Of a stretch of DNA of 64,000 nt, positions 1-64,000 are shown one piece after another. Below the pieces are notes generated by a model that made no database searches, was not told where the DNA came from, and saw only the letters and a list, made by a program, of their open reading frames with translations. Position 1 is the stretch's first letter, and every line of letters starts with the position of its first letter. A program made the position numbers and the translations under genes. This DNA is from Owenia fusiformis (taxonomy: Eukaryota > Annelida > Polychaeta > Sabellida > Oweniidae). The stretch spans positions 23,797,564 through 23,861,563 of the forward strand of contig CAIIXF020000007.1 in assembly GCA_903813345.2 (NCBI GenBank). Reading direction: 5' to 3'.

Positions 1-14
1 AATATCACAATTAC

Positions 15-3000
15 CTTATCAACACCAGCAGAGCTTGACTTCCGCTTTGGTGACAGAGATTCCTTATTCCCATCATGGAGTTGCTTTTCTAAGTATTCAA
101 TCTTTTCATCCCTACAATTAAGTTCTGTGTTGAGATGAGCAATCTGTACCTCAAGTTTATCATTTTCAGCTTGAAGAGATTTGAATTTGTTGTTGAGTTG
201 CTGCTCATCTAACAGTTTCTTCTTCTCGGCTTGTTTCATTTCTTGCATCTCCATATGGGCTTGAAGCTTTGCCATCCTTTCTGTAAAGAATTCCAGATTT
301 AGTTTTATCATAAGAGACATGATTTCTCGCTAATATACATTCTGAGCACTTTCAAGTGATTTGGGGCCAAAGTTATCAAATGTGAACCCCTGGGATTTTG
401 TGACCCCCTCCCCCCCAGCAATAGCTGGCTATGGGCCTGATAGTGTCAAGCTGTTGCCAAATATGACTGCAGCTGATTGGCCTGTCCTGGTGCAAATATT
501 CATGGGACCCAAAGAAAATTCACACTGACAACATTGTGAGATATATTCTGTTGGGGCAATGTATGAGGTGATGTTCAACATTTTTTATATTTATTTTTTA
601 TTGCATCTTTCTTACACAAAACATTGTACATAATATACATACAGATCCAATCCATTTACATTGAATATTCAATAATATTATTACACATTTATATTTAACA
701 ATTATACATTTTTACGCTTTTGAGACCATCTCCATTCAGAGTATTTAATTTGACTTAATTTAGAAGGGTACCATTTGAAAATACAAAACATGCAATAAGA
801 TAACCTTTCAATCATATTGGGCCGGCAATATTTTAATGTTCAACATTAACACAACAACAGTGAAAGTCATATCTGGGATAAATGCATAAGTTAAAAGCCC
901 AGGGTGCAAAATTCGAAAGATAGAATGAAAACATTATTACCAGAAGAGCCAGTTTCAACAATGATGTGGGTCTAATAATGTTGTAAGCCTACCTGCATTT
1001 GACAATATTGGCAACTAATGTTTAGCAATAATGCAGATATTACAACATTTGACACACTGGAACCACTTTTTAGGTTTAAAGGTTTTTATTATCATGTTAA
1101 CCAAAACCATGTTACAAACAGAGCAAGGGTCGAATCAATGCATTATTGGCCCTGGTAATCAAGAATTAATATAAATGATTAAGTTGCAAAGAAAACCACT
1201 TGTTGGTGATGAATTTAATGTGGATATGCAGGGCTCTCACTAGGCTTTTAGACTGTGGCGCAGCACCACAGTCTATTTAGCTCCCACCACACTCTATTGG
1301 CAAATATTGATTGTTCCCACAGTCTAAACTTGACTGAATACACACTAATAGCATGTAAAAGGATAAAATATAACATAAATATGATTTATCATGATTGAAT
1401 GGTTATGCTTAAGATGTGTCCACCACACCCTAAATATTTTCTAATGAGATCCCTGATATGATGGTTGTGATACCTTGCTCATGTTTCAAATCTTGTTTCA
1501 TCTGAATTGCATCTTCAGTACATCTCTGTACCTGGGATTTGTATTCCTCAATCTCTTCCTTCAGGTTCATTACTACAGGGTGGTCACTCAACGATGCCTT
1601 ACTGGACACCCTGTAGCAAATGTTAAAGTTGAATTTTAGTACCATTTAGGAATAAGGCTCATAAGGGGTATGACAATTAGATCTTGCGGTAATTAACTGT
1701 TAAGAGAACTGGGGTTTGATCAAATCAAAATATCCTGAAGTTTTAGATCTTTTCTCAAGATGCTGACTCTTTGGACAAAGGATTTGTTTCACAATTGAAA
1801 TAATCATTTACCCCCCCCTACCAAAATTAAAAACAGTTGAAAACAAGGCATTAACATGACAAAATGTCACCACCTAAAACAATTTGGTCAATTTAAAACA
1901 AGTTGGAAAATACCTTTTGACCTTAAGAAGGTTTGATTTGAACTTCTTAGAACATGTAGATGATTTTGAAAAAAAAATTCGTCAATTTGAAGCACTTCTT
2001 TGACTTTTTTTGACATTGAGAAGGTCATTGAAGGTCAAATGTCAAATGTAAAGTCAGATTTGAACTTCTGAGAACATGTAGATGATTTTGAAAAAAAATT
2101 AAGTAAATTTGAAGCAAGTTGAAAAAAGACCTTTTTGACCTTGAAAAGGTCATTGAAGGTCAAATGTCAAATCTAAAGTCAGATTTGAACTTCTGAGAAC
2201 ATGTAGATGATTTTGAAAAAAAAATTAGTCAATTTCAAGCAAGTTGAAAAAAGACCTTTTTGACCTTGAGAAGGTCATTGAAGGTCAAAGGTCAAATCTA
2301 AAGTCAGATTTGAACTTCTGAGAACTTGTAAAAGTCAAATTTGAACTTCTGAAAAGATGAAGATGATTTTGAAAAAAAAATTTGGTCAGTTGAAGCAAGT
2401 TGAAAAAAGACCTTTTTGACCTTTTTTGACCTTGAGAAGGTCATTGAAGGTCAAATGTCAAATCTAAAGTCAAATCTAAAGTCATATTTGAATTTCTGAG
2501 AACATGTAGATGATTTTGAAAAAAAAATTTAGTTAATTTGAAGCAAGATGAAAAAAGACCTTTTTGACCTTTTTTGACATTGAGAAGGTCATTGAAGGTC
2601 AAATGTCAAATCTAAAGTCAGATTTGAATTTCTGAGAACATGTAGATGATTTTGAAAAAAAAATTTAGTCAATTTGAAGCAAGTTGAAAAAAGACCTTTT
2701 TGACCTTTTTTGACTTTGAGAAGGTCATTGAAGGTCAAATGTCAAATCTTAAGTCAAATCTAAAGTCAGATTTGAATTTCTGAGAACACGTAGATGATTT
2801 TTAAAATTTTTTTTAGTCAATTTGAAGCAAGTTGAAAACAGACCTTTTTGACCTTTTTTGACCTTGAGAAGGTCATTGAAGGTCAAATGTCAAATCTAAA
2901 GTCAGATTTGAATTTCTGAGAACATGTAGATGATTTTGAAAAAAAAATTTAGTCAATTTGAAGCAAGTTGAAAAAAGACCTTTTTGACCTTTTTTGACTT

Positions 3001-6000
3001 TGAGAAGGTCATTGAAGGTCAAATGTCAAATCTTAAGTCAAATCTAAAGTCAGATTTGAATTTCTGAGAACACGTAGATGATTTTGAAAAAAAAATTTAG
3101 TCAATTTGAAGCAAGTTGAAAACAGACCTTTTTGACCTTTTTTGACCTTGAGAAGGTCATTGAAGGTCAAATGTCAAATCTAAAGTCAGATTTGAAGGTC
3201 AAATGTCAAATCTAAAGTCAAATCTAAAGTCAGATTTGAATTTCTGAGAACATGTAGATGATTTTGAAAAAAATTTTGTAAGAAATTGTTACAGACGCCA
3301 ACCACCAACCGCCGGACGCCAACCGCCGTCGCAAAAAAATGGAGACCATAACAATATGTCACCACTTTTGGTGGTGACATAATACAAAGGTAATTGCTAT
3401 TATGAAGAAACTCACTTGCAACATTCCCTCAATTCACCTGAAGATTTCTTCCGTACAGATCTCAAAGATTCTTTACTGAAGGTAATGTTGCTAGGTTGTC
3501 TTGTATGTTTTTCCGGTTCATGCTTCAAGTCCTCGATTTCGCGAAATAACTCTTCCATCTTTTGTTCCATAAGATAGTTCTCAGCTTTTAATTCTTTCTA
3601 AAAAATTAATCATGATTTTACCTGTTTTTTGTCAAAATATCTCAATGTTTGTTCTACCACAGGGTGAAACAGATTTTCTAACAGATTTTCAACAAGGTGG
3701 TATGTTTTTTTTAAATTCTCAACTGACTTCAGAATTTTTATGTTGAGTAGATCATTGCAAATTGTAGTTGTGATTTACTTTACATACCAAAAGTTTTTTG
3801 TATTTTTCTGACTGATTCTCCAATCGATTGGCATTCTTCTCAAAGGCCACAACCTCTCCATTCAACCTCTCATTGGCATTATTCAGGCGATCATTGTCCT
3901 ATTTAATTAAATAATGTTAACACGTATCCAGTAATATTGAATTAATGCATTTGAGCAGCTACTTACATTAATACAATATATGCAATCATCCAGTTATACA
4001 TGTATACAGTGCACTTTTGTAACAGTAGTTACATTGAAATAATTGGTCGTAGTAAATAGTGCTAGTACAACATTAGTTACGGTAAAATCTGTAATAAGCA
4101 ATTTTAATTACTTTACCAGTGATGTCGTAAGTAACTGTTCAGCTTGTTTTTGATAATCTTCATTTCTCTTTTCAATGGCACTTGTTATGAACTTGAACTG
4201 CTTAGAGGCACCCCGCATCACTACAAAATAATACAATTTTCCAGTAATGTCTGACGATATTGCCATTTTTAGCAACATCAAAGAAGTTCAAATATATTTT
4301 CCAGATTGATGATGTTGTTGGGATGACTTGGATATGTATCTCCAACTTACATAGACGAGTGGTTCCAGATTTTGTGCTCTTAATAGTGTCATCTAATGTT
4401 TTCTTCACCTCTTTACATGCATTCTTAAAGTGTCCTGTATCACCTAATAGCATGCTCTCTGGAGAAGGAAAGAATGGAAAAATGATTTCTTCTTCACATA
4501 AATGTAAAATAACTTGAAAAAAGAATGAATCTGTCTCTCATGGCCGAGATTTCCACATTGATTCATAAAATGCTTGATTTTATCCTATTCCTCAAAGGAT
4601 ACCAGTGGATCTAATTAACAATATTTAGATTAAAATACTTATCAAATAGATTTTTCAGTTGTAAATGTCCAATCCTATTTAAAGACTGCAGTGTCTTCAA
4701 AAATTCTATTTGTTGTATATTTGTGCAAAATAAAATACTTGGACAAATTGTTGGTTTAGTTCAGGATTGATCTCTCAGAAAACATAAATGGTCATTCCGG
4801 AAACTTGGTAGATGTAGATATTTCCCTTTAAAAAATCCATATCTAATGTTCCCAAATAAAATCACAACTGTTCAGTCTACAACTATTTATATTTACCATC
4901 AAACACTGTAGTCTTTTCAGAAGGTTTATTCTGTTTTACTGGTCTTGGAAGCCTATAAAATACAATAAAGGTATTGTTAAATCATTAATCCTATGTATTT
5001 GAAATATTCATTTATTCTTAGTTTTCTTAACTAATTTTCTCAGAAGTTGTATGAAATATCAATTTATTCTTAGTTTGTTTTCTCAAAAGTTTCTATTTTA
5101 TAACATAATCCACAATTCACACTTAATTTTCTCACCCAAGCCTATCTGCCTCCTCGTCATCTGAGTCTATTTCCCCAGCAGCTTTCAACATCTTGTACCC
5201 TAAAGTGTTCATTTTACCTGCAGCGCCCTTTGCAACTTTCAATGCATCCCTAAATGTATGGAGAACATCAGATGATAAAACATAAGCGCTAACTTGACAA
5301 ACATTTAAAATCCCTTGGACCTGTAGTATCAGACCCTTAACCAGCTTTTGCCAAAGGGGTTCAGTTTTTTGAAAATTCCAGGGAGGGTTCATATTTGACA
5401 ATTTTTGCCCAAAAATGGCCAAAATCACTTGATAAGTGCTCAAGATGGTAAAAAGCTGCATGATTTTGAACAATTTTTGGCCATGGGGAGGGCCAAACCC
5501 CACCCCTGGCTATGGGTCTGAGTACCATTACATTCATTACAGCATTTCACCTTTCGATTGCTATTTTTACTGTAAAATGAAAGTTTCTATTTACTATTTA
5601 TTCTTTTCTATTCACTTTCAGGTATGATTGCCCTCATGTAAGAGGGTGAGCATTAAAGAAGGTTTAAATGTAGAATTGTATAGCAATGTACATGTATACC
5701 AATGACCTACTCTATTTCAGTAGCAATGTCATTGTACTCCTTCAACCGCTTAGCAAGAACTTTCCCAGATACAACATTCTCCTCCTTGAAAAGAATTAAA
5801 TGAATTACATACAATATTCTCCCTTTTGAAAGGAATTTAATGAAATACATACAATAATCTCATCCTAGAAAAGAATTAAATGAATTACATGTACATACAA
5901 TATTCTCCCTTTTGAAAGGAATTTAATGAAATACATACAATAATCTCATCCTTGAACATTTGAAAATAATTAATTGAATTACATACAATAGCCCCCTCGT

Positions 6001-7848
6001 TGAAAACAATTAATTGAATTACATACAGTGTTCTCCTCCTTGAAAAGAATTAAATGAAGTATGAACAATATTATCCTCTTTCAAAGAATGATATAAATTA
6101 CACACACTATTCTCCTCCATGGAAAAATGGAATTAATTAATATAGTTAACTAAATTTGTAATGGCCGAATTTGATCATATATGGTACATACCAGATCTTT
6201 GGACGATTGCAACCAATCATATACCTCATCCACCACTGATGATCTCTGTTTACAACATTCTTGGAAGTTAGCAATCAGTTCCATCATCTGTCTCTGATGT
6301 TCTAGCTAAGACAAAACATGAAAAATGTTTCAACTAGTCTCTCATTTCATTGTAATATGTTGCATGTGTTCTCACTCTCAATTTGTCATGCTGACCAATG
6401 AATTTGGTTACCGTAACAACCAAGTACATGTATCTTATCCTTTATGTCACTCATGTAAACTTTTCTAGTAATTTTACTTCTTGAAAATGAACCATACCTT
6501 GTTTTTCTTTGCTTTGGTTTCAAAGAAGGGAGGTCGACTTTGTTGTTCAATTACCTTCTGTGCCTAAAAGTAAAATTTCACTTTTTCAAATCATAGTAGG
6601 TGGCCAGCTCATTATTATCATCTATTATTTTGCGAAATGTATAACATTACAATAATGCAGTGTTCATATGATTTTCTAGGTTTTCCTTTACATTTACAAT
6701 ATTTTTGTTTAAAAAATGAGTTATGCATAGTTGTTCTACAAAAATTATTCTTCGTACTTTATAATTTTAGCATAAATGAGGTTGAAGTTGGCATACTTTG
6801 ATAAATAGCATGCTTCAATGAATTTCCAATAGCAGCCCTTATTTAGGAGACAAATACTAGAATGGTTTGGTAACAAACTTGACTGAACACAGATGATAAT
6901 ACCAACATGTTACATTGAGCAGCATGCTTTGTCCCAGCATGCTTTGCCCCAGCATGCTTTGCCCCATCATATATTACTGACATGTGCCTTTCTTACCTCC
7001 TTTGTTGACATGTAAACATTAGTAGGAAGTCCACCAGATGATAAAGCCTGCAAAATCAACAAATATTACCAAGTCATTAGGGACCAGCTGGGGACCATTT
7101 ACAAAAACTTCATAAAGTTAGAATTTCCTAAAGCACAATTAAACTTATATCATGTGTGATTCAAATAATGTACAAAGCAATTACCCGTCGGATGCGGTCA
7201 TGAATGGCTTCAAGTTTGGCAAGTACTTCAAGTTGCGTTCTCTGTGATTTAGCCATTTCTAACCTGTCTAGTGCCCTAATTACCTAAAATTGCAATAATA
7301 TAACTTTCACATTTACCATCATACATCATGATTGGTTCACCTTTTCCTTATAATTTAGTGACACCAAATAAACTGGCTCTCAACATAAAACTAAGCCATT
7401 GTGTCTGTGCAACAAAATAGCCTGCTTTTCGGTTCAAGATTTTAGATAGATATTTTGATTTTTCCATAACCCATTTATTTAACATTTTCTCCATCATCAT
7501 ATGAGTGCAGTTAGCGAATGGTTTCTTGATTCAAAAAATGTAATTAGAATTCACCCAGCATCACCAAGAAGGGTCATATTAGCAGTTTGAGTTTGGAGTT
7601 CGAGTTCCTCGCTTTATAATACATTGGGCCCCAGTGGGAAAGATCCCTCCTAGGGATATATTCTATATACATACCTCAGGGTTTAAGTCAAATGTGACTG
7701 TTCTTTCATTAAATGTGACATCTTTAGAAGTTATTTTCAGACTGTGTGATTTGATTGTAGTGTCATGCACCTTGTTATTCTCTTTCTGTTTGAGGGTCTC
7801 AGGCTTCACCATAGGCGGCAAGTATTTCTTTTGGTCTCTGGTCTTCAT
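15..7848 (-). CDS. Coiled-coil protein, 5' part of gene (14 exons, continues past left edge)
   Basis: Fourteen exons join in one open frame of 552 codons, running right to left: 7675-7848, 7185-7283, 6997-7047, 6498-6563, 6192-6305, 5711-5784, 5136-5249, 4897-4952, 4351-4458, 4117-4220, 3788-3898, 3416-3597, 1474-1610 and 15-280. Every junction has GT/AG and a matching phase, which is strong support for a real gene. The start at 7848 is the first ATG of exon 1 (MKTRDQKKYLPPMVKPE). The N-terminal half contains helical segments, an acidic DSDDEEADRLG stretch and a Lys-rich linker. The C-terminal half (from about residue 285) is heptad-like, Glu/Lys/Gln-rich coiled coil. No enzyme motif, signal peptide or membrane segment is visible. 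The pattern FEKNANRLENQSEKYKKLL followed by long coiled coil faintly recalls CCDC7 from memory, but this is not a firm assignment. The last exon ends in phase 0 at a donor beside position 14, so more exons lie to the left. Confidence 0.85.
1865..3379 (-). repeat. Dispersed element with satellite-like tandem core
   Basis: The block starts with TGTCACCACC and ends with its reverse complement GGTGGTGACA. Between these lie about ten imperfect units of roughly 120-150 bp. The units contain TTGACCTTGAGAAGGTCATT, AAGGTCAAATGTCAAATC, GAACATGTAGATGATTTTG and runs of A. Units ending near 2790 and 3074 share a CACG variant and the same upstream duplication about 284 bp apart, which suggests recent duplication of a two-unit block. 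The right 100 bp (about 3279-3379) is a GC-richer tail ending in a short palindrome (3357-3379). That tail matches parts of the copies at 15127, 22341 and 57296. The block sits in an intron of the coiled-coil gene. Confidence 0.75.
5776..6125. repeat. Tandem repeat spanning an exon/intron junction
   Basis: There are several imperfect units of about 40-55 bp, each with a core like CTCCTTGAAAAGAATTAAATG followed by AATTACATACAATATTCTC. The first unit includes the 3' splice site and first bases of the exon ending at 5784. A near-exact further copy of that junction lies at about 6026-6052. The array therefore carries decoy copies of the splice acceptor. Confidence 0.7.
6919..6969. repeat. Short tandem repeat, about 17 bp unit
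   Basis: About three units of AGCATGCTTTGCCCC lie in an intron of the coiled-coil gene, just left of the exon at 6997-7047. Confidence 0.7.
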
Positions 7849-10360
7849 GTTGCTGTAACTGATTAAACAGACTGTGTGTTAATTTGATCTCTATTATGAT
7901 AGGGAAGTGCAGTTGACTTTTTAAATATTGAGATATTGAAGTATTCCTTTCTGTTCTGAATGTTATAAGTTCTATTTTCAAGTGTAATGGGTGTACAGGG
8001 AGTCAAGCTTGATATGAAAAAAATGAAAGGTGGGGAGTAGCCGATTTCTGCTTGAAAACTCAACAGAAATTTATTTTTTCACGAGAAATTTACAAGAAAA
8101 TCTGCTAAATGACAGGCTTTGCAACCATTGTCACAGTCATATCAGGCTTTAACATTACCATGGTCATGACCGGCCTTGCAATATAATATAGCATTGTCCC
8201 AGTCATATCAGGCTTTATCATTACCACGGTCATAACAGGCCTTGCAATATAATATAGCATTGTCACAGTCAGGCTTTATCATTACCACGGTCATAACAGG
8301 CCTTGCAATATAATATAGCATTGTCACAGTCATATCAGGCTTTAACATCTAAAACAAACAGTAAACTGAGGGGGGGGGGGTAATATTATGAAACTAAACT
8401 TTGACTTGGTCTTTGATTTTCCAAAAATATATTTAGAAAATTAAATTATTGCTCGGTCATTAATCGGTAGTTAAAGAGATTGAGTCGTCCAGATTTATAT
8501 TCTGGACAATCAGTAATGTCCCAATATAATTGCTCATAAAACATCATATATACCTTAGATATATCTTGAGACCAAATCATAAGCACGATATCACCAATAT
8601 ATTGATGATATCAACAGGAAAACCAAAAGAACAACCAACTGTCAGAATTGACCGCAACAAGTCGAAACAGAATACAATGTTTTTTGGGGGATTTATCTAT
8701 ATTGTAACCCCTTAGAAGTAATAAATATGGCTTATCTAAGCCAAAATAATCTAAAGGAAAAAGCCAATCAGACTGGAACAAATTTGAGCGGGCTTTTTAA
8801 ATTTGAATTTCTATTGATGTAAGTGGAAATTCTTGGCTGAATCATGGAACTGATACTGTTAACGAATTAATTCAAGCCTCAGAATTGATAAGTTGAGAAA
8901 CAAACTTGTTTTACATCAAATAAAACGAAAAAATCAGGGGGTTGCTCTAATTAAAATTAAAACAAGCTCTAAAATTAAAACAAGCGGCTCCAAGAAAAAT
9001 GGCCATATTCGAAAACTGGACGAAATGTCGTTAATGTCTGACATTAGTAACTGGCTGTAAATTTTAAGTTAACGATCCAGAAGATGTGAACTAATACAAT
9101 TTTTTTTCTACAAACCCTGTATTTTAGCATGACCTATGATATTTTAGTATTCATCTTGTTAACACTATTACATGTTTTAGAATTTTATTTTAAAGATTTC
9201 TATGTCTATATGTCGGTCAATAGCGCTTGCGCAAATGTTTATTGTACAAAAATATCCGACTTGAAATAAATATTGATATGATATGATCACTTCATGTGTG
9301 TTTTTGGAATTATTGGTGAGGTAATAAGACCAAAACTCACAATTCAAATTGTGATGTGGAAAAATGGCGAACATTTGATTTCAAGTTTTATGATTACGAC
9401 ATGACCCGTATACAGCGACATGACTCACATCCAGCCATGGGCGTAGCGCAATTTTTAAGAGTAGTATGCGGCGTACACCACAACGAGAACACGAGTTGAA
9501 CAAAGCGAAAAACAAGCGTACATTTTGAAATTTGGTTGTATTTTTAGTATATTTGCGACCATCTGGTACGCCCGTGGGTACCAGGCGTGCCAGGTGCTAC
9601 ACCCATGCCAGCAGAGTAAAAAACGTGTATGGGTTTATCTTTGGACGAAGCCCACGATATAGTGACCTTAAGAGGAATTCATTTTTCTGATTACCAGGAG
9701 TATGTGGTTACAAATGTAACAATCTAATTTTGCATGTGCTAAAGTACAACATATATTATCAAACAAACGTTACTATAACAACCATGAATAAGGGGAATAC
9801 CCTTTTGCTGAAAATCATAACAATGTTGCAACAACATGCAATATTTACCTTTGAATTTGCCGCTGAAAGAATGTCAAATAAGGTCACTAGGTGCAAGATA
9901 TCACGTCCAAAATGTTTGCAAGCTATTTACATATTTTCTTGTCTGTACACACATTTCCTTGTCGTTATTTGTTGTACACCATGAACAATTCATTGGTTGT
10001 CAACTAACGTCTTTATTACTGACCAAGAAACGCAATTATGACAAGAATATAATAGTGAAATTGTGTCCTCATCGGCGAACATCAACAATGCAACGTGCAA
10101 GAGATGGGGGTTTAACTGCTTAATTAAAAGGGGTGGTAGGATGCATTCAATAATATTTTTTGATTTTTGACCGCCGCTTTTCTTCGAAACACAAATGAAA
10201 AAATATGGAATGTATTAACCCTTTATCTTTATGTACTAATAGTGAATTCCGACCCTCTAACTATCTCCAAACTCACCGACCATTTCATTCTATTGACCGG
10301 TGATACCTACAAATAGTGAATCCTCCCGACCTTTTTCTGAACACGCGCATCTTGATTGGA
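7849..10360. other. Divergent intergenic region
   Basis: This lies between the start codon of the minus-strand coiled-coil gene and the candidate promoter of the plus-strand CSRNP gene. It is AT-rich and contains one small tandem array (8100-8350). The stretch 9420-9620 has GC-richer, degenerate repeat-like sequence containing ATGGGCGTAGCGC. The open frames here are short and show neither family similarity nor consistent splice sites. The 5' UTR of the coiled-coil gene should begin somewhere just right of 7848, but no transcription start can be placed from sequence. Confidence 0.6.
8137..8350. repeat. Tandem array, about 61-66 bp unit, just over 3 copies
   Basis: The unit runs from TCATATCAGGCTTTAACATT through GGTCATAACAGGCCTTGC to AATATAATATAGCATTGTC. 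Three units are nearly identical, and a partial fourth ends at about 8348. It lies upstream of the coiled-coil gene. Confidence 0.8.
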
Positions 10361-10460
10361 GGATTTTGTGACGTCAGCTATATGGAAGAAATCGGGTCAA
10401 TCGGAGGAGAAGGTCACAAAGAAAAGGGGAAAATTTGTCCATAATTAGGGTAAATATTGT
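10360..10460 (+). promoter_or_regulatory. Candidate CSRNP promoter with CRE
   Basis: A perfect palindromic cAMP response element, TGACGTCA, lies at 10369-10376. It sits in a locally GC-richer stretch about 310 bp upstream of a candidate 5' UTR exon. CSRNP genes behave as induced early genes in vertebrates, so a CREB/ATF site is plausible. Placement of the promoter is inference, since no TATA box or transcript evidence is available. Confidence 0.4.
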
Positions 10461-10678
10461 GTTCTGTTATACTATATTTTGTGAAGTAGTGTATAAACTG
10501 TCGATCATATGAATATGGTACCTAATACTACAGGATTCAATTGTAAATTTGTGAATCTGGATGAACAGAAATGTTTCCGGAATAAAAAATCTAAAAAATT
10601 GATCAGGAATTTTTTTCTTTTCCCATGTTCCAGTAAGTTAATGAATTTTCATCATTTTTGTTTTATTTCACTGTGTAG

Positions 10679-10740
10679 GTGGGGATACTTCATTCGTGCA
10701 ATTTCAACCTCTCTGTCTCTCCTGATGTGCTGAAGAACCG
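10679..10740 (+). other. Candidate 5' UTR exon of CSRNP
   Basis: A pyrimidine-rich acceptor ending TGTGTAG precedes 10679. A good donor (CAAATG followed by GTGAGT) lies at about 10748. The segment contains no long open frame in phase with the coding exon at 25825, as expected for leader sequence. A second donor-like site (CCA followed by GTAAGTT) at about 10634 could end an earlier leader exon, though the implied intron of about 45 bp is very short. Confidence is low because non-coding exons cannot be proved from sequence. Confidence 0.3.
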
Positions 10741-12843
10741 TCCAAATGGTGAGTTTTTCAGAATTTTCACTTTGATGTGACGAGATCTAATCAGTTTGGA
10801 CATGAAGTGCCAGTTCAAGCTTTCTATTCTGAAAAATTTTTTTTTTGATAGACGTCTATCTTAGATTGGGTTTTAGGATTATAAAGTTTAATCGTGAAAA
10901 TAAATTTTTGACTCAATAAACACGAACTTTTCTAACCTGCGAGCTGAGACTAACCAAGTGATGTGTGTCTTGGCGTTTCGGCTTGACATAACCATATTCA
11001 TGGCATGATTTAGACCAAAATGACGAAGAGATAAATTTGCTTATATATGATGTATTGTTATTCTCAATGAGGGATAGCACCCAATGGCCAACACTTATTG
11101 GAAAACTTAATTTTGTTTACTATTGTTAAATTCTCCCTCGATTTTGACAAAAAAGTTTCTTAATACAGTATATCAACATATTTAGGGGAGATATTTCCGT
11201 GCTTTTATTTATTTATTTGTATTTGATTGAAAATTATTAAAAAAAATTATTGATTGGGTTGCTGTGTACATGTCCACCCAGAAAATAATACCAGTAGGTC
11301 AAGTACTGTAGAGATTTGATTCAGGTCATATGTATGAGTTCTATGCCAAGTACCAATATTTAAGTTCAAATTCACTCATTATGTTCACCCTCCAACTTAT
11401 AAGGAAAAGGTGGATTGATTGTTCTTGACATTTTTTCATTATTTTAAGAAAAATGGGAATGTACATAGATTTGAGAAGTATTATCAGGACTTGGTATTCA
11501 TAGCTAGAAATAAGATAAGAAAATAATATTTACATATAGTCTGACTGGTGCCACTGCCCTGTCACCAGTCACTAAAACTTAAACTGTAAACGCCTTCAAG
11601 GAAAGCTTCCAGAATGGTGTATTACAATTTATACATCTCTGTATTAGCTAAGTACGAGCCTTGTAGAAATCAATACTTATGGCGGAGAATTAATTGAGAA
11701 GGTTGCCATAATGATGGCATTTTTTCAGATGCTTACATCGGACAATATTGTACAGTGAAGTTATTGATCTGAAAATGTGCCTATTGAAATGTCAGTCTTT
11801 CTGCTTAGACTCCGTCGGCACAGCCTGACTGTGTATAGGTCTCTAAGACATTGAATCGAGAAGACTATAGACTCGACATTTCTGGATTATGATCAATGAA
11901 ATATCATATTGAAAATTCAGGTAAGAATTGGATAATGAAAAAGGATATGTATATAAATTTTATAATGTAATTTTATAAATAATTTTTATAATAAGTGCTG
12001 AAATGCATTCTGGTACTCACAGTTGCTTCTTTCTTACGAAAGACAATTTGTGATTGATATGCCATGTAAAACAATCATATAATGGAAATGAGGTATCAAC
12101 AGTATCTATATTGTTACCATAACCTCACTATAAATATAATGGCAGAAAATTTATGATGATAAAAAAACTAAATTTACTAAATTAAGGACTTTTCCCGAGT
12201 ACTCCTCTTGTTTCTTACTTTTTTCGTTCCATTTTAAAACTTATTAACAATAATAGTTGAAAATATATTATAAGTCAAATTGATTCATTTAAGTTAACTA
12301 TCACTGTGTTATGATAAATCAAACTTGAAAATTACATTTCAGAAAAAATGTAATTTTGGAATAAATAGGTTATTGATGATCGTGATGGAAAATGATTTTT
12401 TCCTCGAGAAAATATGATGTTGGCCTCAGAAAATATTATGTTGACACTCAGGCTGTCGGTATGATATTTTCCTTGGCCAATATCATATTTTCCCTCGGAA
12501 TAAAATTCATTACCCACCCCTCCCATTAACCTTTCTGTACATTACTGTATTAATTTCATGCCAATATGTATTAGCTTGCAGCTGCTATGCCAAGAATATG
12601 GTTATCTCTAGTATTATACCACTCTCCATATTTCTACCAATATTGTTACTATTGGCATATTGCACTGATCTGCATAAGATATGGATGACATTTGTTCTAC
12701 TCGTTTATCTATCTTGTTTAGTTGAGGTGACGTATGTAGGAGGAGGGGGTCACAAGGGCTTGTAGTAAGACGTTATTGGCTTGGCTTGTTCGTCAACAAC
12801 TTTCAGATGATATTGCAAACTCCTGTCTATCTGATCTATTTTT

Positions 12844-13722
12844 ATCCCATCGAACAAAGTTCGTAGGGATATAGGGAATGCGTCCGTACGTCCGTCCGTC
12901 CATCCAGGCAATAACTCAAATACCGTTAGCCCGATTTTGTTCATATTTTATACACACGTGCCCTATGGGGGAAGAAGTTTTGCTGGAAAGCTGATTTTCA
13001 AAATGGCTGCTCGTTTCAAAATGGTGGCCTTTTTAGTGCAGATTTTACAGTTACTTAGGTACATTATATAAAACTGTAATAGCAATGTGTTTTAATTGTA
13101 AAAAAGTTATATAGGACATTAATAAAGCTAGACATGTAAATATTTAAGAAACACATGGCAGCCATCTTGAAAAATGACGGCTTTTACACACTATTTTACA
13201 ATTTTGCTATAACTTGAAAAGTAGTGGAGCGATATTGTTCGATATTGACGATATTGATATGTGAATACTCATAAGCATAGTTCACTGTCTTGTGATAATT
13301 TGGCCAGTGAGTGACCATTTTGAAAATGGCCTCCATTTTTACTTGTATTATTTTACGTTTTTTACTGTAACTCAAAAAGTAATAGAGCGATTTTGTTCAT
13401 ATTTGATATGTGAATATTCATAAGCATGGTTCACTGTCTTATGATAATTTGGCAAGTGAGCAACCATTTTGAAAATGGCCGCCATTTTTTTCTTGTGTTA
13501 TTTTACGTTTTTTACTATAACTCAAAAAATAATAGAGCGATTTTGTTCATATTTGATGTGTGAATACTCATAAGCATGGCGCATTGTTTCTTTGGCTAGA
13601 AGGTAGTCATTTTGAATTTTTGCTATAACTGAGACTGTAGCAGAAGGATTCTGTAAAAATAGCAGCCATGGCTGTTCGATTGGATTTACAACGCTTTGGT
13701 TGTGCTGTTGTCTTGTTCACCA
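12844..13722 (+). repeat. Dispersed GTCC-rich element, copy 1
   Basis: It starts TCCCATCGAACAAAGTTCG, then GTAGGGATATAG and a CGTCCGTACGTCCGTCC run. Next come three internal repeats, each with GATTTTGTTCATATTTGAT, GTGAATACTCATAAGCAT and AAAATGGCCGCCATTTT. It ends GGATTTACAACGCTTTGG and TGCTGTTGTCTTG. The ends resemble those of the copy at 17968-18730. Homology of the whole unit is judged by eye. Confidence 0.65.
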
Positions 13723-14143
13723 TGAGCCTATCAAATGGTTCCATTTTAGTTAAATGGCAGAACGCAGCAACTCAAATTTTTGATTCATATTATTACAAAG
13801 GACAATCCTAGCCCCCAAAATGGGACTAAAGATTTTCTCGAAGAAATATTTGTTTGCAGATCACTCATAGATTGTATGATATTCTATTATCTCATTATCT
13901 CAAACATATGTTGAAAAATGACTTAAAGATAGTATCAGATCTAGCGATATTTTGGACTCATATTAATTCCTTGCCCTGTTGCTTTTTTAAAAATCCCTGT
14001 TATGCATATTAAAGGAACAAAGAAAGATTTTTACAATAATGTGTTCATTTCTCTATAAATGTGCTGGTCACATTCATGGCAAATTATACATTTTGAATGT
14101 GAAGTTATTTCACCAATTGATATTTTTGATAACATACTGCATT

Positions 14144-14215
14144 CTTCGAACACAGGACTCCAGACACCATCCACTATGTCTTCAAGGTACAAGTTCTGGA
14201 GGCCTGTGTTCGGAG
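14144..14215. repeat. Hairpin, about 18-bp stem
   Basis: TTCGAACACAGGACTCCAGA pairs with TCTGGAGGCCTGTGTTCGG with one or two mismatches across a loop of about 35 bases. It lies in presumed CSRNP intron 1. No family was recognised. Confidence 0.55.
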
Positions 14216-15126
14216 GATAATAATACTATGGATCTTTTGGAAGGTATTATGTTTGAGATGGTAAAAATACATCGGTAGGTCAATTATACATGTTGTTTGC
14301 AATTTTGTCATCCCCTGTAACGCTGATTCTGCCTTCAACACCACAGAGTAAAAGTTTTGACTCTGTATATTTTAATTTTTCAAATATTCTCTTCAATCAA
14401 GAAAATTACAAAAGGAATCGCAGAGAATTCATTTCAGAGGTGATTCATCATTTAATTACAATATGTCCTGTTTAGTTTGGTTCTGATAGAGGAATTTGCT
14501 TATCGATCTATTGCAATCCAGCAAAATTACTTTCAGCAAATGTATTTTATAAGAATCTACATTGGCAATTTTAGTACTTCATGAATAGAATTACCAGGAT
14601 ATTGAGCATCGAACAATCCCTTAAAGTCATTATTCTTAATGAAGTATCCGTTAACTTTTTGTTTACTACATCTCCTCTTACGCATGCTGTTAAATATTCA
14701 GTTCACTTTTTTGTTTATTACATCTACGCATTTTGCTCTAGTGGTTATGAGAAAACAGATCTGCAGTCAGAAATGCTAGATGGTTAATTTAGTATATCAT
14801 GAATATGTGTAATTGATAAATAATATGATCAATAAATCACAACATATTATTGATTAAAAAGTAACCAGATTAGAACATTTGTGAGGAAGTACATCAACTA
14901 TGCATCAAATATTAATATTATAGTGATGATAATATTTTTGATAGACTTCAATGAAGATGGATCACATAACCCATTCTGATGGACATAGTGTTCCATTGGT
15001 TCCTTTCTAGTGTTTTATTATTGCTAGTTGAAATCAGAAAGAAATGACTGATGAGTATAATAGTGCATATCACCTGATTGAACCAAAACTCTATTTCTTA
15101 TATTAGGATGAAGATAGATAGGAAAA

Positions 15127-15226
15127 AAGTGTGTTGACATATTGTTATAGTCTCTAATGTTTTGTGGCGATGGTTGGTGTTTGGCATTCAGAGTTCAGCA
15201 TCTGTAACAAATGGCAGGTGGTGACA
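15127..15226 (-). repeat. TGTCACCAC element, short copy
   Basis: Read on the minus strand it starts TGTCACCACCTGCCATTTGT, continues TACAGATGC, has the ACCAACC segment, and ends with ATAACAATATGTCAACAC. This matches the reverse complement of 22341-22452 and the tail of 1865-3379. Confidence 0.65.
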
Positions 15227-15578
15227 ATCCAGAACAGGAAGTGTTTTATGTTAATGTTAGAAGAACATAATAATTGGGGCTTGATGCAAGACTATGTGGT
15301 TTAAAAGATAGATGTATAGATCGATAGATGAGTAGTGCTACTTTCACTGATTTTTGGAATTCTCCATCAGGTGTGGGTATCATATATTCACCTGGTTGAA
15401 GCTTAACTCTTATTGCGTTGATGCAATGTTGTGGCTGTGTCTGTATGGCCTTGGGTGCCATACACTTTTTGATACTCTTCTAAGGATTATTTTGTGATTT
15501 CAGAGGCAAAATCCAATCTTTTGCATCTATCCTGATTGTAAATGATATTTTTTTGTTTTCATTTTTACCATATATTTA

Positions 15579-16107
15579 TAGGGATGGGACGGTTCGGTTC
15601 GGTTCGGTTCGGTTTTTCGGATCATCAGCCGTCGGTTCGGTTTTTTTCGGTTCGGTTCATTCATTTTAAGGATTTGTATTGATTGACATGATTAGCTGCT
15701 TAATTGATACAAAGATTTGCGCAAATTTATATTTTATAGATGGAATCAATTTTATGTTATAGTATTTCATGAACAATACTAATTATTTAGAATACACGAC
15801 TAAAGAATATAGTACCAGGGACCACATGATTGATTACCGAGGGATACGAATACGCGGATACGAAACGAATCTAGTAAACGAGTGAGCTAGCAACAGACAA
15901 GACAGACAAGTTAAGGTAGGGACTAGGAATATCAAAAATGTTGCTGTAAAACAGTGTTTTCAACTGTTTTATTGATACTTGACCAATGAAATATTAATCC
16001 GAAAACGATCCGAAAAGCTGATCCGAAAGTAGGGCCGTGATCCGAAAACCGATCCGAAGGCTATGAACCGCGGTTTTTCGGTATTTCGGTTATCCGTCCC
16101 ACCCCTA
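15579..16107. mobile_element. hAT-like MITE with 8-bp target duplication
   Basis: The terminal inverted repeats are TAGGGATGGGACGG at the left and the complement of TAGGGGTGGGACGG at the right. They are flanked by the perfect 8-bp direct repeat TATATTTA (15571-15578 and 16108-16115). The ends are built of CGGTTCGGTT runs, and the 529-bp element has no transposase frame. An 8-bp duplication with TAGGG-type ends is typical of hAT elements, so this is a non-autonomous copy. Confidence 0.8.
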
Positions 16108-17967
16108 TATATTTAGGCTGGACATTATTCAGATTCCTTATGGTAATATTGCAGACAATTGATTTGCTTGTATAGGCCAGTATAATTGCAAGGTATCAAC
16201 AGATAAGGCCTTGGCCCTTAAGACTCTCCATTTAGAGTGATCACAGATGAGGATGTGTTGGTTAACATGGTTATCACATATTTCAGTTTTTACATATAAT
16301 TCAGCAGGGAATTCTATAGCTTCATCATACATATAACTGCGTAGACTTTTTGGTTGTAACAAGGTATAGCTCAGAATTAGTGCAAGTTATCAATATATAA
16401 GACCTTGGTTACCTGTAAATGCCAGGCATCCTTTCTGAAAAATATCCAAACTTATCAAAAATTGTTTCTTTTCTCATAAAGCATATGTTTTTGAAAATCG
16501 GGATTCTTTTTTGGAATAGTGCCCAGTTGAATAGATTGTTTTGATGAAGCCTATTACAGATGTATTTCCTGTTGATCTGTTACAAATTGAAGTTATTCAT
16601 TCTTTACAAGGATCGTGCTAGAATCAAGCTGGTGGAAAAACTAGAATCTACCTTGATGTACTTGGAAACCAACTTATATGTCTTGGTACTTAAGAAAAAT
16701 ACAAACGCAAGCAAACTGACCTCAATGTCTAAAATAATAGCACTGAATCCGAAAACTTAGAACACCGGGCACTTTTAGTAGAAGTATGACAAAACTAGTA
16801 ATTTCTCCAAGGAGAAAATATAAGAATTAAGTGTTAGTTTTGGATAAACTGTTTGCAAGGTACAGCGCCTCAGCAGAACCTCAGACGAATGTGGAGCAAG
16901 AGCCAGTGATATTTAGATAAAAACTGTGATATAAATAGAGTACATTGCTGAAGCAATATACATGTTTTCTGATCCTTGTTCGCCCCTATATAGATTAGTA
17001 GATTAATGTCAAGGCCAGGTAATATTTTTCTCCTGATTTTATCTCTGTTGACCTGTTTTTATTTTATCAATGAAATGTGATAAAAAATACCAATAATGAA
17101 ATCATAAGATATCACAAGATCCCTCATGATTTAACCTATGTACGATCCCTTAGGGGAATGAGCTACTAAATCTGAGCTAGATCATGTCAGACAACTGACT
17201 GACTGTGATATTGGATATTAAACTGGATTGGTCAATATTGGAGAATTTGTATACAAATCAATTCTAGTAAAACAAAGGATTTATGAGAACTTATTAACAG
17301 TTGTAATATCCATTATGTATACTGCTTAATTGGTACTCTTGAATAAAGACTGATATTGCTTTGTCTTGTCTGCACTCTCATGATAAGAAATAACTTTGAT
17401 AGAGAATTGCCAAACAGAAGCACACACACAGGATCAGAAGAGTAGAAATTAATTATCGTTCCTTTCTTTAATTATTTCATACTTGTCTTTTCCCTGTGAT
17501 GGAGGCAAATGGATCATCATCATCATTTCGTCCCCGTCAAGTGTGACGATGGGTGGCTTTTTGAGACCGTCTCTTCTGTTGGCCTACAAAATCTGATCCA
17601 CGATGACTGATTGGTTTATAGGATGTACTGTCATCTACCTATTTGCGGGTGACATGCTTTTCAGATATGTCTCCAAATTACTTTAGTGGGGGTATAACAT
17701 GTTACCCTGCGTTACCCTGAGTCTAGTTATAAACTACCCTCTGCCTAGTAAAGACTATATTAGAGTTAAGAAACCCCGCCCCCATGACCGATATCCGTGA
17801 CAGCTCGGGTCTTAAAGCATTTCACACCTACCGCGCTAGCCTATTCTCAACCAATCAGGGTGCTTGAAGGAACAAGTGCTAAATGTGTGCATGATAATTA
17901 TGCAATTACGTCAGAGAAAATGACCCTACATACACATGCAAATGGTATAACATGTAGTAGTATTATT

Positions 17968-18730
17968 ATCCCAACGAACGAAGTTCGGTAGGGATATAGT
18001 GAAGCCCTCCGTCCGTCAGTCCGTCAGTCTGTCAGTCCGTCCGTCCGTCCGTCCGGAAGATAACTCAAATATTAGTAGACGGATTTTCTTCATATTTGGT
18101 GGAAAGATGTATATTGATGAATAGTTTTACGCAAAAAAAAGATGGCCGTCGCTTTAAAAATGACGGGACTTTTTCACAAAAATCATAAATTTTTCATTCT
18201 AAACCAAAGTAATTAATATTATTGTTTGAAATTTTGGTAGTATATAAGCAACATCTATCTATTTCACATATATTCCGTGTTTTTCATCCTGACCCCCAGG
18301 GGCTGTGTATGGGGGGTCAGGAAAACAGAAATTTTCGCTAATTTTTAGATCTTTCTGAAGTATAGCTTTATTATACTCAAATGAAAGGCAATTAAGAGTA
18401 GATTGCAAATATTGTATCTTTTTTCTGATTCGAGCCTTGTAAAATTCAAAATGGCCGTCTAATGTACGATTTTGCAATCATTTTTCGATCCCTTCAAAGT
18501 ATGGCTATATTATACTCAAATTGAAGGAATTTTGGAGTAGATCACAATTATGCTATTATTTTTCAGATTTGTACCTCAGAAAATTCAAAATGGCTGCTTT
18601 GCAGGAATTCGCAATTCTAAAATCTAAATTTTTCAATTTTAACCAAAGTAATGAGTATAATTGATTGGAATTCGGTAATTGATATTTTGTTCGTTGGGAT
18701 TTGCTACTCCGCGGAGTTGCCATTATCTAG
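17968..18730 (+). repeat. Dispersed GTCC-rich element, copy 2
   Basis: It starts TCCCAACGAACGAAGTTCGG, then TAGGGATATAGTGAAG and a long CCGTCCGTCCGTCC run. It has internal CAAAATGGC blocks and ends TTGTTCGTTGGGATTTGCTA. The beginning CCAACGAAC and the ending GTTCGTTGG are inverted relative to each other, giving short terminal inverted repeats. Confidence 0.65.
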
Positions 18731-20760
18731 TTCTAGATGCTTGGAGTGTTAGCTTTTGGTTGTAAGGGTATAAAATCAGAAGGTATAAAATATGCAATTT
18801 TCGCAATATGTAAAGTGATATCTGTTAACATCGCACTTTTCATTGATTTCCTTGTGTGTATTGGGGCATAGACTTCTTATGGTCAATAATGTGCTGTTCG
18901 ATGAATGATCTCGTACTGTGGTTCAACTGCATTCCTCTTAATTAACATCCAGGACTTGTAAAAATAATGGGATATCACCTACTGTCATAAATTTCATACC
19001 TAACATTGATTTCAGCCTATAGATTTATCTTGGTCACCCTGTTCAATATTTCTATTATGACATTGTAATACTTTTTTTAAACTAGACCAAATGTATTGCA
19101 TTGATCTCCCCAGGATATACCTCAAATGGGTGCAAAATTCACAATTCACACTGAAATTGGTCAAAATATGCCCATTTTTCATGATTTTCTAATTTTCAAG
19201 TAGGTGCAAATGCATTTTCAGGTGGGTGCAAGCCTGTTTTTAAAATCTCAGGTGGGTGCTACACCCACTTGCTTTAATCCTGGGGAGATCACTGTATTGT
19301 TTGTATGTGGCAAAAAAATACGGTTTACATCACCTAGCATTTGCGAATTCAACTCTCGACTGATGGATTATCCTCTATTTTATGAGGTTCTATTCATATT
19401 TAAATGATTTGATGGTAAAATTTACAGTTAAACCGTCAGCCAGTAGATGAATTTGTGAATGCTACATAAGTAAATGCCTCGTCTCTATGCTTGAGTATTC
19501 ATCTCACTCTAATTATAACCTTTTGTGTGAGATCAATTTTCTGATCAACATTCACAATAATTGCAAAGCACTTCAGTCATAGCAATCAGGACTGATTTCA
19601 AGCCACAATATAGCACATATACAGCCCGATCAATAACACGGAATAGTAACCTTCTCTGTTTCATTAGATCCAAGTAGCTTCTGTATTGACAATTTACTGC
19701 ATGAATATATATGTGTTCAAGAGATTATATGTGGTAAATTGCCCCGAATCTTCCATCGGCTAGCCATTTCACCCTCTAATAGTATCTGAGCACCTGTCCC
19801 AAGCTGAACATCTCTCACGTGAAAATGTTTTCCGATTCTGTTTTCACTCATTGATTGACATATTATAAAAAAGCAACCTTGAAATGTAATTGGGATGGTT
19901 AAAAAGTGCAGATGTTAAACTTTTTTAAACATCTGTTTATGTAACTAAAGTGGGGCATTATATTGTGATTCTGGCATCTTGTGAACTATCCGCTCGCAAA
20001 CGCTAAGATTTTCTTTAACAGATAATGCTGACACATTTTTGCGCCAAAAAGGTCGTGAAGAAATCATGGAAATATCAAAACCATATCTCTGAGGATGCAC
20101 CATTTTGTTTCTGAACGGATCTGCATTTGTAGAGTTCCACTGCGATGTTTTACATGAGTTTGAGTTCAGATTGAATGTTGTATGTTGCCATTATTAAAAG
20201 AGAACTAGTATTCAATATCAGATTCTAATATAGGGAATATACATTATAAATGTAATGGACAATTTAGATTTGTGAGAATCAATTGAAAATGTCAACATGA
20301 TTGAACGCTTGATATATGTGAAGAACTAAGGAAATAGAAGCCTACATAGCCTTTTTATTATCATTTTGTGTCCACATGGCTGTGCATGTGTTTTGAGTCT
20401 AGTTCTGTATCGATATGGGTTGAGAGAAATTGCAGTAATATACAGCTATACGTATAATAAGACATAATGTATTGAATGAGAATCCCTCAAACATCCAGTG
20501 AAAATAAACCAACCCTGTCTGTTAATCGAAAAAATAATATGTTGCTTATGAAATCAATGTGATTTAAATAGATCTACCTTTAAGTTAAATAAAGTCTAAT
20601 TTTTTCAGTATTGATTGTATTTCTTGAGAGAATCAAGGAAGCCATAAAGTATGATAAAACTTATCCACTAGAGTCTCGGGAAAGATAATTAATGTCGTAA
20701 ATTATTGATCCAACAGACGGGAGAACTAATGAAATATGCAGAGTCGGTTGTTAAATCTCA

Positions 20761-22340
20761 TGTCATCATATATAGCAATAAGAAATGTATTTGTCATCAT
20801 CTCTGTCTATAGCAATGTTAAGATATTTGTCATCATCTTTTGCAATGGGAAATGTATTTGTCATCATCTCTGTCTATAGCAATGTTAAGATATTTGTCAT
20901 CATCTCTTGCAATAGGAAATGTATTTTTCATCATCTCTATCTATAGCAATGTTAAGATATTTGTCATCATCTTTTGCAATAGGAAATGTATTTTTCATCA
21001 TCTCTGTCTATAGCAATGTTAAGATATTTGTCATCATCTTTTGCAATAGGAAATGTATTTGTCATCATCTCTGTCTATAGCAATGTTAAGATATTTGTCA
21101 TCATCTCTTGCAATAGGAAATGTATTTGTCATCATCTCTGTTTATAGCAATGTTAAAGATATTTGTCATCATCTTTTGCAATAGGAAATGAATTTGTCAT
21201 CATCTCTGTCTATAGCAATTTTAAGATATTTGTCATCATCTCTTGCAATAGGAAATGTATTTGTCATCATCTCTGTCTATAGCAATTTTAAGATATTTGT
21301 CATCATATATAGCAATAAGAAATGTATTTGTCATCATCTCTGTCTATAGCAATGTTAAGATATTTGTCATCATCTCTTGCAATAGGAAATGTATTTGTCA
21401 TCATCTCTATCTATACCAATGTTAAGATATTTGTCATCATCTTTTGCAATAGGAAATGTATTTTTCATCATCTCTGTCTATAGCAATGTTATAAGATATT
21501 TGTCATCATCTTTTGCAATGGGAAATGTATTTGTCATCATCTCTGTCTATAGCAATGTTAAGATATTTGTCATCATCTTTTGCAGTAGGAGATGTATTTG
21601 TCATCATCTCTGTCTATAGCAATGTTATAAGATATTTGTCATCATCTTTTGCAATGGGAAATGTATTTGTCATCATCTCTGTCTATAGCAATGTTAAGAT
21701 ATTTGTCATCATCTTTTGCAATAGGAAATGTATTTGTCATCATCTCTGTCTATAGCAATGTTATAAGATATTTGTCATCATCTCTTGCAATAGGAAATGT
21801 ATTTGTCATCATCTCTGTCTATAGCAATGTTATAAGATATTTGTGATCATCTTTTGCAATAGGAAATGTATTTGTCATCATCTCTGTCTATAGCAATGTT
21901 ATAAGATATTTGTCATCATCTCTTGCAATAGGAAATGTATTTGTCATCATCTCTGTCTATAGCAATGTTATAAGATATTTGTCATCATCTCTTGCAATAG
22001 GAAATGTATTTGTCATCATCTCTGTCTATAGCAATGTTATAAGATATTTGTCATCATCTCTTGCAAAAGGAAATGTATTTGTCATCATCTCTGTCTATAG
22101 CAATGTTATAAGATATTTGTCATCAAGCCTGCAATAGGAAATGTATTTGTCATCATCTCTTGCAATAGGAAATGTATTTGTCATCATCTCTTGCAATAGG
22201 AAATGTATTTGTCATTATCTCTGTCTATAGCAATGTTATAAGATATTTGTCATCAAGCCTGCAATAGGAAATGTAATCGTCATCATCTCTTGCAATAGGA
22301 AATGTATTTGTCATCATCTCTGTCTATACCAATGTTATAA
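20761..22340. repeat. Large minisatellite, 67-69 bp unit, about 23 copies
   Basis: Each unit reads GTATTTGTCATCATCTCTGT, CTATAGCAATGTTA, AGATATTTGTCATCATCT and CTTGCAATAGGAAAT. The unit is itself two diverged half-units of about 34 bp sharing TATTTGTCATCATCT. Left units are 67 bp. Right units carry a TA insertion (GTTATAAG), making 69 bp, a multiple of three, so open frames persist there by accident. At 22341 the array is interrupted by a TGTCACCAC element, and a last unit fragment reappears at about 22480. Confidence 0.95.
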
Positions 22341-22452
22341 TGTCATCACCACAAGTGGTGACATATTGTTATGGTCTCCAGCTTCCTTATGGATGGTGTC
22401 TTGAGTCCGGCGGTTGGCGTTTGGTATCTGTAACAAATGGCAGGTGGTGACA
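22341..22452 (-). repeat. TGTCACCAC element at the end of the minisatellite
   Basis: On the minus strand it starts TGTCACCACCTGCCATTTGT and runs through GCCAACCGCCGGACT and GGAGACCATAACAATATGTC to the palindromic end CACCACTTGTGGTGATGACA. It shares these blocks with the tail of 1865-3379 and the copies at 15127 and 57296. Minisatellite sequence occurs on both sides. Confidence 0.7.
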
Positions 22453-23825
22453 TTTTGCATGTTAAAACCTTCTTATGGTATTTGTCATCATCTCTGTCCA
22501 TGGTACCATATTCATGTGACTTACTCCAGTTAGTTTCATCCTACTGTGGATCAGTGATTTGTTTATGTCATGCTTTGCCGATGTGGTTCATAATGTCACA
22601 TATTTGAAATGGTAATTTTGATTGCCAAGACAAGGTACATTTTCATGTTTTTTACTTACAAGTATGACTATTATTATAACATATTATATAATAGTATTTT
22701 ATGATGGTATTATGATAACTAATCTGGTATGTCTTTTGTCTGATGTTTCTGACAACATGTACATCAGGCTTCTTTATATTGGAGGGTGATAATCACGCAA
22801 GGCAATAAATAACTTGACATGGTTGTATTGACATTATACTGTCTGCTACTATCCTATTAATGATTTTCATAAAAACATGCTGATGCGCTTTACATGATTG
22901 GTTCTGTCAGTGTATTTTTAGTTTGGTCTGACTCTGCAAGGCTATTGCATGTATATAGAAACATATTGTGAGTTAAGAAATTGAATCATGTTAGTGAATG
23001 GTGGAATAGCACAAGTTAAAATCTGTGCATATGACTCGAGTTTGCAATTTGATTTATGTTTTAGATTTAACAAATTTAGGCTAACATATATTATTATTTG
23101 TGTGAATTACTTCATAAATTATGGAAATGGGAAATGTTGAATTCTGTCTGAGCTGTAAATGTATATATAGGGAGTTGCTACTTCTCTATTGACATCAATT
23201 ACTGATGTGATGTCTGTAACTATGCCAGTTGTGGTACTATTATGTTTATCAACAAATTATCCTAAAGTCAGTGATGATTTGGGAGATGCATGCTCTTAGC
23301 CAGCTTTTGTTCACTTTTTAAAAATGGTCCCAAAATCACTTAAAAGTGCTCAGAATGGTGAAAAACAGCCTCTCGAACTCTTACTACTTACCGGCCTGAG
23401 GTGTTTTCAGAATTGCATTCTAAGAATTTTGTGATTATAATAAATATGTAACCCAGACACAAAGTGACATTCTAAGTCAATTTGATCAAGTTAACGACAT
23501 CTCCCTGTCATGGATATATATTTATCTATTTATTGTATCACTGTAGGAGGAAGAAGCCTACAATTTGAACCGCAACAATTCAAGATACATTACCTATTGA
23601 TTTCCTAAATTTAATATTATTAATTAATTATTAATTTTGATATTATTTTTGCTTAACTAGTCAATTATTGTGATGGACCAAACATTTTTTAGTTTTTAAT
23701 GCAATCGTCTTTAAAATTAAGCAGAAAAACTATATAAAAAATTATGCTTGGTATATAGCAGAAAAATTATATAAAATATGAATAACTGTAAAATATAGTT
23801 AACTTTGTGTTACATAAAATCTCTG

Positions 23826-23946
23826 GAGCCCACCTGCTTCACCCACTTCACCCCCCTCCACCCACTTCACCCCCTCCACCCAGTTCACCCCCTCCACCCA
23901 CTTCACTCCCATCCCTACTTCACCCTGCTCCACCCAGTTCACCCCA
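23826..23946. repeat. Tandem repeat of CACCCACTTCACCCCCTC type
   Basis: About seven imperfect copies of a 15-18 bp C-rich unit (TCCACCCACTTCACCCC) give strong strand asymmetry. The open frame on the opposite strand with repeated WVEG is a by-product of the repeat. Confidence 0.85.
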
Positions 23947-25824
23947 TTGTGGAGGAAGGGGGACACTAGAACTTTTGAAGTAAGAATAAAGATAGCTAGA
24001 TGGAAAATAAATCTGATAACAATATCTGAACTCTTAATAGTTGATTTCCTGAACATTACAGATTATTCAGAGTTAACATGATCTTCAAATATACCACCAT
24101 GATCTGTTAAATAGCTAGTACTTGCTATTACCCAATACGCATATATGACTGTAGCTGCAAGTATGTAGCAAACATATGTGGAGGTGTATACTATCATGTG
24201 TTTGGATACTCCTGCTATCCCATTTTTTACCATGGAATCCATGGAAAGAGGTTGCTACAGGTGTATAAATGGTAGATCCGAATCCTCAAAATTAGAGTAG
24301 TTAAAGGTGTAGGACATTCTTAAGTAGCTGTGTAGGCTCACCGTTCGATATCGTATATTTTTAAATTAACTAACTTTTGCATTTAATGTACTGGGGAATA
24401 TCTCGCTGTAGAAATATTTGTTTTGCCCACCATGTATCTATTCACTGCCTCCCCATCTGGCCCAAAATGATCACAGTTGCTCCATTTACCCAATAATTTT
24501 CTACATTGTTTTGTTTAGATACTCATAGCAAGAAACTAACAATATTGATAATCTACAAAAGGCCAATAAGCCCTTTTCGATGGAGAAAAATTGTTTAACA
24601 ACACATGTAGATAGAATACATCCTATACCTTACAATTAAATTGATATACAGTGTTCAATGAAGTGAAGTATGCTGTGGTAAATATGTTGGTATTATCAAC
24701 CTTGAGCAGAGACCACAATTGTAATTCTAATACTGTAAAACACGTATTATTCCCATGCATTTAATTTTCGCGATATTCGCGAGGGGCATTCCACTTTAGT
24801 GGAAATAATGAAGATCAAATCGGGGGCTCTCTGCTCTCATGTAGCAGATATTAAGTGTTTTACACTATTCATTTAAAAGTATGATAAATTGAAAACAAGA
24901 ATGAAACAAGGTTTTTGCTGTTCTTGTACTATGATTGATATCTGTATGGAATACTTATATTTTGTCATGCAGATATGCGTTTCATCACGTTCTATTATGT
25001 TATTCACCAATTTACAGTTTCTCTATTTAGTGCAGAATAAAAAATCAATATATGTTGCTTGAGTGCTGCTGTATCTCCCTTGCAGGTTGATTCCTCTCAT
25101 TTTCTTGCTTTTTCTCTCTATTATTATCTTATAAGGGTCTGCATTCTGCCATAAACATCAATGTTGTTTAAGATTTCTGTTCTATTTAGAGCCGTTGCTA
25201 ATTCTCAAGGATGCTTTAATTTGTTGTGTAAGCAAAGCACATATTTGATTTTTTCTTGGCAGCGTACCATATTAGCTTCAGCATGAATGGTTGCCATAGC
25301 TACCACACTAACGTAATAGCAGACTCGTTCTAGTTAAGAAGTGTCAGTACTTGATTCCTTACAATACATCAGGTTCTAACAATGTAGACAGTTAATGGCG
25401 TGTTTCATGTGATATAACAAAAGGATTTTGGATTGTTTTGGTATTGATAGGAACTAATGCTGAAAACGTGAGTCTACATGGTAAATGATGAATTTAAGAG
25501 TAGTGGCAAACCAATAGTTGTGTCTTAAAGACTGAAGCTATAAATTGATGCAGAAATTCTTTGGAATTCATATCAATATGGGATATAGATGTGTTTAATA
25601 TTGGTTGAATACTATCAGAGTTGTTAGGTTAGTTTAATTTGCTACATGTGTTATTGCATGAATTATGATCATTGATAAATCAGAATCATCAGTAGGCCGT
25701 TTCCCAAAGTGTTCTGGATTATGATTCCTAATTCTGAATTTGTTTTATTGTTGTAACATCATCTGATGAATTTTTGCATGCATTGTATTCTTATTAAACA
25801 TTCTAAAATTTTGTGTATCTTCAG

Positions 25825-28800
25825 ATGATGACGTAACGATCACAACAATAGTGACATAAGGTGCCATCTATCAGTGCAATAGTGATTCATACCATCCACC
25901 TCTCGGGAGGAAACTATGCCGAAACGCAAATTTGATGAAGTTGAAGTCGGCTCGGGTGACATCTCTACTGATGATGTCATAAATGGTGATATCACACATA
26001 ATGATGTCACAAAGTATAAAGTTCAAAATGGTGATATCACACATAGTGAGGAGAAAAGTTGCAATAGTAGTATTTTGAATGGAAGTGTCATAAATGGCGA
26101 TATCACAAATAGTGATGTTACAAATAGTGACATCACAAATGGCAATATTGTGAATGGTGGTATATCACACAAGGAGAATGCTCAAGAAACAGATGACAGC
26201 TGTAGAAATAGTGCAATACCTGACAAGCCTAGAGAGGAAATCACTTCAACTGAAACAGGTAGGTCCTATAATCTTTAAAATATACATTAATTGTCTGGTA
26301 GCACATCTCCATAAGGGAACAGGAGTCGCGTAACCCATTGACTTCATGTTAAATGAACCTCTGAATGTAGAACACTTTCGAGGTCGAACACTTTTTGTGA
26401 TCCAAGGGGCATTCCACTTATTGTCAAGTTTTACTGTGTATTGCAGCAGATTTAGAGATTTTTGTGTTTTCATTATTTGACCCCTGATATTGATAAGAAA
26501 TTATAAAAAAATATTTTCAAACCTGTTAAAGAAGTGACAAGGCACTTTCTCATCCTGGCTACGCTAAAACAGCCCTACGCGAGGCAAGTGGCTCATCTGC
26601 CTCATCCTGGCTATGCTACAGCATGTAGTTGTTTGAGATCCACTGAGTATGTAACGCAGTCTTAGTTAGACATTAGATTATTTTTAAATTATTGAAAGGT
26701 TACTTTATTTTGGGGAGTAATGGATGATGAAAACGGATATGCAAATTTGCTATTTTTAGACTTACTGTGGTCAGGTGAAATAGGCTCATTATCATTAAGT
26801 GTGAGTTGTTTTTGATGAAAATGCATTGTAAACACAATGGTAAAAGCAATCAATGTACCATTTTTGAAGGGATCATTATGCTCACCCTTTCCAATTTCGC
26901 ATCTTTAAAAGAAAGGTTCATTGATATAATTTACTGTACTTTGCTCTGATATTCACTTTTGGTAGAAGGTGGCCATTTTGAAAAATGGCCACCATTTTAG
27001 CGTATTTTACTTTAACTCGAAAATTAGTGGAGCGATTTTGTTCATATCTGGTATGTGAATACTTTAAGCATGGCACACTGTCTAATGACACTTTTGGTAG
27101 GAGATGGCCATTTTGAAAAATGGCTGCCATTTTTCCTATATATACTTTGTTTGTAAAAATGCCAGCCATGGCTGTTCCATGGGATTTGCTACGCTTTGGC
27201 GTTGCTGTTGTGTAGTTTAATTTTGCTTCTTTAAAAGAAAACTTCATCTATCTAATGTATTAGGCTGTGACACTCAAGAGTATATGGACTTTTATAAAAA
27301 GACCATAATTGTTATTCTTAAATGTGGATTATTTCAAGAAGAATTTATATTTATTCTTTCAGAGCCTGTCAATGCCCCAAAGAAGAAGAGAGGTGTCAAG
27401 TTCAATGGGGTCACTGTGTACTACTTCCCGAGGTCCCAGGGATTTACGTGTGTGCCAAGTCAGGGTGGCTCCACCTTAGGTATGTTCTACTACTAGTCTT
27501 GATACAAGCACCTGTGTTACCCCACAACCATTCCCCTTGAAGAATATAACAGGGGAAATGTAGAAGATTGAGGGGTGAACCAGATTCTTGTTGCTTTTTG
27601 AATAATCTGAAGAAATACGCTGCTGGAACAGTGTGTAATAACATGGGCTTTCAACTAATTGAAAGCCCATGGTAATAATAATAAACCATTTCTGATGTGA
27701 TTTCTACTTTTGTCCATACTGGTAATTTTTGTCTATTGGGCTTGGCTCCTTCTTATGTTATGCCTTGCTTTTGAGATGAGTGTTGTTTCTTGTATAATTT
27801 AAATGAGCGTATAATCATGAGGGAGGGGTTAAACCATAGTAGATTTTACTTCTTTCATAACTATATTGACAGCTTCCATTGCTTGAATGAAATTGGCATA
27901 GCAGCATTAGTTTTGAAATGCTAAATAGAGCTCGGAAGGTTGAATTCATGAGACAACTACTATTATATATACTTATTCAATACTTTTATATAGAAAAGCT
28001 AGAAAATCAGATACTTCATCCATTTTCAAGAGAAAAAATGGACTTCACTAGGCTCTGCAAGACTAATCTCTGACAGTATGTCTAGCTCTTGATATTTGAT
28101 ATTATCTAATCTTTTCACTGCCTCCGATCGTATCAGATGTTATTAGATATAGATAATAAATGAAGATTCGATTTTTACCTTGAAAAAATTTGCTCACAGA
28201 AAATTTATTCCTCCTATATATGGCAGATCACATGTTTCTGTTTGTTCGTTTTTTGTCAAATTTTTTCACCGAGATATGTTATATTATAAAACACCTATAA
28301 AATTGACCCAATTGTAATCTGATTATTTTGATAAAGAAATGGATCAAATAGATACACTAACATCCTCGGCATTATTGATTTTCCTGATGAGTTTCTTTGA
28401 ATATTACTATTAGATCTCTTACAAAACCACATCTTTAATCAAGTATCCTTCAAACGATATCCATATTAACTTCTGTGAATATATCAAATAACAGGCAATT
28501 CTACGTAGGAGTCTAATGATTATTTAGATTCCAATTACATTTCCTATTCTATACGTCAAAATATTACTGAATTTTTCTTTTGTTTTTTTAGCTTTGATTA
28601 TCTGTTTCTATGCATCATTGAGATTTGTGAGGGTTAATTTATTGTGAAGGCTATTTGTGAAATGAACCTACTCTATATTGTAAAGAAAAAGTCCAATTTT
28701 CTCTGGCGAGAGAATGTGATAATAACTTATCAGTATGTTATAAAAGCCTATACTTTTCTGTGATGCCACAGTACACAACTCAAAAATCAATTAAGGTTAC

Positions 28801-31291
28801 GTTTTACCAAGATTCAATGCCATAAATGTCCAAAAGAAGATTTATCAAATGTAATATGGTGTCTGCCAGAATCCATATTGGTTTCAATATCTTAACATGA
28901 GTATGGAAGAGCTAGTGAAATATGTCAGGAATGGCATCAAAACGAGCTAAAAAATGTTCTTCCATTCAAAGCATACAAACTCAGGTTATATTTTTGCAGT
29001 CGAAAATTGAAATTATTGTCTCAATTTGTTTTTTCTTTGTGATTCCAGGGATGGGGGACAACCATGTGACTGTTGAGAATTTTTCACTGAAGGAGTATTC
29101 TCAGAGCCAACGCCAGCTCCACAAACGAATCCTACAGGAGCAGAAACTGCAGGGAAAATTACTCCACACCTCTTTACTCACGAGCAGTATCCTTGCACAG
29201 TCTGCCCTAGAGGAGGAGACCATAGCAGCAGAAGCTGAAATAGAAAGTAGTCCGGAAGAAAATAATTCCAAGGCTAAGGATACAGCTGATGATGTGAGTG
29301 AAAAGGATTCAGATGATAACATGGAACGTGATGAGGATGATTCCTGTAGCGATTCAAGTAGCGATGAATCTGATGATGATCTCAATGTCGATGATTATTA
29401 TTTTCTCACTCCAGTACCTACCCGGCAACGTCGTGTATTACTCCGTACTGCAGGCATTAAGAAAATAGACTCCTCAGAAAAGGAGGAATGTAAAGATATT
29501 AGAATATCGCGCGAGTCTTGTGGATGTGACTGTAAGGGATTTTGTGACCCAGAGACCTGTCTGTGTGCGCTATCAGGGATTAAATGTCAGGTTGATCGCT
29601 TGTCATTTCCTTGTGGATGTACTAAAGATGGCTGCGGAAATCTTAAAGGGCGTATTGAATTTAACCCTATTCGAGTAAGGACTCATTTTATACACACTCT
29701 GATGAGACTCGAGCTTGAGAAGAAACAGCGTGAGTCACAGGAAATCAGGAGGCGGAATCGGCATGTTCGTTTCCAAGACACAAGCAGTGAGGAAGAAACA
29801 CCTGAGAAAGTTAACAAATTTGAAGATGTTTCCGAGTATAATAGTAATGAAATGGGAAGCTGTAGAGACTGTCAGAATTCAGAAGTGAATAATGTGGTAA
29901 TGCGTGAAGTTACCCAGTATCAGTCCAACATGGAGGTGGAAACAAGTATCTCAAACAATGATTTCTCTGCATTGCATTATAAGCAGCAGGATGAGAGCTC
30001 CATTGCCAACCAGGCAAAAGAAGCCAATGATTCAGTACAGCGCGTCATGATGTTTAATGATAGCGATGAGGAGAAAGTGTCTGATAGCAGTGCCATCTAT
30101 GCTTTTACTGGTGAAGAGAGTTCGTATTCAGAGAGCAGTGATTGTTCTAGTGAGGGAAGTGTCTCTTACGAGGAACATAATGGGTACCATAACAACTATG
30201 AGACTTTCAATGCTGATGGCACCACCACAAGCGGTTACTGCATTCCCTCTACGACAGTTGGTTACCAATCAGCGAGATCACAACAGGAGCAGAAATACAT
30301 GGACGTCAACAACTCCACAAACTCCATGTTCAAACTGGAGCCAATATCAGAAATTCTCAACCCCATTCGCTATTCTAACTACACCACAGATGGTCAGTCA
30401 TGGTCCAATAATTCAGAGTCCTTTTATTCGTATGGTTCAAATGGAGGCATGAGCAATGGTAACTATGGTACCAGTTCAGGCACACGAGCAGATACAACTC
30501 AGTATCCTTTTCCCGCCACTGACCAAACTGTACCGTCACAAGTCCATCATGTGCAATCTAGTCACACACCTGTTCTTAGCCAATCAGCTGTAAATGGTTG
30601 CCATAGTAGCAACACAAACAGCACTTGCCTCAGTCAATCAAATATCAGTACCCAGTATAACGACACCTCCGTGACCAACCAGACCTTTACAGAATCAAAT
30701 TCCAACGGCATTACCACCACTTACACAAACCTGAATCAGGTCCAGTCTAGCACTCTCACTGGCTACAATATGTGTCCCCAGACCACCTCTTCCACACAGC
30801 CATACCACGAAACAACCCTCACATGCCTCGATAATTGCTCCAGCACAATGGGCTCCACCCCTAATAATAATGCCCCTGTAGAAGTAAATGCTAAGGAGGG
30901 CCCTGTTAAGTTAACAAGTCTCAGTAATGTCCTAGTCAGTTCAAGCAGTGATCCTTCCAAGTCAGCCAGGGACTCTAACTTCTCTCACACGTTGGATAAT
31001 CACAATTACAGTGATAGCTCATTGGAGTCTGGTTCTATAGGGTTGGGTTGTCAATCAAGTGTTGGGGGCGGAGACTTCCAGTCAGGGTGTGGCGACTACC
31101 AGGCAGAGAGTGGCCTGGGGAGCAGCCGCATGAGTGATTCTAGTTCTGACTCCGCCCATTCAGATGGTTTACCTTCTTCAAAGAGTAGTTTTGTTGACAG
31201 TTCAAGTGATAACTTCTCTCCAGCATCACCAGGGGCCCAGGATTTTGGTGAAATTATCAAAGAGTCAATTGTTGAAACTGTCTCAGCTTAA
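25825..31291 (+). CDS. CSRNP: Cysteine/serine-rich nuclear protein (CSRNP/Axud1 family)
   Basis: Coding exons are 25825-26258 (ATG at 25916), 27363-27479 and 29049-31291. They join in phase to 900 codons. CSRNPs are nuclear proteins proposed to act as transcription factors, linked to TGF-beta/Axin signalling, apoptosis and development. The N-terminus [13 protein letters not shown] matches the KRKFD start of the vertebrate proteins. Residues about 120-153 ([20 protein letters not shown], then [14 protein letters not shown]) and the next exon ([10 protein letters not shown]) form the family N-terminal domain. An acidic Ser/Asp-rich region follows, then the Cys-rich core from about 309, beginning [18 protein letters not shown] and including [12 protein letters not shown] and [17 protein letters not shown]. 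The last 500 residues are Ser/Thr/Asn/Gln-rich and unstructured. At about 900 residues it is longer than the roughly 550-600 residues of vertebrate members. The upstream ATG at 28922 is intronic and is not the start. Confidence 0.93.
25949..26182 (+). repeat. Coding repeat (NGDIT-type) in CSRNP exon
   Basis: About eight imperfect copies of AATGGTGATATCACA-like DNA encode [28 protein letters not shown] and NSDITNG. The repeat expands the region right after the KRKFD motif, where vertebrate proteins have a short acidic Ser-rich stretch. Confidence 0.75.
26935..27217 (+). repeat. Dispersed GTCC-rich element, 3' fragment
   Basis: It contains two internal units with GGCCATTTTGAAAAATGGC and GCGATTTTGTTCATATCTGG, then the family end TGGGATTTGCTACGCTTTGG and GTTGCTGTTGTGTAG. 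The GTCC-rich left end is missing. It lies in the intron between the first two coding exons of CSRNP. Confidence 0.6.
27642..27673. repeat. Short perfect palindrome, copy 1
   Basis: CATGGGCTTTCAA and TTGAAAGCCCATG are separated by CTAA. The same palindrome occurs at 45501-45536 inside LMAN1. It is in the intron between CSRNP coding exons 2 and 3. Confidence 0.75.
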
Positions 31292-31611
31292 TTGTGTAAG
31301 ATTTGTACCCTCATAAAAATCTCAGAGGTAATCTTGGTTCAGTTAATCTACATTTCATCTCCAGGTATGTTTGATTTATGTGTTGGGCAACAAGCAGGAG
31401 GTACTTGTTCATGATAAACACTGATGAATCATTTGCAATTTGTCTATTAGGATCTGTTATGAAACTATGCTTTGAATGACTTTGATATTTCAATTCATAA
31501 TTGAACTGGAGGATGTGTTTTTTGGGAGTTAACATTTATAAAGTGAGATGTTTTTATGCTGATGCAGTTTAAAATTTGATTTCTTGTCTGGTTGGTTACA
31601 ATGTATTGCAT

Positions 31612-31815
31612 GATATTTTATCATTGAACTATTGAATGAGTTGCTCAATATGTTGATCATTGATTAAATTGTTTGAGATGTTATCTTTGAATGAGTTGTT
31701 CAAGATGTTATTCATTGAGTGAACTGTTCAAGATGTTATCTTTGAATGAGCTGGTTGAGATGTTAATCATTGAATATACCAACTGAGATGGTATCTTTGA
31801 ACGAACTGCTCAAGC
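31612..31815. repeat. Tandem repeat, about 35-37 bp unit, in CSRNP 3' UTR
   Basis: About five imperfect units contain GTTCAAGATGTTATCTTTGA and ATGAGTTG. It begins about 320 bp after the stop codon. Confidence 0.7.
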
Positions 31816-34800
31816 TCTGGATTAGACACATTTCTGATCTTAGACCAAATACAGCTGAGACCTGGGGGCTCTCTCTTTTCTTTTATCTTTTCTTCATTGT
31901 CAACTGGTTCAGAAATGATGTGAAATTTATTCATTTGGAGAGAAATATTGATGGGATATGTTCATATTACGTTGCACAACAATGCATGTTACATCTAGTT
32001 GGGTTTGAAATATCCACATTGACAATCCAAGTGCATATCTAAGTGGTGGTAGATTTCTACATTACCTCTGCGGTGCTTTGTAAAACGTGTTTATGAGAAT
32101 GTATTTGTGAGAAATGAGTTCTTGCATTGTTGCAATCAACTTAAAGTGTAACTGTTCATTTACACTCAATCTTAGATGGCAAGCATGCCACAATGACACT
32201 ATTTTGAATAAGAGTTATTTATTTTTGAAGAAATCGCAATACAGCAGGAGAAAGAGAGGTGGGCAATGAGCATGCATTTATACTTGAATCTCTAAAAATC
32301 ACACATTTGTGTTTTTTAGCAATTTGTGCTATTTTTATTTAAAAGCCACGACTGAAATGTCATTAAACATATACAAAGAAGAGAATCTACAATTTTATAA
32401 AGATTTGAGAACAATAATTGTGCAAGGTGTTATTGAGTTACCACGGTAACCGAGATACCAAATGTGTTTAGTAGTTACCATGACAACCATGGAAAATCAT
32501 GTATATTGGTTCTGTGAAAATGTAGTCAATTATATACAACACAAGATATGTTCTGCATTTATATCTGAAGTCTGGTTCAATCATGACAAAATGTAGAAAT
32601 CCCATGTTATATTTAACGCCAGGGATTCTCTTGATTCTGTTCTTAATCCATAGAGTCGAGATAAGTTACCACTTTGAATGGTCATCACAGTATGTATTGT
32701 CAATTGTTTATTTATTGACATGTACAGAATTGACTTGTTTGAAAAATGAAATTAATTTGTATATATAGATTTAATTCTAATCTTATGACATATTAGTTTA
32801 ATTATGATGTTAAGAAAAATAGGCGCAAATCAGGGTAAATAGGATGGATGAACGCCATTTGAAAATTTTAAATCCATATATGTACAACTTGTGTACTGTT
32901 CAATTGTGTGGTTGCTCTATTTACATACACTCTAAAGCATAGCTTCAAAAATGTATCAGTTTGAGTAAAATTGTGTTCATTTACTAGAGGCTATGCTGAA
33001 GAATGTATTATGGTTTTAGTACAGGCAAGTTACAACAAAGATCATGAGATTTTTCATTCATTGTACAGATAATGCATCATACAAATCGGTTCAAGTTTGA
33101 ATATACGAGTGGTGCATTGTCTTTATAACTTTGACTGAATAACTATTGTAATCAGGTGTCTATAAACGATAATATAATACATGTTGTATCTTTTTTTCAT
33201 GAATTCAAAATTGCCCGAGGAAGTCATGTGGCACTATTCAATCATATCGGTGAAAAACTGTAAAAGCCTGTGTATGTGTTAGTGGAATATCTTTGACAAC
33301 AAAAAAGTGTTCCACATAGGATGTGTTCCACTTATGTTATTCAGCTATACAGATTTTACTTTTCTTCATTGATTATAAATAGTTGGGGTTTTCCCAAGCC
33401 TCTAACCATTGTGCTCATATTGACTATTTTTGAATACAAAATGTTCTCAGTCTCATTCAATTCAATTCACAAATAGACCTAGTAGAATGTTTTAGTTGAA
33501 TATTCTTGATAAATATAGTCCTGTACTTCAGTGTACATGTACTCGTATTTATTTTAACAAACTAGTACTATTGCGTATGTGTGGATGTATTTTATTTATA
33601 AAACAGCCGAATGTGACAATTTTGTGACAATACTGTTGGTTGAAATTCCCAACATTGGTATATTCTAAGTTGTTGTGTTGACTTTTTGTGAAAGTCAGGC
33701 TCTGGTAGTAGAGTCTGTGCTTTGACTTGTAATATATATTTGTAGCTCCATTATATTCAAAATAGTGTAGAAAATAGAAATAGTCCGTAGATTGGGGATC
33801 GATCATTTTCTCTCTGATGTACAATAATGAGAAGAAATAACTGCCTACATGACATGCAGAAATCTGAAGACAATGCTCGATCCCATATAAATATCATATG
33901 CTATATTGTATAATATATTTATGAAATATCATAATAGTAAATGTAAATGTGAAGTGAACTTCAACTATTTATGAACTGGTAAAAATTGTGTACAGTATAT
34001 CACAGTTCAATTAATTTTATTTCGAAGTAGTTGTAGAGTCATATTATGAATATATCTCAATGAATTATTTATTGTAAATTTATGTCCCCTTATTTGGTAG
34101 TATTATAATATGTGAATGGATAGGAGCCATGGGGTTTTAGACAATATAGCTTTAACTTATTTGTAGTAAAGGTTATTAACTTTCAAGAATTCAATGTCGA
34201 TCATATGATGAAGGGGGCAAAATTTATATAAGAAAATGAAGGCCATTTTTCCTAATAAGGGCTATTTCTAAAAGTAATCCTTGAGACCCATTTTGACAAT
34301 TTGGCTCTATTGAGGCCCAAAATCCCCCCCCCCCATATTCCCTAATGTATACAAAGTGTTAATGCCATATTCATTAAAGGAGTCCTCTGGCGAAAACATA
34401 TGATCCACATTGACTTTTAGGGAGAAATATTTATTATTATACACATTGATAAATTATACCATTTCTATAAAAGTCTTATAAGTGAACTGAACAATGAATT
34501 TTAAAGGCAATTAAAAAAGGTGCTCTTAGAATGATGTACATTTTTGCAATATCTCAAATCTCATGCAATAGTTGTACCAGATATTAGACTAAAATTCGCA
34601 AGATTTGACCCTGCCAGGGGGGTTTATCTTGGTATAAGGTCTCTCTATTTATAACATCAAGTGAATATTTAGTCTGTACAGATAGCAATATTGTCAATAA
34701 TATATCACTATAATTAATTAGAGTTATATAGTAGTACTCTGTTAAATAGAGTTAAGAAAATTACTGTGATTCATCTTTGTCAGAATTTGAACTTTTTGCT

Positions 34801-35266
34801 ACGAGGAATAAATAAGTATTTTGGAATATTTAGGCTATAAATGAAGCCAATTAATTTAGTAAATCAGAAATTTTACATTGTTTCAATTTTAAAAATGACT
34901 GATTGATTTGATTCCAGAAGAGAAAGGCTACACAATGTACACATTATTGATTCGACTTCCATTTTTAATTCTAATGTTATGAAAAGAAAAACATTATTTG
35001 TAGCTGCTACAGTTTTTATATTGATTCAGCTTGTTTTGAGTACAATGAACTTGAATAACCAGAAATAAATCTTAACATATATGTTGCAGTAAATCAATTT
35101 TCTCTGTTCAGGGGAGTAACCTTACTGTAACTCCAGAAATCGAAGGGCAATTTAAAATCTCACTTCAGTATTGGAATTATCATTTACAAAGTTACCATAG
35201 CAACCAAAGAACATCCTATCTGTGTAACATCATTAATATTTATGTCTATGTGAATGGCTTCTGTGC

Positions 35267-35272
35267 AATAAA
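35267..35272 (+). terminator. Candidate polyadenylation signal of CSRNP
   Basis: AATAAA occurs in CTGTGCAATAAAATACATGG, followed within 30 bases by GT-rich sequence (GATTTTGATGTTTTGTTTC). This is the classic hexamer plus downstream element. Earlier hexamers at 34808 and 35063 are alternatives. Confidence 0.4.
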
Positions 35273-35290
35273 ATACATGGAAACTGATTT

Positions 35291-37153
35291 TGATGTTTTG
35301 TTTCTTTAACCCCTTGAGCAAGGCTGTGTGACCATGGTGATGCAAACACTCCTTAGGAATTCAAAAACCTGTTGTTGTACCTTGTTATGTTGTCTTTACT
35401 TCTATTGCAACAATCTATAAAGAATTTACAAAGTGGCTCTTTTGCATACTTCCAACAACTCCCCAAAAATAAATTGTATCAAAGTTAACTTGTACTCTCC
35501 ATGAACTATGATTTAACCTTATTTTCTGGCAAGACCCAAGTTCAAATACTGCATCATGGGCTAAGAGGAGGGAAAACCCCATGATTCAATTGATGACATA
35601 CGATTTCCTCCTTCGCGCACCTCCTTTCCCGGAAGCACTTAACCTCCATCTTGGTTTTCAAAGTTTTTAAATTGACCTAGTTTTAAACCTATCAAGGATC
35701 GACTCGCTATACCAATCAGTGACCATGTCATCTCAATACAGATTTACATTATAAGCGTATGTCATCTTTGAACCCTGGGGTTTCTCCCCCTCTTTCATGG
35801 TCTGGTGGAAAACTCAGTGTATGCATTTCCCATGCATCTAGTATGATCTCTAAAGACAAAATGTTTACTCATGCAGAAGGTAACCTTTAATTCTTTACTT
35901 TGCTCGATGCAACAGAAGATACGAATTACAATATGAAAGGAAGTGAGCTTTGCCACTTTCGTTTATTGAAGAATCATGGTGTTACGAACATGGTACAATA
36001 TAGGTGAATTACAAACATTGGTCACAATGGCTCAATAATGTTCTCTACAATATGCTATTTGAAAAAGTCTTAATACATGAAAGAGCTCGACCGTTAAGCG
36101 AGATCATTAAGGCTTAAAGTCCCCGATAAATCGGGCTACGTATACCGCCGTGTTTACATTAGGGGATTAGGAGAGTTTATTTTTTATTTAGGTATGCAAG
36201 CTACGTATATCAATATTAGGCCTTCATTCATGTACTCGTGTGCATGTGTAATCAGCATGCCCTTCAATATTATGTAAACCAGGCTATTCAAGTACTGTAT
36301 AATGTACAGTATTTATGTGTGTACTACATACAATACAATTCCCTGGAAACAAAACACAAATACTTTTTATATGTTCAAAATGAGCCATTTGATTGATGCA
36401 AACACTAAATAGCTTCATAAATAACATCTACAAAGTATATCTAATAGTAATTTTCAATTTCAATGGTGAAACTTCCCTGGTTACGATTATATGGGAAATC
36501 ATCACGAGACGAAGATCGTTCGCCTTCCTGGCTTACCTCTGAATCGTCTACCTGGTAATCTCTTTATATAGTTTAGCGAGAGCGGTGCGCCTGCGCAGTT
36601 TTAAACGTTGGCGCACACTTTAAATATTACATTTAGCGAAATTGATCGATCCCGGCCATTAAAAACCCCAAACAAATGAGGAAAAGGTACGCGTTCGATC
36701 AAAGACATGTAAATGTTAGAATTATAAAATACACTTGCACCCTGATACAATAACGTTTAATAAAGTAAATGTTTCTCAACTTGACAAAAATAAACCATCA
36801 ATTAAAAGTAAATCAAATGTATAACGATACAAATTCTATATTGTGTTTAAAAATGTGTTGAGTGTTTATGTCGTGGCAAGAACTCAAAATGACTATACAA
36901 CCGACGCTCTATCATTCGAACCATATCACTCACTCACTAAACTAGCATCGACCAATCACCTCTTATCCCTATACAACATACTGTTCCATTTACGCAACGT
37001 ACAAAGAAATCATTTATTTGCTAATGTCGCTTTGCTCAAACACAAATAAATGTGAATTATATGTACCTCCATTGTAATTGTAAACCAAGATTTCAAAGTC
37101 AACACCTGAGATCTATTATGATTTAATATCATGATTTCCCTGTCTATTGAATG
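35291..37153. other. Intergenic, nothing recognised
   Basis: This is AT-rich sequence with a somewhat GC-richer patch at 36560-36670 containing GTGCGCCTGCGCAG. No coding exon, RNA gene or transposon end was recognised. Open frames here are short and lack splice sites or family similarity. Confidence 0.4.
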
Positions 37154-39102
37154 TACAGGGTGTGCCAAAAAAGTTAACCAACTAATGTTTCATACAGCAT
37201 GGATTTGGCAATTTTATGGCCATTTTACAAAACATGCCATAAAAAACCAGCATTGTGTCTGGAGGCTAACTTGAATGTATCGGGTGTAGTTGTTCACTAC
37301 AAAATCCCAGACATTGTGTGTTATTGCTCTCATCTTCCTTCTTATCTCTTGTTTCAATGTTTCAAGGGTTGGTAGTGTAGAGAGGCCTACAGATAAAAAT
37401 CTGGTTGGGTTTATGTCCGGTGAGTGCATATTTTGAGCATGTTTTTTAAATAGCCATAAAATCGTAACCATTGGAGATAGACTAATGAAACTTTGGAGAA
37501 GTGGAGAAGGAAAGAACAATGAAAATGGATTAATTGTGCCAAATAGGGTTTGTAGAAAAAACTGGGTACCAGGTAGTAAATCCTCCATGCTGGGCCCAAA
37601 CTTGGTACCCGGTCAAAAAAACTGGGTACCCAAAAAACGAAAAATACGAATATGCTGTATAACATACTTAGGTCATTAGAAAACGTGTAAGATTTGTTTT
37701 GAATTTACAAAAATGTATGTAACTTCAATCAAAATTGAGCTAGAAGCTTCAAATAAAAAGCATTTTAAGGCTCTTTTCTTCCTCTATCATCATTTCATTG
37801 GTAATGGGGGGGGGGAGGCGATCGCACCATCGAACCCCATCCTGGCTACGCCTATGACATTGTAAGACGTAACAATTTACACTTCAGTGGATGTTTCATC
37901 GAAAATTGGATAACTTAAATTATGATTAATAATCAAAATCTTACACGTTGCATCATGTAAATTAACACACGTCACCTCTCTGCTAAAGTAATGATAGATA
38001 TTTATTTAAATTTACTTACTTTACTTAATTTATTTATTAAAATCATAATCAAAACAATTCACGTACCAACATACGAAATATTGAAAATAGAGTAAGATTG
38101 ATTTGTCATGTTTTTCAAATCGTCTTACAATGTCATTTGCGTAGCCAGGAGGGGGTTCGATGGTGCGGTACCTGTTTTTTTACAAAGTTCCACAAGTACA
38201 TATAACCTCCTGTTTTATATTGTTAACAAGGTCTATAAATAAGTACAAAGTGCAAAGTACAAAGTGCCCCCCCCCCCATAACCAATGAAAATATGACCAT
38301 GATGATTAGTGTTGTCGCGATTAATCGATACATCGCGATATACATTGCCAAAGCTGGTTCTGGCGATGCATCGATGTCTGAAACAAAACATCGATGTTTT
38401 TCAAAAATTTTAATTTGCTAAAAATCGCCCTTTCTTTTCTTATTTTGACGCAAATTGCTTACCTTTTTTCATGTCTTATTTCATTTTCGAATGTTTTCTG
38501 ATATTCTTTCGCTTTAAAACTGTTTTAGCTAGTCGAAATGAACCATTAATCTAAAAAAATTACTTTACTTTCATTTCACCGTTACTATGTTCCTGGATGT
38601 ACCAGCGTACTCTTATTAATTTGTTCTGTTCGATATTTTAGTGCATTAGTGTTCGGTATTTCAGTGCACTTTTCTCGAACTTTTTCTCGATGTACATCGC
38701 GATGTGCATCGATGTTTACTACTGAAAATTGCAGATGCATGGATGTACGATTATGTCACATCGCGACAACACTAATGATGATAGAGGAAGAAAGGAGCCT
38801 CAAAATGCTTTTTATTTGAAGCTTCTAGCTCTATTTTGAAGGAAGTTACATACATTTTTGTAAGTTCAAAACAAATCTCACACGTTTTCACATGATCTAA
38901 TTATGTTATATATTTGTATTTTTCGATTTTTGGGTACCCGGTTTTTTTGACCGGGTACCAAGTTTGAACCCAGCATGGAGGATTTACTACCCGGTACCCG
39001 GTTTTTTCTACAAACCCGTGCCAAATATGGTTTTAACCCATGTTCAATGACCGAGTTATTAACATGCATTTTTGAATTATCTTTTTGCCTCACCCTGTAG
39101 AA
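37154..39102. mobile_element. Nested palindromic transposon complex
   Basis: The outer ends are TACAGGGTGTGCCAAAAAAG at the left and the complement of TACAGGGTGAGGCAAAAAG at the right, both starting at a TA, as expected for Tc1/mariner-type insertion. On the minus strand, 37214-37440 encodes a stretch with LPTLETLKQEIRRKMRAI and NYTRYIQVSL. This resembles the C-terminus of Tc1/mariner-like transposases and is probably a decayed remnant. Inside, 37545-37800 and 38766-39025 are inverted copies of each other. They contain GGGTACCCGGTTTTTTTGACC and ATGGAGGATTTACTAC blocks. A smaller inverted pair (37826-37872 and 38124-38166) lies further in, and a hAT-like MITE (38307-38774) interrupts it. Confidence 0.6.
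38307..38774. mobile_element. hAT-like MITE with 8-bp target duplication
   Basis: The ends are TAGTGTTGTCGCGAT at the left and ATCGCGACAACACTA at the right. They are flanked by the perfect 8-bp repeat ATGATGAT (38299-38306 and 38775-38782). The interior is rich in ATCGATG and ACATCGCGATG motifs. The element is 468 bp, has no transposase frame, and inserted into a larger inverted-repeat structure. Confidence 0.8.
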
Positions 39103-39857
39103 GTCTACATAACTAAAATGCAACAAAATGTCTAAAAGATATATGAAAACTTTGGATTTATCTGGGAATCCTTAGGGTTTTTAGCTATAGATAACTAGAT
39201 TATTCAGCCCTTATTGACCAACAATTGTGTATTTCATTGAGGAGTTTTACTTGCAACATCTATATTTGAAGTACAGTAACCTGGAGAAGAGTAAGGCTCA
39301 AATAAATTAAATTTATGTTTAACGATTATTGATAACCAAAAGTTCCCTGTAGTGACCAACCCAATTTACATTTCCCATAAAGCTAGATATTATATCACTT
39401 TCTGGCTAATTAGAAGATGGTAAAGCCATTCTATGTTTAACAAAAGTAGGGTTAAGAAGTATGATAAATGAAAACTAATATCAACATGATCAATAACGGT
39501 CATTGAACAATTCAGCAGGTCTTAAATCAAATCTAAGCTGAACAAGGTCACTGTTCAGTGTATTATTTGGTCTTATAGGTCTTTTATTTTTTGCAAGAAT
39601 AAAGAATATTATCTTCTTACACAAATCTCAATCATAGGCATTGGGCAAAGAGAAAAGTAGTAATAAGCTCAGTTACATGATCCTTAAAATGACTGATCAA
39701 CTGTACCATTTTTCTGTAAGCATAGTTTAAACATAATGAACGAATAAAAAATTCATTCTTCGAATTTTTCTTATACATCTGTATATGGATGCTAAACGAA
39801 CATATTTTTGGAGACTATATCACATTTTCTTGGCCTTGCAGACGACGTAAATTTCAT

Positions 39858-39876
39858 CCAATCAGAGAGAGCCAGG
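39858..39876 (+). promoter_or_regulatory. ER-stress-element-like site upstream of LMAN1
   Basis: CCAAT, then exactly nine bases, then CCAGG. This is one mismatch from the ER stress element (CCAAT-N9-CCACG) bound by NF-Y with ATF6/XBP1. It lies about 210 bp before the LMAN1 start codon. ACGT cores (GACGACGTAA) lie directly upstream at 39841. LMAN1 belongs to the secretory-pathway genes raised by the unfolded protein response in animals, so the site is plausible but unproved. Confidence 0.4.
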
Positions 39877-40088
39877 TTTTAATAGGCACCTTCAGATTTT
39901 CAGTCCGTACCAACTTTTGGGACCTTTTACAGCAAAACTCAAGACTCATCTATGATCAAACCGTTCGAAACATAATAAACGTTTCATATGCTAATGATAA
40001 AAGAACACTTGGATCTATTCAGCGAGGATTAGCTAGGATTTGATCGAAATCTTGACGGACTCAATGGATCGGGGTCTTTTTTTCCAAG

Positions 40089-43000
40089 ATGGCCAACAAA
40101 ATTTCTTTTTTTGTAATTTGCACAATACTTTGTGGGATATCTGCTGTTCTGGGCCAGCTTACCCACAGAAAATTTGAATACAAGTTGAGCTTTAAGGGTC
40201 CTCACTTAGTGCAAAAGGACGGGACGATCCCTTTCTGGGAACATGGTGGACGTGAGTATTTTTCCAAATGTTTACATCTCTGATTTTTTACCATATGCCG
40301 GGTTGCATATGTGGCATTAATTAGAGACGGCTTCCATCCCCAAATATTGCCTAGCATATCAACATCTTTTGAAAAATCACTTTTATCATATCAAGTAGTA
40401 GGTTATATATGTAGTTTTCAACATTTTGTTCAGGGAATATTGATCATTGTTTGTTTGTATCCTTTATAGCGTTATAATGCCGCTTATTGGTCACGTGTTA
40501 CTGGTTATTCCCTTGTGCTTGCTCTTGATACTTATTCACTTGTTCTTTATCAAAAGTCTAAAATTCCTTATACTATTATATACAGTTTTTATATGTGCTC
40601 ATTTAAAATCTCCTGGTTTGCCTAATGTAATTGCAAAAGGCATGAAATATTGTCCTGTTTGTTGATTGTGACAGGTTTATGTTACGACCACTTAGAGTCT
40701 GTAGATCCAGTAGTGGATTTGTATTTTCTCCTAGGAGTATATTGTCAACTTTCGAGTAGAGCTCTTGTCTTTCCAGCTCAAAGAGACCACATGTATTAAT
40801 ATAGTGGTCGACAGTTTGAATGTGAATCTGGGGAGGGGGGTTCACATATATATAGATCTAAACATTGACGGGGATCTTCGGCACCTTTCTTAACATTTGT
40901 CCAAAAATATGACTTTTGAGGTACAGTTATGTGGGATATTTCCACTTTCTGATTTGAGTATGGTCGTGTACAAACCCTCACGATTTATCTCGTGCCAGGA
41001 CTATAGTCCTGTGAACGTCTTATTCTTTTGCCTGTACGATTACAACATGGGAGAATTTTCTACGCTTCTTACACTTAAAACACCTATTTCAATAGATTCC
41101 TTGGTATTTTAGCATTCTTTTCGTGTAGTTGAATGCACAATTGTCTGGGTTTATCGGCAGAACAAAGAAATTTTCTTTTTTGATCGCAATATTTGCGTGT
41201 AATATTTAACTTATTTCAACCGTCAAATTCCTCCATTTACTGGTGCTTCCGGGCCACTTCCGGGTCAGTCAAACGGGAAATCCCCTTTGAAATCCAACCG
41301 CCATCTTGGAAAGTGATGGAATATCTCTTGATGAAAAAGAAAAACGTTCCCGTTCTGCCGATATACCCAGACAATTGTGGATTCAACTACACGAAAAGAA
41401 TGCTAAGATACCTAGTAGGTAGTTGAAGTAGGTATCTTAAGTTTAAGGGGCGTAGATAATTCTCCCAAGTTGTAATTGTACAGGCAAAAGATTGCACTCG
41501 ATGCAGGACTATAGTCCTGGCACGGGATAACTCATGATATATTTGGTATATGGCAATGGGCCACTATTCTTTGGTCATTTGGTATGGCATTGGGGCATTA
41601 TTTAAGGTAAGTCTGCATGTTCGGATTTTGCTGCAATCCTCAATTGAGTCACATGTTATTTTTTAAGTAGGAATCACTCCTTCCCCACATTGTCTACATC
41701 TTTCAGTTTTGCACAAAAAGTGCATTCATGTACCGAGAAAAGACCTTCCGTCACTGAATTTTGTCGTTTTTTATACATTTTACAAAACAAATCTTCTCAT
41801 CAGTCTTTTTCTAGGTTCATTAGTGCACTCTTTGTGAAAAACTGAAAGATGTAGACAATGTGGGGAAAGAGTGATTCCTATAGTATTTGAAAAATAACAT
41901 GTGACTCAATTTTCGAATGCAGCAAAATTCCGAACATGCAGACTTACCTTAATTATCGGTTGGTATGGGAATATATTGAAATTTGACAGATTCCATAATA
42001 TCTGAGGGTTCAGCCTAGGATCACGCCAAAGCTTATATATGGTGAAACCCAGGAATGTGAATAGACTAACTTGTTAGATCTATAGAATTGACATTGACTG
42101 CAGTTTGGGCTGAGGGGACCAAATCAATATTTACTGTACATGTAATGATCTTGCTCCCATATCTCTGTTTCCTCAAAGATCTCCAATTTCGGCAATTGTG
42201 AGTAAGTCACCCACCAGTTTACTAACTTTAGTATAGAGTGTGGGGGGGGGTTGGCTTACTCCCTGTAATTGTTATGTTATAGTTGGCTAACGTAACAGGT
42301 TAATTATATCCACATCAATTTTCATCAAATTTACCATTAAATTAAAAATAAAAATTGAGACTGGTTAAACTTGTTAATTAAGAAATAAAAATGTAACATC
42401 TGATTTTACTTGTAATCGAATATCATTGTGTCAGGAATAGTTCTTGACAATACAAATATTTTTTTTAGGATATTGATTGACATGTAGAGTGTTCTGATTG
42501 ATAGACCAACATTTAATTTCTGATTTAATTTTGTTGATCACATTCCCTCTATTATAAATAATTTTATAATTTCAATCACACTACAATTGACTGATTGCAG
42601 ACTTGATCTCCATATAGGTCATTGTTACTTTTTTGTGAATTTTTTGGGCCATCTAAAGGGAGGGCTAGGATCCCTCAGATCTGCCAGTATTGTATTATAA
42701 TTATAAGAAACTCAAATACCATTCGCTCGATTTTGTTCATATTTTGTACACATATACCCTATGGGGATACAAGTTCTGCTTGAAAGTCGATTTTAGAAAT
42801 GGCCACTTTTTTAGAAATGGCGGCCCATTTTAGTGCCGATCCTAAACTGATAAATTAATCCTAAAGTTTCTTTGTTTCAGATGCTATTGCCAGTGACGAG
42901 TCCATTCGTATTACACCCTCTCTGAGGAGCAAGAAAGGTGAGTAAATATTGTTTCATGTTTTTACAACATTGAAGTATGTGATCAGTCTCATTTACAATC

Positions 43001-46000
43001 TCTAACTATGTCTGGTGTTTCTCACAGTTATAGAGAGTAGGGTGCGACTTACCCAGGTTTAGTCACATATGTTACATAATATCCCAAATTATGCACAAAA
43101 ATACTTTCTAGTGGGTTTATTCCATTTTTATGAATCAGAATTTCTGCATATAAGTTAAAGCTGTTTTCCTATTTTAAAATTGCCATTTGGCCATTGTATT
43201 AGTTGAATTAAACATCTGTTGCAAACCCTGCCATTAGAAAAATTTGTGTCCCTTTTTGGATAATAGGTTTAAGCAGAACTTTTCAAGCAGATTGATTTTT
43301 TACAAATTTGAAAGAAACATGTGTTTATTAGATATCTTTTCCCATGAATTGTACTCCTACTCTAAAGTGTACTTACTACTTATAGTGTACCTGCATCATT
43401 AATCTACTATGTACATAATAAAACCTCTTATCTTGAGGCAACTTGAGCTACCCTCTAACATGGACACTTTTCATATATCCATTTTTCATTCCTCAAATTG
43501 ACATCCATTTAACTAACCTTTTGAAGACCAACACCCAAACTTGAACATTTTTACTCGTTTCAGTTTAGAGGTCATGTTTAACTATTGTACAAGGATATTT
43601 CGGTTGAGTACTTTAGATTTTACTGTACATCATGTTTTACTGTACTTACTTATATGGTTATGTTCCAGGTTATGTATGGGGTAAAAACAAACTTACCTCT
43701 GAGAGCTGGGAGGTTGAGATGACCTTTAGGGTCACTGGGCGTGGTAGGCTAGGAGCTGATGGCCTGGTGAGTGTATTTTCCATATTTATTAAACCCTCAC
43801 TTAATGATATGATATAAGCTGGGATGTCTGATAATCCATGATAAAAGTCACACTCCATTATTGTTAATAAATGGCTCCCAGTCTAACAAAAATGCATATA
43901 CATATAAAAACACAGGTGTACAATTCCACAATCAGAAGACATTTTTACTGCTGATATTTTCACAGAAATATAAACCTTTACTCTCAAATTTAAATCCAAT
44001 GGTTCTGTATAACGATGACTAATTATTCAAGCAAAATGTTTTTTAGGCTTTCTGGTACACTTCCCAAAAAGGTGAAGAAGGTCCTGTTTTCGGTAGCAGT
44101 GACATGTGGAATGGTCTTGCCGTCTTCTTTGATTCATTTGACAATGATGCCCAGCACAATAACCCTTACATCATGGCAATGACCAATGATGGCACTAAAC
44201 AGTATGACCATCAAACGTAAGTTTATATCCCTTATGCATGTTAACTTCATGGTAAGACAAAACATGCTAATTAAATACAAAAATCCAGATTTACTGGTCA
44301 TCGGTGTGCCTTTGTTAATGTATAATAGAAATCTAAATGCAAGTGCACGTGAACCTATATTTATTCATCCCATACTTGGACGTGTTCCGGGAACATAAAG
44401 CTGGTTTAAAAAAACTTATATTTTCATCAGCGGGCAGATATTGCTTTACGTCCCGCTCCTTGGCCAATATAATATATTATATTAGCCTCAGGATAATCCC
44501 AATATCCTGAACCTCATATAGGATAATCTCTATATACCTCATTGCAGGGAGGGGTCCCTTCTGTATATTTACTTCATGGTAAAACATACTAATACAAAAA
44601 TCCAGATTTCAAGTCTATTACTGATCATCTCAGTATGCCTTTACTAATATATACAATAGCAATGTAAATCCAAGTGCACATGTACTTATATTGATTTACT
44701 TTATTGCAGTGATGGGTCAGCACAACAGCTTGGTGGTTGCCTCAGGGACTTCAGGAACAAACCATTCCCAGTCAGAGCTAAGATAGAATACCACAAGAAA
44801 GCACTAACAGTAAGTACATGTACATCATTTCGATGTATGGATTGGCACTGAAAGAAAATACAATGTACAAATCCACTCTGTACTGATCGACCTTCATTTT
44901 GAAAATAGAGCCACCTACCCATTTATGTATTTGTAGTCAGAAACCATTTCATTTTACCTTCAGTACTGCAATCTGAAACTACCCCGTCATGTTCTTAAAG
45001 TCAAGGATTCTATCAAAATGTATATATGATTAGAGTTAGTATCTAAAATATTCCATTCTCTATTAGCCAACTGCTAATACAGTGTAATTACTTGTGTGTA
45101 TACAATAGTGAACGGAATCAATTTATATTGTAGACTTACCTATGATTATGTGATTTAAATGATCTATAATAGATTCAATGGAATCATTTAGAAAATTGTG
45201 TACTGTGAAGATATTGAATTGAATTAATCAGGCATCTGTTTCATACTCAAATTTATTCATATTTTAGCTGTTTTTCCACAATGGAATGACCAATAACAGG
45301 GAAGACTATGAGTTGTGTCTTAGAGCTGAGAATGTCTACCTGCCAGCTGAGGGCTATCTTGGGGTATCAGCTGCCACAGGAGGACTTGCAGGTAAATCAG
45401 TTGGATCTTATATCTTTGGAGCATCCTCAACTTTGTGCATGTATGATATAAGGGAGTTACCATAAACTACATGAATGGCATTCAGAAGTTGTACCATACA
45501 CCATGGGCTTTCAATTATCTAGTTGAAAGCCCATGCATACACTGTACATTTGTGGTATAAAGACATTTTAGAAAGTTAATATTTTCTGATATTATTTATA
45601 TTGTATTTGTAATATCCCTATATGATATTTTATTTCAAGTCATAAATAACTCAATCAATTTATTGAATAAATCAGGTAATTAATTTTGATACCAACATTG
45701 TATTTTATTCATTTTTAAATGCCCTTTGGTTAACTTAACAATTTATAATTAACACATAAATGTGATTATTTCCAGATGATCATGATGTGCTGTCAATACT
45801 TACCCACACTTTAAATGAACCTAGCGCTCCTGGGGTGAGTTAGATTATGATTAGTTCCCGACATAAATATTGAAAAAATGTAATCTCTGCCTTTAACTCT
45901 TTGTCCTAAAATGAAAAATTCCTTTTAATCTGTTTCTCCACCAAATTCAGTTTTGAAAATCCTAGGTATTTTATAAGGCAGCCATTTCGCTTTTATTTAT

Positions 46001-49000
46001 CACTGTGTGTTGTGTTCGTAGTTGTGATATTTACAAAAATGATTATTCATTATTCACAATAAAAGGTCCCTTTTGAAATAAATAAATCAAATATATGTTT
46101 CCACTTTTTTAGGCACCTGGCAGTGTTCCAGAAGAGGAGAGACGAAAGTTTGAACAAGAATTCAATGAATATCGGGATAAACTAGAAAGGGCCAAGGATG
46201 AGTGAGTTGACATTTTTCATTTCAATTCTTCTTGGCTCAGTCACATTTGATTGAAGGCAACTGACCAGCAGTCCTAGCTTCCCAAAATCAATAGAAATAT
46301 GCAGCATAAAATACAGGGATAAGCAGCACGGTTTTGTGAAGCTACGACCATCATATGCCCGCCGTAGTGCAAATCTGACTGAGACTTAAATACTTAATTG
46401 CTATGTTATGTTATTGAGACTTGTAAGAGAGAACATTTTCATACTGGAGAAACAATTTGATTTAAGTTATACTTATTCTGTTCAAACTTCCATGGAACAA
46501 TTTTTTGTATACACCCACCTGAAACACAGTATATTTATAATTTACTAGCATTTATCAAAGACAGTTTGAGATAATATTTGTTCAGAAAACAGCATACATT
46601 TTATGAAACACATAACATTTAATTTACCAGCTATCGCAAGGAGCACCCTGATGCCAAAACTGATGACACAGAAGACGAGGATAAATGGGTAGGTGGCGCT
46701 ATTTTCAAAATGAAGGTCGATCAGCGCAGAGTGGATTTTTCAAACAAACACAAAATAACCTAAAAAGTAATATGCTTCCATTTTTGTTTGAAGAATCCAA
46801 ATCATGCCTTAAATCGAGTCAACCATTCAAGGTTGCCCTAAAGTTCAATTGTATTTTCAAGTTAAAACAAGTTAAATGTTGTGCTATTTTATTTGCCAGA
46901 TACAAAGCTGAACATCCGAATGTCGCTAATTTAAATGAAGAATACAATCCTGATGACTGGGTGAGACATGAGTGCCACCTATTGCCTATATAGGAAATAG
47001 TGCTTTTCTGTTGCATACTTTAACATCTGCACCTGTTTTTGTTTTTATTGTTTTCTTAGACATTCATAGTTTAACTTGATTTTCTCTATTTGTCATCTAA
47101 GGCAATAGATTTGAAGACCTGTCCCACATAGACCTGTCCCACATGTATTGATCAATATGATTAAATTCCAAAACATCTGAATTATTTAAATCTCAGTTTG
47201 ATAGAAAATAACAACAAGAAATAGTTGCACTTTTGCGCTGGTTAAACCTTGTGTTTTTGTTGACTATCTTGGGTGATTTCCTTTAATTTTTGATGAGAAA
47301 TGAAACTATTCTGTTCTAATCCTCATCTTCAAAGAAACATGTAACTGGTCTTCCCTGTTACTGGTCCTTTCCTTTATAATGAAGCCCAAATGTTATATCA
47401 AAGAACATGATAAATAAACCATACACCATATTGTACATAAGTGTGTTTTTATAAGAATAATACTCTGTATTATGTAGGCATATTGATAGTGCTGTATATT
47501 CATGAGTAGCTGTTCATGCGATACTTAACTCTATAGACACAATAGTCTAGATTAATCTATGATGCTTTATAGTATAAATATGTACTATAGTCCTATGTAA
47601 TATAAAGAACAACATCTAAGAGCTTGCTAATACATTTAGTGCTTTGATTAAGGTAGGCTAAGTGGAATCACTTTTCCAATCAAGTCTGATATTACTCATT
47701 TTGCTCGACTTACCTTAATGTGATTACTTTCTGCAACTTCAATATATGAACAAAATTTTGAAAATAAATAACGATTTTGATTTAAATTGTGATAATGAAT
47801 GTATTTTTTGGTCTGGATCACTGAACATGTACTTTTAATATCAAATATTTTTGCTCCGAATAAAAAGGAAGAATTATTGATAATCTGTACAATTACATCC
47901 ATCAACCATGAGAAGTACAATGCAAGATGCCATTTTGAGTTAATTTCTTAAGGTAGATTTACACAGTGAGGATATTTATGTGATTTTTTTATAAATACCA
48001 ACGATTATTGATAAATAAAAAAGAGAATATTTTTCACATTTTTTGGATGTTTACAATTTAAAATTAAATGTTGAAATATCATCAAATTTTGGATATCAGC
48101 TTTTTGTGAAAATGGGGATCTACCTAAACTCACATTTTGTACTTTTAAATATGTTTGCACCTTGATTTATATGTTATTAATTTAATGTGCCTTTTATTTC
48201 AGTATGAGAGCCAGCAACAGAGAGAATTGAAACAGATCTTTGATGGTCAGAACATGATACATACAGTAATCAGAGACCTTAATCGTAAAATTGATGAAGT
48301 AATTGGTCGCCAGGAAAGAACTATATCTCAGATCTCAATGATAAACTCTGGCAACACAGGCCAGGTCGTGCAACAGCCGCCTGCTGGAGGCAATCAGGTA
48401 CTGGAACTACTTTCATTTTTTACGTTTGTGTTCTGTTTCAATATTTATTTATTTTTCATCTGAGAGTTAATTCATCTCAAATATTTGAAATCTTCATATT
48501 CAAGAGACTGTAAAAGATGCTCTCTTTCTCAAACAAACCCTTTGAAGGGCTTTCAGAGTTCATATGCCTTATATAATCACATGCCTAATGACATGTCATA
48601 TTTTTAGGGAGGCCAAGCTTATGTAGATACTATAAAACGCCATGAAGTTGAGACAGTTATACAAAATGGGCGAGATATCCTAAACACAGCTAGAGATCTC
48701 AAGTAAGAAAATTTTAGGTTTTTGTAATTTTTCTCATTTACAATGAGTATCTGTTATTGTATTCATCGAAATTAATGCAATTTTATATGTTGTTATGTGA
48801 TTCTGTAATGAAAGACTAAGATGAATATTTCTTTGTTTATTCAATAGATGTTTATCACGTTCACCATAAGACTTGATCTCAAATGAATACCTTATCCAAA
48901 ATCTATGCATGACTAGAAAGTGGCTTTCATATGACCTTGAATTTATGAAGTGGAGCTGATTCATCTGAAAATGGACAAGTATACGAGTGTCAAAACTGAT

Positions 49001-52000
49001 TTTACTGAAAGATTGTAGAATAAAAAATCTAAACCATCCTTATCTATTTTATTCCAATATATTATGTTAACTTGAGTAGATCTTGAGTAAAAACTTCGAT
49101 GAAAACCTGTCTGTACCATGTTTACCAATTTCAGAGCTATGGTAAATAGCGTTTCACAAAAAGTAGGCCAAGGGGGTGCAGCACCCCCCTCTGGTTATGA
49201 AAACCAAGCATCTCAACATGAAGTCAGAGACAGTTTAGTTAATCTACAAAATGATATTAAGCATTTAATAAATAAACCGGTAAGCTTGAGTTATAGCATG
49301 CTTGAGTTATAGCATGCTTGTGTTATAGCATGCTTGTGTTACAGCATGCTTGTGTTATAGCATGTCCATTGTAGCATGTTGTTGCAAGTAAATGTGTTGT
49401 TAAAATGGCAGCCTACATATTAGTTTATGATCATATTTCCATTTCCTAGAGATTTTTACCTATAAAATGATAATTTTTTTTGTACAAATCTATTATATGT
49501 TCTTATGATATGACATGTGAGGTTTAGGCTACATAACAGCAGGATATAGAATTGATATATTGGGGAAGTGAGACATACATTATATCTCCCACTGTGTATT
49601 CCCGCTCTAATATTCCTGAGAAAACGTTTTTGTTCAGTGTAGAAACAATTTATATATTTTGCTAAAGTGAAACTCACAAAATGGATTCTGCAGATGGTAG
49701 AATTTCTCTTGACCAAAATTCTGATGGTTTTTCGAAAATAATGGGAATGAGAATGCTTTAAAGAAACCTGGATATGGGTATCCTGAAAACCTCACTTGTG
49801 AAACCTCACTTGTCAAGGGATAAATTAGTTATGTGAGTGGGATTTGTATCTAGTTTTCTTATTCAAGTAAAATTGTCTAGGAAATATCTGAGATCATGAA
49901 CTAATCTAAAGGCTGTATATAGATGGAGTAATAGTTGGTTGGACTTTGTAGTTTCATTCCCCTTTTAGCAAGAAAATATGCTTCTTGCACCAGATATATT
50001 TGAAGTGAAGGTTTTTCCTGGAATTTCAGACACCGCAAAATGATATCTTCCTTCTTTTTTGTTTCTGAAAATTAAGCCAGAGAGACAATTTATTGCAGAA
50101 CACATCAATTTTGGAAGGAAAATCTTGACATACTGTCATTTAGCCTTCACACTTCAAAAGTACATATTTTTACATTTCAGTCAAAATTTCCTGAATATAC
50201 TAATACATATACTTGTATATGCCATTTTAAATTGATAACAATAGCCCGAAAATGTAAAGAATGCATGCCAATAAACGGGGAAGTAGTCTTCAAACCATGA
50301 TTCTGACACATTAACTGCAAAGTCTATACTTCTATACTCCATATACTTTAGTGTTATTGTAAGCTATACACACTGTTTATACTCACTTCTATCACACCTT
50401 TTCTCTATAGGTACGTCATAGAGCAAATTCACACCAAGACCTCGTCTCTGTCTGGGAGCACAGGTGGAGGTAGTGCAGGAGGTTACGACTCCGGCAAAAT
50501 CTTAGATAATATTGGCAGTCTTCAGGATAGCATGAGAAGCTTGTTGAATAAACCAGATGTATGTACATGGTCCTTCCTTGGAGTTGGAGGTTTTTTCTGT
50601 CTTTTTTTCAGGATTTGATTTGGTTTTGGTTTTCTTGGTATTCCATCCACGTATATTTTTTAGCATAAAGATATGGGACACTGGTGGAGGATTGGATAAT
50701 ATTTAAATTTTGTTTTTTGATTTTCTTGATCTTTTATGTTCACATAAGTATACTGTGCTTGTATTGCATGTTTCTAGTGAATATTGAGACTTTGTTTAAT
50801 TATATCTTAAGCTTTCAGATCGGAAGGTGGATTTGATTTATTTTGACAAGGCTTATTTTATATATAAACATTGTATAAATACTAATACTGTTTTAATAGT
50901 CAACAAATGCTATGCATTTTCTCATAGTATAAAATTAAAATCATTTTTTCCATTTCAATAATGTAAGTGGAACATATACCCACTAGGGTGTCCAGCGGCT
51001 TGTTTTTTATAGTGTATATTATTTAAGAATTATGAAATAAATAAATTGAATTAAAATTGAAAATTTAAAAGTGTTTCTGAAACAATTTGACTTGAGTTCT
51101 TAAATTAAAATCAAATTTTAATTATTTCAATCACCTTGTAGCAGTATAGTATACCTTTACAGAATTTTAGTGTCACTCAAAGCCCTAAGAAATGAACTAT
51201 ACCAAAGCAGCCCTCATTTCATTAAATAGCACTTTAACTTCTTAAATGACCACATTTCTTAGGGCTATGTGCTAGCCTATTTCATTGACTTTAGTCTGAA
51301 TGATCATGTGCTTTCTTTGACTTGCAGGCAGCAGTGCCAGTGTGTCCTGTGATAGAGACTCCAAAGTGTGTCAGCTCTACCCTACTTCTAGTCTTTTTAG
51401 CAGTCCAGACTGTCATATTCATAGGATACATGGCCTATAAGTAAGTTGATGCATGCTTACTAGGATTCATAGGATACCGCCACCTTGCTTTTTGTTGTAG
51501 TCATTTCTGAATAAATTGTTTGTAAAATTATTCTGAATTTCAACCTTGTCTTTTTATACCACTATAATTTATGCTTCCACAATAAAGAAAATTTTCAAAC
51601 TATTTTTGGACACAAATATTTCACTTTGCTCCTCCTTATCTTTCATTCTTCCATGAAACCTGTCTAAAGTGGGTGCTTACGTCATTGTAAATTGTTCACA
51701 TTTAGAGGTCCAATATTATGGGAGTCAAACATGAGATATCCAAAATGGGTTTAAAACATTCACTGTATGGGAATTTCAATTCAACATATAGATGTTTGCA
51801 TAAACCAGGTTGACTTAACTAGTTGCTGCGTTATAACTGAATCCTTTAAAAATAGAATGAGTAACCTCACTTGTTTGATTACTCTCAAAAGGGCCACAAA
51901 AACACCCCACCCCATTGAAACTTAAACCCTGGTCCCATGACACTTGGAATAGTGTACTATAAACATTTAATATAATAAAGGTAATCCCTTACGCTTGTCT

Positions 52001-52105
52001 GCTTAAGAAAGATGTCACTACTTGTATTACAATGAACAAGCTTCAGAATATTTATTTTTGTTTTTCAGGAGCAGTAAAGAAGCTGCAGCCAAGAAATTTT
52101 ATTAG
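40089..52105 (+). CDS. LMAN1: LMAN1 / ERGIC-53, mannose-binding cargo receptor
   Basis: Exons: 40089-40251, 42881-42937, 43669-43766, 44047-44216, 44710-44809, 45268-45391, 45776-45834, 46113-46201, then 46631-46688 or 46900-46960, 48203-48397, 48608-48702, then 49135-49279 or 50411-50558, 51328-51440 and 52069-52105. Phases agree throughout, giving 500-502 residues against 510 in human. LMAN1 cycles between ER and Golgi and carries glycoproteins. Residues 1-22 are a signal peptide (start MANKISFF). The L-type lectin domain follows (FEYKLSFKGPHL, WEVEMTFRVTGRGRLGADGL, FGSSDMWNGLAVFFDSFDND, ATGGLADDHDV), with the Asp/Asn Ca2+- and sugar-binding residues kept. Next come a coiled-coil stalk, two Cys before the membrane (CPVIETPKC) that correspond to the oligomerising pair, and a membrane segment (STLLLVFLAVQTVIFIGYMA). 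The tail ends KKFY, close to human KKFF, which carries the ER-retrieval di-lysine and the exit signal. Confidence 0.95.
40983..41535. mobile_element. Foldback element in LMAN1 intron 1
   Basis: The left arm (about 40983-41062) has CGTGCCAGGACTATAGTCCT, TTTTGCCTGTACGATTACAA and GGGAGAATTTTCTACGC. It is the imperfect reverse complement of the right arm (about 41442-41535). The arms enclose about 380 bp of unique sequence. No transposase frame was seen, and no clear target duplication was identified. Confidence 0.6.
41606..41948. mobile_element. Palindromic MITE flanked by TTAA
   Basis: The arms 41606-41735 and about 41815-41948 are near-perfect inverted repeats. They start GGTAAGTCTGCATGTTCGG and contain CACATTGTCTACATCTTTCA. 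The 343-bp element lies between two TTAA tetranucleotides (41602-41605 and 41949-41952). A TTAA duplication is the mark of piggyBac-type transposition. The spacer of about 80 bp has no frame. Confidence 0.7.
42709..42838 (+). repeat. Dispersed GTCC-rich element, internal fragment
   Basis: It contains AACTCAAATACCATTCGCTC, GATTTTGTTCATATTTTGTA, CACACATATACCCTATGGGG-like sequence and AAATGGCGGCCCATTTT. It matches 12910-13035 of copy 1. It lies just upstream of LMAN1 exon 2. Confidence 0.6.
44869..44927 (-). repeat. Inverted partner of the 46681-46740 repeat
   Basis: The reverse complement reads ATAAATGGGTAGGTGGCTCT, then ATTTTCAAAATGAAGGTCGA and CAGAGTGGATTT. It matches the exon end, splice donor and intron start at 46681-46740 with few differences. 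Confidence 0.75.
45501..45536. repeat. Short perfect palindrome, copy 2
   Basis: CCATGGGCTTTCAA and TTGAAAGCCCATG are separated by about eight bases. It matches the palindrome at 27642 and lies in an LMAN1 intron. Confidence 0.75.
46631..46688 (+). CDS. LMAN1: LMAN1 alternative exon 9a
   Basis: This 58-nt exon has acceptor TTTACCAG and donor GTAGGT. It enters in phase 2 and leaves in phase 0. It encodes DYRKEHPDAKTDDTEDEDKW in the luminal stalk, where human LMAN1 has FQKGHPDLQGQP. It competes with 46900-46960, and joining both gives an immediate frame break (ATA CAA AGC TGA). The last codons and the donor overlap a repeat also present in inverted form at 44869-44927. Confidence 0.8.
46900..46960 (+). 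CDS. LMAN1: LMAN1 alternative exon 9b
   Basis: This 61-nt exon has acceptor ATTTGCCAG and donor GTGAGA. It enters in phase 2 and leaves in phase 0, as 9a does. It encodes EYKAEHPNVANLNEEYNPDD plus W. It aligns with 9a as [DE]Y[RK]xEHP..., ending in DxW or DDW. It appears to be a tandem exon duplicate. It is less charged than 9a and one codon longer. Confidence 0.75.
49135..49279 (+). CDS. LMAN1: LMAN1 alternative exon 12a
   Basis: This 145-nt exon has acceptor CAATTTCAG and donor GTAAGC. It enters in phase 2 and leaves in phase 0. It encodes a helical start (AMVNSVSQKVGQ), a GGAAPPSGYENQ linker and a helical end, NLQNDIKHLINKP. It lies before the exon with the Cys pair and membrane span. Confidence 0.8.
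49282..49372. repeat. Tandem repeat, about 17-18 bp unit
   Basis: About five copies of GTTATAGCATGCTTGTGT start two bases after the end of LMAN1 exon 12a. They may influence recognition of its donor. Confidence 0.85.
50411..50558 (+). CDS. LMAN1: LMAN1 alternative exon 12b
   Basis: This 148-nt exon has acceptor TTCTCTATAG and donor GTATGT. It enters in phase 2 and leaves in phase 0. It encodes YVIEQIHTKTSSLSGSTGGG, SAGGYDSGKILDNI, then GSLQDSMRSLLNKPD. Its plan is the same as 12a: helix, Gly/Ser linker with a GY, then helix ending in LxNKP. Joining 12a to 12b in the frame left by 12a reads into TAG after about 20 codons, so only one can be used per mRNA. Confidence 0.8.
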
Positions 52106-55100
52106 GGTAATAATGAAAAATATCAGGAGGGGATATTCAGAATATCACACATCAGGTGGCCAATAAGACCTGCAAAGACAGTGTCACTGCAGTATTACAC
52201 AAGAAGAAACCGTTGGATCTTATAGGATAACATATTATAGTCAAAATATAATGATTTTATATTCTTTTAATTCACATAAAGACTACAAAGTCATTAAAGT
52301 CTTCACAATTGTTCATATTATGTTTTAAATATAACATGAACAAAAGATGAACATGTATCCTTTGTTAACTGAAGAGAGGATTTTAGACGCAAGTAGGCAA
52401 ACTGTTCTGAATTTCGAGATACATCCCTAATAAAATTTCTGAGATAATATTTAACACAAAGTCGATCTCATGATTGAGAACTACCTTTTTATAAACACTG
52501 TTCAATTCCATATCATTCATGGGAACAGAGAGTATGTTAATTCAGTCTTTCTGCAACTTTTCACAAATTTTCATCCAAATATTTATCATTCATATCATAT
52601 GCATTCTATCGATACCTGTTAGAGGTTCAAGCCTCGCCATTTATATTGTGGAAAGTTGCGGGGAATCTGACGTCTTGATATGAATCTATAAAATGTATTT
52701 TTATTTCACATAATGTTAAAGATAATGTAAGGGTATATGCCCTGGGGTATATGCAATACTAGCTAAGAGCATGAATATTCTTTAGATTTCAATATTGTGT
52801 AATTATAGCAAGGCATTTATGATTCCGATTTAGCTTTATATTTTTCAGAAATACAATATTTCACTATAAAGGTGTAGATATATAATAGCAAGGATATGTG
52901 CAATTTAGGCTAGTGTGAATAAATAAAATGTTTGGCTTATTCACGCTCATTTATTTTTCAAATGTTATACCATGCTACTTTTGTGGAAAATAAACCATAA
53001 GTTCATGTTTTATGAAAGAAATAAGTGCTGTATTCACCACAGTCGGCCAAACTAGAATATTAGAAAAGCAAAAAGCTTCATCATTGAAATTTCTACAATG
53101 ATGAAGCAATGTTAAACATAGAATTTAATTACTCTAGCTCCATTTGTGTTTAGATAATAATATATGCATCTGAATCTTAAAGTATAAAGGCTCATATTTT
53201 TGTCATTTTGAAATATGACAATGTTATGCATTATCTACATGATGTACCTCAAATCTAATCAAAGGTGTGAAATGTGTGATATTCACAGAATATTAATCAT
53301 TTGTATGGGAAAAGTTTACTAAATGAATTGTTATTAAGAATTTCAAATTATAGATGTATAATGTATTATTTATTGGAAATGCCACTATCTCACCCATCGT
53401 ATTTTCATGAAAAGAAATTTCCACCGGAAAAGAATATTTTTACAGATTTTTCGATGATATTTGAGAACCTAAAAGTGCAGAGTTTATTTATATTTAGTCT
53501 GATATTTTTAACGAGATAGTTATATTTAATATTGATATCCCTCCTTGAATTGAAATATATTGAACCCACCAGAATATCATTGTGCAATGTGTATGGTTGT
53601 ACAGCTGAACTTACAAAGTTGATTACATTCAAGGATCTAATTAAATGTATTAAAACAACAAGAAGAACCAATAAGGAGAAAAATAAAATGTAGGATAGAA
53701 CTTTATATTATAAATGATAGTGTTGGTGTCTTATTGTGCCTTATAACTAACCTTGGTGCTTTTTATTATTAGAATTTTAATATTTTTATTTTGGCATTAT
53801 GTTAAGGTGGGACTTGCTGCATAGAATTGTTTTTAATTTATCAGATAGCTTTAACAAATAAGATTGGGTAGGCATATGAGTTTCTATTATTTTTAGCCTC
53901 AGGATACAGTCTCGAGTTATAATTCCATTTGATTTGCTTTGTATGGCAATGATGTGTCATTTCAAAATTGACCACCGATGATGACAGCAGAAATTATGGC
54001 ATAAAGGCCACTGATGTTTATATATTATTTAACTGCTATTTAAAAGCTATGACACACCCAATATAATTTGTAATTGGGGTGTGTCATGAATTCTACCTTT
54101 TGGTTTTAAGTTAGATCTGGATTGAAGTTGAGAACGTTATTTTAAAGTATCGACATTAGGCCTACGTGTCTAGTGAGGCTTTTTGTCAAATAAAAAGAGG
54201 CAAAAAAGCATAGGTTCAGAAATGGAATAATATCGACCTTTTATATAATATGAAAATAGCTAGGGTTATCACCAAACATTCCAGTTTTCAGCTCACAAAA
54301 AACACCCTCATTTTGAGAAGAGAAAAATATATAAGTTATTAGTTAACACTAAAGATGTTTTAAAATTCATTCATCCTTTAATCTTAACCCCTTCATTGCA
54401 ATTAAAAAATTGCCAAGTTTTGTTCATGTGTCATGTTAATTGTTGCAATTTTAACTTATATAATTAAGGCACTTTGGGCTATTGTGTTCATGTGTTTCTG
54501 TGAAGTGTATATCTTAATAAAAATACATATTGTAATATACTGCACAATGCAATCAACAAATATGTACTACTGACTTATGTGCTATAAACTTTACAGTAAA
54601 GTAGTTCAAATTGTTAATAATATTTTCATTATTATTTGAAGTATCATAGTTTGAATTGATTTATTTTTTAAATATTCTTTTGTCATAAAGACCAAGCCAA
54701 TAATATTAACCCAACGTACTAAGATTCTTGCCTCTAAATCTTTACATTTTACAGCTAATGAAGCTTTTACTTTAAAGTATTAACATACATTGTTTGGTTA
54801 TATGACAAGTTTAATGGCTGTAGATAAATCTTTACAAATAAAGTAAAACCTGTCTTGTCCAAACACCACTGGGATTGGCTGAAAATATTCAGATTGACAG
54901 GGGTTCACATTTGGAGGCTTCTTAGTGGAAGTCTATATCAGTTTGAAAAAGTGGGACCGAAAAAATTCACATTAAGCATGTTAAGAGGTTTTTAGATTTG
55001 ATAGTTGTTCGGCTATACAGGTTTTATGTATGTGCCTTCCTTATATTGCCTAGAGCCCTGTAAATGAGTACATTAAATATGATTTACAGTAAATAAGTAC

Positions 55101-55620
55101 ATTTATTGTGTTGTGTTTGTTATTAAGAAAGTGTTGTGAAATCATGTTCTGTGCATTAATTAATTATGTTCATGAATTTTTATTAAATGTCATAATTATT
55201 ATTGTTTTTAAAAGTATGCTGTTATTTAAAATGTTTTCTAATATGTACAGATTTAGAACGAATTATGTTTTAATTTAGAGATGTTGATTTGTAAAAAATG
55301 TGAAAATGTTTATATTTGGAATACAAGAGGTGAAGGTTTGGGATACTTGATAAAACCAAATATATTTGAATACAATTTTGGTGATGGTTTACGTGAATAC
55401 TAAGGTTAGTTCACAAATCAATGAAATCATACTGTCAACAATTAAACATAATTGAGTTCCAATCTGCCCATTTTACTATTATTTTGTGGTTTAAAAATGT
55501 ATGCATCGTTCAGTTACAGTATCATTTAGCCCTGTGCAGTCATTCATATCATGCACAGTATTGATAATAGTAAACATGTCTGCTGTCAAAGTATATTAAA
55601 ATAAAAAAATGAAATAATAT
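52106..55620 (+). other. Presumed LMAN1 3' UTR and flank
   Basis: This is AT-rich sequence without supported coding exons. Candidate polyadenylation signals are AATAAA at 52918 and 52922 and several further right (for example 54836 and 55600). Nothing else was recognised. The transcript end cannot be fixed from sequence. Confidence 0.4.
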
Positions 55621-57295
55621 ATTTTTTGTTTTCAATTTCATTCTTTATTTTGCCATCTTCACCTTAGCTTACCCACTGTTCAACTGACATATGTATTTTG
55701 GCCCCTCTGCGATCTTGATTTCCAAGGTTTGAAGTTTTATATTTCAGTATCATAACTCATATCCAACAATGGCTAGAATGAAAAAATTGGATCCACAAAG
55801 AAATTGATGATTTTGCATAATTGGTGTTTGGAGATGTTTTAAGTTGAGTTTTAATGTCCAAATACTTGAAAAGCAGCAATTACCATAAGTAGCAAAATAT
55901 GTTTATAAAAATGAGAGATCAGTCTATCAAAGAACCAAACCCAATATGAATAATTGATATTTGAGTTTAAGGTTTGCTTACTACGTATTGTAATAGCTAC
56001 CATTTTTCATCCTCCTAAGCAGGTGTCCAGAATCCGTACCTCCTTCCTCCCCCTGCTATAATCAATTTGGAAGCGCCCGATTAAACTGAATCGCGTGATC
56101 TAATTATGCGTAATGACTTATACATGATTTCTGTCACAGTATTGCGACAGCCAATCAGATTGCGAGTTCTTAATCGGGGAAATGCTAACTGCTTATCGCA
56201 GGGGGTAGAAAAAAAGAATATATTCTGGATTTTGAAGCCCTGAGATCGGAGGATGCCATTTTTTGGTGATCCAAGTTCACTCACTTTGTTACCATAACCA
56301 TTTGCGATATCTGATCACGTTTGAAGATGTTCTGGTGTTTAAAAGCTGGACCACACATAAACATACTTTCTTAAAGGAGAATCAGATCTAGCTAGTTAAG
56401 TGGGCTTAACAAAATATTGTTTCAATTTTAAAACATTTTTGGCTCATATCATTCCTTGTCATGTCTATTTCCTAAAAAACACCAAGTTGCATACTCATTT
56501 CAGGAAAACTTAAAAATAACATATTATATTCCTATAAATATTGTCACCATTTTTTTTTATTAATAGGAAGAATTTAAATATTGTTTTTGCACTTTGAATC
56601 TTATTGATAAAACAATGCGGATCTTTTGTGAGATGGTATTTTTGGGATTGTAAAGAATAGATTGGTTGATCAATTGTATATGTTACTTGCAATTTTGTCA
56701 CCCCCTATAGATCTGATTCTGCCATACAATTCATTTCCCATGTTTCTCAATGTTGACATAAAAACTATAAGATTTATATAGATAATCTTTTATTACATGT
56801 TTTATGGCTGTATATATAATATAAAGACAACAATGTATTAAAACCTACATTGACCTACAAATCTGCTTATACTACAATATACATTTTTAAGAAAAATATT
56901 TCTATTTCGTCATACACCAACAATATCTCTTCACATTACAAATATTCATTCAACTCACGATGTTGTTATGTTCTTAACCCTAGAGGTCTGTCAAAAGAAG
57001 TTTTGGATTCAATCCAGCGGATCTTTTCAACACATGTGGCAAAATATCATTGCAAGATTGACATTACAATTTTGACAAATAGCTCTTTTAATCATGATGA
57101 CACATGGGGCTAACCATATCACAATCTCCGAGCAACTTGTTCAATGATGTTATGTATTCTCTCTTGCAGATGTTTTGTTTGCAGATATTTTGAGCTCGTT
57201 AGTTACAGTAGAAGTTGTCATTTAGAAATACGATAGTTGAAATGTGTTTGTTAAAAACCGCAACAAAATTGTTAACAACGCATTTCCATGCAAAA
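55621..57295. other. Intergenic with one old dispersed repeat
   Basis: The stretch 56630-56725 (GCAATTTTGTCACCCCCTA, GATCTGATTCTGCC) resembles 14260-14330 in the CSRNP intron, so it is a diverged dispersed repeat. Nothing else was recognised, and the open frames are short and unsupported. Confidence 0.4.
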
Positions 57296-57358
57296 TGTCA
57301 CCACCTGCCATTTGTTCGAAAATTTGGAGACTTTATGTCATCAATTGGGGTGGTGACA
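57296..57358 (+). repeat. TGTCACCAC element, shortest copy
   Basis: This 63-bp copy starts TGTCACCACCTGCCATTTGT, includes TTGGAGACTTTATGTCATCA and ends GGTGGTGACA. It contains only the two ends of the family and lacks the GCCAACCGCC centre. Confidence 0.7.
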
Positions 57359-57884
57359 TAAAAATGATTTAAACTCTTAAAAATGTAATCTCATGATGTC
57401 ATTCATTACCAAGATAGTTTTAGATTCCCAGGAAAAAAAGTGAAATTAACATCTGCAGAGAAGAAGGCAGGAAAGCAACAAATGATTAATGAAGCGCAAT
57501 GGACATATGCCCATATCATTCATTTCAACAAAACATTTTTGCCAAAGCACCATATTAGATGTAACATCAAAATTATATATATCCTCTGTGAAATAACCAG
57601 CAAAATCCTGAAAATTACAAACCTCACATGATAATGCATACGTTATCTCATTTGCATACTCGACTACAACAATATCACAATTTTTTGACTTATAACTAAG
57701 AATGGACTGTACAAAAACTGATATTTTCTGGGTTTTTAATCATATGCAGTTAGTGGTGTTTTAACTGAATGAAACTAAATATTACACACCGCCTATTGCA
57801 TTTACTGGTGTGATTAATGATTAATATGTACTTATTTACACAACATTTATGATGTGTAGCAGGCAGATGTAACCACATACTCTT

Positions 57885-58235
57885 TTAGAGGTGTCACGGA
57901 TACCCGATTTTGTTCCGATCCGTGGAACACAAATTGAGAATTTCGGTTCGGTTCCGGAACAAGAACATTTCACCCATGCACAACTTTTGGCCCTTAAATC
58001 ACCTCAAAACAGCATTTTTCTTTCAATATTTTGCACCAAAAGAGGTTCATTCTTTTCACTCCTTCTCATTGAAAAGTTTTGAAGAGCTTTTCGCTACCAA
58101 TAGACCTAGATAATCAACTTATTTTAATCTTATACACGCAGTCACTCTGTTCCGAACTGTTCCGAAATTGTTCCGTTCCGAAGCAAATTGTTCCGAACCG
58201 AACCGAACCGTTCCGATTGTTCCATGACATCTCTA
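57885..58235. mobile_element. hAT-like MITE with 8-bp target duplication
   Basis: The ends are TTAGAGGTGTCACGGAT at the left and the complement of TTAGAGATGTCATGGA at the right. The perfect 8-bp repeat ATACTCTT lies at 57877-57884 and 58236-58243. The interior is rich in TTCCG and GGAAC motifs (TTCGGTTCGGTTCCGGAAC). The element is about 350 bp and has no transposase. Open frames in it are incidental. Confidence 0.75.
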
Positions 58236-58697
58236 ATACTCTTACATATACTGTATCTTTTATCTTGGAATAATATAAATGATGCAACACTGTAAATAAA
58301 TAAAATTCATATTTCATTCCAATGGTTAGAATAAAATGTCAAACAATGAATATCCACTACATTTACAACTGTATTTACTTTCGTGCACTTCATAATTGGG
58401 GTAAAGAGAATATTTGAACTATACAGTGTACAATGTATATCACAAGTTGATTCATTGTAAAATTAGCCAAAATGTAAGTACATGTCCTAGTCCCCACACT
58501 GTAAGACAATATATAGCATCATTCCCCTCTGTGCTATCCCCTCTAATTCTCTCTGAGGAATACTTTTTTAAAACATTCAAACATTCTTTAACCTACTGTA
58601 CTCTTCTTATTTCTATGGATACTAGGAATAACTAAATAAAGACTGTTTGGGCAAATAAATCACTGGTTGTACCAAAATTATCATTTCGTTCATTTCC

Positions 58698-59758
58698 AGG
58701 TCGTTCAATAAGTTCCCGGAAAAACGCTCTCATTTTGTTAGTTTGTGGTATTTTTTATTGAAATTTTCACAGTATGTGTAAACTATATTTAGAATTTATG
58801 TATAGAAATATTTGTATACAATATTTCATATTTATTAACTTATCCTTGATAACGTGACGTCATAAATGGGTATGCGGGGCACTATTTTGACGTTAAAATT
58901 ACACAATTTTCAATTTATTCATCATATGTTCACATTTTTTGTATTTGTTTTATTTCAACTGAATAAACAGTCCTATTGCCATGGTAACTATGTGACATCA
59001 TATTACTGCTGTACAAGATGCAAAAATTCTTGGAATTGATGACATCCTACATATTTGCATGACATCACACAACTAATGCATGACATCAGTCATTAGTCAG
59101 ACACCAAAATGGCTACTGCAGGAGGGGATGCAGATTTGCTCAGAAAATAACTCATTATGCAGATATAAGAAGCTCTATCCGTTTCTGTGTCATGGACAAT
59201 CTATCAAAAGAAGAAACTTTATTCACCCTATTCACCTGATACGGCAGTATTAGATTTCGCTGTTTTCAACAGATTGAAGGAAGCTCTGAGGGGGATTCGC
59301 TTTGGCTCAGTTGATGATCTTAAAGCAGGTGTTCAGAATCCACTAAAGGAGAAGTTTCAAGCTGGGTTCCGTGACCAATACAAGCAATGGGTTCAGAGAC
59401 AGAGGCTATGAATTCAACACGATGGTTCATATTTTGAGCATTTGATGTAGATGACAGTGGAGGACTATGTGAACATATAATCTAACAAGCATATTAAGAC
59501 ATCAAAGGGTGTTAAATATATCGTAAAATGTGACTAAAACGTTTAGATTTAATGAAACCGTAATACTAAACAGTGCCCCGCATACCCTTTTGTGACGTCA
59601 CATGATGTTGGATAACTTAAAAACTAGTTAGACATTTTCAAATTAATTTGATACAATAATTTGAAAATAAATTACACACATACTGTGAAAATTTCAATGA
59701 AAAATATTATAAACTAATAAAATGAGAGTGTTTTTCCGGGAACTTATTGAACGACCTG
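58698..59758 (+). mobile_element. Mariner-type element, defective
   Basis: Long terminal inverted repeats of about 190-200 bp start CCAGGTCGTTCAATAAGTTC at each end and include CCCGGAAAAACGCTCTCATT and a TATGCGGGGCACT block. Between them lies a partial transposase frame (59187-59411). The GGTCGTTCAATAAGTTCCCGG end is of Tc1/mariner character. A TA duplication is not clear at the left edge. Confidence 0.7.
59187..59411 (+). pseudogene. Mariner-like transposase C-terminal remnant
   Basis: The frame has LYSPYSPDTAVLDFAVFNRL, KEALRGIRFGSVDDLKAGVQ, then a basic tail. This corresponds to the last part of mariner-type transposases, where the usual motif is HSPYSPDLAPxDFxLFxxLK with the third catalytic acidic residue. 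The helix-turn-helix region and the first two catalytic Asp are absent, so it is a remnant and cannot be a complete enzyme. Confidence 0.65.
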
Positions 59759-59799
59759 GTACAATTGTAGAAATAGGTAGTGGAATTTAGTCAATGAGT

Positions 59800-61582
59800 T
59801 CAACAATTATAAATCATGAAACTACTTTTAAAATAGGTTTAAAATATTTCCTTGTTCATTCAAAAAGAAAAAGAAAAAAAAACATTATAAAAGACCTATT
59901 CTCCTCGACTACAAATTCATTTTTTTCATATTCAACCGAATCAAGTTTACTCCGTGACTTGCACCACCAGAACTAGGGGACCAGAGGCCTTAATGTAAAA
60001 CTACAATACTACGCCAATGACTAATAGGTTAACTATATCTATGTACAATATTGGAATAAAATGAGCACTTAACAAATACATGTTACCAGTTAACAATCCT
60101 AATACATATAATCTTCACATACCACATAGCCTTACTCTTTATTGAAAATAATCATTTTTACATTCTAGCAAACACTTATTCTTTTCAGGCAGCTTAGGAT
60201 CAATCGTTTTCATAAAGTGTTAGAATTCACTCTTAAGATACCAATACTTTTGTGAGTTGGTCATCTTATAAAAACTCATTCAAAAAATCTACAGATTCAC
60301 ATTGGGATTTAAAATCATTAATTCACTGACAAATTTTCATCATTTCATCAGCATAAATGTACATATATTGCAAATATTGTATTGTCAGCTAATTAAAAGC
60401 ACCATATAGGTACATGTACAAACAGAAATTTATGAAATCGATACAGTATGATTCATATTACATTGTCTAAACTCTTTCACAAAACTTAAAAAAAAAGAAT
60501 AGGTCATGCAAGCCTATGTGTAAAGAGGCCAGGTTGTAAAGCTCTACATACCTTACATACCTAAGTAGATGGGAACTATCCAGGCCCCGCTGACATCGCC
60601 AGCAATTATCTCATGTTAGGAGCGGGGCCTTGAGAGATAATAAAATTGAAATATAAAACTTTCTATGAAACTTTAGTAAGTGAAACTCAGTACAACTTTA
60701 TTTCATACTACAATGGCTATTTCGATTGCAGGACGACAACATTTATCAACTATATTCTATCAAATCTCTCAAGGCCCCGCTTCTAACATGAGCTCATTGC
60801 TCACGATGTCAGTAGGAACTTGCTCGTAATATACGGGGCCTGGATAGTCACCGTGTAAGTATAAGGACTGATAAATGACAATGTCTATGTGGACAAAAAA
60901 TATGGTGACATTAGATTCAAATGAGTACCAGGTCATCTGGTGTGATAGTAGTTGAAGTGAATGTCCAGTTATCATTAAAATTATAAATTGAGAAGTAATT
61001 CCTCGGGACCACATTGGATTCAAAGATTATTTATTTCACTTGTTAAAGGTTCAATGATTCATCCTACCTCATAAAGATGGCAGGTCAAGTTGATAGGTAC
61101 TTCCTGTTTTTGTATGAGATAACAAAAATATTGTTCATATCAAATTTAAATTTCATTGCATCTATCAAACTACAATTTTCTCATATCACTGTTCTATATG
61201 AAAGAGGATTTTGATATCTTAATACTTTGGTGTCTTAAAGTATTTAAAAATACAGTTTATCATGGAGATTTTTGAAGTTATATGTCAAGCCATATTATGC
61301 CATCTATAATCTGTCCTTGAGTCCAGTGTTTCAGAATATTCAATGAAATTGTTTGCACTTAATTTAAGAGTCACAATAAGAACGAAAAAGACTCATCAAT
61401 AGACACACCTTTACGATTGATCAACAATAAAATATACAAAATACTTGCAAGGGGTACAGCATATATGAATCATGGATTATATGCATGCAGTACCCATAAT
61501 AAACTCTAGCACCTGCTGTATCAACCTGAACCGTAAACTTCCTGAATTTTTCCTTATATGGCAATTAACTAAGCTTGGTGTT
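59800..61582 (-). other. Presumed SMAD4 3' UTR and flank
   Basis: No coding exon is supported here. It includes an inverted-repeat pair (60568-60648 and 60763-60850). Several complements of AATAAA occur (for example TTTATT at about 60698 and 61029), so the transcript end is uncertain. Confidence 0.4.
60568..60850. repeat. Inverted-repeat pair with GC-rich ends
   Basis: The arm 60568-60648 starts CTATCCAGGCCCCGCTGACA and ends GGAGCGGGGCCTTGAGAGA. The arm 60763-60850 reads the reverse: TCTCTCAAGGCCCCGCTTCT through ATACGGGGCCTGGATAG. The spacer is about 115 bp. It would fold into a stable hairpin if transcribed in the SMAD4 3' UTR. Confidence 0.75.
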
Positions 61583-63988
<2,406 letters not shown>

Positions 63989-64000
63989 CTGTAATATAGA

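Follow-up and report, generated by a model that had tools for sequence, protein, structure and literature searches.

Exons 8 and 9 of FGFR2, labelled IIIb and IIIc, are two alternative exons of which one is chosen. RBFOX proteins have GCAUG as their core motif, and (U)GCAUG downstream of an exon is associated with enhancement by RBFOX. In FGFR2, UGCAUG in the intron between exons 8 and 9 acts with Fox2 to favor exon 8 and to silence exon 9 (PMC2880598), and UGCAUG upstream of an exon is associated with silencing by RBFOX-family proteins (PMC2880598, PMC3585155). RBFOX proteins also take part in exclusive-exon choice through UGCAUG in C. elegans unc-32 (PMC3585155). Competing RNA structures, composed of a docking site and selector sequences, can enforce exclusive choice as well (PMC6071210). 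Tandem duplicated exons spliced exclusively are a known class, with 236 human events, in the main text of whose description LMAN1 is not named (PMC9741552). No report of alternative stalk exons or exclusive exons in LMAN1, ERGIC-53 or cargo receptors was found in searches of an open-licence library, and exclusive exons in LMAN1 would be a further case of this known class, in an unexpected gene. In the Owenia fusiformis LMAN1 gene described here, exons 12a and 12b are very probably an old tandem exon duplication, judged from sequence to be spliced mutually exclusively, one per mRNA. This arrangement resembles FGFR2 exons 8 and 9 in offering two alternatives of which one would be chosen, and, through the second putative pair in the gene, resembles unc-32, for which two exclusive sets (exons 4a–4c and 7a–7b) are known.

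LMAN1/ERGIC-53, a cargo receptor for the export of proteins from the ER, is generally regarded as a single protein, and its hallmarks are a long helical stalk, one membrane span and a tail of KKF plus an aromatic residue. The cryo-EM structure of human ERGIC-53 describes the stalk as three four-helix coiled coils connected by loops (Watanabe et al. 2024, PMC10944485), including the L1 loop (Gln313–Glu322) and hinge B, the loop between stalk helices S-H3 and S-H4. According to the text of the same report, human deletion mutants still help two cargoes leave the cell, and the purpose of the long stalk is left open (PMC10944485).

The window, the whole 64,000-nucleotide stretch analysed, sits on C7 of the 498-Mb genome and contains a complete spliced LMAN1 model (Table 1). 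The initial annotation had named the gene LMAN1, and this identity was borne out by a Lectin_leg-like match (PF03388, 299.3 bits against a cut-off of 24) and by a near full-length match to human ERGIC-53, the best match among solved structures (8jp4; two of the four isoforms were searched, with E 3.8e-142 and 3.4e-145). As in the human protein, lectin head, stalk and membrane span fall in one alignment (residues 23–502 with human 40–510), and the tail reads KKFY against human KKFF; stalk, span and KKF-aromatic tail are thus all present, the helices and span being judged from the human alignment. All four combinations of 9a or 9b with 12a or 12b are open, encoding 500, 501, 501 and 502 residues and ending in KKFY. 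Among the nine lectin-family matches listed across the genome, three are LMAN1 on C7 and six lie within 5.5 kb on C5. The latter six PF03388 matches (C5:4461668-4467147, minus strand) perhaps belong to one LMAN2/VIP36-like gene. A genome search with the exon peptides turned up no additional LMAN1 gene or haplotig from which 12a or 12b could derive; each exon peptide matched itself only and the search missed the partner exon too, so that it excludes near-identical copies alone.

Table 1. Positions in the window of the LMAN1 gene, its exons around the two alternative pairs, and candidate splicing elements.
Feature	Position	Strand	Basis or remark
LMAN1/ERGIC-53 gene, coding exons 1–14, complete	40089..52106	+	spliced model, PF03388, human ERGIC-53 match
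Start codon	40090	+	
Exon 9a, alternative, 58 nt	46631..46688	+	predicted to overlap L1 loop (joins stalk helix 1 to helix 2)
Exon 9b, alternative, 61 nt	46900..46960	+	position equivalent to 9a, identical phases
Exon 10	48203-48397	+	GT-AG boundaries
Exon 11, constitutive, stalk helix 3	48608..48702	+	GT-AG, phase; last bases AA of split Lys codon
Exon 12a, alternative, 145 nt	49135..49279	+	predicted stalk helix 3 end, Pro-containing hinge, stalk helix 4
Candidate splicing enhancer, tandem repeat and six GCATG	49284..49378	+	function inferred
TGCATG, candidate RBFOX silencer of 12b, ~145 nt upstream of 12b acceptor	50262..50267	+	function inferred
Exon 12b, alternative, 148 nt	50411..50558	+	predicted stalk helix 3 end, Gly/Ser-rich hinge, stalk helix 4
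Exon 13, membrane span	51328..51440	+	in frame after 12a or 12b
Exon 14, cytosolic tail	52069..52106	+	last residues KKFY
Stop codon TAG	52104-52106	+	

The reading frame bears on how exons 12a and 12b relate to each other. The initial annotation had proposed them as a mutually exclusive pair, and the boundaries, lengths and phases that it gave were all reproduced: the two exons share identical phases (two bases in, codon boundary out), the terminal AA of exon 11 is completed to Lys by A from 12a or by G from 12b, exon 13 is reached in frame from either, and splicing 12a to 12b runs into a stop (TAG, 50471). The opposite case, absent from the earlier account, is equally closed, as omission of both exons shifts the frame of exon 13 onto TGA at 51350. 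The exon runs on for 87 nt after 50471 and for 90 nt after 51350, with a later junction in each case. A stop that far upstream of a later junction is the usual condition for nonsense-mediated decay, by which messages with both exons or neither would be removed. Adjacent exons of equal phase, each of them open, together with a frame broken by inclusion of both and by inclusion of neither, are what an exclusive pair is expected to display. With homologous exons at one protein place and a frame forbidding both or neither, a mutually exclusive signature is supported for 12a and 12b, and each mRNA would carry one of them, both exons presumably being used.

Homology of the two exons was detected at the protein level. 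The 12a and 12b peptides reached a local alignment score of 54, compared with 20.9 ± 4.0 for shuffled peptides (none of 5000 as high), and they were reciprocal best non-self matches among the 3,625 open reading frames with 12 or more codons found across the two window strands (54 versus 36 for the next), as expected of the peptides of an exclusive pair. Coiled-coil exons 10 and 11 were absent from the six best matches of either exon, which argues that helical character alone does not explain the likeness. DNA likeness between 12a and 12b did not exceed chance, 231 of 300 shuffles doing at least as well, and neither did that of their 300-nt 5′ and 3′ flanks (300 and 273 of 300). Over 45 aligned residues, 13 are identical, 9 of these 13 with different codons, and identity at the three codon positions was 47, 56 and 31%, compared with chance values of 28, 26 and 26%, indicating that the likeness is kept at the protein level. 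This pattern is consistent with an old duplication, both of whose proteins have probably been kept by selection. No third copy of either pair (12c or 9c) stood out in the window among the six best matches per query, and a Pfam search of the 12a and 12b peptides returned no family for either.

Within the protein, exon 12 is predicted to encode the last part of stalk helix 3, followed by hinge B and stalk helix 4. In full-length alignments the exon of both isoforms falls on human ERGIC-53 residues ~407–459 (own count). Aligned to this human stretch alone, the exons matched modestly, with 72 (12a) and 83 (12b) of 5000 shuffles as high in local alignment and none and 106 of 5000 in global alignment, so their assigned position depends largely on how the flanks align. 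Hinge B was located by chain order and a Gly-rich stretch, the bounds given in the text of PMC10944485 covering helix 2. The stalk helix 3 end stays in one heptad register in both exons, and helix 4 has an equally spaced a/d core (V L L I L in 12a, I I L M L in 12b, I L V I L in human), each register being the best of seven for its sequence, taken without a control. Between these helices lies a linker, GQGGAAPPSGYENQASQ in 12a, which contains Pro, and SGSTGGGSAGGYDSG in 12b, which is Gly/Ser-rich; judged by composition, the 12a linker would be the stiffer of the two. In both exons GY lies within the Gly/Pro/Ser linker and the peptides end LINKP or LLNKP(D), as had been described. The helix-linker-helix arrangement previously ascribed to both exons was recovered in the predicted model of 12b (helices at 2–13 and 27–45; mean pLDDT 70.6), whereas only the second helix appeared in that of 12a (24–45; mean pLDDT 71.2, first half of low confidence), each model being of the peptide alone with a two-sequence alignment. 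ERGIC-53 tetramers would in this arrangement keep their coiled-coil register, with hinge B and stalk helix 4 differing by isoform, and the isoforms would be expected to differ in how stiff the stalk is or how far it reaches, and in which of them co-assemble, not in sugar binding.

Codon usage and splice-site scores gave mild evidence against the pair. The codon-usage log-odds of 12a was −0.315, below the leave-one-out range of −0.13 to 0.74 spanned by 11 others (9a and ten constitutive exons), and was reached by 53% of 5,522 non-coding open stretches; 12b was intermediate at −0.006, a value reached by 14% of such stretches. With few codons per exon, codon usage is a weak coding test here. It does not mark 12a as coding. 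On a small matrix of 11 sites, the 12b acceptor (−7.1) fell under all 11 left-out acceptors, the lowest of which scored −2.3, and the 12b donor was weak (1.9; left-out donors −3.1 to 11.2). The non-coding-like codon usage of 12a and the weaker sites of 12b, the latter by this small matrix, would both fit a situation in which one of the two exons is barely used, being a decaying duplicate whose frame has so far stayed open. We regard this as unlikely: frame, phases and GT-AG sites are intact on both exons, while an unused copy of that age is expected to decay, and the protein-level likeness has been kept while synonymous sites look saturated.

Two further explanations concern what the premature or alternative ends might do. 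The stops at 50471 and 51350, by their distance upstream of the next junction, are compatible with a dose switch, in which messages with both exons or neither decay and splicing errors or regulators thereby tune the amount of LMAN1. This would leave two divergent peptides with common heptad spacing unexplained, and it appears quite improbable. Slighter still is the chance that intron retention after 12a or 12b yields soluble LMAN1 lacking the membrane span, the exons serving as alternative ends; read-through would stop 10 residues past 12a and 19 past 12b, yet both exons carry GT donors and lead in frame to exon 13. Mutually exclusive use of two anciently duplicated exons is the explanation carried forward here.

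Several means by which one exon of pair 12 might be chosen were considered. Steric exclusion of 12a by 12b is unlikely given the 1,131-nt gap between them, and the GT-AG sites of both exons, as judged by reading the sites, speak against a U2/U12 mismatch. A docking and selector system would also force a one-of-two choice; pairing among the three introns at pair 12 did not exceed that of shuffled sequences (by duplex energy, 16, 4 and 6 of 20 shuffles equalled the three intron pairs), and control by competing RNA structure is not supported for this pair.

Candidate RBFOX motifs are present on both sides of the choice. Directly after the 12a donor lies a 16-bp tandem repeat of 5.1 copies (49284-49364), and six GCATG begin at 49296-49374, 17–95 nt past the donor, in the repeat and its degenerate end. 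This cluster is the densest in the window (six within 120 nt, compared with three at the next separate place), and a 21-base pattern of the repeat unit, allowing at most 2 mismatches, had four matches in the genome, all after 12a. The RNA fold of the repeat is ordinary (z −0.88). Besides the copy before 12b (Table 1), TGCATG occurs at 48906 upstream of 12a and at 50765 downstream of 12b; of the 26 same-strand copies in the window, 7 fall within the gene, against ~5 expected by length, no clear enrichment. An RBFOX-family protein on the GCAUG cluster would favor 12a, and one on the UGCAUG before 12b would hinder 12b. The cluster may be incidental, as it is mostly one 16-bp tandem repeat, which multiplies whatever it contains. 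From these candidate motifs, an RBFOX-type choice between 12a and 12b can be put forward tentatively, at less than even likelihood. A genome search for RBFOX itself gave an RBFOX-like RRM match (80% across 35 residues, the scored stretch containing a single stop codon, perhaps at an exon edge), and a search of the genome for the Fox-1_C family gave no match, a negative that carries no information as 14 controls were equally silent. In FGFR2, a receptor of another type, control was shown by mutation, whereas in LMAN1 it is read from motifs, and the LMAN1 cluster adjoins the donor of the first exon, unlike the FGFR2 element. The unc-32 gene differs from LMAN1 in encoding a V-ATPase subunit, in having its element in the intron called 7b, and in also needing a CELF protein.

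The initial annotation had argued that the same arrangement occurs twice in this gene. Its frame logic does hold for both pairs, exons 9a and 9b included, while homology is weaker for 9a and 9b. Their local score was reached by 3 of 5000 shuffles, and 9b is the best non-self window match of 9a (37 versus 31), but 9a is not the top match of 9b, coming third at 37 after matches scoring 39 and 38; codon usage of 9b is non-coding-like (log-odds −0.635). The pair corresponds to human ERGIC-53 residues ~306–323 (own count), overlapping the L1 loop; by this count human residue 313 is Asp, and numbering may differ by a few. A 58-nt inverted repeat, 95% complementary, has arms at 44869-44926, inside intron 5, and 46681-46738, spanning the end of 9a and its 5′ splice site, 1,754 nt apart. 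A genome search found two copies only, both here, and pairing at 9a was matched in stability by none of 20 shuffles. The repeat could mask the 9a donor or loop out exons 6–9a.

Considering both pairs together, the most likely reading of the sequence is that each swaps a flexible stalk joint by exclusive splicing. A fuller proposal is that splicing sets stalk mechanics, with 9a/9b swapping the L1 loop and 12a/12b swapping hinge B and helix 4, yielding four isoforms, and tetramers of mixed composition, according to tissue, a GCAUG array unique to this site favoring 12a, and a 58-nt inverted repeat unique to LMAN1 able to mask the 9a donor. We consider this combination less likely than not. If true, natural isoforms differing only in hinge and coil would let one ask the purpose of a long, bending stalk, and a secretory-pathway receptor would join the kinds of genes that use exclusive exons.

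Two other features of the window were recorded. Intron 1 of LMAN1 contains nested inverted repeats (40978-41955; arms of 162, 74, 45, 34 and 31 nt), perhaps a foldback element. Upstream of the gene, an open reading frame of 789 residues on the plus strand (28922-31291) has a match to PF16019 (cysteine/serine-rich nuclear protein domain; 228.7 bits).
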